A stretch of DNA of 64,000 bases, from NCBI RefSeq assembly GCF_027531815.1, contig NZ_JAPZSK010000006.1, positions 310,001-374,000 of the forward strand, read 5' to 3'. Source of the stretch: Gemmatimonas sp. Its GTDB lineage: Bacteria; Gemmatimonadota; Gemmatimonadetes; Gemmatimonadales; Gemmatimonadaceae. Position 1 is the first letter of the stretch. Each line of letters begins with the position of its first letter. Below are positions 1-64,000 of the stretch, piece by piece. The position numbers and the translations under genes were made by a program. The notes beneath the pieces are model-generated. The model saw only the letters and a list, made by a program, of their open reading frames with translations, made no database searches and was not told where the DNA came from.

Positions 1-58
1 GGGGCGCGAACGCTCACTGGCACGCATCGCCGAAGCGGTGGCCTACCTGAGGCAGTAG
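1..58 (+). CDS. C-terminal end of a gene entering from the left (partial)
   Basis: An open frame enters at base 2 and ends with TAG at 56-58, encoding about 18 residues ending in EAVAYLRQ. It converges on the next gene, whose stop lies 8 bases away, which is a normal arrangement. The piece is too short to assign to a family; a helical, charged C-terminus is all that can be seen. Confidence 0.4.
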   Translation, partial: GRERSLARIAEAVAYLRQ

Positions 59-65
59 CGCGGCG

Positions 66-1127
66 CTACTGCTTGTCGACGCTCTTCGGTTCAGCCTTGA
101 GGGGCGCCGCAAGACTCGCGCTGGGTGCGCGCAGCCGCTCGCGTCGTTCGGCGTCGCGACGCTTGTCCATTTCCTTGACGATGCGCTTGAACTCGGCCTC
201 GCCCATGCCGCGTTCGGACATGCGCTGAATGTCCGCACGTCCCGCGTTGATGCGCGCAGCATTGGCCATCCCCGCAGGATTGGCTGACATGCCGGCGGCG
301 GTGGCGGCATTGAGGGGGAGCAACGCCAGCAGCGCATTGGGAATCATGACCTTCCCCAGGCGAATGCCCTGCTGGTCCCATCCCCACTTGTTGCCGCTCT
401 TGTCGGTCTTGGTCCAGTCGCCGGGGGCGCGCCCGTACTGTCCGCGCCCCTGCGCCCGGTTGAGCGAGTCGAGCGAGTCGCGTGCCGCGGTGAGCATGCC
501 GGCCATGATGCTGTCCAGCTTGTCGGCCCGGTCACCCGACGCGATGCCGGTGCCCCCAGCCCCGCCCTGTCCCACGGGACCACGCCAAACGCGTTCATCG
601 GTGTAGCCGGGGCGGACGCCTCGCACATTGGGGTCGAGCGCGCCAATGCCGTTGCCCACGGTGCCGCCACTACCGGTATCGCGCGGCGTTGGGGCTGCGG
701 GCGGCGGGACGGCAGGCCGGCTGTCGGCCTGCTGGTTGAACGGGAGTGCCGACGGACGCGGCACCGCAGGCTGTTCGGCCACCGGGCGACGCACTTCGGT
801 AGGCGGCTCCGTCTTGGGCGGCACGGGCGTGATGTACGTGACCCGTTCCTCGCGGGTCGCCTGACCGTCGTTGAATTGCAGCCACTGCGGCACGCCGTAC
901 CCCAGCGTCAGCGCCTGAATGAGCACGCCGCCCACGAGCACGTGCAGTGCCACGGCCACGGCCACGGCCCGCGGTGACCGCTTCTCGCCACGGGGGAACC
1001 CGGAGAGACGCGCCCCCAGTGAGCCCTTCGCCACGCGGTGTCTGCCCGCACCGGCACCATCCCCCCGCTCGGCAGGGCCGGACGGACGGCCGTCTGGCGG
1101 CGGCGTCTTGGCGGGAGGACGGGGCAT
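66..1127 (-). CDS. Membrane-anchored Pro-rich protein, TonB-like N-terminus
   Basis: A 353-residue protein. The first 50 residues are Pro/Gly/Arg-rich and cytoplasmic in character. One hydrophobic segment at about 53-75 (AVAVAVALHVLVGG) resembles the N-terminal anchor of TonB proteins, and a Pro-rich stretch (about 100-150) follows, as in TonB. However, the C-terminal half is Gly-, Asp- and Arg-rich and shows no recognisable TonB C-terminal domain, so an energy-transducer role is not supported. The last 50 residues are highly charged and probably helical (EMDKRRDAERRERLR). It is the last gene of the long minus-strand run, 45 bases after the fumarylacetoacetase-like gene. Function unknown. Confidence 0.75.
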   Translation of the reverse strand: MPRPPAKTPPPDGRPSGPAERGDGAGAGRHRVAKGSLGARLSGFPRGEKRSPRAVAVAVALHVLVGGVLIQALTLGYGVPQWLQFNDGQATREERVTYITPVPPKTEPPTEVRRPVAEQPAVPRPSALPFNQQADSRPAVPPPAAPTPRDTGSGGTVGNGIGALDPNVRGVRPGYTDERVWRGPVGQGGAGGTGIASGDRADKLDSIMAGMLTAARDSLDSLNRAQGRGQYGRAPGDWTKTDKSGNKWGWDQQGIRLGKVMIPNALLALLPLNAATAAGMSANPAGMANAARINAGRADIQRMSERGMGEAEFKRIVKEMDKRRDAERRERLRAPSASLAAPLKAEPKSVDKQ

Positions 1128-1172
1128 ACGAGAAAGATACTCGGATTTTTCGGTGGGAGGGGGGCCCGGCGG

Positions 1173-1790
1173 TCAGCTGGCGGCTACTACCGGATTTGAC
1201 ACCCGGCTCAAGCCGACCAGTTCCACCTCGACGACGTCACCCGGAGACAACCGCCCCACCCCGTGCGGGGTGCCCGTGGCCACCACATCGCCGGGTTCGA
1301 GGGTGAGGTACTGCGAGATGTAGTGCAGCAGGAACGGAATGCGGAACGCCATGTCCCCACCCCGGGCCCGCTGCACTTCCACCCCGTTGAGGCGCGTGAC
1401 CAGCTCGATGGCGTCGAGGTCGGCCGGCGCCGGCACCGGTTCGCCAATGGGGCAGAAGGTGTCGAGCCCCTTTGCCCGCGCCCACTGCCCGTCGTTCTTC
1501 TGGAGATCGCGCGCGGTCACATCGTTGAGCGCGACCACCCCGCCGATGGCCGCCACCGCCTCGGCTTCACTGGCCGCCCGGCTGAGCCGCGCGCCCATCA
1601 CGATGGCGATCTCCCCCTCGTACTCGATGTGCGTGGACACGGGGTGCAGCACGATGGCCTCGCCTTCGCGAATGATGGACGAGGGCGGCTTGAGGAACAG
1701 CAACGGTTCCGCCGGCAGGTCGTTGCCCATTTCCTTCGCGTGCAGGAGATAATTGCGGCCAACGCAGACGATCTTGGAGGGACGTGGCAT
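1173..1790 (-). CDS. Fumarylacetoacetate hydrolase family protein
   Basis: A 205-residue single-domain member of the FAH superfamily, which cleaves or decarboxylates acylpyruvates and related 2-oxo acids using a divalent metal. Visible landmarks are the opening KIVCVGRNYLLHAKEMG, the metal-binding acidic pair in IEYEGEIAIVMG, the downstream ALNDVTARDLQ, and the C-terminal GDVVATGTPHGVG turn typical of the family. The ATG at 1790 is chosen because family members begin almost exactly there. The frame stays open upstream, but that part runs through the palindromic repeat and into the helicase gene. Size fits the short FahA/YcgM-type enzymes. Acylpyruvate hydrolase or oxaloacetate decarboxylase are both possible; the substrate cannot be read from sequence. 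Confidence 0.88.
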   Translation of the reverse strand: MPRPSKIVCVGRNYLLHAKEMGNDLPAEPLLFLKPPSSIIREGEAIVLHPVSTHIEYEGEIAIVMGARLSRAASEAEAVAAIGGVVALNDVTARDLQKNDGQWARAKGLDTFCPIGEPVPAPADLDAIELVTRLNGVEVQRARGGDMAFRIPFLLHYISQYLTLEPGDVVATGTPHGVGRLSPGDVVEVELVGLSRVSNPVVAAS

Positions 1791-1835
1791 GGGGGATGGC
1801 TGGTGGGTGGCGGCGGCGGGGGAAGAACGGCTACA

Positions 1836-1932
1836 GCGTAAAGGGTAAAGTGTTGCCACCTGACAGTACGGCGCCAGAAGCCGTCTCCCGTTGACGCGGT
1901 GCGGTTGGGAGGCAACTCCTGACACGTTACGC
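1836..1932. repeat. Palindromic intergenic element, copy 1
   Basis: A 97-bp imperfect palindrome between the helicase stop and the FAH-family start. Both arms begin GCGTAA, then 11 bases, then TTGCC(A/T)CC (left arm 1836-1860 on plus; right arm 1903-1932 read on minus). Read on the minus strand it aligns with the element at 22808-22886, sharing the arms and a central CGCACCGCGT-type block with GCCGTA further on. It touches the stop codon of the upstream gene, so it may act as a 3-prime-UTR structure or weak terminator. Confidence 0.6.
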
Positions 1933-4476
1933 TTTTGCTGTCCCCCCCGCCCCCCGCTGCCGGTAGAACCTCGCGACTTCACCGCGCACCTCCTCCCACG
2001 CGCCCACGAGGCGGCGGGCGGGCGGCAGGGCATCGAGGAGTTCGCGGCCATAGCGCTTGCTGATCACGCGCGGGTCGCTGAGGACCACCACGCCGGCGTC
2101 GGTGGCAGTGCGAATGAGTCGACCGAACCCCTGCTTGAGGCGCAGCGACGCGTGCGGCAGCATGAACTCGCCAAAGCTGTTGCCGCCGCGCGCCTCGATG
2201 GCCTCGCATTGCGCCGCCACCATGGGTTCGGTGGGCACCCGAAACGGCAGCTTGGCAATGAGCAGCCCACGCAGGGCGTCGCCCGGCACGTCCACCCCTT
2301 CCCAGAAGGTGGCGGTCCCCAGCAGCACCGCGCGCCCGCTGTCACGGAAGCGTTGCAGCAGCACGTCGCGCGGTTCCTCGCCGTGCACCAGCAGCGGCCA
2401 GTTGCCCCCCTGCCCCGGTCCACGCAGCCATTCTGCCGCCTCACGGACATCGCGGTGGCTCGTGAACAGGGCGAACAGCCCGCCGTCGCTGGCCGTCATG
2501 AGGTCGCGCAGATGACGGCACACCGCCGCGAAATGCTCGCGCGGCTGTTCATTGGGCGCCGGCAGATCGGTGGGCACCACCAGCACCGCCTGGCGCGGAT
2601 AATCGAAGGGCGATGGAAACATCGCCGCCTGCTTCGAGCGGCGCGCGTCGGCAATCCCCAGCCGTTCCTCGAGAAACGCAAACCCACCGTGCGTGGCCAG
2701 CGTGGCACTGGTGATCACTGCCGTCTCCACACGCTCGAAGAGATCCTCGCGCAGCACCGGCGCGAGATCGAGCGGCACGCAGTGCACGGCCACGTTGCGC
2801 TCATTGGGTGTCGGCTTGCCCTGAAACTCCATCCACCGCACGACCGGCGGACCGTCAGCAGGGGGCATGAGTCCCTTGGCCAGGGCATCGCCGGCACTCT
2901 GCAACCGTCGCAGTACCGCCCGCAGCTCGTTGAGCAGCGGCGCGAGCTCCTCCGCGCGCTTCTTGTCACTCTCGAAGCGGTCGCGCACCACCTTGAGGCC
3001 GGTCGCGAGCGCATCGATCTCCGTGAGCAGTTCCTTGAGCGTGCCCTCGATGCCGTTGCGCCACAGGTCGTGCTGCTGGAACTCGCCGGTGAGGCGCATC
3101 ACCGCGGTGCCCTGCATTTCGAGCACGGCGGCGAGCAACTCGAAGAGCAACTGCACGCGATCGCGCGCCGTGAGCGTGCTCGAGATGAGCCGCTCCTGCA
3201 CGAGATCGAGGCTGGCCGTACTCAGCAGATCCTTGCCACCGGCCAGGCGCGCGATGAGGGCCGGCAGCAACCCCTTGCCGCGCCGTTCGAGCCGGTTGAA
3301 CATGCGCGCCAGCGCGCGACGCGTGATGGAGCTGCCCAGGTGCGAGGCTGCCGCATCCTCGAGATGATGCCCTTCGTCGATCACCAGGCGCTTGTACGCC
3401 GGGAGCACCGCGGCCTCGTCCCAGTTCTGCGCCTGCCGTCGCACCGCCACGTCGGAGAGCAGCAGGTGATGGTTCACGACCACGATGTCGGCGTTCGCCG
3501 CGTCCTTGCGCGCCTTGAACAGGAAGCAGTCGTTGTAGAACTCGCACTTGAGACGCCCGCAGAGATCGGGCTCGGCGGAGACCTCGTCCCAGATGTCGGC
3601 GCGCGGCGCGGTGCCCAGGTCACTCAGCGAGCCATCCTTCGTGCGCTGCGCCCACTCGGCAATCTTCGCCACTTCGCCGGACGCATTGTCCTCGAAGAGC
3701 GCCGCCCCCGCCCCCTGCGCCTGCTGCAGCCGGTACAGACACAGGTAGTTGCGCCACCCCTTGAGCAGCGCGAAGCGCACCGGCTGGTCGGTGAGCGCCC
3801 GCTGCAGGAACGGCAGATCCTTGGCCACCAGCTGTTCCTGCAGCGTAATCGTGTTGGTGCTCACGACCGTGCGCTCACCGTTGGCGGCCGCCCAGCGCAA
3901 CGCCGGCACGAGATACCCGAGCGACTTGCCCACGCCCGTGCCAGCCTCGAGCAGCGCCACGCCGCCTCCGTTGAAGGCCGTCACCACCTCGGCCGCCATG
4001 GCGCGCTGACTCGGACGGTCTTCGTAGTCGCGCGCCCCGTGCACGCGGCGCATGGCCTGCGCGATGAGCCCGTGGGGGCCAAGCTGCACATCCACGTCGT
4101 CCGGATCGACGGGCACCAGCGTGCGCCCCTCGGGAATCTCCGTGACGAAGTAGATGCGCGTGGCCTCGTTGTCCACGATGGCGAAGCCCACGCCGTTCAT
4201 GTGGAGGCGGTACGCCACCTCCATGTCGGCATCACTGGGCGTGAGTTCGCCCGAGGGGTGGTTGTGCACCAGCAATTCGCCGCGATCGGCCACGCCGGGG
4301 AGGGCGAGCACGCTCTGCACGTCACCGGCGGCGACCTTGCGCGCGGTGGCCACGTGGCCCTGATCGTCCACGGTGCACACGAAGCACACTTCGTTGCCGC
4401 CATGCAACCGGATCTGCGTACGCATGGCGGCCGCCGCCTTGGGCAGCAGCCGCGCTTCTCCTGCCACCTGCGCCAT
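1927..4476 (-). CDS. DinG/XPD-type Fe-S helicase with N-terminal RadC-like JAB domain
   Basis: An 849-residue fusion. Residues about 1-120 form a RadC-like JAB/MPN domain with the metal-site motif HNHPSG (about 71) followed by TPSDAD. From about 160 a superfamily-2 DinG/XPD-like DNA helicase follows: Walker A GTGVGKS (about 179), four cysteines of the Fe-S domain (YLC near LKGWRNY, then DLCGRLKCEFYNDC), the Walker B box VIDEGHH, motif III-like ITSATL, and the C-terminal motifs GTATFWEGVDVPG and QGFGRLIR. DinG helicases unwind R-loops, D-loops and G4 DNA in repair; RadC-type JAB domains are of uncertain DNA-linked function. The start at 4476 lies 10 bases after the preceding stop and gives a protein beginning at the JAB fold; the open frame upstream is Arg-rich shadow sequence. 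Confidence 0.92.
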   Translation of the reverse strand: MAQVAGEARLLPKAAAAMRTQIRLHGGNEVCFVCTVDDQGHVATARKVAAGDVQSVLALPGVADRGELLVHNHPSGELTPSDADMEVAYRLHMNGVGFAIVDNEATRIYFVTEIPEGRTLVPVDPDDVDVQLGPHGLIAQAMRRVHGARDYEDRPSQRAMAAEVVTAFNGGGVALLEAGTGVGKSLGYLVPALRWAAANGERTVVSTNTITLQEQLVAKDLPFLQRALTDQPVRFALLKGWRNYLCLYRLQQAQGAGAALFEDNASGEVAKIAEWAQRTKDGSLSDLGTAPRADIWDEVSAEPDLCGRLKCEFYNDCFLFKARKDAANADIVVVNHHLLLSDVAVRRQAQNWDEAAVLPAYKRLVIDEGHHLEDAAASHLGSSITRRALARMFNRLERRGKGLLPALIARLAGGKDLLSTASLDLVQERLISSTLTARDRVQLLFELLAAVLEMQGTAVMRLTGEFQQHDLWRNGIEGTLKELLTEIDALATGLKVVRDRFESDKKRAEELAPLLNELRAVLRRLQSAGDALAKGLMPPADGPPVVRWMEFQGKPTPNERNVAVHCVPLDLAPVLREDLFERVETAVITSATLATHGGFAFLEERLGIADARRSKQAAMFPSPFDYPRQAVLVVPTDLPAPNEQPREHFAAVCRHLRDLMTASDGGLFALFTSHRDVREAAEWLRGPGQGGNWPLLVHGEEPRDVLLQRFRDSGRAVLLGTATFWEGVDVPGDALRGLLIAKLPFRVPTEPMVAAQCEAIEARGGNSFGEFMLPHASLRLKQGFGRLIRTATDAGVVVLSDPRVISKRYGRELLDALPPARRLVGAWEEVRGEVARFYRQRGAGGTAKA

Positions 4477-4486
4477 CAGCGCCCCG

Positions 4487-5776
4487 TCACGTCTTCCGCG
4501 GCTTCTTCTTGGCGGCCGGGAACAGCACGTTGTTGAGGATGAGGCGGTACCCCGGGGAGTTCGGATGCAGCGAGAGATCCGTTGGCGCACTGCCGATCGC
4601 ATGCTGCGGATCCTCGGGATCGTGCCCGCCGAGGAAGGTCCACGAGCCCTTGCCGTAATCGCCGTGCAGGTACTTGGACCACGGCGCGCCCTCTTCCTGC
4701 GCCAGCACGGTCACGTTGCGCTTCACCACCGCCTTGTTGAAGCTCGTGGTTACCCCGTAGAAATCGGCCACCACCGTGCGGTGATTCTGGACCAGCATGG
4801 TGGCCACGGGATCGAGCTTGGCGCTGAAGCCGAAGAGCGAAAAGGTGCCGAGCGGCTGCCGCCGCGACGGAACGTTGACCTGATGGCCGTCGATATCGCT
4901 GAGCGCGTTCACATACGGCGACGGTTCCACGTGTGCTCCCTGAAAGGCGAGAGCACGTGTCCAATCGAGCTTGGTGTCGGCGTTGGGATCGGGGGGTGTG
5001 CCATCGGAGAAGGGCCCCGCGATGTCCACGACCAGCGACGCAATGGAGAGGTCGAGCGATTCGGTGGCCCCGCACATGGCGAAGAGGAAGCCGCCGCGGT
5101 CGACGAAGCCACGGATGTTGTCGGCCACGGCCTTCTTGAGCGCCGGCACGTTGTCCTTGCCGAAGAGCCGCCCCGTGCTGAGGTCACGCTCGCGCTGCGC
5201 CACGAACCAGGGCGCATCACGATACGCGAGATACAGCTTGTTGTACTGCCCGGTGAAGTCCTCGTGGTGCAGATGCACCCAGTCGTACTTGGACAGATCG
5301 CCCTTGAGCACCTCGTTGTCCCACACCGAGGCGAAGTCGATGCCGGCGTAGGTGAGGGCGAGGGTGACCGCATCGTCCCAGGGTGGCTGATCGACGGGAC
5401 GGTAGATGGCGATCTTGGGCGACCGTTCGAGCACGACGGCGTCCATGTTGCCGCCGGCGATCTCCGCCCGCACCGCGGCGACGGCCCCATCGGTCATGGG
5501 CTCCACACTGACCCCTTCCAGCGCGGCCCGCTTGCGCAGATCGGGCACGTCGGGAAGCAGGAAGGCACCGCCGCGATAGTTGAGCAACCACTCGGCCTTC
5601 TGCCCGGCCTTGAGCGCCTGGTACGTGACACCGTACGCCTTGAGGTGATTGCGCTGCGCGTCGTCCATGGGCAGCAGCAGATGCTGCGCGGCCGCGGGAC
5701 GCGCGAGTGAGATCACGGCCCCAACGAGAAGCAGCGTGGAGCGCACGGCGCGGGTGACCAAGGGGCAGACGGGCAT
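4487..5776 (-). CDS. Exported class I glutamine amidotransferase-like protein (asnB-like family)
   Basis: A 429-residue protein with a signal peptide (hydrophobic segment about 12-28, cleavage near ARPAAAQ). The order of features (GNMDAVVLERSPKIAIYRP, LKGDLSKYDWVHLHHEDFTGQY, then FVDRGGFLFAMCGATESLD with a Cys in a GATase-like elbow) matches a family often mislabelled asparagine synthetase B in Bacteroidota and Gemmatimonadota. No ATP-pyrophosphatase domain is present, so it is not asparagine synthetase. The C-terminal part (YGKGSWTFLGGHDPED, LHPNSPGYRLILNNVLFP) is conserved-looking and ends in a Lys-rich tail. It probably acts in the periplasm; substrate unknown. The start could be a few codons further in. 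Confidence 0.72.
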   Translation of the reverse strand: MPVCPLVTRAVRSTLLLVGAVISLARPAAAQHLLLPMDDAQRNHLKAYGVTYQALKAGQKAEWLLNYRGGAFLLPDVPDLRKRAALEGVSVEPMTDGAVAAVRAEIAGGNMDAVVLERSPKIAIYRPVDQPPWDDAVTLALTYAGIDFASVWDNEVLKGDLSKYDWVHLHHEDFTGQYNKLYLAYRDAPWFVAQRERDLSTGRLFGKDNVPALKKAVADNIRGFVDRGGFLFAMCGATESLDLSIASLVVDIAGPFSDGTPPDPNADTKLDWTRALAFQGAHVEPSPYVNALSDIDGHQVNVPSRRQPLGTFSLFGFSAKLDPVATMLVQNHRTVVADFYGVTTSFNKAVVKRNVTVLAQEEGAPWSKYLHGDYGKGSWTFLGGHDPEDPQHAIGSAPTDLSLHPNSPGYRLILNNVLFPAAKKKPRKT

Positions 5777-5827
5777 GCCGGAAGGTAGCAGGAGGCGGGG
5801 AGCAGGCGGCAGGGAGCGCGGCGCCGA

Positions 5828-7615
5828 CTAGGCCGGGGGTATGGTGCCTCGCAGGCGCTCCAGCTCCCGGCGCCCCTGCGGGGCCAGGGCACTGGTGGGA
5901 TACTCCACCAGCAGCTGTTCGAGCCGGGCCACGGCAGCCGGAAGATCTCCGCCGTCTCGCAAGGCGCGCGCCCAGGCGAGCAGCGATTCGGGGGCTTCGG
6001 GGCTGCGGGGAAACTCGCGCACGATGCGCTCGTGCAACGTGAACGCGGCGGCGCGCGCGCTCAGTCGCGCACCCTGCGCCAGAAACGCCGGCGCCGCGGC
6101 GCCCACGGAATCGGCCAGGCGCACGAACCGCGCGGCCGCGGCGGCCGAGTCGCGCCGGGCGAGCAACACGAAGGCCTCGCCCAGGCCGGGGAGCTGCTCG
6201 ACCCGCGTACGCGCGAGAATGCCGAGAGCATCCACCAGCTCCGGTCGGTTCGACGCCGCGCGCAGGAGCCGCTTGCGGGCATTCACTACGTCGCCGTCGT
6301 AGAGGGCGAGCCAGCCGGCCATCTCGTCATCGTCCGCCAGGTCACTGCCCTGCATGGCGGTGCGTGCCCGCGCCACATCGCCTGAGCGCAACCACGCGGC
6401 CACGAGAGGGCGTGTGAGGGCCGCGCGTGTATCGGGGTCGAGTGACTTCGCGGCATCGGCAAGCTTCTGCTGGGCTTCGGCGCCGCGCCCCAACTCTCCC
6501 AGGGCGGCAATCTCGAGGCCCAGCAGGGCGCGTACGCGTGCGGAGTCGGCCGCCTTGCCACTCGCCACCGACCGGCGGCGCACGAGCGCCAGGGCACCCG
6601 TGGCATCGCCGGCACGCAACGCCGCGTCGGCGGCGCGCTGCTGCGATTCCAGGTCGCCCATGCGGTCGAACACGGCGAGCCAGGCATCGCGCGCCACGAG
6701 CCACGACTCGTTGAGCTCGGCCCGCTCCGCAAAATTGCGCCACGACGCCGTGGTGGAGTCGGTGGCCGGCAGCGTGGCAATGGCACTCCACGCCTTGCGC
6801 GGCTCACCCCACGCAAACTCCAGCGACGAGAGCAACCGGCGTGGCGGCAGCGTCACCGGCGGCGCCAGCAGCACGGTGCGCACCGAGTCACGCGTGACCG
6901 CGGGGACCCGCTGCAACCCGAACAGCGCCGCCGTTTCCAGCCATGGCTGCTCGGCGAGCGCATCGCGAAAGGCCTGCGCGGCCGGCACCCAGCGCTGCAG
7001 CGCGATGTGCAACTGTGCCGTTTCCCCCGAGAGCGCCCCGGCGGCTCCCATGAGTCGCGTCGCGTCGGCAAGCACGCTGTCGGCGGCCAGCGCGCGGCCT
7101 TGCTGCAGCAGCAGGCGGGCGTACTCGCGGTACGGCGTGGATTCGCTGCCGGTGACCCGCCGCCAGGCGGTGAACGCCTCGCGTGCTTCGGCATCGCGCC
7201 CCATGGTCACCAGCGTGCGCAGCTGCACGGAGCGCGCCGTCGGGTCGGTGGGGCGCAGTTGCAGCACCCGCGCCGCGACCGGCACGATGGAGTCGAGCAT
7301 GCCGGCATCGGCCCACACCCGCTCCAGCCCGAGCAGCGCGAGCGCCACGCGATCGCCGTCGGCGGATCCGAGGGTGAGGGCCCCCTGCAGCGCCTCCCGA
7401 TACGCCGCGCTGGCGGCCGCCACATCGCGTCGATCCTCGGCGGCGAGCGCCCGCGCCAGCGCATCGGCGCTGGCCGGTACCGGTTGCACCGTGGCGAGCT
7501 GCGCGGCACTCCTGGCGGGCGTGACGGCCACCGCGATGGCCAAGATGGCCACGGCGCACCGTAGGCCCGCCACGCACAGCGGGCGCGTGGTGGTGTTACG
7601 GCGGCGTGGTGCCAT
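5828..7615 (-). CDS. Exported TPR-repeat protein
   Basis: A 595-residue protein with a signal peptide (hydrophobic segment about 19-34, cleavage near ARSAAQ). The rest is almost wholly alpha-helical, Ala/Arg-rich pairs of helices in about 34-residue steps, typical of tetratricopeptide repeats (for example AEDRRDVAAASAAYREAL and the C-terminal DLPAAVARLEQLLVEYP). It overlaps the DUF4175 gene by 20 bases, so the two are very likely co-translated. In many genomes DUF4159, DUF4175 and TPR proteins accompany an envelope system with VWA proteins; here only those three are present. It is probably a periplasmic scaffold partner of the DUF4175 membrane protein (inference). Confidence 0.82.
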   Translation of the reverse strand: MAPRRRNTTTRPLCVAGLRCAVAILAIAVAVTPARSAAQLATVQPVPASADALARALAAEDRRDVAAASAAYREALQGALTLGSADGDRVALALLGLERVWADAGMLDSIVPVAARVLQLRPTDPTARSVQLRTLVTMGRDAEAREAFTAWRRVTGSESTPYREYARLLLQQGRALAADSVLADATRLMGAAGALSGETAQLHIALQRWVPAAQAFRDALAEQPWLETAALFGLQRVPAVTRDSVRTVLLAPPVTLPPRRLLSSLEFAWGEPRKAWSAIATLPATDSTTASWRNFAERAELNESWLVARDAWLAVFDRMGDLESQQRAADAALRAGDATGALALVRRRSVASGKAADSARVRALLGLEIAALGELGRGAEAQQKLADAAKSLDPDTRAALTRPLVAAWLRSGDVARARTAMQGSDLADDDEMAGWLALYDGDVVNARKRLLRAASNRPELVDALGILARTRVEQLPGLGEAFVLLARRDSAAAAARFVRLADSVGAAAPAFLAQGARLSARAAAFTLHERIVREFPRSPEAPESLLAWARALRDGGDLPAAVARLEQLLVEYPTSALAPQGRRELERLRGTIPPA

Positions 7616-10600
7616 TGAGCCGGCGGAAGTACTCGATCACGAGCCGGCGTTCCTCGGGCCCGAGCCCGCGCAGGTCGTTCCAGGTGGGCGGCGCGTACTT
7701 GCTCCCCGCCTTGCCCGACTGCGGCCCGTCCACGCGGCCGGCGGCACCGTTGCCGTTGCCGGCCTTGGCCTCCCGCGGTCCCTGATCGTCGCGTTCCTCC
7801 TGTTCGAGGAAGCGGCCGGCGTCGAGCAGGCGACGGTACAGCTGCTGCTGCCGCGCCGCCACGGCCGGGTCGAGACCATTACGTTCGAGCTGCTGCGCCA
7901 GCTGCTGCGCTTCCCTGGCCAACGCATCGGTACGACCCGTCTGGTCCACGTCAGACACGTCGGTCAAGCTGCGCGCGACCTCGCGTTGCTGGCGCGCCAG
8001 CACACGCGCCTGCTGCTGCGCCTGATCGCCCTTGGCGCCGCCCGGCATCATGTTGAGCCCCTGCATCTGCGAGTTGAGCTGCCCCTGCTGCTGCGCCAGC
8101 TGCTTGAGCTGCTCCATCATCTCGGTGAACCCCGAGGCCGACTGGGCGTTGTTCACGCGCTCCCGGTCGCGCACCAGGGAACTGAGCGCCTGGTTGAGCG
8201 CTTCGCTGGCGTCCTTCATGGCGCTCTGCGCCTGCTCCGTTCCGCCAGGCTGCCCCTGCCCGGCCTGCTGCATGGCCTGCGTGGCCTGCTGCACACGCCG
8301 CTGCGCCTCGGCCATTTGCTTCTGCGACCGCTGCGACAGCAGCGACGACTGTCGGCCGGCCTGCTCAAGCCGTTCCGCCGCCTGCTGCACCCCCTGCTGC
8401 AGGGCGCTCTGTTCGCCCTGCATCCCCTGCGCGCCCTGCTGTCCCTGCTGTCCCTGCTGGCGCATCTTCTTTTCCAGCTCGGCCTGCTGTCGGGCGAGCT
8501 GCATGGTTTCGTTGATGGACTGGTCGAGCTGGTCGGAAAGCTCGCCCTTCCACGCGTTCACCTGGGCGTCCCGGGCCTGCGAAAGCTGCTGCGCGGCACG
8601 TTCCATGGCATCGGCCGCCTGACGCGCCTGCTGGCCCTGCTGGCCCTGCTGGCCCTGCTGGCCTTGCTGGCCTTGCTGGCCTTGTTGGCCTTGCTGGCCT
8701 TGCTGGCCTTGCTGGCCTTGCTGGCCTTGCTGGCCTTGCTGGCCTTGCTGGCCTTGCGGCTTCTGCGGCTGGGCCTGTGCCTGCTGTTGCGCCTTCTCCA
8801 TCTGCGCCGCGCGGCTCATGGCATCGGCCGCTTCCTTGGCGGCAGGCTGTGCCTCGCGCGTCTTGGAGGCACCGGGCTTGGCTCCTGCCTCCTCCAGTCG
8901 CTTGGCCAGCGCCTGCACTTCCCGCTCAAGATCGCGCGACCGATCGGCCAACGCTCGCGGGTCGTCTTGCGGTCGCTGCCCCTGTGGCGTGCCCTTCTCC
9001 CCCGGTCGCGCCTCGCCCTTGGGTGCCTTGCCGTCCATGCGATCGGCGGCCTGCTGCTGGGCCTTGGCCAGCTCACGGGCGTCGTCGCGCAAGGTCTGCA
9101 TGGCGCCCTCGAGCGCGGCGCGCTTGAGCATCTCGGCACTGCGCTCGAGCTGCTCGCGCATCTGCTTCTGCGCTTCAGCCAGCTGCTGCATACTCTGCTG
9201 CGCCTGCGTGCCGCTCAACCGGTCGGAGTTCTTGTTGAGCTCCTCCAGCTGCTTCTGCATCTCGGGGGTCATGGCATCGCGCAGCATCTTCTGGATGTCA
9301 CGCATGCGCGACGCCAGCGTGGTGTCCAGCGCGTTCGCGTTCTTGAGCCGCGACTCGAGCTCCTTGGCGTTCATGCGCAGCGAGTCGACCTTGGCCGACA
9401 GCTGCTGCTGTTCGCGCGCCAGCTGCTTGGCCTTCTCGGCCTGCGAGAAGCTCATGGCCTTGCTGGCGTCGTTCTGCTGTCCCTTGGTGGCCTGATCACC
9501 AGTGGTCGCCTTGAGGTCGCGACTCCGCGAGGCATCGGCGGTGTTCTGCTGCAGTCGGCGTTCCTGCTGCGCCAGCTGCTGCGCCTTGGCGGCCAGCGAG
9601 TCGGCCAGCGAGCGCGCCATGGCGCGCTGTTCGCTGAGGGTGGGCATGCGCAGGATGATCTCGGCGCTCTGGGCCTGCTGCGCCCACGGCGAATCATCCG
9701 TGGCGACCGCCGTCACATGCAGGCGGTCGCCCGGCTCGAGCCCCCGACCGTCGAGCGACACGGTTGCCCCGCCCTGAAACACTGGCGACTGGGGGGTGGC
9801 CACCTCCACGCGCTCCCGGCGCATGGCGCCGGCGCCGCTCGCCGCTTCCTTCCACACCACCAGATGCACGCGCGCCACGCCGTGATCGTCACCCGCGTCC
9901 ACCAGCACCGGGACTTCCCCGGTGGGCCCGATGGCGGTGTCGGTAGCTGGCGCTACGATCTGCACCTCGGGCGCCTGATCGGGGATCACGGTAAAGGGGA
10001 GCGAGTCGGGCAACTCGGGGGGGAGCACCGCCCCGTCGGCGCGCGGGGTCGCGCTGGCACGCCACCCCCAGGTGCCGTCCCGGTCCACGGTAAACACCGC
10101 TTCGGCAGGCACCCCATCACCGGCGGTCGCGGCCGCCACGAGCGGCACGCTGGTCTGCCCATCACTCACCTGCGCATCGCGCGCGCCGCCCCGCAACATG
10201 ACCCGCACGCGAATGCGGGTGCCGCGCGGCACGCGCAGTGGCGGCACCGGCTCCAGCGTTTCGTCGGCGCGCCCCAGATACGCGGGGTACATGGCGCGCA
10301 GCGCAACATCGCCAATCCAGCCCCGCTCTTCCACCACCAGCGCGGCCGAGAGTTCAGGGGAGCGGCCGTCATTCACGCGAATGGCGGTCGCCGCGCGCAC
10401 GGCGCCCAGCGCGAGCGTCACCCGGCCCTCGTTCGGGACCGCCAGCACACTGTCGCGCCATGGCTCACCCTCGGCGCGCCACGACACGGTAATGCTGTGG
10501 CGGCCGCTGGCCACCACGGCCAGAGTGACCGGCATGCCACGCGGGACGCGCGGGCTCAACCCATCGAAGGCGAGTGCCGGCAGCAGGGTCCCGCGCCACG

Positions 10601-11186
10601 CGCTCACGGGCTGCAGCACGGCGGCCAGCCCATCGGGGGCCACGCGCGCCGCCGTGAACAACGCCGCCGCGCCAACGAGGGCCGCACCGCCCGCCAGCAG
10701 CAGCGCCCGTGAGGCGCCCGCGACCAGTTCGGGAGTAAGCGTGCCCGGCACCAGGCGACCCGCCACATCGTCGGCAGCGCGGGCCCCAAGGACGCCGGTG
10801 GCCGCGACCTCGAGCGCCCCGCGCAGTGACCCTTCGCGCAGCCGCTGCTCGCGTTCCACCGCGGCCGCCAGGGCATCACGGGTGAGGCGTTGCTGCAGTT
10901 GCCGGTGACGCCACAGGAAGGTGGCCGCCGCCGCACTCACCGCCACAACCGCCAGCAGCAGCGGCAGCGCCGCGGGGAGATCGATCCAGCGGCCGTTGGC
11001 CAGCAGGAGCGCCGACAGCGCCACCACGGTACCGAGCAGCGCCACGGCCAGCAGGACCGACGCCGCGGTGCCGCGCACCGCCAGGGTTTGGCGCTGCTCG
11101 TCGAGGCGCGTGGCGAGGGCGCGCCCGGCTGGCGCGGTGGGCGCCGACGACAGGCCGGGAAGGCCGCCAAGAGCAGGTGCGGTCAT
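7596..11186 (-). CDS. DUF4175-type large membrane protein with Gln-rich coiled coil
   Basis: An 1196-residue protein. The N-terminus has two hydrophobic segments at about 43-65 and 73-92 and a third at about 165-185, followed by a large beta-rich exported region (about 200-520) and a very long Gln/Ala/Lys-rich helical region (about 530-1130) that looks like a coiled coil. This layout matches DUF4175 proteins. A pure GQQ tripeptide run of about 14 units lies near residue 810-850. The C-terminus (PTWNDLRGLGPEERRLVIEYFRRLN) is compact and conserved-looking, suggesting a docking tail. It sits between a DUF4159 gene (7 bases) and the TPR gene (overlap), so the three likely form one envelope complex. 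Biochemical role unknown. Confidence 0.85.
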   Translation of the reverse strand: MTAPALGGLPGLSSAPTAPAGRALATRLDEQRQTLAVRGTAASVLLAVALLGTVVALSALLLANGRWIDLPAALPLLLAVVAVSAAAATFLWRHRQLQQRLTRDALAAAVEREQRLREGSLRGALEVAATGVLGARAADDVAGRLVPGTLTPELVAGASRALLLAGGAALVGAAALFTAARVAPDGLAAVLQPVSAWRGTLLPALAFDGLSPRVPRGMPVTLAVVASGRHSITVSWRAEGEPWRDSVLAVPNEGRVTLALGAVRAATAIRVNDGRSPELSAALVVEERGWIGDVALRAMYPAYLGRADETLEPVPPLRVPRGTRIRVRVMLRGGARDAQVSDGQTSVPLVAAATAGDGVPAEAVFTVDRDGTWGWRASATPRADGAVLPPELPDSLPFTVIPDQAPEVQIVAPATDTAIGPTGEVPVLVDAGDDHGVARVHLVVWKEAASGAGAMRRERVEVATPQSPVFQGGATVSLDGRGLEPGDRLHVTAVATDDSPWAQQAQSAEIILRMPTLSEQRAMARSLADSLAAKAQQLAQQERRLQQNTADASRSRDLKATTGDQATKGQQNDASKAMSFSQAEKAKQLAREQQQLSAKVDSLRMNAKELESRLKNANALDTTLASRMRDIQKMLRDAMTPEMQKQLEELNKNSDRLSGTQAQQSMQQLAEAQKQMREQLERSAEMLKRAALEGAMQTLRDDARELAKAQQQAADRMDGKAPKGEARPGEKGTPQGQRPQDDPRALADRSRDLEREVQALAKRLEEAGAKPGASKTREAQPAAKEAADAMSRAAQMEKAQQQAQAQPQKPQGQQGQQGQQGQQGQQGQQGQQGQQGQQGQQGQQGQQGQQGQQARQAADAMERAAQQLSQARDAQVNAWKGELSDQLDQSINETMQLARQQAELEKKMRQQGQQGQQGAQGMQGEQSALQQGVQQAAERLEQAGRQSSLLSQRSQKQMAEAQRRVQQATQAMQQAGQGQPGGTEQAQSAMKDASEALNQALSSLVRDRERVNNAQSASGFTEMMEQLKQLAQQQGQLNSQMQGLNMMPGGAKGDQAQQQARVLARQQREVARSLTDVSDVDQTGRTDALAREAQQLAQQLERNGLDPAVAARQQQLYRRLLDAGRFLEQEERDDQGPREAKAGNGNGAAGRVDGPQSGKAGSKYAPPTWNDLRGLGPEERRLVIEYFRRLNGTTPP
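8631..8756 (-). repeat. 9-bp tandem repeat inside the DUF4175 gene
   Basis: Fourteen near-identical copies of CTGGCCTTG (first copies CTGGCCCTG, one CTTGTTGG variant), read on the minus strand as the tripeptide GQQ. Period 9 keeps the frame, so copy-number change would lengthen or shorten the coiled-coil linker without disrupting the protein. The purity suggests recent slippage expansion. It is not a CRISPR array: there are no spacers. Confidence 0.95.
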
Positions 11187-11193
11187 GCGCGGC

Positions 11194-11922
11194 TCACGGT
11201 TGCACGCGGCTGGTCACCGCATACGTGAAAAGATTGACACCGAGGCGCAGCGCCTGCTCGTGCAGCGCCGGCGGATCGGGGTAGGTACCCACGTCTTCCC
11301 ACCCGTTGCCCAGATCGGCGGAAAACGTGTAGTACAGCGCCAGCCGGTTGCCGATGAAGATCCCGTAGCCCTTGGCCGGCTTGCCGTCGTGTTCGTGCAC
11401 CTTGACCGGCCCGGTCGGGAAGTCGTAGACGATGCGGTAGATGGGGTGCGAAAAGGGCACCTCCACCAACGGCCGGTCGGGGAAGACGCGCGCGATCTCG
11501 CGGCGGAAGCTTTCGTCGAGGCCGTAGTTGTCATCGACGTGCAGGAAGCCGCCGCGGGTGAGGTACTCGCGCAGCCGGCGCACCTCCACCTCGCTCAGCT
11601 TCATTTCGCCATGCCCGGTGGCGTGCAGAAACGGGAAGTCGAAGAGCGCCGAGTCGGTGAGGGTGACCTTGGCTTCGGCGCGCTCGATGGGCAGCGCCGT
11701 GCGCTCGGCGATGGCACGAATGAGATTGGGCAGGCTGGACGGGTTGGCGTACCAGTCGCCCCCGCCCTCGTACTGCAGCCGGGCAATGGCCAGCCGTCCC
11801 GGCCCCGCAGACGCAACGGCTAACGGCAACACCCGCGGCGGACGCGCGGCGAGCAGCCCCATGGGCAGGGCGATGCACGCAGCGAGCAGGAGAAGACGGG
11901 ACGAGCGCTGCGTGACGCGCAT
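11194..11922 (-). CDS. DUF4159 domain exported protein
   Basis: A 242-residue protein with a signal peptide (MRVTQRSSRLLLLAACIALP). The mature part carries DUF4159 landmarks: LQYEGGGDWYANPSSLPNL, FDFPFLHATGHGEM, REYLTRGGFLHVDDNYG and a HPIYRIVYDFP stretch, a fold related to the class I amidotransferase flavodoxin-like group but without an evident catalytic triad. The ATG at 11922 is chosen: it gives a clean signal peptide and sits 10 bases after the rsmI stop, whereas the frame upstream of it is shadow inside rsmI. It precedes the DUF4175 gene by 7 bases, a commonly seen pairing. Probably part of an envelope complex of unknown function. Confidence 0.88.
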   Translation of the reverse strand: MRVTQRSSRLLLLAACIALPMGLLAARPPRVLPLAVASAGPGRLAIARLQYEGGGDWYANPSSLPNLIRAIAERTALPIERAEAKVTLTDSALFDFPFLHATGHGEMKLSEVEVRRLREYLTRGGFLHVDDNYGLDESFRREIARVFPDRPLVEVPFSHPIYRIVYDFPTGPVKVHEHDGKPAKGYGIFIGNRLALYYTFSADLGNGWEDVGTYPDPPALHEQALRLGVNLFTYAVTSRVQP

Positions 11923-11932
11923 GCGGGACCGG

Positions 11933-12862
11933 CTAGGTGTCGTGGGCGAGACGATAGGCAAGGTTGCGGCTGGCGCCGTGTTCGTCCATGAGCATGCGAA
12001 CGATGTCCCGCGGGCGGAAGCCCTGCTCCCGCATTGCCGCCGCAGTGGCACGCAGGCCGTCTTCCGTGGGTTCCGCAGCCGTTGCGCCGTCGAGCACGAA
12101 CACGATTTCCCCGCGTGGGGGCACCGCTTCGTAATACGCGGCGACCTCCTCGAGCGTTCCGCGGCGGATTTCCTCGAAGTGCTTGGTGAGCTCGCGCGCC
12201 ACCGCCACCCGCCGCTCGCGCCCGGCAATGGCGGCCAGGTCACGCAGCGTGTCCACCAACCGATTGGGAGACTCGAAGAGTACCACCGCATGGGGCAGTC
12301 GTGCGGCCAGGGCGAGGGTATCCTCGCGCCCCCGCCCCTTGCGGTCGGGAAAGCCGAGCACCGTGAAGGGGTGCGCCGCCAGCCCGCTTGCCACCAGGGC
12401 GGCAAGGGTGGCCGACGCGCCGGGAATGGGAACGACGCGCAGGCCGGCGTCGCTCGCGGCGGCCACCAGTCGCCCGCCAGGGTCGGACACCAGCGGCGTA
12501 CCGGCGTCGCTGATGACGGCTACGGCGTCGCCGCCACGCAGCCGCTCGAGCAGGCGCGGCACGGCGCTCGCCTCGTTGTGCTCGTGCAGGGCGAACGTGG
12601 GGGTGCCGATGCCGTAGCGGTCGAGGAGCGGCCGCGCGTGGCGCGTGTCCTCGCAGCAGATCACTGCTGCCTGACGCAGCACGGCGAGAGCGCGCAGCGT
12701 GATGTCGGCGAGATGGCCAATGGGGGTGCTCACCACGTGCAAGGCCCCAGGCGTTGCCGCCTGGGGCCAGAGGGCCGACGCCCGGTCGGCCAGCGCCACC
12801 GACGCCGCGTGCGCGGAGGTGGATGCCTCGTCGCCGGGCTCGGGACCCGCGTGGGGGGGCAC
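11933..12862 (-). CDS. rsmI: 16S rRNA (cytidine1402-2'-O)-methyltransferase
   Basis: A 309-residue RsmI (YraL) methyltransferase, which 2'-O-methylates C1402 in the 16S rRNA decoding site with SAM. Clear motifs: LHVVSTPIGHLADITLRAL at the N-terminus of the domain, CCEDTRHARPLLDRYGI, the SAM-loop VISDAGTPLVSDPGG, VPIPGASATLAAL, and VVLFESPNRLVDTL. About 40 extra Ala-rich residues precede the domain; the GTG at 12862 gives this longer form and a start nearer the VVSTPIG block is possible. It is 5 bases downstream of trxA, suggesting one transcript. Confidence 0.96.
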   Translation of the reverse strand: MPPHAGPEPGDEASTSAHAASVALADRASALWPQAATPGALHVVSTPIGHLADITLRALAVLRQAAVICCEDTRHARPLLDRYGIGTPTFALHEHNEASAVPRLLERLRGGDAVAVISDAGTPLVSDPGGRLVAAASDAGLRVVPIPGASATLAALVASGLAAHPFTVLGFPDRKGRGREDTLALAARLPHAVVLFESPNRLVDTLRDLAAIAGRERRVAVARELTKHFEEIRRGTLEEVAAYYEAVPPRGEIVFVLDGATAAEPTEDGLRATAAAMREQGFRPRDIVRMLMDEHGASRNLAYRLAHDT

Positions 12863-12867
12863 GTGAC

Positions 12868-13191
12868 TCAGGCGTGTTCCTTGAACTTCGCCTCGAGCGC
12901 GGGGCGCGGCACCGCCCCCACCACCTGATCCACCAGCTTCCCGTCCTTGAAGAACAGGATGGTGGGAATCGACCGCACGTTGAACTTCGCGGCGGTCCGC
13001 TGATTGTTGTCGACGTCGAGCTTGGCCACCTTCACCTTGCCCGCGTAGTCAACGGCGAGCTGCTCCACGAGGGGAGCGATCATGCGGCACGGCGCGCACC
13101 ACGTTGCCCAGAAATCGACCACCGACAGCCCGGGCTGCTGCTCGATCTCGGTTGCAAACGTGTCGTCCTTCACTTCGACTGCGTTGGCCAT
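12868..13191 (-). CDS. trxA: Thioredoxin
   Basis: A 107-residue thioredoxin, the general cytoplasmic disulfide reductase. The active site is WATWCAPC, a CAPC variant of the usual CGPC, followed by the standard RMIAPLVEQLA helix, the buried DVDNN-containing strand and the cis-proline region RSIPTILFFKDGK. No signal peptide. It appears to be the first gene of the minus-strand run; the GGAG before the ATG is a plausible ribosome site, and the 98-base gap to the divergent epimerase gene should hold both promoters. Confidence 0.96.
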   Translation of the reverse strand: MANAVEVKDDTFATEIEQQPGLSVVDFWATWCAPCRMIAPLVEQLAVDYAGKVKVAKLDVDNNQRTAAKFNVRSIPTILFFKDGKLVDQVVGAVPRPALEAKFKEHA

Positions 13192-13289
13192 CGTGTGCTC
13201 CGTGGGACGAGCCGCCGTCTCCGGCGTCCGTACCCCGCTGCAGGATTAGAATTGTACTTCCGCCACCCCGATCCCAAGTGAAGACCGAC

Positions 13290-13700
13290 ATGACCGAATC
13301 CGTTCGCCGCGGCACCCGCATTGCCCACATCGGAATTGCGGTTCGCGCCATCGACGAGTTGCTCCCCTTCATGCGTGACGTGCTGGACATGCCGGAGGTG
13401 CCGCTGGGCAACTCCGACGGGGCCACCATCGTTGGCCTGGCCTCGGGGGAATCGCTGGTGGAGCTCCTCGAGGCACAGGCCGAGGACACACCCATTGGCA
13501 AGTACGTCGCCAAGCGCGGCCCCGGTATCCATCACGTGTGCTTCGCCGTGGACGACCTCGACGGCATGCTGCAGAAGTGCCGCGACGCCGGTCTCCGGCT
13601 TATCGACGACACCCCACGCATCGGCGCGGAAGGGAAACGCATCGCGTTTCTCCATCCGAGCGCGACAGGCGGGGTGCTCGTGGAACTGTCCGAATACTAG
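13290..13700 (+). CDS. mce: Methylmalonyl-CoA epimerase
   Basis: A 136-residue vicinal-oxygen-chelate protein matching methylmalonyl-CoA epimerase, which interconverts (2R)- and (2S)-methylmalonyl-CoA in propionate metabolism. The family signature is visible: IAHIGIAVRAIDELLPFMRD, VELLEAQAEDTPIGKYVAKRG, the metal and catalytic segment GIHHVCFAVDDLD, and the C-terminal GVLVELSEY. Start ATG at 13290 matches the usual family length; the frame is open upstream but that part runs into trxA. Mutase genes are not in the window. Confidence 0.93.
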   Translation: MTESVRRGTRIAHIGIAVRAIDELLPFMRDVLDMPEVPLGNSDGATIVGLASGESLVELLEAQAEDTPIGKYVAKRGPGIHHVCFAVDDLDGMLQKCRDAGLRLIDDTPRIGAEGKRIAFLHPSATGGVLVELSEY

Positions 13701-13704
13701 TCCG

Positions 13705-13723
13705 CCTGTCCAGCCCGGACAGG
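13705..13723. terminator. Hairpin between convergent genes
   Basis: CCTGTCC, five-base loop, GGACAGG: a perfect 7-bp GC-rich stem in the 36 bases between the converging mce gene and the lipoprotein gene. No T-run on either side, so it would be a weak or factor-assisted bidirectional terminator. Confidence 0.4.
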
Positions 13724-13736
13724 GCGCCCCGCGGCG

Positions 13737-14264
13737 CTACCGGCAGAAGTCGCGCAGCTTGCTCAGGTCCACGTCTTCCACCAGGGTGCGCCCCCCGGGT
13801 CCGACGATGGTGGTGATGGTGGTGTTGGCGGAGTTCTTCCCTTTGGTGAGGGTGATCAGGTGCTCCTGCCGGCCGCTGGTCTGCAGGCGCGCCCGCTCCT
13901 CGAGGAAGGTGGCCTGGTCGTGCTGCATGAGGCACTGCATGATGATGAGCCGCTTCTCCAGCTCTTCCCGCTTGAGCTGGTCGCGGGCGAGCCCCTTGCT
14001 GTTGCCCCAGAGCCCCGACATGCCCTGCAGGTCCTGCGCCTTGACCGCGGCGAGGAACGTTTCAACGGCGGCGCGCCCCGAGGCCGCGCCCACAGTGTTG
14101 GGAGCGGCGCCCACCGAGGGGGCGGATGCGCCGGGGATGGACAGATCCGTGGAAACCGCCTGCCGGGCACAGGCGCTCGTGAGGAGCACCCCCGCCAACA
14201 CCAGCCAGTTCAGATTTCGCGTGCTGCGCACCAGGGCCTCCTTGCCTTCGGTGTGATCGTGCAT
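13737..14264 (-). CDS. Small lipoprotein of unknown function
   Basis: A 175-residue protein with a lipoprotein signal peptide ending at LLTSAC (Cys about 32). The mature part has a low-complexity linker and then a compact helical domain (RAAVETFLAAVKAQDLQGMSGLWGNSKG, KREELEKRLIIMQCLMQHD) followed by short beta strands (TTITTIVGPGGRTLVEDVD). The helix with LAAVKAQDLQGMSGLWG resembles NTF2-like folds seen in secreted proteins, but this is a weak resemblance. It is divergent from pdxJ with 49 bases between them. A GTG about 11 codons in is an alternative start that still keeps the signal peptide. Confidence 0.7.
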   Translation of the reverse strand: MHDHTEGKEALVRSTRNLNWLVLAGVLLTSACARQAVSTDLSIPGASAPSVGAAPNTVGAASGRAAVETFLAAVKAQDLQGMSGLWGNSKGLARDQLKREELEKRLIIMQCLMQHDQATFLEERARLQTSGRQEHLITLTKGKNSANTTITTIVGPGGRTLVEDVDLSKLRDFCR

Positions 14265-14313
14265 GGGTGTAAGCTACCATCATTGCCTGCAGGCCACCTA
14301 CGTCTCCCCGCAC

Positions 14314-15054
14314 ATGGCTCTTCCATACCAGCGACTGTACGTCAACATCGATCACGTCGCGACGCTGCGGCAAGCGCGGCGTGGCAGCACGCCCGACCCC
14401 GTTGCCGCCGCCACCGTCTGCGAAGGGGCCGGCGCCGATGGCATCACGGCCCACCTGCGCGAAGACCGGCGGCACATCCAGGACGACGACATCACGCGCC
14501 TCGCGGCCACGGTCACGACGTTGCTCAACCTGGAGTGTGCCATAACCGACGACATGCTCCGTCTGGCCGAAACACTTCGGCCCGCCCAGGTAACGCTGGT
14601 GCCGGAGCGCCGGGAAGAGATTACCACCGAGGGCGGGCTGGATGTGGTGCGCCACGAAACGGCGGTGCGGGCGGCCGTGACGCGCCTGCAGCAGGTGGGG
14701 ATCCGCACCAGTCTGTTCATCGACCCTGACGAGGCGGCCGTTCGGCTGTCGCAGGCCGTGGGGGCCGACGCCATCGAATTGCACACCGGCACGTACGCGC
14801 ACCATCCCGGGTCCGCGGCGCCGCTGCAGGCCTTGCGGAGTGCCGCCGCCCTGGGGGCCGCCCTGGGGCTCGCGGTGCACGCCGGGCATGGGCTGTCCGT
14901 GGACAACGTGGGGCCGGTGGCGGCCATTCCGGAGATCGAGGAGCTCAATATCGGGCACGCGATCGTTGGACGCGCCATCTTTATCGGACTTGACGCGGCG
15001 GTGCGGGAGGTGCGGGAGGCCATGGATGAGGCCCGGGAAGCGGACCGGTTCTGA
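14314..15054 (+). CDS. pdxJ: Pyridoxine 5'-phosphate synthase
   Basis: A 246-residue PdxJ TIM barrel, which condenses 1-deoxyxylulose 5-phosphate with 3-amino-2-oxopropyl phosphate to give pyridoxine 5'-phosphate (DXP-dependent vitamin B6 pathway). Motifs: LYVNIDHVATLRQARRG at the N-terminus, DGITAHLREDRRHI, TLVPERREEITTEGGL, AIELHTGTYA, VHAGHGLSVDNV and the phosphate-binding LNIGHAIVGRAIFIGL. The ATG at 14314 is preferred over the longer frame because homologues begin just before LYVNIDHVAT. Confidence 0.96.
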   Translation: MALPYQRLYVNIDHVATLRQARRGSTPDPVAAATVCEGAGADGITAHLREDRRHIQDDDITRLAATVTTLLNLECAITDDMLRLAETLRPAQVTLVPERREEITTEGGLDVVRHETAVRAAVTRLQQVGIRTSLFIDPDEAAVRLSQAVGADAIELHTGTYAHHPGSAAPLQALRSAAALGAALGLAVHAGHGLSVDNVGPVAAIPEIEELNIGHAIVGRAIFIGLDAAVREVREAMDEAREADRF

Positions 15055-15118
15055 TCGCCCCACTGCTGCTCGCGCCGTGCCACGATCGCGGTCTGCTCAC
15101 CCCTCATTTCCAGCGCGC

Positions 15119-16126
15119 ATGAGTGCACCCCAGGCCCTGCTCGAGTTCTTCCAGAAGGAAGCCACGGAGTACCTCGACCGGCTCGAACAGCTCCTCGCGG
15201 ACACGCAGGCGCCCGATCCGTCCTCGTTTCTGACCAGTGCGCGGGCGCTGCGCGGCAGCGCCACCATGACGCGGCTCGAGGGGCTCCCCGACTTCGCCTC
15301 CACGCTCGAACGCCTCGCGGCCGGATTGCGCGACGGGGAGCTGCGCTGGGATCAGCGCCTGCAGTTCGCCGTGCGCGGCGCCATTGCCGAACTGCGGCAG
15401 CTGGTGGACCGGGCGCCCGTCTGGGCCGACGCCGACCAGCGCCGAGCGCGCACGCAGTCGGCGGCGCTGGCCTCGGTGGCCGCCGGGTATCTGGCCACCA
15501 CGTCGCCGGCCGAATCGCCCGTGCTGCAGGTGCAGCCCATTGCGCGCTTCTTCCCCGACGACGGGCTGCCGGCCATCGTGCAGCGCAACCCCACCCCCGC
15601 GGTCACCATCGGGCAGCGTTTCCGGAGCGATATCGCCGCGGCTGCCGACGGCGTGGCGCGTGAGTCCGCCGCCCTCGCCACCAGCCAGGCGGGCCCCTCG
15701 CAGCTGGCGCTCACCGACGGCGTGCGCCGGGCGCTGCTGGGGCTGGCCGATGTGGCTGACAGCTATGGCGCCACCAGCATTGCCGGGCTGGCCACCCGCA
15801 TGGCCCGCGCCCCCCTCGACAGCGGCGTGGAGCGCGTCGGCGTGCAGGCGGTGGCGCAGCTGCTCATGAATCGCGAGCTCACCGACGCGCAACTGGCGGC
15901 GCAGGTGAAACAGGCCAACCTCACCTGGAACGGTGCCCCTGCCCCCGAGGCCGCCATCGTGTCCATCGAAAGCATGCTCTATCGTGGACATTCGGCGGTC
16001 ACTCGTGCACGCGAGGTCCGCGATCAGCTCAAGGTGCACTGGCAGCGCGGCACCCTCGCGCAACCCGAAGCGCACGCGCTGTTCGAGGAGCTGAGCGACC
16101 TGCTCGACCTGGCTGTCACCACGTGA
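15119..16126 (+). CDS. HPt-like helical protein lacking the phospho-acceptor His
   Basis: A 335-residue, mostly helical, cytoplasmic protein. The N-terminal 110 residues look like a histidine-phosphotransfer domain (FFQKEATEYLDRLEQLL, then ARALRGSATMTRLEGLPDFASTLERL), but where active HPt domains have H-x-L-K-G, here it is R-A-L-R-G. It therefore cannot be phosphorylated in the normal way. A second helical region (about 200-335) shows TDGVRRALLGLADVADSYGATSIAGLATRMA, which also resembles a degenerate HPt bundle. It lies 13 bases upstream of the flippase-like gene. Likely a scaffold or allosteric partner of a signalling kinase (inference). Start ATG 15119 gives the first residues MSAPQALLEFFQKEA, as in HPt proteins. 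Confidence 0.7.
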   Translation: MSAPQALLEFFQKEATEYLDRLEQLLADTQAPDPSSFLTSARALRGSATMTRLEGLPDFASTLERLAAGLRDGELRWDQRLQFAVRGAIAELRQLVDRAPVWADADQRRARTQSAALASVAAGYLATTSPAESPVLQVQPIARFFPDDGLPAIVQRNPTPAVTIGQRFRSDIAAAADGVARESAALATSQAGPSQLALTDGVRRALLGLADVADSYGATSIAGLATRMARAPLDSGVERVGVQAVAQLLMNRELTDAQLAAQVKQANLTWNGAPAPEAAIVSIESMLYRGHSAVTRAREVRDQLKVHWQRGTLAQPEAHALFEELSDLLDLAVTT

Positions 16127-16139
16127 ACAGGCCGCACGC

Positions 16140-17144
16140 GTGAATCCAGGCCGGACGGTGGTGGGGTTTCTCCTCAGCGCACTGCTGCTCTGGTGGACGT
16201 TGCGTGATGTGCCCCTCGATGCCGTCTGGAACGTGTTGCGTCAGGCGAATGTCTGGCTCTTCGCCCTCTGCACGATCGTTGGCACCGCCATCTTCCCCAT
16301 GCGGGCGCGCAAGTGGCGCCCCATTCTCGAGCCGGTGGCGGGGCGCCTGCCCTTTGGGCCGCTGTGGCGCAGCACGGCCATCGGCATGATGATGAACAAT
16401 GTGTTTCCGCTGCGCGCCGGCGAGTTTGCGCGCGCCTTCGCCCTCTCACGCGAAGTACCCGCCGTGGCCATGACGAGCGCCCTCGGCTCGCTCGCCGTCG
16501 ATCGCATCTTCGACGCCCTGGTGGTGTTCCTGCTCATGTTCGCCGCCATGCTCGACCCGCAGTTCCCTCCCGGGGCCACCATCGCCGGCCGTTCCATGAG
16601 CGATGTGGCGGTAGGTGGGGTGGCGCTCGTGGGTGCGGCGCTCGCGGTGTGCTATGTGATCGTGCTGCGTCCGCAGTTCGTGGTGGGGCTCGCCAGCCGT
16701 GTGGCCGGCCGGCTGCTGCCGGCGCGTCGCGACCTCATTGTCGGCTTCGTGGAGTTGGGCGTGGGCAGTCTCGGCGTGCTGCGCGACACGCGACGCTTCG
16801 CCGCCGTCTTCGGCTGGACGCTGCTGCACTGGCTCACGCACGCCCTGGCGCTCTGGCTGGGGTTCGAAGCGGTGGGCATTGAGGCGCCGCTCAGCGCCGC
16901 GCTCTTCCTGCAGGGCGTGCTGGCCATTGGCGTGGCCGTGCCCAGTTCGCCTGGCTTCTTCGGGGTGTTCGAGGCGGCGGCCAGTGTGGGGCTCACCGTG
17001 TACGGCGTGCCCAAGGAGCTCGCGGTAAGCTGGGCGCTGGGCTACCACCTGCTCACCTTCGTGCCCATTACCATCCTGGGCGCGCTGTACTTTGCGCGCG
17101 TGGGGCTCAGTGTGCGCGATGTGACACAGGCGCAGCCTCGCTGA
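16140..17144 (+). CDS. Lysylphosphatidylglycerol synthase TM-region / UPF0104 family membrane protein
   Basis: A 334-residue polytopic membrane protein with about eight hydrophobic segments. Family landmarks are WTLRDVPLDAVWNVL near the N-terminus, FPMRARKWRPIL, the highly conserved MMNNVFPLRAGEFARAF, DRIFDALVVFLLM and the C-terminal VPSSPGFFGVFEAAA. This domain is found alone in a large family proposed to move or flip lipids and, in the MprF protein, fused to a lysyl transferase; only the membrane part is present here. Start codon is GTG at 16140, 13 bases after the HPt-like gene. Confidence 0.88.
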   Translation: MNPGRTVVGFLLSALLLWWTLRDVPLDAVWNVLRQANVWLFALCTIVGTAIFPMRARKWRPILEPVAGRLPFGPLWRSTAIGMMMNNVFPLRAGEFARAFALSREVPAVAMTSALGSLAVDRIFDALVVFLLMFAAMLDPQFPPGATIAGRSMSDVAVGGVALVGAALAVCYVIVLRPQFVVGLASRVAGRLLPARRDLIVGFVELGVGSLGVLRDTRRFAAVFGWTLLHWLTHALALWLGFEAVGIEAPLSAALFLQGVLAIGVAVPSSPGFFGVFEAAASVGLTVYGVPKELAVSWALGYHLLTFVPITILGALYFARVGLSVRDVTQAQPR

Positions 17145-17154
17145 ACGTCGCCGC

Positions 17155-18084
17155 ATGCACCTCAACTCTTTCCCCGACAGCGTGAGCGCCTTCTCCTCCG
17201 GTCCCCTGCGCGTCGAACGCGCCCATGCCAAGGTCAACCTCCTGTTACGCATCCTGGCGCGCGAAGCGGGCGGCTACCACGGGCTCGAAACGCTCTTTCA
17301 GCGGCTCGACCTGTACGACCGGGTGTCCGTGACGGTGAACGACAATCCATGTGTGCTGCAGTGTGACGGCCCGAGCATGCCGCCGCAGGGGCTGGGCCCC
17401 CCGGAGCAGAACCTCGCGTGGCGCGCGGCGAGTGCGTACTGCGACGCCGCCCGCTGGGAGACCGGCTGGCAGATCGCCATCGACAAGCACATTCCCGTGG
17501 GCGGAGGACTCGGCGGCGGCAGCGCCGATGCCGCCGCGGTCCTGCGCGGCCTCGAGGCGCTGTGCCCCACCCCGCTGGGTCCGGCGCGCCTGCTGGAGAT
17601 TGCCGGCACACTGGGCGCCGACGTGCCGTTCATGGTGTGCGACATCCCGCTGGCTTGGGGCTGGGGGCGCGGCGACCGGCTGGTGCCGCTCCCCCCGCTT
17701 CCTCCCATGGCGGTCACGCTGGTGACCTTCAACGAGGGAGTGAACACGGGGGCGGCGTACGGGGCGTTCGCCCGGGCGCGCGAGGCGAGCGGGGAGTCGG
17801 TGCGCGCCTACGCCTACCCGCCTGACGCGTTTACGTCGTGGCATCGCGTGGCGTCGCTGGCGGCCAACGACTTCGAGCAGGTGGTGCCGGCGCTCCATGC
17901 CGGCGTAGCGGCGGTGCTGCCGGTGCTGCGCGACGAGGCGGCGCGACTGCGGGCCGACGGCCACGTGGCCATGGCGCTCATGAGCGGGAGCGGCGCGACC
18001 TGCTTTGTGCTGCACCCGCCAGAGCTGCGCGTGGCCCCCGAGGCGCCCGCGGGCGGGACGGTGGTGCGCACGGGCACCGTATGA
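17155..18084 (+). CDS. ispE: 4-diphosphocytidyl-2-C-methyl-D-erythritol kinase
   Basis: A 309-residue GHMP kinase, the fourth step of the non-mevalonate isoprenoid pathway, phosphorylating CDP-ME. Motifs: RAHAKVNLLLRIL at the start, GYHGLETLFQRLDLYD, the ATP-binding glycine loop PVGGGLGGGSADAAA and the C-terminal MALMSGSGATCFVL loop. It starts 10 bases after the flippase-like gene. Length is close to the E. coli enzyme with a short extra N-terminus; a start nearer RVERAHAKVN is possible. Confidence 0.95.
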   Translation: MHLNSFPDSVSAFSSGPLRVERAHAKVNLLLRILAREAGGYHGLETLFQRLDLYDRVSVTVNDNPCVLQCDGPSMPPQGLGPPEQNLAWRAASAYCDAARWETGWQIAIDKHIPVGGGLGGGSADAAAVLRGLEALCPTPLGPARLLEIAGTLGADVPFMVCDIPLAWGWGRGDRLVPLPPLPPMAVTLVTFNEGVNTGAAYGAFARAREASGESVRAYAYPPDAFTSWHRVASLAANDFEQVVPALHAGVAAVLPVLRDEAARLRADGHVAMALMSGSGATCFVLHPPELRVAPEAPAGGTVVRTGTV

Positions 18085-18220
18085 TGTCCGGCCCCTGCCA
18101 TTGACGACGCCTGCGTCGATCGTGGCGGGCTGACGCTCCAGGCGCGTCGCGAAGCGTCGCTTCACAGGGTGGCCACGAGCATCCCCCTCACGCTCGCGAG
18201 GATTTCACCGCAGACTCAAG

Positions 18221-18235
18221 GGGTTGGTGCAACCC
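18221..18235 (+). promoter_or_regulatory. Small perfect hairpin in the iorA leader
   Basis: GGGTTG, GTG loop, CAACCC: a 6-bp perfect stem 23 bases before the iorA start, in a 174-base leader that has no gene. It could limit ribosome access or be chance in GC-rich DNA. No T-run follows, so it is not a standard terminator. Confidence 0.25.
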
Positions 18236-18258
18236 GTCTCCCAGCCTTCGGAGTGCGC

Positions 18259-18726
18259 ATGTCCGCCGCCCCCATCTCCCTCATCGTGAACGGCACGCGT
18301 CACCGCTTTGCGGGTGATCCGTCCATGCCCCTGCTCTGGTACCTGCGCGACGAACTCGCGCTCACGGGCACCAAGTATGGATGCGGCATCGCACAGTGTG
18401 GTGCCTGCACGGTGCACGTGAACGGGGCTCCCGTGCGGGCCTGCCAGCGGCGCATGCAGACGCTCGAGGGAGCCGCGGTCACTACCATCGAAGGATTGCA
18501 CCCCGACGGCGCGCATCCGCTGCAGCAGGCGTGGCGCACCGTCGATGTCCCGCAGTGCGGCTTTTGCCAGGCCGGGCAGATCATGCAGGCCGCCACGCTG
18601 CTCGCGCGCACCCGCACGCCAAGCGATGCCGAGATCGACGCGGCCATGACCGGGCACCTCTGCCGCTGCGGGACCTACCCGCGAATCCGGGCGGCCATCA
18701 AGGCCGCGGCGGAGCAGTCGCGATGA
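18259..18726 (+). CDS. Isoquinoline 1-oxidoreductase-type alpha subunit, [2Fe-2S] protein
   Basis: A 155-residue electron-transfer subunit of a xanthine-oxidase-family molybdenum hydroxylase. It has both [2Fe-2S] sites: ferredoxin-type [15 protein letters not shown] with the later Cys in VRACQRR, and the helical-domain [10 protein letters not shown] with CRCGTYPRI. No signal peptide, as in IorA-like subunits that ride with an exported partner or stay cytoplasmic. ATG 18259 is preferred, since the open frame upstream contains the leader hairpin. Its stop overlaps the next start (ATGA), implying translational coupling to the large subunit. Confidence 0.93.
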
Positions 18727-21125
18727 GCGCGCGCCGGAGTCTCCCGTGGTTGGCGTTGCCCCCGGCGGATCATGGCGACGCCGGGCCCCTACCCGATGGG
18801 CGCGGCGATGGCACGCGCCATCCGCAGCGACGCGATTTCCTCAAGCTGCTGGGCACGGGTGGCCTGCTGGTGGCGGCAAGCGCGGTGGGTGTGCGGCGGC
18901 TCGAGGCGGCCACGGGGGGCTTTGCCGTTGACCATGCCGACGACCGCGCGGAACCGTGGGAGCCGCACGCCTACGTGCGCCTCGATGAAGACGGGACGGT
19001 CACGATCGTCTGTCACCGGTCGGAGATGGGCCAGGGCATTCGCACGACCATGCCCATGATCATCGCCGACGAGATGGAAGCCGATTGGAGCCGGTGCCGT
19101 GTCGTACAGGCCGACGGCGACGAGCCGAAGTACGGCAGCCAGAACACCGATGGGTCCACCAGCATCCGCGACTTCCTGGCCAAGTATCGAGAGGCGGGGG
19201 CGACCGTACGCGCCCTGCTCGAGGATGCCGCCGCCGCCGAGTGGGGCGTGCCCGCGGCCGAGGTCCGCGCGAGGAACGGCGACGTCGTGCACGTCACCAG
19301 CGGCCGCACGAAGGCGTTCGGGGCGCTGGTGGCGACGGCCCGTACGGTGGCCATGCCGTCGGCGTCACGCGTGCGGATCAAGTCGCCTGCCGAGCGCCGG
19401 TGGCAGGGAAAGCGCATGCCGTCGATCGACCTCGTCCCGATGACGACCGGGACGGCCGTGTACGGCGCCGACGTGTCGCTGCCCGGCATGAAGGTCGCCG
19501 TCATCGCGCGGCCGCCGGTGTGGGGCGGGACCGTGGCGACGGTCGATGATGCGCTCGCCCGCACCGTACCGGGCGTCGAACGCATTGTCCGCATTCCGGC
19601 CTCGCCGATGCCCGGTGGCTATCTGCCGCTGGGCGGGGTGGCCGTCATCGCGGCCAACACCTGGGCCGCCATGAAGGGGCGCGACGCGCTGCGCATCACG
19701 TGGAACGACGGCCCGAACGCCTCGTACGACAGCACGGCCTACAAGGCGACGCTGCAGCAGGCGGTGCGCCGGCCCGGCGCGGCCGGACGCACCAGCGGCG
19801 ACGTGGCACGCGGGCTCGCGTCAGCCGCCAGGCGGGTGTCGGCGGAGTACTACATGCCGCACCTCTCGCACGCGCAGATGGAGCCGTTGGCGGCCGTGGC
19901 GCGCGTGGCGAACGGCAAGGCCGAAGTGTGGGCGCCCACCCAATCGCCGATGGATGCGCGCAAGACGATTGCGCAGTATCTCCAGCTCGACGTGGCGAAC
20001 GTCACGGTGCACGTGACGCTGCTCGGTGGCGGGTTCGGCCGGAAATCCAAGCCCGACTTCGTGTGTGAAGCGGCGTATCTGTCGCGAGAAGTCGGGGCGC
20101 CGGTCCGGGTGCAATGGACCCGCGAAGACGATCTCCGCCACTCCTACCTGCATTCGCCGGCGGCGCATCGCCTCGAGGCCGGACTCGACGCCAACGGCAC
20201 GGTGGTCGCATGGCGCCACCGGTCGGCCTATCCCGCCATCGGCGCCACCTTCGCCCCCAACGTCGCGGGCGCCGAGCCCGACGAGCTCACCAACGGCGCG
20301 AGCGACCTCCCGTTCGACATTCCGGATCTGCAGGTGGAGATTTGCCCGGCGGTGGCGCACACGCGCATCGGGTGGTTTCGCAGCGTGAATGCCATCCACC
20401 ATGGATTCGCGATCGGCTCGTTCGTCGACGAACTCGCGCGGGCGGCGGGGAAGGATCCGGCCCAGTTCCTGCTGTCGCTCATTGGGCCGGATCGTCGCGT
20501 CGACCTCTCCGCGGCGGGCCTCGTGAAGCCCGCCAGCAACTACGGGGCGAACTGGACCGACCACCCGCTCGACTCGGCACGCGCCCGGCGCGTGGTGGAG
20601 TTGGCGATCGAGCGGAGCGGCTGGCGTGGCCCGGCGCTGCCGCGCGGAAAGGGGCGCGGCATCGCCGTGCATCGCAGCTTCCTTTCGTACGTGGCGATGG
20701 TGGTGGAGGTGGAGGTGCTTCCCGACGGGACCGTGCTGGTGCCCAGGGCCACCGTGGCGGTCGATGCCGGGTTCGTCGCCAACCCCGACCGCGCGCGCGC
20801 GCAGATGGAGGGAGCGGTGATCATGGCGATGAGCAACGTGCTGGCCAGCGAGGTGACTTTCGCCAACGGACGGGTGGTGCAGTCGAACTTCCGCGACTAC
20901 GGGGTGGCGCGTATGCGGGCCGCCCCGCGCATGGTGGACGTGCACCTTGTCGACAGCGAAGCCCTGCCGGGCGGGATTGGCGAACCGGGCGTCCCCCCCG
21001 CGTGTGGCGCGATCGCCAACGCGATCTTCGCCGCGACGGGCATTCGCGTGCGCGAACTCCCGGTGGCACGCAAACTGGCGGGGTGGTCAACGCGTCGCGA
21101 AGTCGGGGACGCCCCGGGCGATTGA
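18723..21125 (+). CDS. IorB-type molybdopterin-binding aldehyde/isoquinoline oxidoreductase subunit
   Basis: An 800-residue catalytic subunit of the xanthine dehydrogenase superfamily, binding Mo-pterin (molybdopterin cytosine dinucleotide type). A Tat-like leader is visible around residue 36-60 ([20 protein letters not shown]). Family motifs: [19 protein letters not shown], the cofactor loop [54 protein letters not shown] and, near the end, [20 protein letters not shown] with the active-site glutamate in GEPG. It overlaps the [2Fe-2S] subunit gene by 4 bases. Substrate (N-heterocycle or aldehyde) cannot be told; no MCD-insertion chaperone gene is nearby. Confidence 0.93.
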
Positions 21126-21141
21126 GTGACCGGCGTGGGGG

Positions 21142-21168
21142 CGGCCGAATTGGCCGGGAGTTCGGCCG
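21142..21168. terminator. Hairpin between convergent iorB-like and cyanophycinase genes
   Basis: CGGCCGAA, 11-base loop, TTCGGCCG: a perfect 8-bp stem centred between two converging genes, followed by TACCGTTCTCCC on plus. It probably terminates both transcripts; the T-content is low. Confidence 0.5.
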
Positions 21169-21197
21169 TACCGTTCTCCCGACGCGCGAGCTGGTGA

Positions 21198-22130
21198 TCA
21201 GCGGGGCAACTGCGCGCGACCGGTGGCAGGATTGAACGTGCTGCCGGCTGGAAGCAGGTGCAGGCGGGCACCACCAGCGCCCAGCACGGGCGCCGCGGCA
21301 GCAGTACGCTGTGCCTCGCGCGCGTCAACCACGAGCACCGCGCTCGCGCCTTCCACGCGCCATTGCCCGTTGGGCTCCACGATCAGTGCTGTGCCCTCGT
21401 CAATGCCCACGCCCAGATGCGGTGGCGTGGCCAGCACGAGACTGAGGAGGCGATTGTGCCGCTTGCGGCGCAGGAAGTGCTGGTCCACGATGGCGGTCGT
21501 GAGATAGCCGAAGCCACTGTCCACCGCCACGCTGCCGCGCTCCACGCGCGTCCACGCTTCACTGGTGTCGCGCCGTGTCCCCAGTTCATCACCGGTGATC
21601 ATGGGCGTGGACAGCACCGCCGCGCCGGCCGATGTGCCGCCAACAACCGCGCCGGCATCGTAGCGGGCGCGAATGGCCCGCTCGGTGCGCGTGCCGCGCA
21701 GCACGGCCGTGAGCCGGTTCTGGTCGCCACCGCCAAACCACACGGCGGTGGCCCCATCGAGCAGCCGCGCCACACTGTCGGTATTGGCCTGCTCGCGCGT
21801 AACCCACACGTTGCGCGCCTCGGCGCCCATGGTGCGGAAACGCGCCGCCGACGACTCCCCACTGCGCTCTCCCGAGGCGCTCGCCATGGCAAACACCACG
21901 ATACGGGCCTTGGCCCCACCGGCGCGGGTCACGAACTCCTGCACCAGCGACAGGGGCTGCGTGCCGCCACCCACGATGAACAGGGTGCCACGCCCGGTGG
22001 ACGAACCGGAAGGGGATACCGGAGCTTGTGCCGTCGCGGACGTGGTCGACGGGGTACGCACACAGGCGGCCGACAGGAGCAGGACTCCCGCCAACCGCCA
22101 GTTCAGGCCTTGCCGGCGTGATCGATTCAT
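21198..22130 (-). CDS. Cyanophycinase-family exported serine peptidase (S51)
   Basis: A 310-residue lipoprotein or exported protein (signal LAGVLLLSAACVR). The S51 family fold is clear: GRGTLFIVGGGTQP at the start of the domain, VWFGGGDQNRL, the nucleophile elbow VVGGTSAGAAVLS, LGYL-type GFGYLTTAIVDQHFLRRKRHNRLLSLV with the catalytic His, and GVGIDEGTALIV. Cyanophycinases hydrolyse cyanophycin to beta-Asp-Arg; the same fold includes alpha-aspartyl dipeptidase. No cyanophycin synthetase is in the window, so the enzyme may scavenge external polymer or act on isoaspartyl peptides. Confidence 0.9.
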   Translation of the reverse strand: MNRSRRQGLNWRLAGVLLLSAACVRTPSTTSATAQAPVSPSGSSTGRGTLFIVGGGTQPLSLVQEFVTRAGGAKARIVVFAMASASGERSGESSAARFRTMGAEARNVWVTREQANTDSVARLLDGATAVWFGGGDQNRLTAVLRGTRTERAIRARYDAGAVVGGTSAGAAVLSTPMITGDELGTRRDTSEAWTRVERGSVAVDSGFGYLTTAIVDQHFLRRKRHNRLLSLVLATPPHLGVGIDEGTALIVEPNGQWRVEGASAVLVVDAREAQRTAAAAPVLGAGGARLHLLPAGSTFNPATGRAQLPR

Positions 22131-22184
22131 GAATTCGGGGAAAGGGGATCGCTCACACTACGCCTCACCCCGCCACTTCGCCAC

Positions 22185-22628
22185 CTACCGGCCCGTCACC
22201 TCGATGACCTTGCCCTTGGCTTGCGGGAGCTTGGGCAGCGTGACCGTGAGAATGCCCTTGTCGAAGCTGGCCTTGATGTGCTCCATGTCGACCGTGCGCG
22301 GTAGGGCAAACGACCGCTGGAACGCGCCGTAGAAGCGCTCCGACAGGTAGTAGTTCTTCGCCGGGGGCGCGTCGGTAAGCTCCTGCTCCTTCTCCCCGGC
22401 GATCGTGAGCACGTTGTTGTCGATCGTGATCCTGAGCGCCTTTTCCTCGATGCCCGGCAGCTCGGCCGTGAGCACCATCACCTCGTTCGTCTCCGACACC
22501 TCCACCGCCGGCATCCAGCTGCCGCTCGCGGTGGTGGTGAACGGATCGTCGAACATGCGCCGCAGATAGCTGGAAAACACGTCGTCGGCAACACGCTGGC
22601 TGGGGACCTTCCTGATCAACGAGGACAT
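22185..22628 (-). CDS. Hsp20/alpha-crystallin small heat shock protein
   Basis: A 147-residue small heat shock protein, an ATP-independent holdase. The alpha-crystallin domain covers about residues 38-140 (WMPAVEVSETNEVMVLTAELPGI, ITIDNNVLTIAGEKEQE, the helix-loop FQRSFALPRTVDME, and the strand GILTVTLPK). The start at 22628 is fixed by a perfect AGGAGG four bases upstream; the longer open frame lacks such a site. The C-terminal tail is short. No HrcA CIRCE element or other heat-shock operator is seen upstream. Confidence 0.94.
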   Translation of the reverse strand: MSSLIRKVPSQRVADDVFSSYLRRMFDDPFTTTASGSWMPAVEVSETNEVMVLTAELPGIEEKALRITIDNNVLTIAGEKEQELTDAPPAKNYYLSERFYGAFQRSFALPRTVDMEHIKASFDKGILTVTLPKLPQAKGKVIEVTGR

Positions 22629-22807
22629 ACCGCCTCCTGTACTGCTGTCGGTGGATAGCTGCAGGAACCCTTCGTGGACGACGGCAGTATGCGACAGTGC
22701 GGCGCGCGGCGAATCGGTGGTTTCTCCGACCGCACGTGAGGGGACGCCAGACACGAACTCGGCGGGCGGGCTGCGCGAGGGCTGCGCGAAACAGCGTTGA
22801 GGAACGG

Positions 22808-22886
22808 GCGTAAAGGGTTGCCGCCCAACGGCACCGCGTTAGCGGATACACCCTCCGCCGTATGGTTAGGGGGCAATCCTGTACGC
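22808..22886. repeat. Palindromic intergenic element, copy 2
   Basis: A 79-bp imperfect palindrome between the Hsp20 gene and the outer-membrane protein gene. Arms: GCGTAAAGGGTTGCC at the left, and GCGTACAGGATTGCC read on the minus strand at the right. The centre CACCGCGTTAGCGGATAC and then CCGCCGTATGGTTAGG aligns with copy 1 at 1836-1932 (read on minus). The whole element, including arms, is conserved while flanking genes are unrelated, which marks it as a repeat family member rather than a gene-specific leader. Confidence 0.6.
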
Positions 22887-22932
22887 CGTCCTACTCAACG
22901 CTTCTCCCGCCGCCAACGGCGGCGCCCCCTCC

Positions 22933-25131
22933 CTACGCTCGGAAGAAGTACACGTACTTGGCCACCAGTCCGCCGCGACTGGGACGCGTCCACACGATGG
23001 GGCGCTCGAGCCCGGTCTGCCAACCGCTGTTCCACACCACGTAGAGGTCGCTGCCGGGCTTCAAGGTCCAGCGCAGACGCGCGTTCGTACTCGCCCGCTC
23101 CGACTGGTTGTCCCACTGCGCGAACACCGTCGTGTTGAGCTGCGGATTGAACGCATAGTCGGCGCGCAACCGCACCGTATTGGCGGTGAACCGCGCATTC
23201 GGCAGCGACACATCGGAAATCTGCCCATCGATCGAGAGCAGTACGTGCGGGGCATTGCGCACCCGCAGACTGGCCGACAGATCGTTAGACCGCCCATTGT
23301 AGAAGTCGCCGGTGCTGGCCGAAAAGGTCATGCGCACCGCCCGCGCCTCCGCCCCCTGGTACTGCACCTCACTGCGGGTCCACCAGTACTGCCCGGGGGT
23401 GACCGTGGCGTCGGTGAAGAGCGAGAAGGCGCGGTCGGGCGCGTCGAAGCGCCGGCGCACGAAGGCCTCCACCCGGTCGCCGTTCTGGAACTGAATGCCG
23501 AACGGCTTGATGCCGAACGACGCGTTGTCGAGGCCGCCGGCAATTCCCCACACCACATCGTAGCTGGCGAGGTTGAACTCATAGCGTCGAATGTACCGGC
23601 TGCGCTTCTTGGGACGGGGAGTGATCTGCATGTTGCCGCCGAGGCGATGAATGCCACGCTGGGCGACGAACCCAAGCGCCGGGTCATATCCCGCCTCGAT
23701 GCGGTCGAAGCGCACGACCAGATCGGCGTTGTCATTGGGATAGTCGATCACAAAGCGGTAGTGACCGCCAACCTGCCCGCCCGCGCTGTCTCGGCTCCAC
23801 GCGGCATTGCCAAGGAACACGAGATTCTGCCCGCCCTGTACGATGTACGGCAGTGAAAAGTCGACGCCGGCGGTTGTGCTTGCCGGCCGCCCCGTTTCGC
23901 CGGCAAAGGTGCCCATGGCGCCGATGAAGCCACGCCCCAGCAGGTCCTGACGTACGCGCAGCACGGCGTTCGTACTCTTTTCGTCGCCCGCCGTGCGCGC
24001 GGCCAGAAAGCCCACCTGACGGCTGCCGGCCCGGCCCTGCATGCGCACCCCGAACGGAATGGTGACCGGATTGCCGTTGGCCCCCAGCCCCACACGGCGC
24101 GAGTAGAACATTTGCGTCTCGCGCGGTCGACCGAAGTCGAAGATGGCCGACCCTTCGGTGAAGAACGGCCGCTGCTCCGGAAAGAAGAGCGGAAAGCGCG
24201 TGAGATTCACGATCTGCCGGTCCACCTCAGCCTGCGCAAAGTCGGGGTTGATGGTGATGTCGGCCGTGATGGTGTTGGTAATGGGGGCTTTGAGGTCGAG
24301 CCCGATGCCGCCGTCGAGGAGCGACGGGGAGAGCAGCGTGTCGCCCCGCACGGTGAAGTACCGCCGTTCGGCCAGCCGCGACTCACCGGAGACGTACGGC
24401 CGCGCTTCGATACGCGGGCGCCGCGGCAACCCATCCAGATTGCCGATCATCCCCTCCTTCTCGAGGAATCGCAGCCCCTCCGTACGCCGCCAGGCACGCC
24501 ACAGGGTTTCCTCATTCTTGCGCGGCATGAAGCGTCGGAAGTTCATCCCCATGACGCTGTCCCCCTCGGCGTAGCGCAGGGTGGCCCACGGAATGAGCAT
24601 TTCCGCAAACCAGCCTTCGCTGGAAATCGAGGTGCGCACGTCCCACACGCCATCCCAGCTTTCGTTTCCCGTCTCTACGTCGACGTGCTCGCCGTCCCAC
24701 AGCGCGCCGTTGGCATTGGTGCGGAAGTAGAACGCGCTCCGCCGGTCGTGCAGCCCGTCGATGCCCATGGAGACGTAGTCGTCGCTGCGCAGTTCGGCAT
24801 CACGGCGCACCTGCGAGCGCACGATGTTCGCGGCGTCGGAGTCGTAGAGCGACCACCCCACCGCCAGCCCCTGCGGCGTGGCCAGCAACCGCACCACGGT
24901 GCGCTCGGTGCTCGGCGCGCCCTCCGCCGGATCCTTCTGCCGGAAATCGGTAATGGAGTCGGCCTGCGCCCAATCCGGCTCGGTGAAGCGGCCATCGAGG
25001 GTGATGTTGCGCGACGTACGGTACACGCGGTGGTCCACGCCATTGACCTGAACCGAGCGCTGGGCACGGGCCACGGTGGTGCTGGTGAGCAGACCGACAG
25101 CTGCGGCGAAAGCGAAGCGAAGTGGGAGCAT
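22933..25131 (-). CDS. Outer-membrane protein with CBM9-like domain (DUF5916 type)
   Basis: A 732-residue exported protein: signal peptide MLPLRFAFAAAVGLLTSTTVARAQ, then a CBM9-like beta-sandwich (about 30-215, with ITLDGRFTEPDWAQADSI), then a long beta-strand region with alternating aromatic residues ending in the terminal Phe-containing motif KYVYFFRA, as expected of an outer-membrane barrel. The middle motif ITADITINPDFAQAEVDRQIVNLTRFPLFFPEQRPFF (shortened to landmarks NPDFAQAE and FFPEQRPFF) is characteristic of the DUF5916 family common in Bacteroidota and Gemmatimonadota. Role unknown, likely polysaccharide-related. It is divergent from the threonine dehydratase-like gene with 96 bases between them. 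The ribosome site is weak. Confidence 0.85.
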   Translation of the reverse strand: MLPLRFAFAAAVGLLTSTTVARAQRSVQVNGVDHRVYRTSRNITLDGRFTEPDWAQADSITDFRQKDPAEGAPSTERTVVRLLATPQGLAVGWSLYDSDAANIVRSQVRRDAELRSDDYVSMGIDGLHDRRSAFYFRTNANGALWDGEHVDVETGNESWDGVWDVRTSISSEGWFAEMLIPWATLRYAEGDSVMGMNFRRFMPRKNEETLWRAWRRTEGLRFLEKEGMIGNLDGLPRRPRIEARPYVSGESRLAERRYFTVRGDTLLSPSLLDGGIGLDLKAPITNTITADITINPDFAQAEVDRQIVNLTRFPLFFPEQRPFFTEGSAIFDFGRPRETQMFYSRRVGLGANGNPVTIPFGVRMQGRAGSRQVGFLAARTAGDEKSTNAVLRVRQDLLGRGFIGAMGTFAGETGRPASTTAGVDFSLPYIVQGGQNLVFLGNAAWSRDSAGGQVGGHYRFVIDYPNDNADLVVRFDRIEAGYDPALGFVAQRGIHRLGGNMQITPRPKKRSRYIRRYEFNLASYDVVWGIAGGLDNASFGIKPFGIQFQNGDRVEAFVRRRFDAPDRAFSLFTDATVTPGQYWWTRSEVQYQGAEARAVRMTFSASTGDFYNGRSNDLSASLRVRNAPHVLLSIDGQISDVSLPNARFTANTVRLRADYAFNPQLNTTVFAQWDNQSERASTNARLRWTLKPGSDLYVVWNSGWQTGLERPIVWTRPSRGGLVAKYVYFFRA

Positions 25132-25227
25132 CGGAGGTATACGGCGGCCGACAGCGAACTGCTGGGCGGGGGGGCCGCGAGGGGGCCGCCGAAGGCGGCG
25201 CCGCCTCCCCCGCGGTATTTTGCGCGC

Positions 25228-26214
25228 ATGACCACCACGCTCGTCGCCCCGACCATCGCCGATATCCGCGCGGCCCAGACCCGCATTGCCCCGCACGCCG
25301 CCATCACGCCGCTCCTGCGCTCTCCTGCGCTCGACGCGGTTGCCGGTGGAACCGTGCTTCTCAAGGCCGAGGTGCTGCAGCACACCGGGTCGTTCAAGTT
25401 GCGCGGCGCGCTCAATCGCCTGCTGCAACTGTCGGCCGAAGAGCGTGAACGCGGGGTGGTGGCGTACAGTTCGGGCAACCACGCGCAGGCCGTCGCGTAC
25501 AGCGCCACGCTGCTGGGCATGCGATCGGTGATCGTGATGCCCAAGGACGCGCCGGCGCTCAAGATCGAGCGCACGCGGGCCTTCGGCGCCGAGGTGGTGC
25601 TGTACGACCGGTACACCGAAGACCGGGTGGCCATTGGTGGTGCCATCGCCGCGGAGCGCGGTTCCACGGTGGTGCCGCCCTTCGAGGATACGCACATCGT
25701 GGCCGGACAGGGCACGCTGGGGCTCGAGGCGCTCGAGCAGGCGCAGGCGCTCGGTTTTGCGCCCGATGCGTTCCTCGTGTGCTGCGGTGGCGGCGGGCTC
25801 ACAGCGGGGTGCGCGCTGGCGGCCGAGGCCGTGTCGCCCGGCACGGTGGTGCATCCGTGTGAGCCGGCGGAGTTCGACGACATGGCGCGCTCGCTGGAGC
25901 TGGGGCACCGCGTGGCCAATGCCCCGGGCAAGCGCTCCATCTGCGACGCCATCGTGACCGATATACCCGGCGAGTTCACCTTCAGCATCAACCAACCGCG
26001 CGTGGGCAAGGGGTTGCGGGTGACCGACGACGAAGTGCTCGCGGCCATCGCGTTCGCGGTGCGCGAGCTCAAGCTGGTGGTGGAGCCCGGCGGCGCGGCG
26101 GCGCTGGCGGCGCTGCTGCATGGCAAGCTGGACACGCGCGGGTGCACGACGCTGGTGGTGGTAACGGGTGGGAATATCGATCCGGCGATTTTGGCGCGGG
26201 CGATTGGGGTGTGA
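25228..26214 (+). CDS. Threonine/serine dehydratase-like PLP enzyme
   Basis: A 328-residue fold-type II PLP enzyme. PLP-lysine motif TGSFKLRGALNRL, SSGNHAQAVAYSATLLGM, VMPKDAPALKIERTRAFGAEV and the glycine-rich phosphate loop CCGGGGLTAGCALA fit the catabolic threonine dehydratase/serine racemase group, which deaminates L-Thr to 2-oxobutyrate or interconverts Ser isomers. No C-terminal ACT regulatory domain is present, unlike biosynthetic IlvA, so it would be unregulated by isoleucine. Start ATG 25228 is the first in-frame codon after the divergent intergenic gap. A 19-bp hairpin and a strong terminator follow downstream. Confidence 0.9.
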   Translation: MTTTLVAPTIADIRAAQTRIAPHAAITPLLRSPALDAVAGGTVLLKAEVLQHTGSFKLRGALNRLLQLSAEERERGVVAYSSGNHAQAVAYSATLLGMRSVIVMPKDAPALKIERTRAFGAEVVLYDRYTEDRVAIGGAIAAERGSTVVPPFEDTHIVAGQGTLGLEALEQAQALGFAPDAFLVCCGGGGLTAGCALAAEAVSPGTVVHPCEPAEFDDMARSLELGHRVANAPGKRSICDAIVTDIPGEFTFSINQPRVGKGLRVTDDEVLAAIAFAVRELKLVVEPGGAAALAALLHGKLDTRGCTTLVVVTGGNIDPAILARAIGV

Positions 26215-26260
26215 GCGAAGGCAGCACCGTGACCGGACGGTGGGGGCGCTCGCGCATCGA

Positions 26261-26341
26261 CTCACCACCCGGCACTCGAACTCACCACCCAGAACTCGAA
26301 CTCACGACTCACAGCTCGAGTGGTGAGTCGTGAGTTCGAGT
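26261..26341. repeat. Short direct repeats and a 19-bp perfect hairpin
   Basis: CTCACCACCC occurs at 26261-26270 and 26281-26290, and ACTCGAACTCAC at 26275-26286 and 26294-26305. The last copy opens a perfect 19-bp inverted repeat (26294-26312 with 26323-26341, 10-base loop holding CTCGAG). Built from permutations of ACTCGAACTCAC, it looks like slippage-grown satellite that folded back. It lies 80 bases after the dehydratase stop; no T-run follows, so it is a structure element rather than a standard terminator. Confidence 0.75.
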
Positions 26342-26448
26342 CGTGGGTCGCGAGTGGACCGCGGTGACCGCGTGTGCGACTGACGGCATGACCGTTCAGG
26401 GTCGGACGTCAGGGGCAAAGGGTGATGGGTTCGTTCACTCCGCACTGC

Positions 26449-26495
26449 GAACTCCCCCGGAGGTCACACGATGTCCGGGGGAGTTCTTGGTTTTT
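26449..26495 (+). terminator. Strong intrinsic terminator after the dehydratase gene
   Basis: Perfect 13-bp stem GAACTCCCCCGGA (26449-26461) with TCCGGGGGAGTTC (26474-26486), 12-base loop, followed by TTGGTTTTTGG. Stem, GC block and T-rich tail on the plus strand define a rho-independent terminator for the upstream plus-strand gene. It also insulates tldD, which begins 66 bases downstream. The rest of the 347-base gap (26215-26561) holds only the repeat/hairpin. Confidence 0.88.
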
Positions 26496-26561
26496 GGTGA
26501 TAGTTGTTGGTCGTAGGTTCACCGCCTCAACGCTCCTGCCCTCCCGGCCATAGTATTCATC

Positions 26562-28193
26562 ATGACCTCCCGCCGTGATTTCCTCGCCACCGGCGGCGCG
26601 GCGCTTGGCGCGCTCGCCGTCGGTCCCCGCCTCCTCGAGGCCTCGCCCGTAACGGGCTACCCTGCCCCGCCGCGCCTGCCGGCGCTGTACACCGACGCCG
26701 CCACGCGCGAGCTCATGATGGAAGCGCTCGATGCGGCGAAGCGCGCCGGGGCGAGTTGGGCCGACGTGCGCATCTCGCGCAACCGCAACAACAGCGTGCA
26801 GACGCGCGAGAAGCAGGTCACCGACGTCGTGGACGCCGACACCATGGGTTGCGGCGTGCGCGTGCTGGTGGACGGCTGCTGGGGCTTTGCGGCCACGCAG
26901 GAGCTGAGCAAGGCGGGCGTGGGAGTCGCCGCGCAGGAGGCCGTGGCCATTGCCAAGGCCAACCGCCTCGCGCGTGACCGGCGGGTGGAGCTGGCCCCTG
27001 CCCCGGCGCAGGTGGACAAGACCTGGCGATCGGCCTACACCATCGACCCGTTCACCATTGCCATTGAGGAAAAGGCCGACCTGCTGCTGCGCGCCAACGC
27101 CGCGGCGCTCACCGTGCCCACAGTGCGCTTCGTGAACAGCGGCCTGTCGTTCGTGAAGGAGGAGCGCAACTACGCCAACACCGACGGCACCGTCACCACG
27201 CAGGACTACGTGCGCAGCTGGGTGACCATGAGCTGCACCGCCGTGGCCCCCGATCGCAGTGGCACCGCCGTGCGTGGCCCCGAGGTGGTGCAGCCCGCCG
27301 GTCGCGGCTGGGAGTACGTGCTGGAAGCCGACATCGTGAACAACGCCAAGGTGTGGGCCGGTGAAGCCGCCGAGAAGCTCACCGCCAAGCCGGTGGAGCC
27401 GGGGCGCTACGATCTCATTCTGCACCCGTCGCAGCTGTTCCTCACCATCCACGAGTCCGTGGCGCATGCCACGGAGCTCGACCGCGCCATGGGCTACGAG
27501 GCCAACTACGCCGGCACGTCGTTCGTGGCGCCGCCGGAGAAGGTGCTGGGCACGCTCAAGTTCGGTTCGCCGATCATGCAGGTCATCGGTAACCGCAGCG
27601 AAGTGGGCGCACTGGCCACCATCGGCTACGACGACGACGGCGTGGTGCCGGAGGACTTCCCGATCATCAAGGACGGCATCTTCGTGGATTACCAGACCAA
27701 CCGCGAGCAGGCGCCGTGGTTGCGCGAGTACTACGCGAAGACCGGCAAGCCGGTGCGCTCGCACGGCTGCTCGTATGCCCAGAGCTGGGCCGACGTGGCC
27801 TTCCTGCGCATGCCCAACGTGTCGCTGCAGCCGGGGGACAAGGACCTTGGCTGGGACGATCTCATCGCCGCCACCGACAAGGGGATCGCGATGATCGGGC
27901 GCGCGAGCTACTCCATCGACCAGCAGCGCTACAACGCGCAGTTCGGTGCCCAGCTGTGCTACGAAATCCGCAAGGGCAAGATCGTGGGTCAGGTGAAGGA
28001 CGCGGCCTACCAAATGCGCACGCCGGACTTCTGGAACACCCTCGACATGCTGGGTGGCAAGAAGAGCTACATGTTCGGCGGCACCTTCAACGACGGCAAG
28101 GGGCAACCCGGCCAGAGCAACGCGGTGAGCCACGGCTGTCCGCCGGCCCGCTTCAAGAACGCGAACATCATCAACACGGGGCGCGCGCTGTGA
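26562..28193 (+). CDS. tldD: TldD-family metalloprotease with Tat-type leader
   Basis: A 543-residue TldD, the zinc-protease subunit of the TldD/TldE complex that degrades or matures peptides (microcin B17, other RiPPs) in E. coli. The zinc motif is HESVAHATELDRA (HExxxH, about residue 302). An unusual N-terminus starts MTSRRDFLATGGAALGALAVG, a twin-arginine signal, so this copy is probably exported, in contrast to cytosolic E. coli TldD. The domain begins at about 45 (TRELMMEALDAAKRAGASWADVR). It is 66 bases after a strong terminator, so it has its own promoter, and its stop overlaps the tldE start by 4 bases. Confidence 0.93.
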   Translation: MTSRRDFLATGGAALGALAVGPRLLEASPVTGYPAPPRLPALYTDAATRELMMEALDAAKRAGASWADVRISRNRNNSVQTREKQVTDVVDADTMGCGVRVLVDGCWGFAATQELSKAGVGVAAQEAVAIAKANRLARDRRVELAPAPAQVDKTWRSAYTIDPFTIAIEEKADLLLRANAAALTVPTVRFVNSGLSFVKEERNYANTDGTVTTQDYVRSWVTMSCTAVAPDRSGTAVRGPEVVQPAGRGWEYVLEADIVNNAKVWAGEAAEKLTAKPVEPGRYDLILHPSQLFLTIHESVAHATELDRAMGYEANYAGTSFVAPPEKVLGTLKFGSPIMQVIGNRSEVGALATIGYDDDGVVPEDFPIIKDGIFVDYQTNREQAPWLREYYAKTGKPVRSHGCSYAQSWADVAFLRMPNVSLQPGDKDLGWDDLIAATDKGIAMIGRASYSIDQQRYNAQFGAQLCYEIRKGKIVGQVKDAAYQMRTPDFWNTLDMLGGKKSYMFGGTFNDGKGQPGQSNAVSHGCPPARFKNANIINTGRAL

Positions 28194-29590
28194 GCACCTT
28201 CATCCACGACGACGCACCGAAGTCGCTGTTCAACATCGGTCGCGCCGCGGCGCCCACCGGTGTGCTGTCGCGCGACGAAGCGCAGGCACTGGTGGAGCGC
28301 ACCGTGAAGATGAGCAAGGCCGATGCCGTGCGCGTGAGCGTGAACAGCAGCCGCGAAACCAACCTGCGCTTCGCCGATAACCAGATGTCGACGAGCGGCG
28401 TGACCACCAACACCACCATTCGCGTGCAGAGTGTCTTCGGCAAGCGACGCGCGAGTGTGGTGACCAACGACCGCAGCGACGAGGGGCTGCGCCGCGCGGT
28501 GCAGCAGTCGGAGGCCATCGCGCGCCTCGCGCCGGAAGACCCGGAGTATCTGGGGGAGCTCGGCGGCCAGCAGTACACGCCGGTGAGCGCGTGGAGCGAT
28601 GCCACCGCCGAATTGACCGCGGAAGGGCGGGCGCGTGCCGCGCTCAGCGCGCTGGCGCCGGCACGCGCAGGCAACGAGCTCACCGTGGCGGGGTTCATCA
28701 TCTGCAACGCCAGCGCGAGCGCCATCGGCACCAACGCGGGGCTCTTTGCCTATCACCGCGGCACCACCGCCAACTACACGCTCACCGCGCGCACCAACGA
28801 CGGCACGGGGAGCGGTTGGGTGGGGGCCGAAGACACCGACTGGGCGAAGCTCGACTTCCAGAGCGTGGCCGATCGTGCCATCGACAAGGCACGCCGTTCG
28901 CGCAATCCGGTGGGCGTGGAGCCCGGCCGCTACACGGTGATCTTCGAGCCCGAGGCCACCGCCAACCTGGTGGGACTCATGGGCAACGCCTTCCAGGCGC
29001 GCGCCGCCGACGAGGGCCGTTCGGCCTTCGCCAAGCCCGGCGGTACGAAACTGGGCGAAAAGATTCTCGACGAGCGCGTCACGCTCTACTCCGATCCATC
29101 TGACCCACTCATCCTGGCCTCACCGTTCGACGGCGAGGGGCTCCCGTTGTCACGCCAGACGTGGGTACAGAACGGTGTGCTCAACCAGCTCGCCTACAAC
29201 CGCTTCTGGGCCAACCGGCAGGGGAAGACGCCCACTGGCGGCAGTGCGGGGCTGCGCATGGCCGATGGCCCCGATTCGTTGGAGTCGCTCATTGCCGGCA
29301 CCACCCGCGGTATTCTCGTGACACGCCTCTGGTACCTGCGCCCGCTCGACCCGCGCACGCTCATGTATACCGGGCTCACGCGCGACGGCACCTTCCTCAT
29401 CGAGAACGGCAAGATCGCGCGCAGCATCAAGAACTTCCGCTTCAACGACTCCCCGCTGTTCATGCTCAACAACCTCGAAGGCGTGGGCAAGGCGGTGCGC
29501 ACCGCCGGTGGTGAAGGCGGCCCGGGTGTGGCCATGCCGCCCATCAAGGTGCGCGACTTCAATTTCACCAGCCTGTCGGACGCGGTCTGA
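28190..29590 (+). CDS. TldE/PmbA-family partner of TldD
   Basis: A 466-residue TldE (PmbA) homologue that forms the heterodimer with TldD; it lacks the HExxxH zinc motif, as the family requires. Landmarks: DEAQALVERTVKMSKADAVRVSV, TTNTTIRVQSVFGKRRASVVT, and the C-terminal GLTRDGTFLIENGKIARSIKNFRFNDSP. The start is GTG at 28190, overlapping the tldD stop (GTGA), so translation is coupled. Unlike TldD it has no visible signal peptide, so it would have to be carried along with TldD by the Tat system or the two act in different compartments. No peptide-precursor gene adjoins. Confidence 0.9.
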   Translation: MSTFIHDDAPKSLFNIGRAAAPTGVLSRDEAQALVERTVKMSKADAVRVSVNSSRETNLRFADNQMSTSGVTTNTTIRVQSVFGKRRASVVTNDRSDEGLRRAVQQSEAIARLAPEDPEYLGELGGQQYTPVSAWSDATAELTAEGRARAALSALAPARAGNELTVAGFIICNASASAIGTNAGLFAYHRGTTANYTLTARTNDGTGSGWVGAEDTDWAKLDFQSVADRAIDKARRSRNPVGVEPGRYTVIFEPEATANLVGLMGNAFQARAADEGRSAFAKPGGTKLGEKILDERVTLYSDPSDPLILASPFDGEGLPLSRQTWVQNGVLNQLAYNRFWANRQGKTPTGGSAGLRMADGPDSLESLIAGTTRGILVTRLWYLRPLDPRTLMYTGLTRDGTFLIENGKIARSIKNFRFNDSPLFMLNNLEGVGKAVRTAGGEGGPGVAMPPIKVRDFNFTSLSDAV

Positions 29591-29607
29591 CTCATTAGCT
29601 TTTGTTC

Positions 29608-30072
29608 ATGCGGAAGTCCCGAACAGCCCGGTTTCTCGCCCTCTTCATGGGCGTGTGGCTGTCGCTCGTACAGAGCGACGCCGGGCTGTTCCATGCCTGC
29701 GCCACCGGCAACGGTGCGGTAGCCGCGTTCGAGCAGGCAGAGGTGTCGTCCGCCCCTGGGGACGATCATACCCATCATGCAACCGGGCATGGTACCGGGC
29801 ATGACGTGCATGTCGGGGCTGTCGCGGTCACCGCCGACGACGCGCCGGATTCCTCCCACCACCAGCCGTCGGGTGACGGTGAGTGCCACTGCATTGGGCA
29901 CTGTTGCGTCGCCACGCCCCCAGCGCTGCGTGCTCCAGACACGTTTGCGCTGGTGGCGCTGGTACGCACCACCACCGTGCAGCCTGGCCGGACCGCCCAC
30001 GCCGTGGTGGCCGAGTGGGCCGACTATGTCCTCCCCTTCGCGACCGCTCCCCCGCCGGTGATCGGCGCTTGA
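29608..30072 (+). CDS. Exported His/Cys-rich protein, possible metal-binding
   Basis: A 155-residue protein with a signal peptide (FLALFMGVWLSLVQSDAG). A His-rich segment (DDHTHHATGHGTGHDVHV, near residue 52-69) is followed by a Cys cluster, ECHCIGHCC, near residue 93-101. This pattern is seen in DUF2946-like exported proteins next to TonB copper receptors. The hydrophobic-poor C-terminus has no clear fold. The neighbouring TonB receptor (128 bases on) and the propeller-TlpA lipoprotein support a metal uptake or buffering locus. The metal is not shown by the sequence. The ATG at 29608 is preferred to a TTG 6 bases earlier. Confidence 0.65.
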   Translation: MRKSRTARFLALFMGVWLSLVQSDAGLFHACATGNGAVAAFEQAEVSSAPGDDHTHHATGHGTGHDVHVGAVAVTADDAPDSSHHQPSGDGECHCIGHCCVATPPALRAPDTFALVALVRTTTVQPGRTAHAVVAEWADYVLPFATAPPPVIGA

Positions 30073-30200
30073 GTGCTCCCGCCGCCCCGTGTGCATTCCG
30101 GGGCGGACACTCGGCACACGCCAGTTCGTGACCTGCGCCGTGCGCGCGAGCCGCTGCTCGCCGCGCCGGGCCTCCGATCATCCCGTACATCCCACAATCC

Positions 30201-32519
30201 ATGCTGCTCCCGTCCTTCACGGCACGGGGCGTTCGTGGTGTCCGCACATTTTCGTGTGTGGGCACGGCGGCGCTCGTGTCGCTCCTTCCCGCTATCGTGC
30301 GCGCGCAGGCCACGCGCGCCGAACGCGCCGTTGCCGATTCCGCGGCCCGCGCTCGCGCACTCAACCCCGTGGTCACCACCGCCACCCGTGATTCGCGCGA
30401 GCTGCGCAAACTGCCGGTGTCGGTGTCGGTAGTGGACACGACCACACTCGCGCGCACCAGCCAGGTGTCCCTGACCGAAGCGCTGCGCACTGTGCCCGGC
30501 GTCATTGCCGGCAATCTCTTCGGCGGCGACGACGTGCGCCTGTCCATTCGCGGCAGTGGCGCGCGCGGCGGTTTCGGCGTGCGCGGTGTGGGCATCCTGC
30601 TCGACGGCGTCCCCATTACGGAGCCCGACGGACAGACCCGGCTCGACCAGCTCGACCTGGGCGCCGCGCGCTCCATTGAAATCGTGCGCGGCCCCGGCAG
30701 CGCCATGTACGGCGGGACCGCGTCGGGCGGCGTGGTGAACGTGATCACCCGCAGCGGTCGCGAACTGCAGGGGGTCTCCGTACGCATGACCGGCGGCGGC
30801 TTCGGCTTCGACAGCGTGAATCTGCGCAAGGTCGACCTCTCGGCCGGTGGCGCCCGCGGCGCGTTCGACGCGTATCTGCAGGCCAGTGGCACGCGCCTCG
30901 ACGGCATCCGTGTACAGGGGCGCAACGACATGAACCGCGCCAACCTGCGCCTCAACTACACGCGGCAGGTGGACGGCGCCCCGGCGGCCGCACCGCATGC
31001 CACCCGCGTGGGGCTCGATGTGTCGTACAGCGATCTCGACATGCAGATCCCCGGTGCGCTGACCAACGGCAGCTGGCGCAACGAGCCCTGGGCCGCCGAC
31101 CCGCTCAACGTGACCGGCGCCTACGGGCGACGCGAACAGCGCTGGCGCTTCGGCCTGCGCGCGTCGCAAGGACTCGGCAGCCGCTTCGGCACGGTGGAGG
31201 CGTTCGCCTTCGGGACCGCACGCACCATCGATCACCCCATCTTCCGCGTGGTGGACCAGAACACGCACCGCGTGCAGGGCGGGCTGCGCCATGCGGTTAG
31301 CTTCACCGCCCCCGGCGATGTGGCGGTGCGCCTCAACACCGGACTCGATGTGGACCGGTGGTACGGCGAGTCGCGGCAGTGGACCAACGTGGGCGGCACG
31401 CAGGGACGCGCGACGCCGTGCGTGAACGACCGCGTGCGCAACATCGTATCGGTACCCTGCACCAACCAGTACATCGTGCTGCCGGGATTGGGCACCTACA
31501 CCAGCGCCGACATCACCCGCGGCCGCGCCACGCTCACGGCCGGGGCGCGCTACGATCGGGTGACGTACGACATCGAGGATCGCATTCGTCCCTTACAGTC
31601 GGTCACGCAGTCGTTCGATCAGGTCTCCCCGCGGGTGGCGCTGCGGTACGACGTGAAGCCGGGGGTGAGTGTGTACACGAGCGTGGCCCGAGGCTTTGAA
31701 GTGCCCACCAACAGCGAGCTTACCGCCAGCCCCGACACCATCCGCGGACTCAACACCGACCTGCGGCCGTCGTCGCTCATCAACTACGAGGTGGGCGCCA
31801 AGGCCCTCGTGGCCAGCCGTGTGCTGCTGGACGTGGCGGTGTATCGCACGAACGTGACAGGGGAGTTCCTGTCACGCACCGTGGTCATTCCCGGCGTGCA
31901 GTTTCCGCGCACCATCTTCGAGAACGTGGGGCGCACGCGACGTACCGGCTTCGAACTCAGCGCCACCACGCTCGTGGCCCCCTGGCTGGATGTCGTGACG
32001 TCGTACACCTACGCGCGCTACGTCATGACGCAGTTCACCGGCACCGAGATCAACGCGCGCGGCCAGTCGGTGGCCGCCGACTATGCCGGCAAGCTCATTC
32101 CCGGTGTGCCGCAGCAGCGTGCCGCAGCGGAGTTCCGCCTGCGGCCGGCGCGCGGGCTCGATGTGACACTGTGGGGTGAGGCACAGGGACGCACCTACGT
32201 GGACAATGCCAACACGGTGAACGGCACGGTGTTCACGCAGGTCACCCGCCCGGGGCAGGCACCGTTGATCGTTCCGGTGGCCTTCGGCGCCGTGCCGGCC
32301 TATGCGCTGGCCCACGCCACCGTGACGTATGCGCTGCCCGAGACGCGCGGCGCACGTACCGGGGCCTCGCGTGCGTCGCTGTTCGTGAACGTCGAGAACG
32401 TGTTCGACCGGCGCTACGTCGCAGCGTTGGCCACCAACGCCGGCAACGGCCGCTTCTACTTCCCAGGTGCCGGACGCGTGGTCAACGCCGGCATGACGCT
32501 CTCCACCGGAGGACGGTGA
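30201..32519 (+). CDS. TonB-dependent outer-membrane receptor
   Basis: A 772-residue TonB-dependent receptor. Signal peptide ends near IVRAQA; plug domain from about residue 55 (NPVVTTATRDSRELRKLPVSVSVVD) with the typical VRLSIRGSGARGGFGVRG and IEIVRGPGSAMYGGTASGGVVNVIT; then a 22-strand-type barrel of amphipathic strands, ending with VVNAGMTLSTGGR. The last residue is not Phe. It imports a metal complex or organic ligand across the outer membrane. The His/Cys-rich gene upstream suggests a copper-like substrate (inference). A plug His/Met cluster is not obvious. It is followed by the propeller-TlpA gene 1 base later. Confidence 0.92.
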   Translation: MLLPSFTARGVRGVRTFSCVGTAALVSLLPAIVRAQATRAERAVADSAARARALNPVVTTATRDSRELRKLPVSVSVVDTTTLARTSQVSLTEALRTVPGVIAGNLFGGDDVRLSIRGSGARGGFGVRGVGILLDGVPITEPDGQTRLDQLDLGAARSIEIVRGPGSAMYGGTASGGVVNVITRSGRELQGVSVRMTGGGFGFDSVNLRKVDLSAGGARGAFDAYLQASGTRLDGIRVQGRNDMNRANLRLNYTRQVDGAPAAAPHATRVGLDVSYSDLDMQIPGALTNGSWRNEPWAADPLNVTGAYGRREQRWRFGLRASQGLGSRFGTVEAFAFGTARTIDHPIFRVVDQNTHRVQGGLRHAVSFTAPGDVAVRLNTGLDVDRWYGESRQWTNVGGTQGRATPCVNDRVRNIVSVPCTNQYIVLPGLGTYTSADITRGRATLTAGARYDRVTYDIEDRIRPLQSVTQSFDQVSPRVALRYDVKPGVSVYTSVARGFEVPTNSELTASPDTIRGLNTDLRPSSLINYEVGAKALVASRVLLDVAVYRTNVTGEFLSRTVVIPGVQFPRTIFENVGRTRRTGFELSATTLVAPWLDVVTSYTYARYVMTQFTGTEINARGQSVAADYAGKLIPGVPQQRAAAEFRLRPARGLDVTLWGEAQGRTYVDNANTVNGTVFTQVTRPGQAPLIVPVAFGAVPAYALAHATVTYALPETRGARTGASRASLFVNVENVFDRRYVAALATNAGNGRFYFPGAGRVVNAGMTLSTGGR

Positions 32520-32520
32520 T

Positions 32521-34605
32521 ATGCCACGTACGCCATCTCGCCACACGCCCCGCGTTGCCGTGCCACTCACGCTCACCCTTGCCACCGGGGCGCTGCTCGT
32601 GGCGACGGCGTGCGCGGGTGATGCCGGCCGCAGTGCTGCGAGTGACAGCGCCGCGGCCTCGGCATCGACCGCGTCGGCGGTCGTGCGCTTCGACAGCACG
32701 CACGAACTGTCGGCGGTGTCGAATGTGGGCGCGGCGCCCATTCTCGCCCTCGCCCCCGACGGACGGCACGCCACCGCGTGGGTGTCGGCACCCAACGGGG
32801 GCACCGACGGTCGCCTGCACGTGCTCGTCACGCGCGACGGCGCACCATCGGGTGACGGCATCATGCGCGAGCTCACCGATGTGCTGGGGCCCATCGAGCC
32901 CCACGGTGAAGCGCCGCCCAAGTTGGCTTGGGTGAATCGCAAGGACGGTGGACTGACGCTGGGCGCCCTGTACGTGGTGGGCAAGCTGGTCCCGGGGCGC
33001 CGGTTCCCGGCCAGCGCCCTGCGCTTCGTGCGCAGTGATGACGGCGGCAACAGCTGGAGTGCACCGGTCACCGTGACCGACGATACCACCAAGGCGCTCG
33101 TCGAGGGGCTCGAGACGGACTTCGGCTCACACAACTTTCACGCGCTGCACGGCGCACCAGACGGCACGTTTCACGTGGCATGGCTCGACGGCCGGCATGG
33201 CAAGTCGGCGGTGTACACCACGCACAGCACCGATGGCGGCGTGACGTGGGCGCCCAACGTGCGTGTGGTACCGGCGGGTGCGTCGCTCACGGAAGCCTGC
33301 CCCTGCTGTCGTACCGCCATCGCCGCCGACAACAACGGACGCGTGTATCTCGCGTGGCGCGCGGTCATGACCGACAGCGCAGCGCCTGGCGGCGGATCGG
33401 CTGGTACGACCGGCGCCACACAGGGTGCGGGTGCGGGCCGCGACCCGCACGCCGCACATGGCGGCGCCGCCGCTCGCCGTACCATTCGCGATATCGTGGT
33501 GGCCCGCAGCGATGACAACGGGCGCAGCTGGGGTACGCCCGTGCGGGTGCATCACGACGATTGGGTGTTCGACGGCTGTCCGCATGCCGGCCCCTCGCTG
33601 GCCGTCGATAGTGCCGGGGCGCTGCACGCGGCCTGGTGGACGGGCAAGCCGGGCGCAGCGGGCGTGTTCTACTCGCAGTCGCGCGATGGTGCGCAAACAT
33701 TCGCGCCCGCCCAGCCCCTGGGCGTGGCCGACGCGTCGCAGCCGGCCCACGTGCAGCTGGCGGTGCGTGGCCGGTCGGTGGTGGCAACCTGGGACGACGG
33801 TACGCGCCGGGTGCCGCAGGTGGTGATGCGGGTATCGAGCAATGGTGGCGGCAGCTTTGCCGAGGCCGTACCGGTCAGCGAGAGCGGCCGCGCCGCGGCC
33901 TTCCCGGTGCTCATGGTGTCGCCCACCGGAAATGCCGTAACCGTGGCGTGGAGCGAGCAGGCGCCCGATGCGGCGCAGGCCGCCGCCAAGGCACGCCCCA
34001 ACATGCGCGATCCCAAGGCGGTGATGCCGCTGCCGCGCGTGGGCAACTCACAGGTGCTGGTGCGCCGTGGCGTAATTGGCGGCACCGCCGTGGCGGAGCG
34101 TACCAGCAGCGATCGCTTCCGCCCGTTGGCCGTGGGCGATGCGGCGCCGGCCTTCTCGGGTGAAGTGCTCGTGGGCGCGGGGGTTGGCGACACGGTGCAG
34201 CTCGCCGCGAGCGGGCAGGTGACGCTGGTGAACATCTGGGCCACCTGGTGCACGTCGTGCAAGGAGGAGATGGCCGATCTCCAGGCGCTGTTCGAGCGCT
34301 ACCGCCAGTCTGGGCTGCGGGTGGTGGCCGTGAGTGTGGATCAGGGAAGCCCTGCCAAGGTGCAACGCTTTGCCCAGGCCGAGCGCCTCGGCTTCTCGGT
34401 GGTCCACGACCCTGCCGGTACCATTCAGGCATCCTACGGTGTGGTGGGGGTCCCCGAGACGCTGCTCATCGACCGGGCCGGCGTGGTCCGTTGGAAGACG
34501 GCGGGGAACATTCACGGGGCGCTCCCTGCCGCGCGCGCCGCCATCGATGCCGCGCTGCAACCGACGCTGGCCATGCGCCCCTCCGTTTCGCCGCAGCGGC
34601 CATAG
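32521..34605 (+). CDS. Lipoprotein fusing a sialidase-like beta-propeller to a TlpA/thioredoxin domain
   Basis: A 694-residue protein with lipoprotein-type leader (LLVATAC about 31). Residues about 60-500 carry BNR/Asp-box-like sialidase propeller repeats (RSDDGGNSWSAPVTVTDD, THSTDGGVTWAPNVRV, ARSDDNGRSWGTPVRVH, RVSSNGGGSFAEAV). From about 545 a TlpA/thioredoxin domain follows: VNIWATWCTSCKEEMADLQAL (CTSC) and VVGVPETLLIDRAGVVRWKTAG. It is 1 base after the TonB receptor. A periplasmic or outer-leaflet disulfide reductase carried by a propeller; a metallochaperone or cytochrome-maturation role is possible. The CTSC dithiol, instead of CxPC, is unusual for the fold. Confidence 0.85.
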   Translation: MPRTPSRHTPRVAVPLTLTLATGALLVATACAGDAGRSAASDSAAASASTASAVVRFDSTHELSAVSNVGAAPILALAPDGRHATAWVSAPNGGTDGRLHVLVTRDGAPSGDGIMRELTDVLGPIEPHGEAPPKLAWVNRKDGGLTLGALYVVGKLVPGRRFPASALRFVRSDDGGNSWSAPVTVTDDTTKALVEGLETDFGSHNFHALHGAPDGTFHVAWLDGRHGKSAVYTTHSTDGGVTWAPNVRVVPAGASLTEACPCCRTAIAADNNGRVYLAWRAVMTDSAAPGGGSAGTTGATQGAGAGRDPHAAHGGAAARRTIRDIVVARSDDNGRSWGTPVRVHHDDWVFDGCPHAGPSLAVDSAGALHAAWWTGKPGAAGVFYSQSRDGAQTFAPAQPLGVADASQPAHVQLAVRGRSVVATWDDGTRRVPQVVMRVSSNGGGSFAEAVPVSESGRAAAFPVLMVSPTGNAVTVAWSEQAPDAAQAAAKARPNMRDPKAVMPLPRVGNSQVLVRRGVIGGTAVAERTSSDRFRPLAVGDAAPAFSGEVLVGAGVGDTVQLAASGQVTLVNIWATWCTSCKEEMADLQALFERYRQSGLRVVAVSVDQGSPAKVQRFAQAERLGFSVVHDPAGTIQASYGVVGVPETLLIDRAGVVRWKTAGNIHGALPAARAAIDAALQPTLAMRPSVSPQRP

Positions 34606-34614
34606 ATTTCCCAC

Positions 34615-35613
34615 ATGTCGTCTGCCCGTTCCCCGCGGCGGTGGCCTCTGGTCACCGCCGTGCTGGTGTGCGTCATTGCCCTCGCCGGTCCGCGCACCTG
34701 TGTGCGGGAACCGGAGATGGCGGCGGTGCGTGCCGAGGTGCCGCGTGAACTGGCGGCGCTCCCGGCGTGGCTGCAGCAGCGCGAGGAACGGGCGGGCGTG
34801 TTCGATACGGCCGTCGCCAAGCGTGTGCAATTCGTGCACCCCGCGGCGCCAACGCGCACGGCGTGGAGCGTAGTGTACCTGCACGGATTCTCCGCCACAC
34901 GGCAGGAGACGGCGCCGGTCTCGGATCAGGTGGCGAAGGCACTGGGAGCCAATCTCTTCGAGACCCGGTTGCGTGGTCACGGACTGCCCGGGGATTCGCT
35001 GGGCACGGTCACGGCACAGTCGTGGCTCGAAGACGCCGTGGAAGCCTTGGAGATTGGCCGGCGACTGGGCGATTCGGTGCTGGTCATCGGCACGAGTACC
35101 GGCGGCACGTTGGGCGTGTGGCTGGCCACGCTGCCGCCCGGCGACCGCGCCGGGCTGCGCGCGCTCGTGCTCATCTCTCCCAACTTCGGCCCCAAGGACG
35201 AGAAGGCGCGCCTGCTCACGCTGCCGTGGGCCAACGTGCTGCTCCCCCGGCTCATTCCCCAGCGGGAGTGGGAAGCGCGCAACGACGAACAGCGGCGCTT
35301 CTGGACCATGAAGTACCCCAGCACCGCGCTCTTCCCCATGCAGGCGCTGGTGGAGCGGGTGCGCGCCCGGGACCTGGCGGGGTACAGTGTACCCACGCTG
35401 GTGTTTCTCAACGACGACGATCAGGTGGTCGACGCCGCACGCACGCGGCAATGGCTTGCCGACCTCTCGCGCGAAACGCTCGCGCCCATCGAGCAGGTGC
35501 TCGTCACCCCCGCCGACGGTGAGGACGGGCACGTGCTGGCCGGCCGCATCGTCTCGCCCAGCCAGACCCCCATGGTGCGCGACCGCGTCGTGGAGTTCGT
35601 GCGGCCGCGCTGA
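34615..35613 (+). CDS. Membrane-anchored alpha/beta hydrolase
   Basis: A 332-residue alpha/beta hydrolase with an N-terminal hydrophobic segment (about 10-25, LVTAVLVCVIALAG). The fold is clear: YLHGFSATRQETAPVSDQVA at the start of the domain, the serine elbow VIGTSTGGTLGVWLA, the acid in VFLNDDDQVVDAAR, and the catalytic-type His near DGEDGHVLAG at the C-terminus. Likely a periplasmic lipase or esterase. It follows the propeller-TlpA gene by 9 bases and may belong to that operon, although its role in metal handling is not obvious. Converges on the thioesterase gene, 21 bases away. Confidence 0.88.
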   Translation: MSSARSPRRWPLVTAVLVCVIALAGPRTCVREPEMAAVRAEVPRELAALPAWLQQREERAGVFDTAVAKRVQFVHPAAPTRTAWSVVYLHGFSATRQETAPVSDQVAKALGANLFETRLRGHGLPGDSLGTVTAQSWLEDAVEALEIGRRLGDSVLVIGTSTGGTLGVWLATLPPGDRAGLRALVLISPNFGPKDEKARLLTLPWANVLLPRLIPQREWEARNDEQRRFWTMKYPSTALFPMQALVERVRARDLAGYSVPTLVFLNDDDQVVDAARTRQWLADLSRETLAPIEQVLVTPADGEDGHVLAGRIVSPSQTPMVRDRVVEFVRPR

Positions 35614-35634
35614 GGGCGTCCGCGCAGCGCCTCC

Positions 35635-36492
35635 CTACTTCTTGAGCCGCAGCAGCCCTTCCTGCGCCACGCTGGCCACGAGGAGTCCGCTGCGCGTGAA
35701 CACCTGCCCGCGCACGAAGCCGCGCGAGCCGAAGGCGTTGGGGCTGTCCATCACGTACAGCAGCCACTCGTCGGCGCGGAACGGCCGGTGCATCCACAGC
35801 GTGTGGTCGAGCGAGGCGAGGAACATGCGCGGGTCACCGTAGCGAATGCCGTGCGGAAAGAGCGCCGTGGGGAGGAAGCCGTAGTCCGAGGCGTACGCCA
35901 GAATGGCCTGGTGCACGATGGGGTCGTCGGGGAGCGCATCGATGACGCGAAACCACACATAGCGCTCCGGTTCCCCGGCACTGGGGCCGCCGGGCAGGTG
36001 GCTCTGCGGCGACCGGAAGTCGATGGGCCGGTCCTGGGTGAGCACCGTGCGCAGCTCCGGGGGCAGCACCGCGGCATGCTCGCGCACCTGCTCGAGTTCC
36101 GGCTTGATGCTGTCGGGGTCGCGCACCTGGGGCATGGTGACCTGGTGATCGAGCCCGGGCTCCTCGATGTGAAACGACGCCGACAGCTGGAAGATGGCCT
36201 CGCCGTGCTGGATGGCCGTGACGCGCCGGCTGGTGAAGGTACCGCCATCGCGCGGACGATCCACGAAGTACACGATGGGCGCCTTGAGGTCGCCCGGGCG
36301 CAGGAAGTAGCCGTGTACCGAGTGCGCCTCGCGGGGCTCGTCCACGGTGCGGCGGGCCGCCACCAACGCCTGGGCAAAGACCTGGCCGCCGAAGACCCGA
36401 CCGGTGCCGAGGTCCCGGTTCTGGCCGCGGTAGATGTTGACCTCGAGCTTCTCCAGCTCGAGCAGGGACAGCAGTTCCGTCACGATGCTCAT
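35635..36492 (-). CDS. tesB: Acyl-CoA thioesterase II
   Basis: A 285-residue double-hotdog thioesterase, the same length as E. coli TesB, which hydrolyses medium- and long-chain acyl-CoA. Landmarks: ELEKLEVNIYRGQ, VFGGQVFAQALVAARRTV, the loop HSVHGYFLRPGDLKAPIVYFVDRPRDGG and the second-domain LASLDHTLWMHRPFRADEWLLY, ending with VASVAQEGLLR, which holds the Gln of the Asp/Ser-Thr/Gln active site. The start at 36492 (MSIVTELLSLLELEKL) matches TesB; the alternative ATG at 36510 gives 6 extra residues. The divergent RNase-like gene begins only 16 bases away, so promoters must overlap coding DNA. Confidence 0.94.
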   Translation of the reverse strand: MSIVTELLSLLELEKLEVNIYRGQNRDLGTGRVFGGQVFAQALVAARRTVDEPREAHSVHGYFLRPGDLKAPIVYFVDRPRDGGTFTSRRVTAIQHGEAIFQLSASFHIEEPGLDHQVTMPQVRDPDSIKPELEQVREHAAVLPPELRTVLTQDRPIDFRSPQSHLPGGPSAGEPERYVWFRVIDALPDDPIVHQAILAYASDYGFLPTALFPHGIRYGDPRMFLASLDHTLWMHRPFRADEWLLYVMDSPNAFGSRGFVRGQVFTRSGLLVASVAQEGLLRLKK

Positions 36493-36508
36493 GAGGGCAA
36501 TATGTGGC

Positions 36509-36976
36509 ATGAGCCGCGCATTCCGCTCCTTCTTTTTCGCCCTCGTGTGCCTGGTGGCGGGCACGTGGCTGCTCTGCGGCCCGCGCAAATCACCGGGCCC
36601 CGGCCCCGTGTCGGCCGCACCCGCCGGGGGTGCCGTCTCCGTGCCGACTGCTCCCCCCGTGCCTCCCCGCGCCCCGAGCGCCGTGGGGTTCCGCAATCGC
36701 CAGCGGCTGGACGAGCACTTCGACAAGCATGGCGCCGAGTTCAACGCCCCGAACGCCGCTGCGTATCTCTCGCTGGCACAGGCGCTGCGGGCCGCCCCGC
36801 CCTCGGCCACGGTGCGGGAGCTGCGGCGCCCCACCGACGGCGTGATCGCCAAGTTCGACCGTTCCACCGGCGCGTTTCTCGCCTTCGACGCCGACAGCAT
36901 CATTCGCACGTTCTTCAAACCCAACGACGGCGAAGCGTACTTCGAGCGCCAGGCGCGTCGGCGCCCGCGCTCCTGA
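36509..36976 (+). CDS. Small exported protein with a possible BECR-fold RNase domain
   Basis: A 155-residue protein. A signal peptide (FRSFFFALVCLVAGTWLLCG) is followed by a Pro/Ala-rich spacer and a compact C-terminal domain (about 62-145) reading LDEHFDKHGAEFNAPNAAAYLSLA, then GVIAKFDRSTGAFLAFDADSIIRTFFKP. This His-rich helix followed by small strands resembles the C-terminal nuclease domains of bacterial polymorphic toxins of the barnase/EndoU/colicin-D/RelE group; the resemblance is by eye and the exact family is not identified. A free-standing exported domain, without a large delivery polypeptide, would be barnase-like. The next gene, an acidic small protein 41 bases later, could be its inhibitor. 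ATG at 36509; divergent from tesB. Confidence 0.6.
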   Translation: MSRAFRSFFFALVCLVAGTWLLCGPRKSPGPGPVSAAPAGGAVSVPTAPPVPPRAPSAVGFRNRQRLDEHFDKHGAEFNAPNAAAYLSLAQALRAAPPSATVRELRRPTDGVIAKFDRSTGAFLAFDADSIIRTFFKPNDGEAYFERQARRRPRS

Positions 36977-37017
36977 GCTTGCCGTGCGTTCGCCCGCCGC
37001 TACTCCCACCGCTTCCA

Positions 37018-37332
37018 ATGCACGAACGCGATGAATGGCTCGCCCAGTGGTCCCGCACGGTGACCGAAGTGGAGCGTGGCTACGAACTCAGTTTCGACGA
37101 TTACCTCAACGACCTCGACCTGCGCCACAAGCTGCGCGTGATCGGCGAGCACGACGACCAGTGGGCCGACCTGCTGGAGCTCGACACCCGCTTCCGCCAC
37201 GCCACCTTTCCGAGTGGCCGCTGCGTGTGGGGCGTGGAGAACGCCGAGGAGGAGGGGTGGACCGAGGCGCAGCACTGGTACTACTGGCGGCTCCCCAAGA
37301 AGCAGGGGCTGGCGTTCGAGGCGGAGTACTAG
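37018..37332 (+). CDS. Small acidic protein, possible immunity partner
   Basis: A 104-residue cytoplasmic-looking protein (no signal peptide) with about twice as many acidic as basic residues, notably YELSFDDYLNDLDLRH, GEHDDQWADLLELD and NAEEEGWTEAQ, and many Trp. It is unrecognised; similar short acidic proteins appear near other Gemmatimonas-type genes. Its acid surface, size and position 41 bases after the exported RNase-like gene fit a barstar-like inhibitor that protects the producing cytoplasm, but this is inference. Its reading frame is intact from ATG 37018 to TAG 37330-37332. The next gene converges, 3 bases away. Confidence 0.7.
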   Translation: MHERDEWLAQWSRTVTEVERGYELSFDDYLNDLDLRHKLRVIGEHDDQWADLLELDTRFRHATFPSGRCVWGVENAEEEGWTEAQHWYYWRLPKKQGLAFEAEY

Positions 37333-37335
37333 CGT

Positions 37336-38454
37336 TCAGCGGACCGTCGCACGGAAGAGGAGTTCCTCGACCGCGATGCCGTCATCACGAGTGCTGCGAA
37401 CCAGTGCGGTGCTGTCGGAGAATGCCAGGACTTCTTTCGCCGCGGGGAACCGCAGACGTGTCCACTCTCCTGCTCGGGAACGCCTCCACCACTCCTCTGG
37501 CCCGTCGGCGGTGAAGCGCCGCAGAAAGATGGAGCCACCGGGGGACGCAAGAATGGGCGGCGCAGCGCTCGGCCCACCTGCGCCCCAGGTTGGCGGTGTA
37601 TCGGGAGGTGGATAGCGCCGATACAACTCGGCGAACGCGTCAGACATCGGGCCTGACGCGAGGAGTTGCTGCTCGCCCCAGCGTAGCGTATTGGCGTCCA
37701 TCCGCATGACACCGACTTCGGGCGGGAGCGCAACGATCATGCGGCTCACCGCGGCTCCATTTTGCGTGAAGGCGAAAAGCGTGTCACCGTCGAAGGCGTA
37801 CACGGCATGCCCGGTGATTGCCACGCCGGATCGCCTTCCCAGCGGACGAAACAACTCGACGGAGCGAGTATCCTGCACGTCCCTCAGGAGTTCCGACTCG
37901 CGATAGCTCCCGACCGCGACGCTGGTACCTGTCGTGTCCATGATCGAAAGGGCAACGAGCGGACGAACGGCCCCGGTTCGCGAGCGATAGTCGCTTCCCG
38001 TGTTACGCAGAAGCCAACGCGCATCAGGGAGGATGCCGACAACGGAAGCGCCGGGGGCCTGCGCCGCCAGCCCGACCGGGATGTCGCCAAGCAGCCGACC
38101 GTCGCCAGAGCCAAAGCGCACAACCTTCCGCTGCCTGGCATCCAGTACCGAAATCACGTTGGGAGCCGATCTGACCTGACGCAGCGAGAGGAGTTCTCCC
38201 GGCCCGCGTCCGCGCCCTGCGCTCTTCCAGACGATTGCACCGCCCGCATCGAGCCGCAGCAGCGTACCCGTCTGCTCCTCCCCGATGATCCACCCGCCCT
38301 CGTAACTCTCTGCAATAGTCACGTCGCCTTCGGACAATGCCGGGAACTCCTTCAGGGCCGTCACAGCAACGGAAACGGACTCCGGTCTTGATTCCGCACC
38401 GGGCTCACATGCGGTGATCAGCAGCGCTGACAGAGTCACGAACGTTCGCATCAT
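37336..38454 (-). CDS. 6-bladed beta-propeller lipoprotein (copy A)
   Basis: A 372-residue predicted lipoprotein (LLITAC near residue 12-17) of the 6-bladed beta-propeller family. Repeats include ITIAESYEGGWIIGEEQTGTL, AGRGRGPGELLSLRQV (the family's G-x-G-PGE turn, about residue 80), VISVLDARQRKVVRF and ALSIMDTTGTSVAVGSYRES. These proteins are typical of Gemmatimonadota and Bacteroidota and are thought to be surface or periplasmic binding proteins, with no enzymatic activity known. The gene lies 24 bases downstream of the HigA-like antitoxin gene on the same strand. Unlike the other propellers here, it has no small exported partner next to it. Confidence 0.85.
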   Translation of the reverse strand: MMRTFVTLSALLITACEPGAESRPESVSVAVTALKEFPALSEGDVTIAESYEGGWIIGEEQTGTLLRLDAGGAIVWKSAGRGRGPGELLSLRQVRSAPNVISVLDARQRKVVRFGSGDGRLLGDIPVGLAAQAPGASVVGILPDARWLLRNTGSDYRSRTGAVRPLVALSIMDTTGTSVAVGSYRESELLRDVQDTRSVELFRPLGRRSGVAITGHAVYAFDGDTLFAFTQNGAAVSRMIVALPPEVGVMRMDANTLRWGEQQLLASGPMSDAFAELYRRYPPPDTPPTWGAGGPSAAPPILASPGGSIFLRRFTADGPEEWWRRSRAGEWTRLRFPAAKEVLAFSDSTALVRSTRDDGIAVEELLFRATVR

Positions 38455-38478
38455 CTTCAGGAAGTGCCTCAGCGATCC

Positions 38479-38772
38479 TCATGCCTCGCGCGTGATCGGG
38501 CTGGTGTGCAACTCCACTCCCAGCGCGCGAATCAGCTTCAACACCGTGTCGAAGCATGGCTTCGCCCCTGGCGCCAATGCCTTGTATAGACTTTCTCGCC
38601 CCAGCCCCGTATCGCGTGCCAGCTGTGCCATCCCGCGCGCCTTAGCCACATCCGCGAGCGCCTGCATCAAGAGCTCCGGGTGCTCGCCGGCCAGCGCGAC
38701 ATTGAGATACTCCGAGATGACTTCTTCGCTGTCCATGTAGTCTGCCGCGTCGAACGGTACAGGCTTGTTCAT
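38479..38772 (-). CDS. HigA/HI1420-type antitoxin (HTH)
   Basis: A 97-residue antitoxin of the addiction-module antidote family (PutA/HI1420 type), with helix-turn-helix core AQLARDTGLGRESLYKALAPGAKPCFDTVLKLIRALGVEL. The N-terminus (ADYMDSEEVISEYLNVALAGEHPELLMQALADVAKARG) is typical of the family. Antitoxins of this type bind their own promoter and the RelE-like toxin. The start ATG overlaps the toxin reading-frame stop (ATGA), the normal coupled arrangement, although the toxin itself is frameshifted here. The antitoxin is intact. Confidence 0.9.
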   Translation of the reverse strand: MNKPVPFDAADYMDSEEVISEYLNVALAGEHPELLMQALADVAKARGMAQLARDTGLGRESLYKALAPGAKPCFDTVLKLIRALGVELHTSPITREA

Positions 38773-39070
38773 GGCTCGCTCTCCAGAGAATCCCGTAGTG
38801 CTTTGGCTCGGCGAATGTCACGCGACTGCGTCGATTTGTCGCCGCCGCAGAGCAGCCAATAGGTGACCGTTCCCCGCCGCCAGTAGTGCACCCGATAGCG
38901 GATCCGACGTGAACGCGCACCTCGAATACTCCACCGCCCACGGAAGCAAGATCACCGAAATGGCCGAGTTCCGCTGCGCAGACTCGCGCAAGGATACGCG
39001 CCTTGCCGATCGGATCTCGGAGCGTGCGCAGCCACTCGTCGAATGCGTCGGTGCGCGGGAACACATGCAT
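38769..39070 (-). pseudogene. RelE/HigB-type toxin gene, single-base frameshift
   Basis: From ATG at 39070 the frame reads MHVFPRTDAFDEWLRTLRD, KARILARVCAAELGHFGDLA and VFEVRVHVGS, which is a phage-derived Gp49-like/HigB toxin. The expected GYRVHYWRRGTVTYWLLCGGDKS and RDIRRAKALRDSLESEP then continue one frame off. One base is missing at about 38898-38902 (GGATCCGCTATCGG where GGATCCGGCTATCGG is expected, coding GSGYRV). The shifted frame ends exactly on the antitoxin start. The toxin is therefore non-functional as sequenced, while antitoxin and promoter are intact. A sequencing error would restore it. Confidence 0.88.
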
Positions 39071-39075
39071 ACCAA

Positions 39076-39103
39076 AGTATATCCGATCGCATACACTGGG
39101 CAA
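39076..39103 (-). promoter_or_regulatory. Promoter of the toxin-antitoxin operon
   Basis: On the minus strand TTGCCC (39098-39103), a 16-base spacer and TATACT (39076-39081), five bases before the toxin ATG. Start of transcription would fall at or near the ATG, so the transcript would be nearly leaderless, as in many such operons. It also sits over a TGTATGCGATCGGATATACT segment where an antitoxin operator could lie. Confidence 0.5.
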
Positions 39104-39248
39104 GGATGGCAGATGGTCGCGAGAGCACCGCTGATCCATCTACACTTTCCGGTAGATCGCCGCGCTCCAATAAACTCCCGAATGTTCGCACCACCGTGCG
39201 GAATCTGTCGTGGATCGCAAGGCTGGAACCGACCTGCGATTAATCGGG

Positions 39249-39444
39249 TCAGCGACTGATGGCGTGCACGCGCACATGCTCCGCCCCGTCGTCGTCACGC
39301 CACACGCCGTACACGCGGTTCCGCTCGACCGCGCGAACCGTCAGCCGAACCAGCAAGCGAACGGCACCAACCAGCGGCCCCCGCACTCGAAGACCTGCCA
39401 CATCTCACCAGCGGGCGGCTCGGCGTCGGGGTTGTACAGCGGCC
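39249..39444 (-). pseudogene. 3' fragment of a 6-bladed beta-propeller gene, cut by an IS3 end
   Basis: On the minus strand the last part of a propeller gene is readable: EMWQVFECGGRWL, then after a one-base shift VRAVERNRV and YGVWRDDDGAEHVRVHAISR, ending in TGA at 39251-39249. This is the usual propeller C-terminus (VYGVWRD...EHVRVY). The upstream boundary is at 39444/39445, exactly where the IS3-type inverted repeat begins, so the element inserted into or deleted this gene. No 5' part was found on the other side. Between this and the toxin gene (39071-39248) nothing recognisable is seen. Confidence 0.68.
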
Positions 39445-39780
39445 GTAGACTCCCCCGTCTAGCGCACAGTTTGAAAGTAGACTCGTGGACGTTGGTTGAT
39501 CTCGGGAGAATGGTCAGTGGCGGCACGCTCCCGAGGCTCTCGTGCGACCGTTCCGTGTTGTAGCCGTGCCGCCACTCTTTGCTCACGGCGCGCACTTCGG
39601 CGAGCGTAGTGAACACCCATGCATCGAGGACCTCCTCACGGAAGCTGCGGTTGAAGCGCCCGATGTAAGCGTTCTGGTTTGCTTCGCCGGTTCGTTTCAG
39701 GCGAGGGTGATGCCACGCGCTTCGCCCCACTTATACAGGGCGTCGGCGATCGATCCGGCACGTCGTCGCAGCAAATGACG
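39445..39780 (-). mobile_element. IS3-family element remnant (copy 1)
   Basis: The terminal inverted repeat GTAGACTCCCCCGTCTAGCG begins at 39445. A minus-strand transposase orfB C-terminal fragment lies behind it: NQNAYIGRFNRSFREEVLDAWV, then TTLAEVRAVSKEWRHGY and ERSHESLGSVPP. The catalytic glutamate in the NAYxERFN motif is Gly here (NAYIGRFN), so it would be inactive. The upstream part, SIADALYKWGEARGITLA at about 39700-39760, is separated by a frameshift. The other end of the element is missing. It shares the inverted repeat with the 54.7 kb copy. Confidence 0.82.
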
Positions 39781-39996
39781 GCCGACGCGCACGGCTGGTA
39801 GGGCCAAGTGCGCCTTTATGGTGTGGCCCTCGCAATTGAAGTCGTCCGGGCCGGTCAGCGCTATCGGCAGCCGGAATGCCGTGCTCATCTTGCTCAAGAG
39901 AGGCATCGAATGTCGGTGGCCGGTTGGCACATCCGTGGTGAGAGACAGTACATCACAAATGTGATTCCGGAACCGGGGTCGTTATCTTCCGAGGCT

Positions 39997-41604
39997 ATGT
40001 CGGAAACCCTGCTGCCTCAGACTGCCCCGGCCGAGTCGTCCTCGGCTGACCGCATTTCGGCCGAACAGATCGCCGCCGCCACCGCGCTGCTCGAGAAGCT
40101 CGCGGCCGATCGCGCCAACCTGCTCGACATCCCCGACGAGCAGCGCACCCGCCTGCTCAAGGCCGCCGGCGAGGTGTCGCGCCCGGATGCCATTCTGCGC
40201 CGCCAGATGGTGAAGGCCACCAAGCGCCTCAAGAAGGTCGAGCGCACGGCCAAGCTGCAGGAGGCGGAGAACCAGCTGCAGGAAACGGGCATCCGCAAGC
40301 TGCGCCGGCAAACAGTGTTCACCACACCCAACTATCTGCTCCCCGGCAGCGACGAGCAGATCACGGTGGACGAGCCGGATTTCACCGAGGCGCTGGAGCC
40401 GCAGCACTGCTACGTGTGCAAGCAGCAGTACACGGTCATCCATCACTTCTACGATCAGCTCTGCCCCACCTGCGCGGAGTTCAACTACCGCAAGCGCACC
40501 GAGCTGGCCGATCTGAGCGGCCGCACGGCGCTGCTCACCGGCGGTCGCGTGAAGATCGGCTATCAGGCCGGGATCAAGCTGCTGCGCGCCGGTGCGCATC
40601 TCATTGTCACTACGCGCTTCCCACGTGACTCGGCGCAGCGCTACGCCAGTGAGCCTGATTTCGAGCAGTGGAAGCACCGGCTCGAGATCTATGGGCTCGA
40701 CCTGCGCCACACGCCGAGCGTGGAGGCGTTCTGCCATCATCTGATGGAGACGCACGACCGGCTCGACTTCATCGTGAACAACGCCTGTCAGACGGTGCGG
40801 CGTCCGCCCGACTTCTACAAGCACATGATGGATCTCGAACGCGCGTCGCTCGGCGATATGCCCGAGCAGGCCCGCAAGCTGCTGGGCGCGTACGAGGGCG
40901 TGCGCGGCTATCACCTGCTCCCCGAGGCGGGCGTGTCGCGTGAGGAGGAGATGATCACGCCGGCCACGCTGCCGCGCGCGCTGGCCGAGGTGGCGGGCAT
41001 CACGCATGCGGCCGAGCTGTCGCAGGTGGCGCTGCTGGCCGAGGAGTACCAGGACCAGTCGCAGCTCTTCCCCGAGGGGCGCCTGGATCAGGACCTGCAG
41101 CAGGTGGACCTGCGCGAGCGCAACTCGTGGCGCCTGCTCATGCACGAAGTACCCAGCGTGGAACTGCTGGAAGTACAGCTGGTGAACGCCATTGCGCCGT
41201 TTTTGATCAACGCGCGCCTCAAGCCCCTCATGCTGCGCACACTGAACCGAGACAAGCACATCGTGAACGTGAGCGCGGTAGAGGGGCAGTTCTACCGCAA
41301 GTTCAAGACGACGCGCCACCCGCATACGAACATGGCGAAGGCCGCGCTCAACATGATGACCCGCACCAGCGCCGCCGACTACGAGACCGACGGCATTCAC
41401 ATGAACGCCGTGGATACCGGCTGGGTGACCGACGAGGACCCGGTGCACATTGCCGCGCGCAAGGTGGAGGAGCATCGTTTCCATCCCCCGCTGGACATCG
41501 TGGACGGCGCCGCGCGCATCGTGGACCCCATCATCGACGGGATCAACACGGGAACTCACGTGTGGGGCAAGTTCCTCAAGGATTACACGCCCACGGATTG
41601 GTAA
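39997..41604 (+). CDS. Short-chain dehydrogenase with N-terminal zinc ribbon
   Basis: A 535-residue protein. A helical/coiled-coil N-terminus (about 20-100) is followed by a zinc ribbon, [22 protein letters not shown] (about 139-160, two CxxC pairs), then an SDR Rossmann domain: [20 protein letters not shown] (dinucleotide loop, about 176), [11 protein letters not shown] (NNAG-like), the insertion with [20 protein letters not shown], and [14 protein letters not shown]. The SDR catalytic YxxxK would be expected near [14 protein letters not shown], but the Tyr appears to be His (HPHTNMAK), so catalytic activity is doubtful. Large size and layout recall a poorly characterised SDR group also found in eukaryotes. 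ATG 39997 has GAGG before it; the longer frame runs back over the IS3 remnant. Confidence 0.82.
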
Positions 41605-41630
41605 TGGGCGATCGAACCAACAACTGAAGA

Positions 41631-41729
41631 CTCTCACTACGAACTACAAACTCCTCAAGGCGGATGCGATCCCCCCGCCACGGCAGGAAACAGGTGAACT
41701 CCGGGCGAGCTTATAGTTCGTAGTGATAG
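41631..41729. terminator. Long imperfect inverted repeat after the SDR gene
   Basis: Arms CTCTCACTACGAACTACAAA (from 41631) and, read on minus from 41729, CTATCACTACGAACTATAAG match at 20 of 23 positions; several mismatches are tolerated as G-U pairs in RNA. The loop is 53 bases. CAACTGA in the flanks extends the symmetry. It lies 26 bases after the SDR stop and before a small lipoprotein gene, so it could be a terminator, an RNA-protein site or a non-coding repeat. Confidence 0.5.
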
Positions 41730-41778
41730 TGACAAGTTGTCAGTTGACCGTTCAAGTCCCCGCAACGCCAGAACCGCC

Positions 41779-42174
41779 ATGCGCCGCACGCTTCGCCTTG
41801 CTCCCGTACTTCTGCTGGCCTCCTGCACGTCGCTCACCGCCACCACCGACAACTCGGGCTTTCTCTACGCCACCCTGCGCGGCACGGTAACCCGGGCCAA
41901 CGGCACGGCGGTGCCCAACGTGGAAGTGGGGGTGTCGTGCGTGGGGGCCAGCAACGACCCCGTGGGCTTCACCACCGACGCGAACGCGTCGGGGGCCTTC
42001 GAGGTGGCGCTCAACATGCCGTCCATCTTCTCCCCGCTGGAGGGCCCGAGTTTCGTGTGCCGCGTGCTCACGCCCGTGATAGGGTTGCCGCTGGCGGAGC
42101 GCTCGATCACGGTGGTGGTGGGCAGCAACCGCAATGCGCGCCCGGTCACGACGGTGTCGCTGGTGGTGCCGTAA
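41779..42174 (+). CDS. Small lipoprotein with carboxypeptidase-regulatory-like fold
   Basis: A 131-residue lipoprotein (LLLASC about 13). The mature domain LRGTVTRANGTAVPNVEVGVSC, then FTTDANASGAFEVALNM looks like a carboxypeptidase-D regulatory/transthyretin-like beta-sandwich that is commonly found on surface proteins. No other domain. It converges on and overlaps the last 29 bases of the RND permease gene. The ATG 41779 gives a clean lipoprotein leader. Confidence 0.72.
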   Translation: MRRTLRLAPVLLLASCTSLTATTDNSGFLYATLRGTVTRANGTAVPNVEVGVSCVGASNDPVGFTTDANASGAFEVALNMPSIFSPLEGPSFVCRVLTPVIGLPLAERSITVVVGSNRNARPVTTVSLVVP

Positions 42175-45100
42175 CGCGCCGACCGTCGTTCAGGATGGCA
42201 GGCAGCAGGAGCAGCACACCCAGGGTGCCCGCGACCGTTCCGCCCGCCGTGGCCAGGGCAATGCCGCCGAACAGGGAGTCGGCGTCAGTGCCAAGACTGA
42301 GCGGCGCAAGTGACGCCAGCGCAGCAAGAGTAACGAGCACGATCATGCCGGCGCGGTCGAGTGCTGCGCGCATCACGGCAGCGGCGCGCATGGTGCCCGT
42401 GCGGCGACGGGCTTCGAGCGCGGCATCCACGAGCAGAATGGCCTGATTCACCGACAATCCCACAGCGAGGATCACGCCCACCGCGGCTTCGCGCGTGAAC
42501 GCGGTGTCGGTGGCCCAGAACGCCGACACCACGCCGGTGAGGGCGATGGGGAGCGAGAGCAGCACCATGATGGCCCCCCACACGCTGTCGAACACCAGCG
42601 CCACGGCAAGGACCACCAGCGCAGTACCGAGCGCGAAGACGAGCCACAACCCCTTCGCGCTTTCGTCGTCCTGCCCGAAGAACTGCTCGGTGAGATCGAC
42701 GAACGTGTATCCGGCCGGCGCGGAGAGTGACCGCATGAACGACTTGTGCGTGCGCTGCGCCAGCTTGTTGGGGCCGCGGAAGTCGTAGCTCACCTGCCGG
42801 ATGTACTGCTGGTCCTCGCGCTCCACACTGCCGAGGGCTTCACCTTCGCGGATGGCGGCCACGTCGGCGAGGCGCACCGGCGTGCCGGCGGGCGACATCA
42901 TGATCGCCTGTTCGAGCGCCGCGAGATCGCGATTGGCGGCGCCGGCGTCCTTCACGGTGACGGGCAGCTCTTCGCCGCCGATCTCGAGGCGCTGCGCGCC
43001 CACCTGCCCGCGCACTTCGCGCGCCAGTGCCGCGGTGAAGTTGGCGGTGGTGAGCCCCACCCGCGACAGCTTTACGCGGTCGGGTTCGAGCGTGATGAGG
43101 GCGCTGCGCTGACTCCCGCGCCAGCCACCGCTGGTGATACGCACATCGCGCACTCGTGTGATGCGCTCGAGCCGTTGCTTCACGTCGAGCGCCAGCGCTT
43201 CCACCCCCGCGTACGAAAAGCCCTTCACCTGAATGCGGAAGCTCGCGAAGCTGCCGCCCTCTCCACCGTTGGAAAACGACTGGCCCTCGCCCGACACGGA
43301 CACACTCGCTCCCCCGAGCAGCACACCGCGCTGTGTGAGTTGCTCGTACAGCATGAGTGGCGAGGAGGTGAAACCACCTTCGCGGGTGAAGCGCACGGTG
43401 AGTGATGCGCCTGTGCCACCGCCCTGTGCCCGCACCTGCTCCACGCCCGGCGTGGCCACGGCAAGCTGCTCGAAGTCGCGCATGCCCGCATCGAGCGTGG
43501 CCGGGTCGGAGCCGCGCGGGAACGAGAGGTACACATTCACGGTGGTACGTCGGTCACCCCAGTTGCCCCAACTGCTGCGCGGGACCTTCTCGACGAACAC
43601 CCACGTCATGCCCGCGACGAGTGCGACACTCACCACCCGTGTGACCCAGCGATGCCGCAGCGACAGCACCAGCACTCGCATGTACTCCCGACGCGCCCAG
43701 CCCGCCCCACGCCGCTCTCCATGTCCTGCCCCTAGCGCGTTTGCCTTCCTCCCAATCCCCTTCCCCACCGCCGGCACCATGACCAACGCCGTAAACACAC
43801 TCCACGCCAGCGCGATCACGAACGCCAGCGCAAACGGTGTGAATGCCGCGCGCGTATTGCCCTGCAGGTAAAGAAACGGCAGCAGCACCACCGCCGTGGT
43901 GAGCGTGCTCCCCAGCACCGCTGGCGCCATTCGCCCCGCCACCTCGGCGCGCAGCGACGGCGTATCCGGCGCGAGCGCGAGCCGCTCCACCACCACGACT
44001 GCGTTCTGCACCAGAATGCCCACGCCCATCCCGAGCCCCGCGAGCGTGAGCAGGTTGGCGGGAATACCGAAGAGGTACAGCGTGAGTGCCGTTCCCGCGA
44101 CCGCCACCGCCGTGGTACCCATCACCGCCCAGACCGCGCGCCGCGGCCGTAGCATCAGCAGCAGCACCACTGTCACCGCGAACATCGCCAGCCCGCCGCG
44201 CCGCGCGAGATCCTGCAGCTCCTCCGCCAGGGCAATGCTATCATCGCTCGCGACGTTCAGCCGCATGCCCGGTGGCAGCTGCGGTCCCAGCGCCGCAATC
44301 TCGCGCCGCAACATCGCCGCCGTGGCGATGGCATCGGCGCCCGGCTGGCGTGTCACATCGAGTGCCACTGCGGGGCGCCCGTTGATGCGAAAGAACTGGC
44401 CGCGTGCGTCTTCTTCGGCTCGCACCACCGCGAGCTCACCCAACCGGAAGCGCCGGCCACCCGGCGCCACCACCGGCAGCGAGGCGAGCGAGTCGAGTGC
44501 CGCCGGCTGATCGCGCAGCACCACGGCCTTCACTTGGGTACCGCGCGTGAGTGTACCCAGCGAGGCCACTACACGGGCCGAGGCAACGGCTTCATTCAAG
44601 CGTTCGGGAGCGATGCCGAGCTGGCGCAATCGTGCGGCATCGTAGCTCACCGCAACGCCGAACGTCGTTCCACCACGTGACGTGACGCCGGCCACGCCGG
44701 GAACGTTCGCGAGGCGCGGCTTCACCCGTTCGTTGAGCGTGCGCTGCAGCGCGCCCGGCGTGTACGGGCCCGTGATGATGAGCGACAGCAGCGGCGCTTC
44801 CTCGAGCCCCTCGGGCACGAAGTTCGACACACTCGGCTGCGTGACGCCCGGCGGCAACTCCTTGCGCAGCAGTTCGAGCCGTTCGAGAATGCCGAGCCGC
44901 GCCATCTGCACATCGGCCTGCGGCTCGAGTTCCACCGTGAGCGATGACGTGCCATCACGACTGGTGCTGTTCACGCGTTTCACGCCGCGCACGCCCTGCA
45001 CCGCCCCTTCGAGCGGCGCGGTCACGTACGCCTCCATCACCTCGGGCGACGCGCCGGACCAGGTGGCATTCACGTTGAGACGCGGCAGCTCCACGGCCGT

Positions 45101-45205
45101 GCGCGTGGCCAAGGGCAATCGCGTGAAGGCCATGCTTCCCGCCAGCAGCAGTGCCACCGCCAGCGCCCACATGACCGCCGGCCGGTTCACGGCGGCGCGA
45201 ATCAC
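42146..45205 (-). CDS. RND efflux permease, proton-relay residues missing
   Basis: A 1019-residue RND (AcrB/MdtB-type) inner-membrane pump subunit: N-terminal helix, large periplasmic loops, and two six-helix bundles. In TM4, where proton-translocating pumps read VDDAIVVVE, this one has ILVQNAVVVVERL: both Asp residues are replaced (Q and N). The Lys/Arg partner region (about TM10) is less easily read. It is the third gene of an operon, starting 4 bases before the stop of the first permease (ATGA), so both would be made together. An asymmetric trimer, in which this subunit is structural or lacks its own proton path, is likely (inference). Confidence 0.88.
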   Translation of the reverse strand: MIRAAVNRPAVMWALAVALLLAGSMAFTRLPLATRTAVELPRLNVNATWSGASPEVMEAYVTAPLEGAVQGVRGVKRVNSTSRDGTSSLTVELEPQADVQMARLGILERLELLRKELPPGVTQPSVSNFVPEGLEEAPLLSLIITGPYTPGALQRTLNERVKPRLANVPGVAGVTSRGGTTFGVAVSYDAARLRQLGIAPERLNEAVASARVVASLGTLTRGTQVKAVVLRDQPAALDSLASLPVVAPGGRRFRLGELAVVRAEEDARGQFFRINGRPAVALDVTRQPGADAIATAAMLRREIAALGPQLPPGMRLNVASDDSIALAEELQDLARRGGLAMFAVTVVLLLMLRPRRAVWAVMGTTAVAVAGTALTLYLFGIPANLLTLAGLGMGVGILVQNAVVVVERLALAPDTPSLRAEVAGRMAPAVLGSTLTTAVVLLPFLYLQGNTRAAFTPFALAFVIALAWSVFTALVMVPAVGKGIGRKANALGAGHGERRGAGWARREYMRVLVLSLRHRWVTRVVSVALVAGMTWVFVEKVPRSSWGNWGDRRTTVNVYLSFPRGSDPATLDAGMRDFEQLAVATPGVEQVRAQGGGTGASLTVRFTREGGFTSSPLMLYEQLTQRGVLLGGASVSVSGEGQSFSNGGEGGSFASFRIQVKGFSYAGVEALALDVKQRLERITRVRDVRITSGGWRGSQRSALITLEPDRVKLSRVGLTTANFTAALAREVRGQVGAQRLEIGGEELPVTVKDAGAANRDLAALEQAIMMSPAGTPVRLADVAAIREGEALGSVEREDQQYIRQVSYDFRGPNKLAQRTHKSFMRSLSAPAGYTFVDLTEQFFGQDDESAKGLWLVFALGTALVVLAVALVFDSVWGAIMVLLSLPIALTGVVSAFWATDTAFTREAAVGVILAVGLSVNQAILLVDAALEARRRTGTMRAAAVMRAALDRAGMIVLVTLAALASLAPLSLGTDADSLFGGIALATAGGTVAGTLGVLLLLPAILNDGRRVTAPPATPS

Positions 45206-48200
45206 GCTGTGCGCCCGGTGGAAGGTGGCTCCGGCAACGCGCGCACGGTGGCGCCGTGGCGTCCTTCGAGCACGGCATACGCCGTGGGGAGCAGGAAGAA
45301 GGTGACCAGCAACGCCGAGATGCTGCCGCCGATGATGCCGGCCGCAAGCGGCTGATAGAGCGCGCCGCCACTACCCCAGCCGAACACCAGCGGCAACACG
45401 CCGGTAATGGTGGTGATGCTCGTCATCGCGATGGCGCGCAGCCGTTTGGCGCCGCCCTGCAGAATGGCGTCGTGCAGCGGCACGCCCTGTTCGCGCAGTG
45501 TGCGGATGGCATCGAGCTTCACCACCGCTTCGTTGTCGGCCATGCCGATCATCACCACGATGCCGATAAGGCTTACCGCGTTGAGCGACTGCCCCGTGAG
45601 CCACAGGAACATCACCGCGCCCGCACCGGCGAGCGGCACGGTGAGCATCACCACCAGCGGAATGGTGAAGCTCGCGAACTCGGCGGCGAGCACGAGAAAC
45701 ACCAGCGCCGCCGCGAGCACCGCGACCAACACGAGTTCATTGCTCGTGCGCGCGCGTTCGGTATCGGCGCCGCCCACCTGCCAGATCACACCAGCCGGGA
45801 AGGTCACGCCTTCCAGCGCACGCTGAACCGCCTGCGTGGCGCGCGCGGTACCGCCTTCTTCCACCAGCGCTTCGACGATGGCGACCGGCCGCTGATTCAC
45901 GCGCACCACCTCGAGTGGCGCGCGCACTTCCTTCACCGTGACCAGCTGTGCGAGTGGCGCACCGCGCAGCGGTGTGCGCAGCGCGGCATCGAGGTTCTCG
46001 TTCGCGAGTCCGGCGTAGCGTACCGCAATGGGGGTGCGGCGATCGGTCTCGCGCAGCGTGCTCGCGGTCACCCCACCCAGCGCGCCCTGCAACGCACTCA
46101 CCACCAGCTGCGGCGCAATGCCACGCTCGGCCAGCCGATCGCGCTGCAGCGCCACCTCCACCACCGGCTGCGTACTCGCATACGCCTCGCGCACATCGGC
46201 CAATCCTTCGAGTGGGGCCATCACGCGCCGCACCGAATCGCTCCACGCCTGCGAAACCGCTGCCGACGGCGCCGACAGCTCCACGCGCACCAACCGCCCC
46301 TCGCGGCCGATGAGTGCGCCGAACTCAGACTGCCCGGCGAGATCTACCGACAGCGCCCCGTTCGCGAGATCAGGCAGCCGCGTGCGCAGCGCCGCCGCAA
46401 TGTCCGATGCCTTCGTGCCCGACGGCACCTGTACGATGACCTGCGCCGTGGCGCTCGACCCCGGGTCGGCACCCGCGAGAATCTCTTCATCAGTGGCCTT
46501 GCCCACGCGCGCATACACATCGCGCGCGCCAAGTGTGCGTGCCACCTGCTCCACCCGCGCCACCTGCGTGGCAGTGGCATCGAGACTCGTGCCCTGCGGC
46601 AACGACAGCTGCGCCACCAGCACCCCGTCGTCCACCCGCGGCAGAATCTCCTTGGGGAGATGCCACACCAGTACCGTGGTAACCACCACAGCAACGAGCG
46701 CCATCGCAAACACCGCCCGCGCGTGGGACAACGACCAGACCATCCCCCGCTCATACAGCTGCGTCAGCCGATGCCCCAGCGCCGTCAGCGCCGTTCCATC
46801 AGTTACCGCAATCCGAGTTTCCACCCGCCGTGCTTCCGGCGGTCCGCTGTTCCCCCGCCTCCTTCCCACGATCATCACCGGCATCAGCGTCAGCGCCAGC
46901 AGCAGGCTCGCCGCCGTCGTCGTCACCACACTCAAGCTCAAGTCTCTGAACAACGCCGCCGCCAGCCCCTGCACGAACACGATGGGCCCAAACACCAGCA
47001 TCGTGGTAAGCGTGCCGGCAAAGAGCGGTGCACTCACATCGTTGGTGCCCATGATCGCCGCCTCGCGCAACGGCATCCCTTCATCACGGCGTCGCCCCAC
47101 TGCTTCGGCCACCACGATCGCCGTGTCCACCAGCAGCCCCGTGCCCAGCGCGAGCCCGCCCAGCGACAGCACGTTGATGCTCACGCCCAGTGCCTGCAGC
47201 GCCACCAGCGCCATGAGCACGGACAGTGGCACGGTGAGCCCGATGGCCAGCGACAGGCGCCAGTCGCGCAGGAAGAGCAGAATGATCAGCAGCGACATGA
47301 TGCCGCCGGCCACGATTTCCTGACCCAGGTTGGAGAGCGCATCCACCACGAAGTCGGCCTGCGCCGCCACCACCGTGAGCGCGAGCCCCGGGTATTCCTG
47401 TTCCAGCTGCGCAATCTGTTCGGTGAGCCGCTTCGTGACCGCCACCGTGTTGGAGCCCGCGTCCTTGTACACCACCAGGCCGACGGCATCGGCACCGTCG
47501 AGCCGAGTACGCGTGTCGGGCTCGGCCAGCGCGAGCTGCACCGCACCCACATCGCGCAACAGCAACCGCCGTTCGGGCGGGCCGATGGGCGTATCGAGCA
47601 GTTCGCTCGATGACTGGAACTCCGTGAGCGCGCGCACCGCGAAACGGAACTGGCCGCGGCGAATGGTGCCGCCGGCGCCGGTCACGTTCTGCTGCGATAT
47701 GGCATCGGCCACATCGGTGGTGGTGAGCCCGAGTGCGCGCAGGCGGTCGGGGTCAAGCGACACGCGGACTTCATCGCGCGGAGCACCGGCTACGGCGACA
47801 CTCGCCACCCCTTCGATCTGTTCGAGGCGACGCGCGTGCACATCAGCGGCGGTGCGGGCGAGGGTGCGCAGGTCCACGCCTCCCTCACCCACTTTCCCGG
47901 TAGCGCGTGACGTGAGCGCGAGCACGGCGATGGGCCGTTCACCCGGGTCGCTGGTGAGCAGCGTGGGGCGATCGGCCTTCTCGGGCAGCGTGCTGCGCGA
48001 GGCATCGAGCCGTTCGCGTACCGCCAGCACGGTGGCACGCATGTCGGTGCCCCAGGCGAAGCGCGCGGTGGTGGTGGCCTCGCCGTTGCGGCTCACGCTG
48101 CGCAGCTCCACCAGCCCCGGCGTGGCGCCGATGGCCTGCTCCACCGGCTCGGCCACGAAGCGCGACACCTCAGTGGCGGCAGCGCCGGTGTACGTGGTGC

Positions 48201-48342
48201 GCACCGTGAGCACCGGCAGCGACACGTCAGGAAGGAGCGACACCGGCAGCCGCGACAGCGATACACTGCCCAGCAGCAGCACGGCCAGCACCACCGCCAC
48301 GGTGGCGACCGGGCGGCGTACGGCGGCGGCGGCGACACTCAC
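45202..48342 (-). CDS. RND efflux permease, canonical copy
   Basis: A 1046-residue RND pump. TM4 reads GTGLLVDTAIVVAEA, which retains the first Asp of the proton relay (second Asp is Thr). The other family landmarks are VSLSRLPVSLLPDVSLPVL at the start, EPVEQAIGATPGLVELRS, FLRDWRLSLAIGLTVPLSVLMA and the second-half VSLIGIVVMIGMADNEAVV. It sits between the adaptor gene (4-base overlap) and the second permease gene (4-base overlap). Together with the adaptor it should export drugs or lipophilic compounds; no outer-membrane TolC gene lies in the window. Confidence 0.95.
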   Translation of the reverse strand: MSVAAAAVRRPVATVAVVLAVLLLGSVSLSRLPVSLLPDVSLPVLTVRTTYTGAAATEVSRFVAEPVEQAIGATPGLVELRSVSRNGEATTTARFAWGTDMRATVLAVRERLDASRSTLPEKADRPTLLTSDPGERPIAVLALTSRATGKVGEGGVDLRTLARTAADVHARRLEQIEGVASVAVAGAPRDEVRVSLDPDRLRALGLTTTDVADAISQQNVTGAGGTIRRGQFRFAVRALTEFQSSSELLDTPIGPPERRLLLRDVGAVQLALAEPDTRTRLDGADAVGLVVYKDAGSNTVAVTKRLTEQIAQLEQEYPGLALTVVAAQADFVVDALSNLGQEIVAGGIMSLLIILLFLRDWRLSLAIGLTVPLSVLMALVALQALGVSINVLSLGGLALGTGLLVDTAIVVAEAVGRRRDEGMPLREAAIMGTNDVSAPLFAGTLTTMLVFGPIVFVQGLAAALFRDLSLSVVTTTAASLLLALTLMPVMIVGRRRGNSGPPEARRVETRIAVTDGTALTALGHRLTQLYERGMVWSLSHARAVFAMALVAVVVTTVLVWHLPKEILPRVDDGVLVAQLSLPQGTSLDATATQVARVEQVARTLGARDVYARVGKATDEEILAGADPGSSATAQVIVQVPSGTKASDIAAALRTRLPDLANGALSVDLAGQSEFGALIGREGRLVRVELSAPSAAVSQAWSDSVRRVMAPLEGLADVREAYASTQPVVEVALQRDRLAERGIAPQLVVSALQGALGGVTASTLRETDRRTPIAVRYAGLANENLDAALRTPLRGAPLAQLVTVKEVRAPLEVVRVNQRPVAIVEALVEEGGTARATQAVQRALEGVTFPAGVIWQVGGADTERARTSNELVLVAVLAAALVFLVLAAEFASFTIPLVVMLTVPLAGAGAVMFLWLTGQSLNAVSLIGIVVMIGMADNEAVVKLDAIRTLREQGVPLHDAILQGGAKRLRAIAMTSITTITGVLPLVFGWGSGGALYQPLAAGIIGGSISALLVTFFLLPTAYAVLEGRHGATVRALPEPPSTGRTA

Positions 48343-49556
48343 CGGCTGTTCGTCTGGCCGTTGCGCTCCCGGTCGCGCACCACGCGCACCGGCGCATCGT
48401 GTGTGAGCGTAAGGTGCCCATCGACAATCACCGCGTCACCCGCGCGCACGGGAATCTCGCCGCTGCTGCTGTCGGGGAGCACCTCGGTGAAGGTGCCATT
48501 GCTGCGCCCCGGCACGATGTACGTCCACTGCGCGCGACCGTCCTTCACCACGAACACCAGGGGTCGCCCATCGCGCTCGATGACCGCGCGGGCTGGGACA
48601 AGTCGCCGGTTGCGCAGGCGAGCGGCCTCGAGCTGTACATCGGCGTACATGCCTGGGCGCAGCAGCGCGGTGCTCGCCACTCGTACCACAGCGTGACCGG
48701 CCCGGGAGACGGTGTCGACCAGCGGCAGTACCGCTTCGATGCGTCCGCGCACCAGCTGTTCCGGAGCACCGGCGCTGGTGATCAGCGCTTCGCCCCCCTC
48801 GCGAATGAGCGGCAGATCGTGCTCCAGCACCTGCGCGTCGATGACCAGCCGGCGGGTGTCCACCACCGTGGCGATCGCCTGGCCGGCGGCGACCTTTTCC
48901 CCCGTGGCCACGTTGATCACCTGCACCACCCCGGCCACCGGGCTCGTGATGAGCGCGCGGGTCTGTTCGTAGCGTGCACGTTCGAGTTGCAGCCGCGCCC
49001 CGGTGAGCCCCGCCTTGTTCATGAGGGCGCGGCGCTGTTCGGTGGTGGGGCCGCGTCCGGTGACGAGCGATTCCGGTACATAACTCTCGAGGAATCTCTG
49101 CTCGGCTTCGTCGGCCTTGGCTTGTGCTTCGCGGGCGGCGAGATCGAAGGGGTACGGATCGAACTTCACGAGCGTTTGGCCCACGGCCACGCTCTGGCCC
49201 GGGCGCACGATCAGCTGCAGCACCGTGCCGGCGACCTCGGCCTTGAGCGGCACCACAGCCTCGGAGCGCACCTGGCCCGTGGTGCTCACGCGCAGAATGA
49301 GATCGCCGTCGGTGGCGCCTTCGGTGACAACAGGGAGGGCGACAGCGGGGGCGGAGTCGGCGGGTGCGTTCACCGTAGCTGCCGTTGTGGATGATCCCGT
49401 AGTGGATGCCGCCGCGAGTGGGTCGCCGTTGGCCGCATCTCCTTTAGCACTGTTGCACCCGGCGATGATCAGGCTGCCCAGAGCAACTGCGAGCGACCAC
49501 CCTTTCGCTGGTATACATCGTTCGATGACTGCTCCCCGAACCATCCCGTGTGTCAT
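48339..49556 (-). CDS. RND periplasmic adaptor (membrane fusion) lipoprotein
   Basis: A 405-residue membrane-fusion protein. Lipobox LIIAGC about 28-33, then a Ser/Thr/Ala-rich linker, the lipoyl half VPLKAEVAGTVLQLIVRPGQSVAVGQTLVKFD, the coiled-coil hairpin (about 135-190), the second lipoyl half INVATGEKVAAGQAIATV, and a beta-barrel and membrane-proximal domain to the end. First gene of the operon, with 4-base overlap into the first permease. ATG 49556 is used; a start a few codons later would also keep the leader. Confidence 0.92.
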   Translation of the reverse strand: MTHGMVRGAVIERCIPAKGWSLAVALGSLIIAGCNSAKGDAANGDPLAAASTTGSSTTAATVNAPADSAPAVALPVVTEGATDGDLILRVSTTGQVRSEAVVPLKAEVAGTVLQLIVRPGQSVAVGQTLVKFDPYPFDLAAREAQAKADEAEQRFLESYVPESLVTGRGPTTEQRRALMNKAGLTGARLQLERARYEQTRALITSPVAGVVQVINVATGEKVAAGQAIATVVDTRRLVIDAQVLEHDLPLIREGGEALITSAGAPEQLVRGRIEAVLPLVDTVSRAGHAVVRVASTALLRPGMYADVQLEAARLRNRRLVPARAVIERDGRPLVFVVKDGRAQWTYIVPGRSNGTFTEVLPDSSSGEIPVRAGDAVIVDGHLTLTHDAPVRVVRDRERNGQTNSR

Positions 49557-49679
49557 GATCCCTCGTGCTGCGAATGATCCAGCGAGCGGCTGCGCCCGTC
49601 ATTGCATGCGCGCCATCCGATTAGTAGCGTCCGGAGCGGAACAATGCAGCGTGCAGTGCGACCCGTCCGTCCTGTGCCG

Positions 49680-50882
49680 TCAGCGTTTGGAAGCCGAGGC
49701 GACATCGATCCGGACGATGCGGGAGGTTCCCTCGTCCGCCTCCTGCACCCCGACCAGTCGCTCGCCATAGGCCCCCACCAATCGCACGACATTGGGTACC
49801 CGCACGCGCCGCTGTAGGGTGCCATCGGCACCGATCACATCCACCACGCGATCTGTCGCGCCAGCTGACGAGGTGTTCACGACGACGGCGTTCCCCGACG
49901 TGGTGCAGAACAGCTGCTCGAGCGCCAGGCGCGCTGCCGGCTTGACGGCGAGCCGCTTCGCCAGGACCTCCCGGAAGGCGGGCAAAGGGGGCGCAGTTTC
50001 GAGCGCCTGCGTCGAGAGCGCCGTGTATTCCTCATCGGACATGGGTTCGGCCTGATACGCCGGGCGATGGATCGAGTCGCTCGCACTCGAGGTCCCCGCA
50101 CGAAAGCGTCGCACGGTCCACCCGTCACTGAACGCGGTGATCAGATCACCGTTGCCGCACACATCCCAAAGGAGCGCGCGCTCCCACGGGAGTCGTGCGA
50201 GAGCCTGCCCTCCAATGCCGTGCACCGCCACCGCACGATCCACGAACCGCGCGACGGTATCGGTCCATCCGTCTCGCGCCATGCTGAAACGCAGGATGGT
50301 TGCCGAAATCGTATCGCCAATGGCTCGTGCCGGCGGGAGCGTGTACGCGTGCAGCGCACCGCGGCGGATGCGCATGTTCCGGAAGTACGGCGGCGGCATC
50401 ACGCTCGTCCCGACTGCGGAATCGCCAGCGATGAACGTGGAGAGGCGCGCATTGGCGACATCGAAGACGGTGACCCCGTCGCCCTCGAGTCCGCTTTCAC
50501 CAAGCGCGATGGGTGCGCGCACCTCCCCGGGCCCCCCGCCGGACCGCGCGCCGATGCGGACTGTACCAACCGAATCGATACGAGACAGGGCGCCGCGAGC
50601 GAGAACCCACGTCTCACGCTTCGCTATCGCGACGTCCTGCACTGGATCAAACACACATGCAGTTGCGGGCACAGCCACACACAGTATGGTGTCAAGCACG
50701 GCAGGCTCGGCAGCCTGCGATGCATACGCCGCCTCCGTTATCGCACCCGCTGCGTTCGCACGCTGCTCAGGCTCGGCATCACGACAGGCTACCAAGGCGA
50801 TGAGGGGAAGACCCACGATGATCTTCCACCGGCGCGATACCGCACGCGCGAGCGCCTCGCAGACAACCACTCGTGAGATCAC
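49680..50882 (-). CDS. 6-bladed beta-propeller lipoprotein (copy B)
   Basis: A 400-residue lipoprotein (LIALVAC, Cys about 33) of the 6-bladed beta-propeller family. The G-x-G-PGE turn is ARSGGGPGEVRAPIAL; blades follow with VTVFDVANARLSTF, DGWTVRRFRAGTSS and VVDVIGADGTLQRRVRVPN. It lies 24 bases downstream of a 41-residue exported peptide gene on the same strand. The start GTG at 50882 is uncertain; an internal codon nearer the hydrophobic segment may be used. Function unknown, presumed surface or periplasmic ligand binding. Confidence 0.83.
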   Translation of the reverse strand: MISRVVVCEALARAVSRRWKIIVGLPLIALVACRDAEPEQRANAAGAITEAAYASQAAEPAVLDTILCVAVPATACVFDPVQDVAIAKRETWVLARGALSRIDSVGTVRIGARSGGGPGEVRAPIALGESGLEGDGVTVFDVANARLSTFIAGDSAVGTSVMPPPYFRNMRIRRGALHAYTLPPARAIGDTISATILRFSMARDGWTDTVARFVDRAVAVHGIGGQALARLPWERALLWDVCGNGDLITAFSDGWTVRRFRAGTSSASDSIHRPAYQAEPMSDEEYTALSTQALETAPPLPAFREVLAKRLAVKPAARLALEQLFCTTSGNAVVVNTSSAGATDRVVDVIGADGTLQRRVRVPNVVRLVGAYGERLVGVQEADEGTSRIVRIDVASASKR

Positions 50883-50906
50883 TGTTTGGATTCCCGAAGC
50901 ATATCG

Positions 50907-51032
50907 TCAAATGTGGGTGCGTCGAAGTCGGCAAGCTGAAGGCGTACACTCCGCCGTCAACGGCTTCGCCAACGCCGCTGGCACAGCCACCGTCGCAGCA
51001 GCGACTCCCAAGGCCACAAGAATGCGCTTCAT
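50907..51032 (-). CDS. 41-residue exported peptide preceding propeller B
   Basis: MKRILVALGVAAATVAVPAALA, then a short Cys-containing tail (LTAECTPSACRLRRTHI; two Cys 6 residues apart). The leader has a basic start, a hydrophobic core and an AxA-type cleavage site. A GCAGGAG ribosome site lies 6 bases before ATG 51032, and the stop is 24 bases before the propeller gene. Too short for normal ORF filters. Mature peptide would be only about 20 residues. The rest of the stretch to 51261 shows nothing. Confidence 0.7.
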   Translation of the reverse strand: MKRILVALGVAAATVAVPAALAKPLTAECTPSACRLRRTHI

Positions 51033-51261
51033 GCTCTCCTGCGAGAAACTGATTGAATCGATAGCGCCTCGTCAGCGCCCACAAACCTCACTCTGAGGGC
51101 CGCCCGTTACTCCGAGGTTGCCCTGCGTCATTGTCTGCGAAACGTCTACGGCCGACTTCACTCTTCGCGGCAACGATTGCGCCGAGTTAATCTCCTGTCA
51201 ATACCCAGGCTCGTGGTCAAGTAACGAGAAGTGTGTAGTTCGCTTCCAGTAGGGGAGGCGG

Positions 51262-51740
51262 CTACGACGCGCATGGGGTCTTCAGGGCACGCTTCACGTT
51301 GATCGTGGGCGAGGCGGGCATGATACAGCGCCGCTTCGCCCACTGATCGCGTCGGTCGGCGGCGAGCGCCGTGGCGAGACGCAGGTCGCTCGCCTCACTG
51401 GGGAAACTGCGAACGACGCGGGTGCGCCGGCGGATCTCTTCGTGTTCGCGTTCGAGCTTCCGGGCGCGCCACGCCGCGAGCTGGCCATCGAGCTGCTTGG
51501 TTGCCCGGCTCACGGTACTCGAGTTCACCGTTTCGCCGCGGCGCTGCTCGACGATCTGGCGCACTTTGCGTGTCGACACGCCCTGCAGATAGCACTCGGC
51601 CAGCGTGCTGAGCAGCGCGTGCGGGACCCATGGTGCAGCCCCCGCCGGGTCTCGCTGCGATTGTACGGCGCGGCCCCAAGGAAATGCGCGCATTGGGCCT
51701 CAACGGCTTGCAGGACGATCGTCTGCCGCAGGGCGCCCAA
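51262..51740 (-). mobile_element. IS256-type transposase remnant
   Basis: Pieces of an IS256 (mutator) transposase on the minus strand, in two frames. The N-terminal piece is LRQTIVLQAVEAQCAHFLGAAPYNR (about 51650-51740), then ALLSTLAECYLQGVSTRKVRQIVEQ and STVSRATKQLD, and the C-terminal RRTRVVRSFPSEASDLRLATALA at about 51300-51400. The whole catalytic core between them, with the DDE residues, is missing. At least one frameshift. Ends of the element are not seen. A dead, internally deleted copy. Confidence 0.78.
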
Positions 51741-52062
51741 GTGATCGACGGGCGGCGCCAGGGTCAGGCCGCTGGATTACTGGAGGAGCCGCTTCGGGCT
51801 ACCCTGCATAACGGCAACGGTCATCGGTCAGTTTCCGGGCTTCGTGAGTCGGCAATCCCACTGGTGAACAAGGGCACCCAGAAGAAGGTCGGTGGCCGTT
51901 TCCGCGTCCAACGCAGGCGGCCACCATCCCGAACTTCACATAATCAGCTACACGAACTTGCGGGACGAGCCGCAAGCCTCATCTCGTGGCCTACTGTCTG
52001 CCCAGTCTCTCAGCGTACCGACAGCGCCAGCAGAAACGTGTCGCTCAGCGGCGCTGGAGCGT
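51741..52062. other. Intergenic stretch without recognisable gene
   Basis: No reading frame with a family signature in either direction; AT content and codon-like texture are unlike neighbouring core genes. It may be decayed coding DNA. No RNA gene or hairpin stands out. Confidence 0.5.
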
Positions 52063-52410
52063 TTACACCGCCACGTGCTCCGCGCCGTCGTCGCACTCGT
52101 GTACCCCCGCGAGGAACGCGAGGTCACCAGGCCCCTCTCCCGGACGACCTGTTCGCTCACACAACTCTCCACCTGGGCCGAAGCGCCGCACTTCCCGAAC
52201 AGCGGCGTCGCCGAGGTGTACAGATCCGGCTCGTCCAATCGCGACGTCGACAACGCTGAATGGGTCCTGACCAGGCCGCGCCGGATCGACCCCGACAATC
52301 TCGAGCGGTGCCTCGGAGAGCTCCCAGACTGCGATGGCGGCGCCAGGCGATTCCGGCGTCGGTGTGTCGCTGCTTGGAGAGCAAGCGCATGTCGCGCCTG
52401 GCAAACGCAT
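52063..52410 (-). pseudogene. Internally deleted 6-bladed beta-propeller gene (copy C remnant)
   Basis: The frame from about 52410 reads IAVWELSEAPLEIVGVD, FSVVDVAIGRAGSVHLGD, VREVRRFGPGGEL and RTGRPGEGPGDLAFLAGVHE, then CDDGAEHVAV and a stop. The first part is the propeller N-terminus through the G-x-GEGPGE turn; the last part is the C-terminal end (GV..DDGAEHVRV) that in full genes lies about 250 residues later. So the middle is deleted with frame kept, or the two ends were joined by recombination. A clear leader is not visible. It may be transcribed, but would make only a partial fold. Confidence 0.6.
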
Positions 52411-52763
52411 GCCGAAGATCGCGTGGGCACGTCTGTGCAAACTCATCACTCCGGAACAGAAGTACCAAATGGCGACCCGACGATGACGCGCCTCGTCTAC
52501 CTGGACACTTTGGAGGAAGCACACCGATGGAATACATGACCGACCTGCAGGACCAGCGAACGCGGTGCATATCTGATGAACGAACGACTAGCAGCAGCAA
52601 TCGATCAGCATTGGAGGTCACGTCAGTGAGACCCCGACCGCAGGTAGACCTCGACTGTGGTGAAAGTGACCCGACTGGTGTAGCAGTGCCCCGACTATGG
52701 TGGCTGTAGTCAGACCATCGCCACGGCCCCGACCAACACCACCACGGGCCGATCCAAGACGCG
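52411..52763. other. Intergenic stretch with a 3 x 20-bp tandem repeat
   Basis: No gene seen. Bases 52650-52709 are three 20-bp units in exact phase, beginning CTCGACTGTGG, CCCGACTGGTG and CCCGACTATGG, with GTGG/GTG repeats inside. This is the kind of short repeated site found at the ends of IS21-type transposons, but no matching transposase is present. Confidence 0.55.
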
Positions 52764-54131
52764 CTACGGTAGTCCGGCCATTCGTCGAAGCGTCGGCACA
52801 ACGCCTTCCGCGTCGAGCAGCATCATGCCAAGGTGCACGTCGGACACCCCGCGCAGTACGCGATGCGTGAACAGCGGAGTCGGTCCGGCGATGTCTACCT
52901 GCATGCACCAGCACGCAATACCGCCATCGTGCGTGACGCTATGCGCAACACTGGCGAGGTGGGACGCAATGACGAACGTACCGTGCGGCGCATGCGCGAG
53001 TCCCTGCACCAGCAAGGCGGTGGCCTGCGTTGCGTCGGCGATGTTGGTGCCGCGAAACACCTCATCAAAAATCGCCGCCACGGCCTCGCCGCGCGCAACG
53101 GCGTCGCCGATAGTGCGCACACGGCGTATCTCCGCGAGGTAGAGGCTCTCGCCGCGCTGCAGGTTGTCGCGCACGGTGATCGACACCATTAGCCTGTCAA
53201 ACAGCGGTACCATGGCCAAGTCCGCGGTCACGTTCATGCCCAAGTGTGCGCAGTAGATGGCGATCCCTAACGCACGGAGCAGCGTGCTCTTGCCGGCCAT
53301 GTTCGGACCGGTCAGGAAGAGCACGCGTTCCTCACGGGAAAGCGCGATATCGTTGCCCACACCGTGCGGCAGCAGCGGATGGCGAAGTCTCTCGAAAGAC
53401 ACCTGGGCGGCACCGAGCGGCGCGAGCTGCGGCGTGATCCCACCAAGGGCCTCCGATGCGGTGCCCAGCGAGCAGAACGCGTCGAGCTGCCAGATGGCAT
53501 CGATGAGCGCAAGCAATAGGTCGCGAAGTGGCGTTCCCAGTGTATCGGCATGCACCGACGCCGTCACGCCAGTTGACGTACCGCGAACCATGGCATCGAG
53601 CCCGGCGAGTGCGTTGGTGTTGTCCCGGGCGACTGCCGCACAAAGCGTCGCTACGCGCGGGTCGTGCACGGCGTTGGTAAACGCGCCGACAATGCGCTCG
53701 AATGCGGCGTCACTCGGCAGTGCCGCCAGCCGAGGCTGCAGCAGTTCGCACTGTCGCAGCAGTTCTACTACGTGGCGCAGCTGTGCCGTGAGTTCAGCTA
53801 CGATGTCCCGATGCCGGATCGCGAATACCGCGCGCTCCACCGGAGACGTAGGGAGCAGCACGCAGTTACTCGCCAGATAGCGGCCGACCTGCACCGCGAG
53901 TCCGTGCAGCTCGGACTATCGAAACTGTGGTGACAACGCCGCGAGTGCGCGCAGCAACTGCTGCCGCGCGATGATATCGGCAATCGTGCTGAGTGGCGCG
54001 GCGATGAGGCGCTTGAGCGCGTCGCATGCTGGCCGCGCATGGGTGTGATCGAGAAGACTGGCCAAAGGCCACTGCCCAGCGGCGTCGGGGAGTAGTCCGA
54101 GCTCGGAAAGCGATGTGGGCTCTGCGCGCAT
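52764..54131 (-). pseudogene. MutS-family ATPase gene with one in-frame amber codon
   Basis: A continuous frame of 456 codons from ATG 54131, broken only by TAG at 53918-53916 (after SPQFR, before SELHGLAVQVGRYL). The N-terminal part LASLLDHTHARPACDALKRLIAAPL is a MutS core/lever segment; the C-terminal ATPase has Walker A LTGPNMAGKSTLL, TITVRDNLQ-type SITVRDNLQRGESLYLAEIRRV, Walker B AIFDEVFRGTN and VIASHLASVA. Lacks a mismatch-recognition domain, as in short MutS-like/MutS-related proteins. One base would restore it. No other lesion is seen, so decay is recent, or it is a sequencing error, or the codon is read through. Confidence 0.85.
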
Positions 54132-54382
54132 ATCCGCAAACCGTAAGGTTGAAGATGACTCCAGTCAATGGTTGCGAAAGAAGGCTAGCGCCAACCTCGC
54201 CTGATCGTAACGCAGCGACCCACCGATTCAAGCAATGGTGAAGCATACTGGCGGCTGCAATTCGCTGACTGATGGCAACCGTAGCGGGGATCGGCGACCT
54301 GTGTTGCGAACGCGTGATGGATCTGTAAGCTTCAACGTGTTCCTTTGTTCTCAATGACAGTCGCTACCCCGAGAGAAACGAT

Positions 54383-54673
54383 ATGGCGAGTCTGCCCGGG
54401 TCCTCCGCTCAAGTCATTGCCTTGCGCGACTTGTTGAATCGAAGTCCGGTCCGCCGGCAGGTAGTGGTGCACCTGATGCAAGGATGCTCCAGAAAAGAAA
54501 TTGCTTCGCGAATGAACAAGTCGCCTCATACCATTGACGCACATCTCAAGGCGATCTATCGGATCGTGGGAATCGGAGATCGCGCCGTAGTCGTTCTGCT
54601 GGCAAGTCAGATACTCGAAACTGTTCTTGATCCATCGCCCCCCCCGGAATCGGGTACTGGCGTTCAAACATAA
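54383..54673 (+). CDS. Stand-alone LuxR-type helix-turn-helix protein
   Basis: A 96-residue protein that is little more than a LuxR/GerE helix-turn-helix: RRQVVVHLMQGCSRKEIASRMNKSPHTIDAHLKAIYRIVG. No receiver or ligand domain. Such small HTH proteins may regulate nearby genes or be remnants of a larger regulator. Codon use is less GC-rich than the core genes. Upstream 54132-54382 has no gene. A GAGAGAAACG lies before the ATG; the ribosome site is weak. Confidence 0.68.
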   Translation: MASLPGSSAQVIALRDLLNRSPVRRQVVVHLMQGCSRKEIASRMNKSPHTIDAHLKAIYRIVGIGDRAVVVLLASQILETVLDPSPPPESGTGVQT

Positions 54674-54762
54674 CTAGACGAAGGTTTGCGGTGGTTCCGT
54701 AGACTCCCCCTCGAACCGAACAGTTGAAAGTTAGACTTCGTTGACCCTCACCTGAGCAGCTG

Positions 54763-55028
54763 ATGCGGGAGTCGAAGTTCACCGAGACCCAAACTGTCGG
54801 ATCCTACGCGAAGCCGAGGCTGGCGCGGCCGTGGCCGACCTGTCGCGGATGCACAAGATCAGCCGGCCGACGTTTTTCTTGTGAAAGAAGAAGTACGGCG
54901 GCGTAGGGGTAGCGGAGATCCAGCGCTGGAAGGAACTCGAGCGGGAGAACGCTCGCCTGAGGCGCATGCATGAGGACCAAGCGTTGGAGCTCACCGCCAT
55001 CAAGGATGTGCTCACTCGAAAACTGTAA
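54763..55028 (+). pseudogene. IS3 orfA, frameshifted and with an in-frame stop
   Basis: ATG 54763, MRESKFTETQ, then after a one-base shift VRILREAEAGAAVADLSRMHKISRPTFFL, a TGA (54882-54884) where the family has Trp (TFYLWKKKYG), and KKKYGGVGVAEIQRWKELE, ending KDVLTRKL at TAA 55026-55028. The helix-turn-helix and leucine-zipper parts are readable; the two lesions make it inactive. Confidence 0.82.
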
Positions 55029-55051
55029 CGCGGTCTGCGAGGCAAGCCGTT

Positions 55052-55312
55052 GTGACTATCTTGACAGAGGACCATGGGCTGCCGGTGCAGCGCGCCTGTC
55101 AGATCGCCCGATGCTCGCGGACCGCCTTCTATGAAGCAGGAGATCCCAACCAGAATGCCTACCTCGAGCGCTTCAACCGTAGCTTCCGGGAGGAAGTGCT
55201 CGATGCATGGGTCTTCACTACGCTGGCCGAAGTGCGTGCGGTCAGCGACGAGTGGCGACACGGCTACAGCACCGAACGGTCCCACGAAAGCCGCGGGAAC
55301 GTGCCCCCCTGA
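55052..55312 (+). pseudogene. IS3 orfB with internal deletion
   Basis: N-terminal VTILTEDHGLPVQRACQIARCSRTAFYEAG joins directly to the C-terminal DPNQNAYLERFNRSFREEVLDAWVF and ERSHESRGNVPP. About 150 residues between, including two of the three DDE catalytic acids, are missing; the last catalytic Glu (AYLERFN) is kept. It cannot transpose. Confidence 0.85.
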
Positions 55313-55442
55313 CCTTTCTCCCGAGACCAACCAACACCACCTCGTCTAATTCTCAGACTGTGAGCTTGACGGGGAGTCTACGGTAAGGTTTCAGCGAATG
55401 AGTGGCAGGTTGACAGTGGTACATCACTTCGAGGTTGCTTCG

Positions 55443-56573
55443 ATGCGATTGCGTGGAGCGTTGGTTGTATTGGTCCTTTTGACCGCAGCGTGTCGTTCTG
55501 ACTCGCCCGTGCCTGATTGGGAAAACGCCGGCGCGCCGACACTCTCCGTTTCAATCGCCGAGACAGCAACGACATGTGGTAAGTGCCTGTCTCTGCGGGA
55601 GATCGTGCGTATCGCCCCGGACAGCGGGCCGGGCATGGTAGACGAAAGCCACTACGTCTCCATCGACAGCATGGGACGATTGATCGTCAGCAGAGCTTCG
55701 GGACATCAGGTGTACGAGGCGAACGGGCTGTACTCCCGGACGATTGGTCGTCAGGGGAGTGGACCACTGGAGTTCACGTTGCCTGGGCCTGTCACCGTGG
55801 ACGCTAAGGGGAACATCCATTTTTTCGACCCGGCGCTCAATCGCGAGTCCGTCATTGATCGCCACTACGATCTCATTCGCGAACGCTCGTTGCGCCTTGG
55901 AGTGGTGTATGACGCGATCGCTGTGGGCGACGGCCATACGCGATTTGTCAACGCGCTGTCGATGGAACCCGTCAAGATCGGCAATACCATCCACCGCGTT
56001 GACGATGACTCCGTCACCGTATCCTTTGGCGAGCCGGACGATTCGACGTTTGCACCCGCCTCGGTTGCGCTTCAGCGGCAGCTCGCGATGCACCCATCCG
56101 GCAACCTGGTGTCTGGGCGCCGTTTCGAGTACGTGATTGAGATCTTCTCGCCGACCGGCGAACGTCGATTGCTCGCACGGCGTGGGGGGGTGTGGCCCCA
56201 AACATCGGGCGAGCCCGACCCGATAAAGCGCGGCGCAAAGCTCAATGGATACTTGCAAGACATCGAGGTGGACTCACTCGGGAGCGTGTGGGTGCTCTCC
56301 ATGGACCCTCGTAGTGATTGGGAGCGCTTTGCGAAGAATGCTGCATTACCCAATGGGATGTCGGTGCTGATGCCTATTCCCGATTCGCCCCCGTGGTTCC
56401 GGAGCCGCTTGGAGGTGCTGGACCTCCGGACTGGCACTGTCCTGGCATCAAGGGTCTTTGACGACCAGCTATGGGGTTTTCTTGGCGCAACGCGCCTGTA
56501 TGGGTACACCTATGGGACACAGAGCGAGCCGCAACTCGTGGTTTACAGTGTCAACTTTGCACCGAAACCCTAG
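55443..56573 (+). CDS. 6-bladed beta-propeller lipoprotein (copy D)
   Basis: A 376-residue lipoprotein (VLLTAAC, about 16) of the propeller family. The blade turn is TIGRQGSGPLEFTLPGPVT; blades follow with VDAKGNIHFFDPALNRESV, HPSGNLVSGRRFEYVIEIF, EVDSLGSVWVLSMDP and RLEVLDLRTGTVLASRV. Two Cys at TCGKCLSLREI near the mature N-terminus are a local feature, not found in copy A. ATG 55443 gives the leader; the longer frame begins in the IS3 boundary. The small exported partner gene follows 14 bases later. Confidence 0.85.
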   Translation: MRLRGALVVLVLLTAACRSDSPVPDWENAGAPTLSVSIAETATTCGKCLSLREIVRIAPDSGPGMVDESHYVSIDSMGRLIVSRASGHQVYEANGLYSRTIGRQGSGPLEFTLPGPVTVDAKGNIHFFDPALNRESVIDRHYDLIRERSLRLGVVYDAIAVGDGHTRFVNALSMEPVKIGNTIHRVDDDSVTVSFGEPDDSTFAPASVALQRQLAMHPSGNLVSGRRFEYVIEIFSPTGERRLLARRGGVWPQTSGEPDPIKRGAKLNGYLQDIEVDSLGSVWVLSMDPRSDWERFAKNAALPNGMSVLMPIPDSPPWFRSRLEVLDLRTGTVLASRVFDDQLWGFLGATRLYGYTYGTQSEPQLVVYSVNFAPKP

Positions 56574-56587
56574 CCGGAGCACTAACC

Positions 56588-57073
56588 ATGAATGATCTGA
56601 GACGACTTGTACTTCGCCTGTCGATGTTTCTCTGGGCCCTCGCCCCTGCACAGCTTTCCGCTCAAGGCGGATGCGGTGGTGCTTGTCTGCCGTGTGCTGG
56701 TGCCCCTTCCAGCGCTTGGAAGTATGGCGGCCTAAACGGCACGAACCACCTTGCTTTTTGTACGCCAAGCTATAGTTGCGTAGCATGCAACTTCACTTCA
56801 CGTGAGAGCTCCATTGAGAGCAAGGAGAAACTATCGATCCGCTTTCGACGATCCTCAACTAGTGCGATAGAGGGACTGGTCGCACTTCATGGAAAGAAGA
56901 TTCGAACGATGGCCTCTCGTAATGCGCTACTGGTCTTGGGAGGTTGCGACGGGACGACCCCCACTGAGCTGAGTCATCTCCCAACCACCACAATCGAGCG
57001 ACTAAAGAGACTCGGCGTTCAGGAGTGGGACGGACGGGGAGAATCCGTGGTTGCCGTGGCGAAGATGAACTAG
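56588..57073 (+). CDS. Small exported Cys-containing protein paired with propeller D
   Basis: A 161-residue protein: signal peptide (LRRLVLRLSMFLWALAPAQLSAQ) and then GGCGGACLPCAGAP, later AFCTPSYSCVACNF, giving at least six Cys in the first half. The rest (RSSTSAIEGLVALHGKKIRTM, GGCDGTTPTELSHL) is unrecognised. ATG 56588 has GGAG upstream and lies 14 bases after the propeller stop, so the genes are likely one transcript. AT-richer than core genes, which hints at recent transfer. Function unknown; the Cys pattern suggests disulfide-stabilised exported protein. Confidence 0.7.
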   Translation: MNDLRRLVLRLSMFLWALAPAQLSAQGGCGGACLPCAGAPSSAWKYGGLNGTNHLAFCTPSYSCVACNFTSRESSIESKEKLSIRFRRSSTSAIEGLVALHGKKIRTMASRNALLVLGGCDGTTPTELSHLPTTTIERLKRLGVQEWDGRGESVVAVAKMN

Positions 57074-57123
57074 GGACATCCGAGATTTGAACTGCGCTTT
57101 GCGGCTCGCACTTCGCCTCTGGA

Positions 57124-57966
57124 TCACCAGCTCAGTGAACGAAGGAACTCGTAGTTCTCCGTCGCGCTCACCAGCTCGTCACCGCTCCCTTCCTGCTCCA
57201 CGAAGCACGGCTTCTTGTCGAGCTCCGGTACGGCGGCAAGGAACGTCTTGAGGTCGAACACGCCCTTCGCGAGCTCGGTATCCTTCGTACGATCGGCAAC
57301 GACGTTCTTGAGGTGAAAGCTCCAGCAGCGCGCGCGATGCCGCTGCAGGAAGGCGAGCGGGTCGCCGCCGCCCATGAGCATGTTTCCCACGTCCAGCTGG
57401 AAGCGCACCAGTTTGGGGTCGGTTTCGGCGAGGAACACGTCCATGGGCTTCTGCCCCATGATGGGCTTCTCGTGATTGGGCTCATTGTGCAGGGCAATCC
57501 ACAACCCGAACCGCCGCGCCACCTCGCCCGCATTGTTGAAGCGCGTGGCCCACAACTTGACCGCCTCGATGCTGCGGTTGGCCTCACTGGGCAGGCTGGG
57601 CGCGGTGAGATACGTCATGCCGAGCTCCCTGGCTTCGGCGCAGCGCTGCTCCCACTCGGTGAGGATCGTCTCTGGCGCCATGTGCGCCGACGGGGCCTTG
57701 AGCCCGGTGGCCTTGAGACTCGCCTTCACCTCCTTGATGCTCTGTCCGAAGTTCTTGAAGCTCCAGAGCAGCTCCACGTCGGTGTAGCCGATCTTCGCCA
57801 GTGCCTCGAGCGTGCGCTCGGGGCTGGCCTTCATGGCGTTGCGCACGGCATAGAGCTCGATGCCGATGCGGTCGAGCTGGCCCGGTACGCGGAGCGCACC
57901 GGCAAGAGGCAGGTGGCGGCTGGCCAGGGCGGCGGCCGCGGAGGCGAGGAAGGAGCGACGGTGCAT
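57124..57966 (-). CDS. Exported sugar-phosphate isomerase/epimerase-type TIM barrel
   Basis: A 280-residue xylose-isomerase-like TIM barrel with leader MHRRSFLASAAAALASRH, a Tat-like (RR) signal. Motifs: DRIGIELYAVRNAM, GYTDVELLW, RFNNAGEVARRFGLWIALHNEPNH, FQLDVGNMLMGGGDP and SFHLKNVVADRTKDTEL. These enzymes act on sugars, inositols or their phosphates; substrate unknown. ATG 57966 is chosen to keep the leader; longer frames read through a charged upstream stretch. Confidence 0.85.
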   Translation of the reverse strand: MHRRSFLASAAAALASRHLPLAGALRVPGQLDRIGIELYAVRNAMKASPERTLEALAKIGYTDVELLWSFKNFGQSIKEVKASLKATGLKAPSAHMAPETILTEWEQRCAEARELGMTYLTAPSLPSEANRSIEAVKLWATRFNNAGEVARRFGLWIALHNEPNHEKPIMGQKPMDVFLAETDPKLVRFQLDVGNMLMGGGDPLAFLQRHRARCWSFHLKNVVADRTKDTELAKGVFDLKTFLAAVPELDKKPCFVEQEGSGDELVSATENYEFLRSLSW

Positions 57967-58013
57967 TCGGTAAAGCATACGGCCCGGAACACCAAACGAG
58001 GAAGGCGGGGGCC

Positions 58014-58528
58014 TCATCCAAGCTTCAGCACCCGCCGCCGCGTCTTGCCGGTCGTGTCGAGGGCGACGAATCCGAACCCGAGGCTGTCGTACCACTGCGC
58101 TAACCTGTCGTTCTTCGGGTCCCCAGCGAGGAACGCTCCACCGCCGTCCTCACGCAGCTGATTGGCCTTGGCAATAGCCAAAGCGACCAGCGTGGCTCCC
58201 CAATCGCTTTCCCGATACGACACGGCAACACCGAGCCGACCGAGTAAGTACCCGCCGACCTGCAAGTAACTCACGCGCAACGGGAGCAGATCCTGCAGCG
58301 CGGGCGAGAGGCGCACCGATGTGGGTGAGAGCGAGAAGTATCCCAGGATGTATGGCACGGTCGGCGCGGCGCCTTCGAGGGCCAACCACACAGTCGCCAG
58401 TCCGGCATTCTGCTCCGCGACGGCGTGTTCGTGCAGATAGCGATCGATGTCTTGGCACTGGGCCGGCTACCACACGTGAACTCGCGTACGTCGTGCGACA
58501 GGTTCAACCGCTCGAGCGTGAACGCCAT
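58014..58528 (-). pseudogene. GNAT-type toxin gene, frameshifted; antitoxin gene missing
   Basis: From ATG 58528 the frame reads MAFTLERLNLSHDVREFTCG, but then the matching QDIDRYLHEHAVAEQNAGLATVW continues two bases further in phase: a single-base deletion at about 58460-58472. The C-terminal part, ILGYFSLSPTSVRLS, YLLGRLGVAVSYRESDWGATLV and QWYDSLGFGF, is a GNAT of the AtaT/TacT toxin group. These toxins normally follow a DUF1778 ribbon-helix-helix antitoxin gene; here an IS1182-type remnant lies immediately upstream and no antitoxin is seen. So the locus has lost its antitoxin and its toxin frame. Confidence 0.82.
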
Positions 58529-58606
58529 GTACCGTGGAGGTCTTGTCAAGAAGTGTGTAAACGCGCGTCAGGCGGCGGCCTTCCGGTTAGTGGGGACACC
58601 AGGCAC

Positions 58607-59205
58607 CCCATGCGCGCCTCGGGATCCGTCACCGACTGATGCGTCGCGTTGCTCCGCTGCTCGCCATGGAAGCTCACGCCGCGATTGTCCGGATCCACCG
58701 GGCGATCCGGGTCGTCGTCCTTCGGCCGCGCGCTCTTCTGGCTTGCCCAGGCCTCCAGCAACGTCCCATCAACGGAGAAGTGCTCGCGCGAGAGCAGGCG
58801 CGCCTGCTCCGCCGTGGCCACGGTGCGGGCGAGAAACTGAGCCGCGATATCGCCGTCGAGCCGGCGCTGCCGATTCTTCGTGAAGGTCGTGGCGTGCCAC
58901 GCCGTCGCCTCGAGGTCGAGGCCCACGAACCAGCGATAGAGGAGATTGTATTCAAGCTGCTCGACGAGCTGACGCTCGCTCCGAATCGAATAGAGGAGCT
59001 GCAGGAGCAACGCGCGCAGCAACTGCTCGGGCGGGATCGACGGGCGCCCCGTCTGGCTGTACAGCGCCTCGACCTGGGGCGAGAGGTCACGCAGGATCGG
59101 ATCGACAAGGCGACGGATCGCCCACAGCGGGTGGTCGGCCGAAATCCGATCTTCGAGCACCACCGTCGCGAACATCATCCCCTGCACGCGCTCGTCTCCC
59201 CGCAT
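58607..59205 (-). mobile_element. IS1182/IS5-type transposase, 3' truncated
   Basis: From ATG 59205: MRGDERVQGMMFATVVLED, ADHPLWAIRRLVDPILRDL, then IPPEQLLRALLLQLLYSIRSERQLVEQLEYNLLYRWF (landmarks: SIRSERQL, YRWFVGLDL), HFSVDGTLLEAWASQKSARPK (first catalytic Asp) and THQSVTDPEARM. The reading stops matching after DPEARM, at about 58607, where the GNAT region begins, so the 3' half with the remaining catalytic acids is gone. Hairpin just upstream at 59245. Confidence 0.85.
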
Positions 59206-59244
59206 CGCTCGCCTCCGGCAGAAGTCGCGCCAGTACACAAGATC

Positions 59245-59278
59245 GCTGGCGTCACACCAGAGGCGACGCCAGCTTTTT
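59245..59278 (+). terminator. Hairpin with T-run upstream of the IS1182 remnant
   Basis: GCTGGCGTC (59245-59253) pairs with GACGCCAGC (59265-59273), 11-base loop, followed by TTTTTC on plus. Structure and T-run make a terminator for plus-strand reading; it could be part of the IS end that blocks incoming transcription. Confidence 0.6.
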
Positions 59279-59302
59279 CGGCATCCTGCGAAGGGTACGC
59301 GG

Positions 59303-59902
59303 GTGGCCCTGCCGGCCGTGGCCGTCGCCGGCCACTCGTCCTACACAGCGGCATTCGATGGTGCGCGTGCCGGAGTAGCCGCGTTGATCATGGCCTCGCC
59401 GCGTTTCGACCTGTACGTCCTTGTGGGTGCGCTACAGGAGGCTGGTGAGGCGCTGTTGGCTTCGCGAATGTGGGACATCCTTGGCAGTGCGATATCTCGA
59501 CCAATATCAGACGAAACGGAAACACTGCTTCGCCGTACTCGGGCACTCTCTCACTCCCCCGTCTCCCTCTCGCAGCTGGCCGGGGTCTGCCGACTGCACG
59601 AATGCTCGCTGCGGAGGTACTGCACCCGCCACGCATTGCCGGAGCCGCAGCGCCTCATTGCGCACGCGCGATTGCTGCGCGCCGCCATGTTGCTCGACGA
59701 TGGCATTGCACCGGACGCCGTCTGCAGTCACCTCGGTTTCGCGTCCATCGACGCTCTCCGCAAGGTCGCATCGCGCACCGTGCAGGCCTCGATACGCCAG
59801 TGGCCGCGCGGAGAGGCGGCGCGGACGGTCGCGGCGCGCTTCGCGCGCGCGCTGTCGAGCGAGGCGGAAGCGCCCGAGCGACGGCTGGTTGTGCTGGCGT
59901 GA
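59303..59902 (+). CDS. AraC-type helix-turn-helix protein, probably N-terminally truncated
   Basis: A 199-residue protein. The C-terminal half is an AraC DNA-binding domain: LSQLAGVCRLHECSLRRYC, RLIAHARLLRAAMLLDDGIAPDAVCSHLGFASIDALRKV. The N-terminal 90 residues (SSYTAAFDGARAGVAALIMASPRFDLYVLVG) look like a part of a receiver-like domain, but are short. It starts 24 bases after the IS hairpin, so the IS1182 insertion may have removed its true start. A regulator of uncertain target; may be decaying. Confidence 0.65.
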   Translation: MALPAVAVAGHSSYTAAFDGARAGVAALIMASPRFDLYVLVGALQEAGEALLASRMWDILGSAISRPISDETETLLRRTRALSHSPVSLSQLAGVCRLHECSLRRYCTRHALPEPQRLIAHARLLRAAMLLDDGIAPDAVCSHLGFASIDALRKVASRTVQASIRQWPRGEAARTVAARFARALSSEAEAPERRLVVLA

Positions 59903-60295
59903 GCTGAGGCCTCGCGCATGCTGAACGTTGGTGCCGGTTACGCGGTGCCTCGAACCACCGTTCGATACTGCGTCTCTCGGCAGATGTCGATCCACCTGTT
60001 TCGCCCCATGTCGATCATTCGGTAGACCGTGGACAGGGACCATGAGTGCTTGGCACCCATCCACCGGGTAGGTTGCTGGGCCTTCGCGGCCGCGCCGCCG
60101 GTGCTCAAGGGGCGCGCTTCCAAGGCTCTCCGTCGGCCTGCCTCGGACACTCGTCGCCGGCGCTTCGACCACGCGATTCAACGGCCAATGAGCGCTTGTG
60201 CTATTGACAAAGCAAGAAATGGCATGCCAACGTCCAGAGTCAGGTTTGTAATGTAGCGCGAGCGAAGTGCACCAACGTTCTTTGAGGAGAAACAG
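59903..60295. other. Intergenic region upstream of the propeller E pair
   Basis: No gene clearly supported. A minus-strand fragment RWMGAKHSWSLSTVYRMIDMG (about 60060-60000) resembles a short excisionase-type helix-turn-helix, probably decayed. TTGACA at 60204-60209 has no good -10 partner at 17 bases. The last 40 bases hold the GAGGAG ribosome site for the next gene. Confidence 0.4.
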
Positions 60296-60670
60296 ATGAA
60301 TCGCAGTCGACTCGTCGCATTCGCCGCGTCATTCTTTCTGATCGGCAAGAGTGTGTCAGCGCAGTGTGCAATCTGCACCCTCTCCGTATCAGAGGTTCCG
60401 AACTGCGCGTGGGGCCCTTACCGTGATGCTGCCGAAGGATGTGAGTCAGACGGGAACAGTTACTGCTTCGTTTGGGGTGCCTGCGGAGGAAGCTTCGCGA
60501 AGCTTGCGGCACCCGAGCTTCGTCAACACTGGCAGCTTCTTGCTGGCCCGCCAGCTCAATCTTTCGCGAAAGAGATCGTCTCCTCCAGAACACTTGCCAG
60601 CTTCCTCATTCCGGTCGACTGTACGGGAAAAAGCAATCACTCCTCCGCTTGGCTCTCTCCCGGGGCCTGA
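60296..60670 (+). CDS. Small exported Cys-rich protein paired with propeller E
   Basis: A 124-residue protein: signal peptide MNRSRLVAFAASFFLIGKSVSAQ, then CAICTLSVSEVPNCAWGPY, GCESDGNSYCFVWGACGG and a last Cys in VDCTGKS, about eight Cys in all. No known family. ATG 60296 follows a strong GAGGAG by 6 bases, so it is well translated. The propeller gene starts 6 bases after its stop, so this is a two-gene unit. The Cys spacing differs from that of the 56.6 kb partner, but both start with a Cys-rich N-terminus right after the signal cleavage site. Confidence 0.75.
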   Translation: MNRSRLVAFAASFFLIGKSVSAQCAICTLSVSEVPNCAWGPYRDAAEGCESDGNSYCFVWGACGGSFAKLAAPELRQHWQLLAGPPAQSFAKEIVSSRTLASFLIPVDCTGKSNHSSAWLSPGA

Positions 60671-60676
60671 ACCGGT

Positions 60677-61843
60677 ATGTTATTCTCGGTTCGTGCGGGG
60701 GTGCTGATATACGGCGCGGTGGTTTTGACGAATCGGTTGCATGCCCAGGACGCACCGTCCGCGATTTCGGTCGGCGCGCGCCGTGTGCTCATCTCCGGTG
60801 CATCGACCGACATGGACCTGCGTCGCCAGCCGATCGTCGCGATCGGCGATAACGGGCAAATCGCGATTACCGATGGCGCCACGTTCGTCGGCGTTGCCGA
60901 TGCAAGCGGACGCGTGCAGCGAGTGGGACGCGCCGGCAGCGGGCCGGGCGAAATCCAGCAGACCAGCGCGCTCGGATGGGTGGGCGATACGCTCTGGGTC
61001 ATCGACTCGCGGTTGCGGCGAATCACGTGGTTCCACGCGGGCCGGCTGCATCACACCGTGTCGTTCGTCGGCGGCCGACGCAGCGGCCAGCTCCTCGACC
61101 TGCCCATGGCGCTCACCCCGCTTGGCGCAGTCGCGCCGAGCATGGGGGATGGACAGGCCGCCACGCTGTACAAGCCGCGGCGCTGGTCACTGTTTCTCGC
61201 GTCGCCCGACGGTGCGCAGGTGCGTGACTCGCTCTTCGACATGGTCGATCCTGCCGGGGCGCTCACCGTGAAGCGCGGGAACGGGACCATGGTGCTGCGG
61301 CAGCCATATTCGTTGCGGACGCTGGTGGGATGGTCCGGCAACGGGACCTGGCTCGTGCGCGCCGATCGCGCCAGCCAATCCGAAGGGCCACTCGGCGGTA
61401 CCCAGCCACATATTTCGCTGCGCGACGCACGCGGGCGCATTGTGTACGACGTGCCGCTCCCCATCGCCGCCCGGACGCTCCCCCCGGCAGAAGTGGCGCG
61501 GCTCGTCGATTCCGCCGTGGCGACCTTGAATCGGAACCCGCGTCTTCCGCCCACGACGACCGCCGAGTATCGGCGCGCGCTCGCGGTGCCTCCGCGTGTG
61601 CCGGCCGTGTCGCAGCTCGTGGTGCGCAACGACGGCAGCGTGCTGCTGCGGCCATGGCCAGCCCCTGATGGACAAGCCGATCATCTCGTGATCGCGGCGG
61701 ACGGCCGAGTGCGGAACACACTGCGCCTGCCGCCGGGTGTACACATTCTCGCCGCCGATACGAACCGCATCATCGCCACACGCGAGAACGACGATGGGGA
61801 CGTGGACATCGTCGTGTTCGACCTCACTCAGCGCCAGCGATAG
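60677..61843 (+). CDS. 6-bladed beta-propeller exported protein (copy E)
   Basis: A 388-residue protein with a signal peptide (VLIYGAVVLTNRLHAQ) but no lipobox Cys, unlike copies A, B and D. The turn is RVGRAGSGPGEIQQTSALG; blades include IVAIGDNGQIAITDGATF, DTLWVIDSRLRRITWF, SLRDARGRIVYDVPLP and LRLPPGVHILAADTNRIIA. It begins 6 bases after the small Cys-rich gene. Presumed periplasmic or surface binding protein; function unknown. Confidence 0.83.
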   Translation: MLFSVRAGVLIYGAVVLTNRLHAQDAPSAISVGARRVLISGASTDMDLRRQPIVAIGDNGQIAITDGATFVGVADASGRVQRVGRAGSGPGEIQQTSALGWVGDTLWVIDSRLRRITWFHAGRLHHTVSFVGGRRSGQLLDLPMALTPLGAVAPSMGDGQAATLYKPRRWSLFLASPDGAQVRDSLFDMVDPAGALTVKRGNGTMVLRQPYSLRTLVGWSGNGTWLVRADRASQSEGPLGGTQPHISLRDARGRIVYDVPLPIAARTLPPAEVARLVDSAVATLNRNPRLPPTTTAEYRRALAVPPRVPAVSQLVVRNDGSVLLRPWPAPDGQADHLVIAADGRVRNTLRLPPGVHILAADTNRIIATRENDDGDVDIVVFDLTQRQR

Positions 61844-61865
61844 CGACCGCGCAGGCACCCGACTC

Positions 61866-62003
61866 TCACATGTCCTGCCGTGGCTCATCGTTGCACCAAC
61901 GGATTCCGCACCGCCAACGCGCGCGCACGGTGGTACCCTCCCGGGCGGCGGTCTCTCTCGCCTGCCCAAGCAGAGCGTCGGCAATATCGATGATCGTCTT
62001 CAT
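61866..62003 (-). pseudogene. VapB-type antitoxin fragment without toxin
   Basis: From ATG 62003: MKTIIDIADALLGQARETAA then REGTTVRA, a VapB ribbon-helix-helix antitoxin start, after which the frame degrades (RWRCGIRWC) and stops after 45 residues; one base shifted, LAVRNPLVQR and a stop can be read. VapC would follow on the minus strand, but the plus-strand propeller E gene ends there. So this is an orphan, probably frameshifted, antitoxin remnant. Confidence 0.65.
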
Positions 62004-62014
62004 ATTGCTAGCAC

Positions 62015-62022
62015 TGTATACA
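62015..62022. promoter_or_regulatory. TGTATACA palindrome upstream of the VapB fragment
   Basis: Perfect 8-bp palindrome 12 bases before the antitoxin ATG, within TTGTCATGTATACAG on the minus strand. This is where a VapB-type operator/promoter is expected. No -10/-35 pair is certain. Confidence 0.4.
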
Positions 62023-62201
62023 TGACAATCCAGAAGCACCACGGCGGGGAGCGCGTCAGATCGATCCTGATCGCTGCGTCAGGTACCGTCCGCGGGCACC
62101 GGCCTGCTGCCGACCGTCCGCCCCGAGGCGTCTCCTAACGCCTCCCCTCGCCAGCGCGTATTTCTCCGGAATCCCTCCTTTCTGTACCCCCCGGAGCCCG
62201 C

Positions 62202-64000
62202 ATGCCCCGTCGTCTCCCCCTGCCCTTCACTGCGCTGGCGTTCCTGGCCACCGCGCCACTCTCCGCCCAGCAGGCCCCCGCCGCCAACGGCTGGGACCCG
62301 CAGCAGATTCTGCGCACCGAAGCGTTCGTGAAACCGCCGGCCAATATCGAGCGCATGATCATGGCGCCTCGCGTGGACATCTCGTTCACGAGCCCCAGCC
62401 CGGATGCGCGCTGGTTCTTGCGCACCTCGGGCGCCGACCGCGGTGACATCAAGGCGTACGGCGCGCCGCACATCTGGCTGGGCGGATTGCAGATCGACAC
62501 GCGCGCCAACCGCGCGCGCAGCGTCACCACCAGCACGCGCACGGGGCTGGTGCTCGTGGACCCGCGCACCGGCGCCGAGCGCACGTTTGCGGCCCCTCCC
62601 GGCACCACCATTTCGTCGCCGGTGTGGTCGCCGCGCGGCACGCACGTGGCGTATCTGGTGAACTTTCCCACCGCCAGCTACGCCTACGTGCTCGATGTGG
62701 CGAGCGGCCGCAGCACGCGGCTAAGTGAACGCCCGCTGCTGGCCACGCTCGTTACCGACATCGACTTCACCGCCGATGGCCGCCACGTGGTGACAGTGGT
62801 GGTGCCTGCCAACCGCGGCGCCGAGCCGGTGCTGGGGGGCGATGGGATTGCCGACGGCCCCGATGTGCGGCTCACGGAATCCCGCGCGGTGCCGCAGCCG
62901 GTGCACTTTTCGCTGCTCGCCAACCCGCACGAAAAGCGACTGCTGCAGTACCACACCACCGGGCAGGTGGCGCTCATCGACGTGCGTACGCGGGCGCTCA
63001 AGACCGTGGGCGCGCCGGCCATGGTGCGCAACGTGGACGCGTCGCCCGACGGGCAGTACCTGCGGGTGACCCGCATGACGGAACCGTTCTCGTACCTGGT
63101 GCCGGTGAGCAGCTTCGGCGGCGTGCAGGAGCTGTGGGACGCGTCCGGCAAGGTGGTGGCCACGCTGGCACGTACGCCGCTGCGCGAGAGTGGGCGTGAC
63201 GGCGGCGACGCGGCGCCGGCCATGGCCGTGGCCAGCGATACGGGCAAGCGCAACCTACAGTGGAACCCTATTGGCGCAGGACTGCTGTACGTGCAGAACG
63301 TGCCGGCGCCCGCTGCCGCTGCCACCCCGCCGGCCAACGGACGCAGTGGCAATGAAGGCGGTCCCAGTGCGCGCGCCGGCGCCGCGCCGGTGCAGGTGCG
63401 GGCTCCGCGTGGACAGGTGATGGTGTGGAAGGCCCCGTACGGTCCCAACGACACCACGGTGCTCTATCGCGGCGGTCCGCAGCTGGGCACGGTGCTGTTC
63501 AGCCTCGACAGCAGCACCATGTTCGTGAGCGACAGCGGCGCCGTGATTGCCGTGCGTGTGAACAATCCGGCGGAACGATGGAATCTGGGGCGCAACGTGT
63601 CGCTGCCTGCCATCATTACCGGCTTTGGTGGTGCCGGCTTTGGTGGTGGCCGCAGCAGCAGTGACAGCACAGCGGGCACGCTGGTGAGCCGCAAGGTAGG
63701 CAACGCCACATACGTGATGCTGGGTACCGACGGCAAGCAGGTGGCGCTCACCGGCACGCGGGCGCCGGGCGCCAACTGGTTCAAGCAGGCGCCGCGGCCG
63801 TGGCTCGACCGCATGGACATTACGACGAAGACCCGCACTCGGCTCATGGACTCGCCGGCCGACGTGTACGAGGAGTTCGTGGCGCCGCTCGACCGCGACC
63901 TCCAACAGTTCCTCGTGACGCGGGAGAATCGCACCACGATTCCCGACGCGTGGCTGCGTACCGCGGGCAGCAGCGAGGCGAAGCAGCTCACGAAGAACGT
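62202..64000 (+). CDS. S9-family peptidase, N-terminal part (runs off the window)
   Basis: An open frame from ATG 62202 continues to the last base: 599 codons so far. Signal peptide LPLPFTALAFLATAPLSAQQ. The rest is beta-propeller-like (SPVWSPRGTHVAYLVNFP, TDIDFTADGRHVVTVVV, RNVDASPDGQYLRVTRM, LVSRKVGNATYVMLGTDGKQVAL), as in the N-terminal domain of prolyl oligopeptidase/S9 exopeptidases of this phylum. The catalytic alpha/beta-hydrolase domain should be beyond 64000. The Gly-rich insert GFGGAGFGGGRSSS near residue 475 is unusual. The 357-base gap before it (61844-62201) holds the VapB fragment only. Confidence 0.78.
   Translation, partial: MPRRLPLPFTALAFLATAPLSAQQAPAANGWDPQQILRTEAFVKPPANIERMIMAPRVDISFTSPSPDARWFLRTSGADRGDIKAYGAPHIWLGGLQIDTRANRARSVTTSTRTGLVLVDPRTGAERTFAAPPGTTISSPVWSPRGTHVAYLVNFPTASYAYVLDVASGRSTRLSERPLLATLVTDIDFTADGRHVVTVVVPANRGAEPVLGGDGIADGPDVRLTESRAVPQPVHFSLLANPHEKRLLQYHTTGQVALIDVRTRALKTVGAPAMVRNVDASPDGQYLRVTRMTEPFSYLVPVSSFGGVQELWDASGKVVATLARTPLRESGRDGGDAAPAMAVASDTGKRNLQWNPIGAGLLYVQNVPAPAAAATPPANGRSGNEGGPSARAGAAPVQVRAPRGQVMVWKAPYGPNDTTVLYRGGPQLGTVLFSLDSSTMFVSDSGAVIAVRVNNPAERWNLGRNVSLPAIITGFGGAGFGGGRSSSDSTAGTLVSRKVGNATYVMLGTDGKQVALTGTRAPGANWFKQAPRPWLDRMDITTKTRTRLMDSPADVYEEFVAPLDRDLQQFLVTRENRTTIPDAWLRTAGSSEAKQLTKN

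Follow-up and report, generated by a model that had tools for sequence, protein, structure and literature searches.

A Cys-rich exported protein and an NHL-type propeller of Gemmatimonas as a putative reduced form of a three-gene cassette

NVEALA pairs of Bacteroidota consist of a small Sec-exported, Cys-rich protein encoded beside a six-bladed propeller. The same architecture was found in a Gemmatimonas-type genome of 4.3 Mb at positions 60296-61843 of the window (the whole stretch of 64,000 nucleotides analyzed here), where the gene of a small Sec-exported Cys-rich protein, termed CEP, lies beside that of an exported, probably six-bladed propeller, termed PROP. This likeness is to the general architecture of NVEALA pairs, and the partner propellers of those pairs fall into the same broad DUF5128/TolB-like group as PROP. 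In contrast to NVEALA proteins, CEPs are longer, carry a CxGxVVxRxYS..IxI tail, have a third gene upstream and contain a recombining variable domain, and they match neither the NVEALA motif nor its profile. The initial annotation had likened the unit to an NVEALA-type pair but called the sequence different, and this description is accurate: the association is analogous, and NVEALA (PF14055) was not matched above its curated cut-off of 27 bits in any of 177 genomes of the family, while one control genome was positive with the same model.

Three further groups of described proteins resemble parts of the locus. The PROP family shows sequence and profile similarity to DUF5128 (PF17170)/NHL propellers, e.g., BF0058 (4raa), whereas PROP of the window is without a Pfam match at an E-value of 1 and the gene neighborhood of the cassette described below is specific. 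Surface lipoprotein propellers of the BtuG type (BT2095, BtuG2) set a precedent for a propeller held at the surface and are among the structure matches of PROP, which are weak and derive from a low-confidence model. However, the ligand of BtuG is cobalamin and its neighbor a TonB-dependent transporter; CEP and PROP have no such neighbor. Finally, polymorphic or variable surface protein systems share with CEP, at the level of sequence, the constant export and anchoring ends, a variable middle and mosaic recombination; CEP is not homologous to any of them. A limited literature search on NVEALA, DUF5128 or a six-bladed beta-propeller pair in Gemmatimonas returned nothing.

The pair in the window and its counterpart in a second species

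The CEP gene covers positions 60296..60670 on the plus strand, starts with ATG and encodes 124 amino acids, beginning with a Sec signal peptide. A Shine-Dalgarno motif GAGGAG, read from the sequence, is located on the same strand at 60284..60289 with a spacer of 6 nt to the start codon. The exported protein of 124 residues and the GAGGAG site of the initial annotation were both recovered. The signal peptide (60296..60361, plus strand) is of the classical Sec type and reads MNRSRLVAFAASFFLIGKSVSA^QCAIC with a predicted cleavage at SA^QC; the AQ^C cleavage boundary of this CEP is also seen in most members of its family. A disulfide-type domain from C24 to C63 (60365..60484, plus strand; CxxC...C...C...C...C) and a degenerate C-terminal module (60620..60670, plus strand) with a lone Cys109 in the motif DCTG follow. 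All seven Cys are in the mature part, arranged as CxxC, C, C, C, C followed by a lone final Cys109; the earlier estimate of about eight Cys was slightly too high. The C-terminal end is DCTGKSNHSSAWLSPGA, in which the Cys and a G are kept and the remainder of the module is lost; the canonical C-terminal module CxGx(V/I)(V/I)xRxYS...IxI is absent from this CEP. Its predicted structure, computed from an input of two sequences, reached a pLDDT of 39 and is unusable.

PROP (60677..61843, plus strand, 388 aa) is an exported NHL/DUF5128-type beta-propeller with its own signal peptide (..RLHAQ^D) and without any Cys. It starts 6 bases past the stop codon of CEP, exactly the spacing that had been annotated. 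Neither protein of the window matches Pfam or NCBIfam at an E-value of 1, and PROP does not reach the gathering score of DUF5128 (PF17170), the cut-off of which (22.9 bits) is passed by its cassette relatives at the loci L078 (31.2 bits) and L087 (27.5 bits). Searching the PDB with the profile of the PROP family detected the NHL propellers Thin (E-value of 1.3e-25), TRIM3 (7e-24), Brat (1.8e-7) and BF0058 (0.0018), and the comparison with solved NHL propellers supports a six-bladed fold of the NHL type for the family. The predicted model of PROP from the window is of low confidence (mean pLDDT 47, pTM 0.52); its best PDB matches are the Brat NHL domain and BF0058.

A full-length homologous pair is present in another Gemmatimonas species (genome G005, locus L044), with amino acid identities of 47-50% for CEP and 64-65% for PROP; there, the two genes overlap by 4 bases. 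In a codon comparison of both species, pN was 0.10 and pS 0.80 in the Cys domain of CEP, showing clear purifying selection, whereas the 19 C-terminal codons diverged in a nearly neutral manner (pN 0.59, pS 0.69). For PROP, dN/dS was about 0.18. Because of the low pN relative to pS in its Cys domain, CEP is a translated and constrained protein, and since a full-length homologous pair exists in a further Gemmatimonas genome, it is a real gene and no chance ORF. A search with the single CEP protein over 100 relatives yielded two clear homologs only, the remainder being noise. A narrow scan of a named genome collection with back-translated motifs found one locus, in a Gemmatimonas MAG, as the CEP family is too diverged for motifs of this kind.

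A three-gene cassette in Gemmatimonadota

Loci were fetched around the propeller homologs of the family, and both flanks of 67 propellers were screened for short ORFs that have a ribosome site and encode exported Cys-rich proteins. With the same filter applied to both sides, such ORFs were found upstream of propellers and none downstream. At six of the screened propeller loci, CEP is preceded by an extra exported or lipoprotein gene of 320-370 aa, termed LIP; the order LIP-CEP-PROP is referred to as the cassette, as defined in this analysis. Further, a search with LIP only, run on 177 genomes as an independent test, revealed a new locus in another genus (L149), with CEP and PROP in the predicted order. 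When 395 genomes of the phylum were searched with the LIP profile alone and the CEP profile alone, both searches led to the same loci, which are spread over several families with a patchy distribution of CEPs, and the fetched DNA confirmed the order LIP-CEP-PROP on one strand. PROP lies directly downstream of 17 of the 19 CEPs outside the query alignment (one CEP, L230:5345-5782, is without PROP and one is at a contig end), and CEP and then PROP follow 33 of 42 LIP ORFs. The genes are tightly spaced, often with overlaps of 4 bases, including that of LIP and CEP. Pairwise distance matrices correlate between CEP and PROP (r = 0.79), CEP and LIP (0.79) and LIP and PROP (0.91), which is partly an effect of the species tree; the three genes are inherited together. 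The initial annotation had proposed to look for similar Cys-rich genes beside propellers in other genomes, with their absence as refutation, and many were found.

The CEP family comprises 34 members, including CEP of the window, which is recognized by the family profile with an E-value of 2e-15. Its layout is a constant signal peptide, then a Cys-rich domain (about 6 or 8 Cys), and in most cases a C-terminal module, likewise constant, that contributes one more Cys. The signal peptide mostly ends in AQ^, a CxxC is positioned near the mature N-terminus, and a turn containing DG is present. Mature CEPs have 7 (21 members), 9 (10 members) or 6 Cys (3 members), and most end in the module C-x-G-x-(V/I)-(V/I)-x-R-x-Y-S-xxx-A-xxx-R-x5-I-x-(I/L). 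Amino acid identity among CEPs is low (about 15-30%), with the Cys positions retained. CEPs gave no match in Pfam, and no NCBIfam family was found above its cut-off. Many LIPs (e.g., L078, L095, L101) have a lipobox, whereas the signal peptide of several others is an ordinary one. It was also considered as a diverged PROP; profile-profile comparison did not support this idea and, hence, LIP is not called a propeller.

Like the members of the cassette, positions 60296-61843 of the window contain a signal peptide and a Cys domain with PROP directly downstream on the same strand. The Cys domain is kept in the CEPs of the window and of G005, and most of the C-terminal module is lost in both. A LIP-only search did not detect LIP in either genome (G000, G005). 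Instead, transposase-like ORFs occupy the region upstream of the window pair where LIP would be expected, and transposase-like ORFs are found upstream of the G005 copy as well; they may be a possible cause of the loss of LIP. Based on these comparisons, the window pair appears to be a two-gene form of a previously undescribed three-gene cassette of Gemmatimonadota. The initial annotation of a two-gene unit is, therefore, right in that the exported Cys-rich protein and the exported propeller are genuinely associated and this association is conserved, but the canonical unit has three genes and the form in the window is reduced.

At least five cassette copies are present in one genome (G230; L212, L213, L214, L220), and an apparent deletion at L231 (3145-3930) has produced a single ORF of 261 aa that runs in frame from the beginning of LIP into the signal region of CEP.

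Variation of CEP and its possible role

Variation was analyzed in MAGs of one genus (f7/g78), in which the CEP locus is collinear over several kb. Between the genomes G279 and G434, DNA identity is 97% in LIP and 93% in PROP, but about 59% in the Cys domain and 63% in the linker. The Cys domain of G237 is of the G434 type, those of G240 and G350 are of the G279 type, and G320 has a third allele. In a collinear comparison over 7.4 kb, the median identity of the compared segments was 0.967 and the lowest values (0.51) fell inside CEP. Synonymous divergence (dS) between G237 and G279 reaches 1.92 in the Cys domain, with 0.86 in the linker, compared to 0.30 in the signal peptide, 0.44 in the C-terminal module and 0.16 in LIP; for PROP, 0.20 was measured between G237 and G240. 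The variable middle is bordered by sharp breakpoints, and the signal peptide and the C-terminal end are nearly constant. Site patterns in four genomes followed the allele grouping at 48 of 48 sites in the Cys domain and 31 of 31 in the linker, but at 1 of 32 in LIP. In the four genomes, the CEP alleles are also tracked by the 3′ end of PROP (at 19 sites, of which 16 lie in the last 260 nt), possibly via a neighboring duplication or a tandem copy farther downstream. Since the middle of CEP has a history unlike that of its neighbors, recombination is indicated and, judged by these patterns, this part of CEP is a recombining hypervariable segment between constant ends. Positive selection by point changes was rejected as the source of variation in this genus, as synonymous divergence is raised too, and a different genomic location of the alleles was rejected due to the collinearity of the loci. 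In the clade of the window the selection pattern is the reverse, with a conserved Cys domain and a variable C-terminus. In G237, a carrier of the second CEP allele, PROP (L215, 3053-4244) is split into two frames by a frameshift.

The anatomy of the cassette is well supported; its function we infer. Our preferred reading, tentative and a little short of an even chance, is that the window pair is a reduced LIP-CEP-PROP member in which CEP is an exported variable recognition or contact protein held by constant propeller machinery. Outside the cytoplasm, CEP would undergo oxidative folding; the constant propeller and, at the membrane, the lipoprotein would hold the constant C-terminal module of CEP, and the variable Cys domain would be exposed for a specific contact, be it in self/non-self recognition, in adhesion or with phages, predators or competitors. 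Variants could then be exchanged without changing the carrier. Constant ends, a swapped disulfide-rich middle and unchanging partners suggest that the task of propeller and LIP lies with those parts of CEP that are constant, i.e., its export, anchoring and display. Very different Cys domains next to near-identical LIP and PROP further imply that specificity is not matched by the neighbors, apart from the 3′ end of PROP, which follows the allele. For the copy in the window, which has neither LIP nor the canonical C-terminal module, a role as a ligand, free or bound directly to PROP, is possible, because its Cys domain remains under selection.

Four other functions or origins and neutral drift were weighed against this variable contact protein. 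The initial annotation had considered a ligand, a bacteriocin or a toxin with a propeller partner, and CEP is indeed small, exported, Cys-rich, hypervariable, patchily distributed and encoded in an operon with exported partner proteins, which would suit a secreted toxin or bacteriocin for which the adjacent propeller and/or lipoprotein serves as the specific immunity or receptor protein. We consider this unlikely, as immunity partners should switch with the toxin, whereas very different Cys domains are found beside nearly identical LIP and PROP; the identities of 97% and 93% versus 59% given above make a toxin with a cognate propeller in particular less likely. Further, there was no match to any PADLOC model and none to an NCBIfam family over its cut-off. 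The CxxC next to the mature N-terminus of most CEPs, together with an odd Cys total and one C-terminal Cys in 31 of 34, would suit a periplasmic redox or metal-binding protein, which the propeller uses as enzyme or scaffold, and a DsbA-like CPFC protein is encoded beside a different Cys-rich/propeller locus (L130). Nevertheless, this proposal is improbable to a similar degree, since a hypervariable Cys domain with recombination breakpoints is unexpected for a housekeeping redox carrier, and searches of Pfam and NCBIfam matched no thioredoxin or metal-binding family.

Rapid neutral drift, acting on a small secreted protein under weak constraint and without selected variation, could account for the low identity among CEPs (about 15-30%) and for the near-neutral divergence of the linker and of the C-terminus in the window. 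This is quite improbable, however, as relaxed amino acid constraint cannot raise dS, which is 1.92 in the Cys domain versus 0.16-0.30 in LIP, PROP and the signal peptide, and the divergence has sharp borders while the Cys positions are kept. CEP as a diverged NVEALA-family protein, homologous to the Bacteroidota pairs, would agree with the architecture of NVEALA pairs and with the relation of PROP to DUF5128 and to BF0058 of B. fragilis; we regard it as very unlikely, given the 177 genomes without a hit over the cut-off, even though the model scored above it in the control, and the missing Pfam matches of CEPs. The variable core between constant leader and tail would also be compatible with the precursor of a modified peptide natural product, matured by the propellers as enzymes, and the NHL fold includes a peptide-amidating lyase domain (weak profile match to 3fvz, E-value of 0.02). 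Yet mature CEPs are about 90-140 aa long, their conserved C-terminus looks globular, and recurring genes for modification, proteases or transporters were not seen in the examined loci, which leaves this origin with hardly any probability.

Returning to the variable contact protein, constant ends and a recombining disulfide-rich middle point to a specific contact partner under diversifying pressure. On a wider scale, it is possible but doubtful that exported NHL propellers throughout the phylum present a disulfide-rich domain whose variants close relatives exchange by recombination, forming a polymorphic recognition system that would serve to discriminate kin or to evade phages or predators. 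Bacteria of the Gemmatimonadota are abundant in soil and, to our knowledge, almost no surface, competition or recognition systems have been described for them. The cassette offers a testable role for numerous uncharacterized exported NHL/DUF5128 propellers, and the likeness to NVEALA/propeller pairs, unexplained in Bacteroidota, becomes testable as well.

Further Cys-rich/propeller loci

The window contains a second pair, in which a lipoprotein propeller with the motif TTCGKC (55398-56573) is followed after 14 bases by an exported Cys-rich protein of 161 aa (56588-57073), which carries the motif GGCDG close to its end. Genome G139 contains a homologous pair with this gene order (L260, minus strand; propeller 3543-4799, Cys-rich protein 3018-3530; 33% identity). 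The Cys-rich protein of the second pair is not significantly similar to the CEP profile (E-value of 0.65) and, judged by its sequence, the pair is a separate type, with a gene order reversed relative to CEP-PROP. A transposase-like ORF (58546-59238) sits between the two pairs of the window. At L130 (1696-5923), a DsbA-like CPFC protein and an exported protein of 87 aa with 8 Cys are followed by two consecutive propellers. Short exported peptides (75-91 aa, 4-11 Cys) were also seen near propellers at L088 (2128-2376), L093 (about 600 bp upstream of the propeller at 3086-4201), L121 (4237-4545) and L132 (3740-3967). Three of these four peptides have a G-C-x-x-G-x-x-x-C-like pattern, and they are closer to NVEALA in size.
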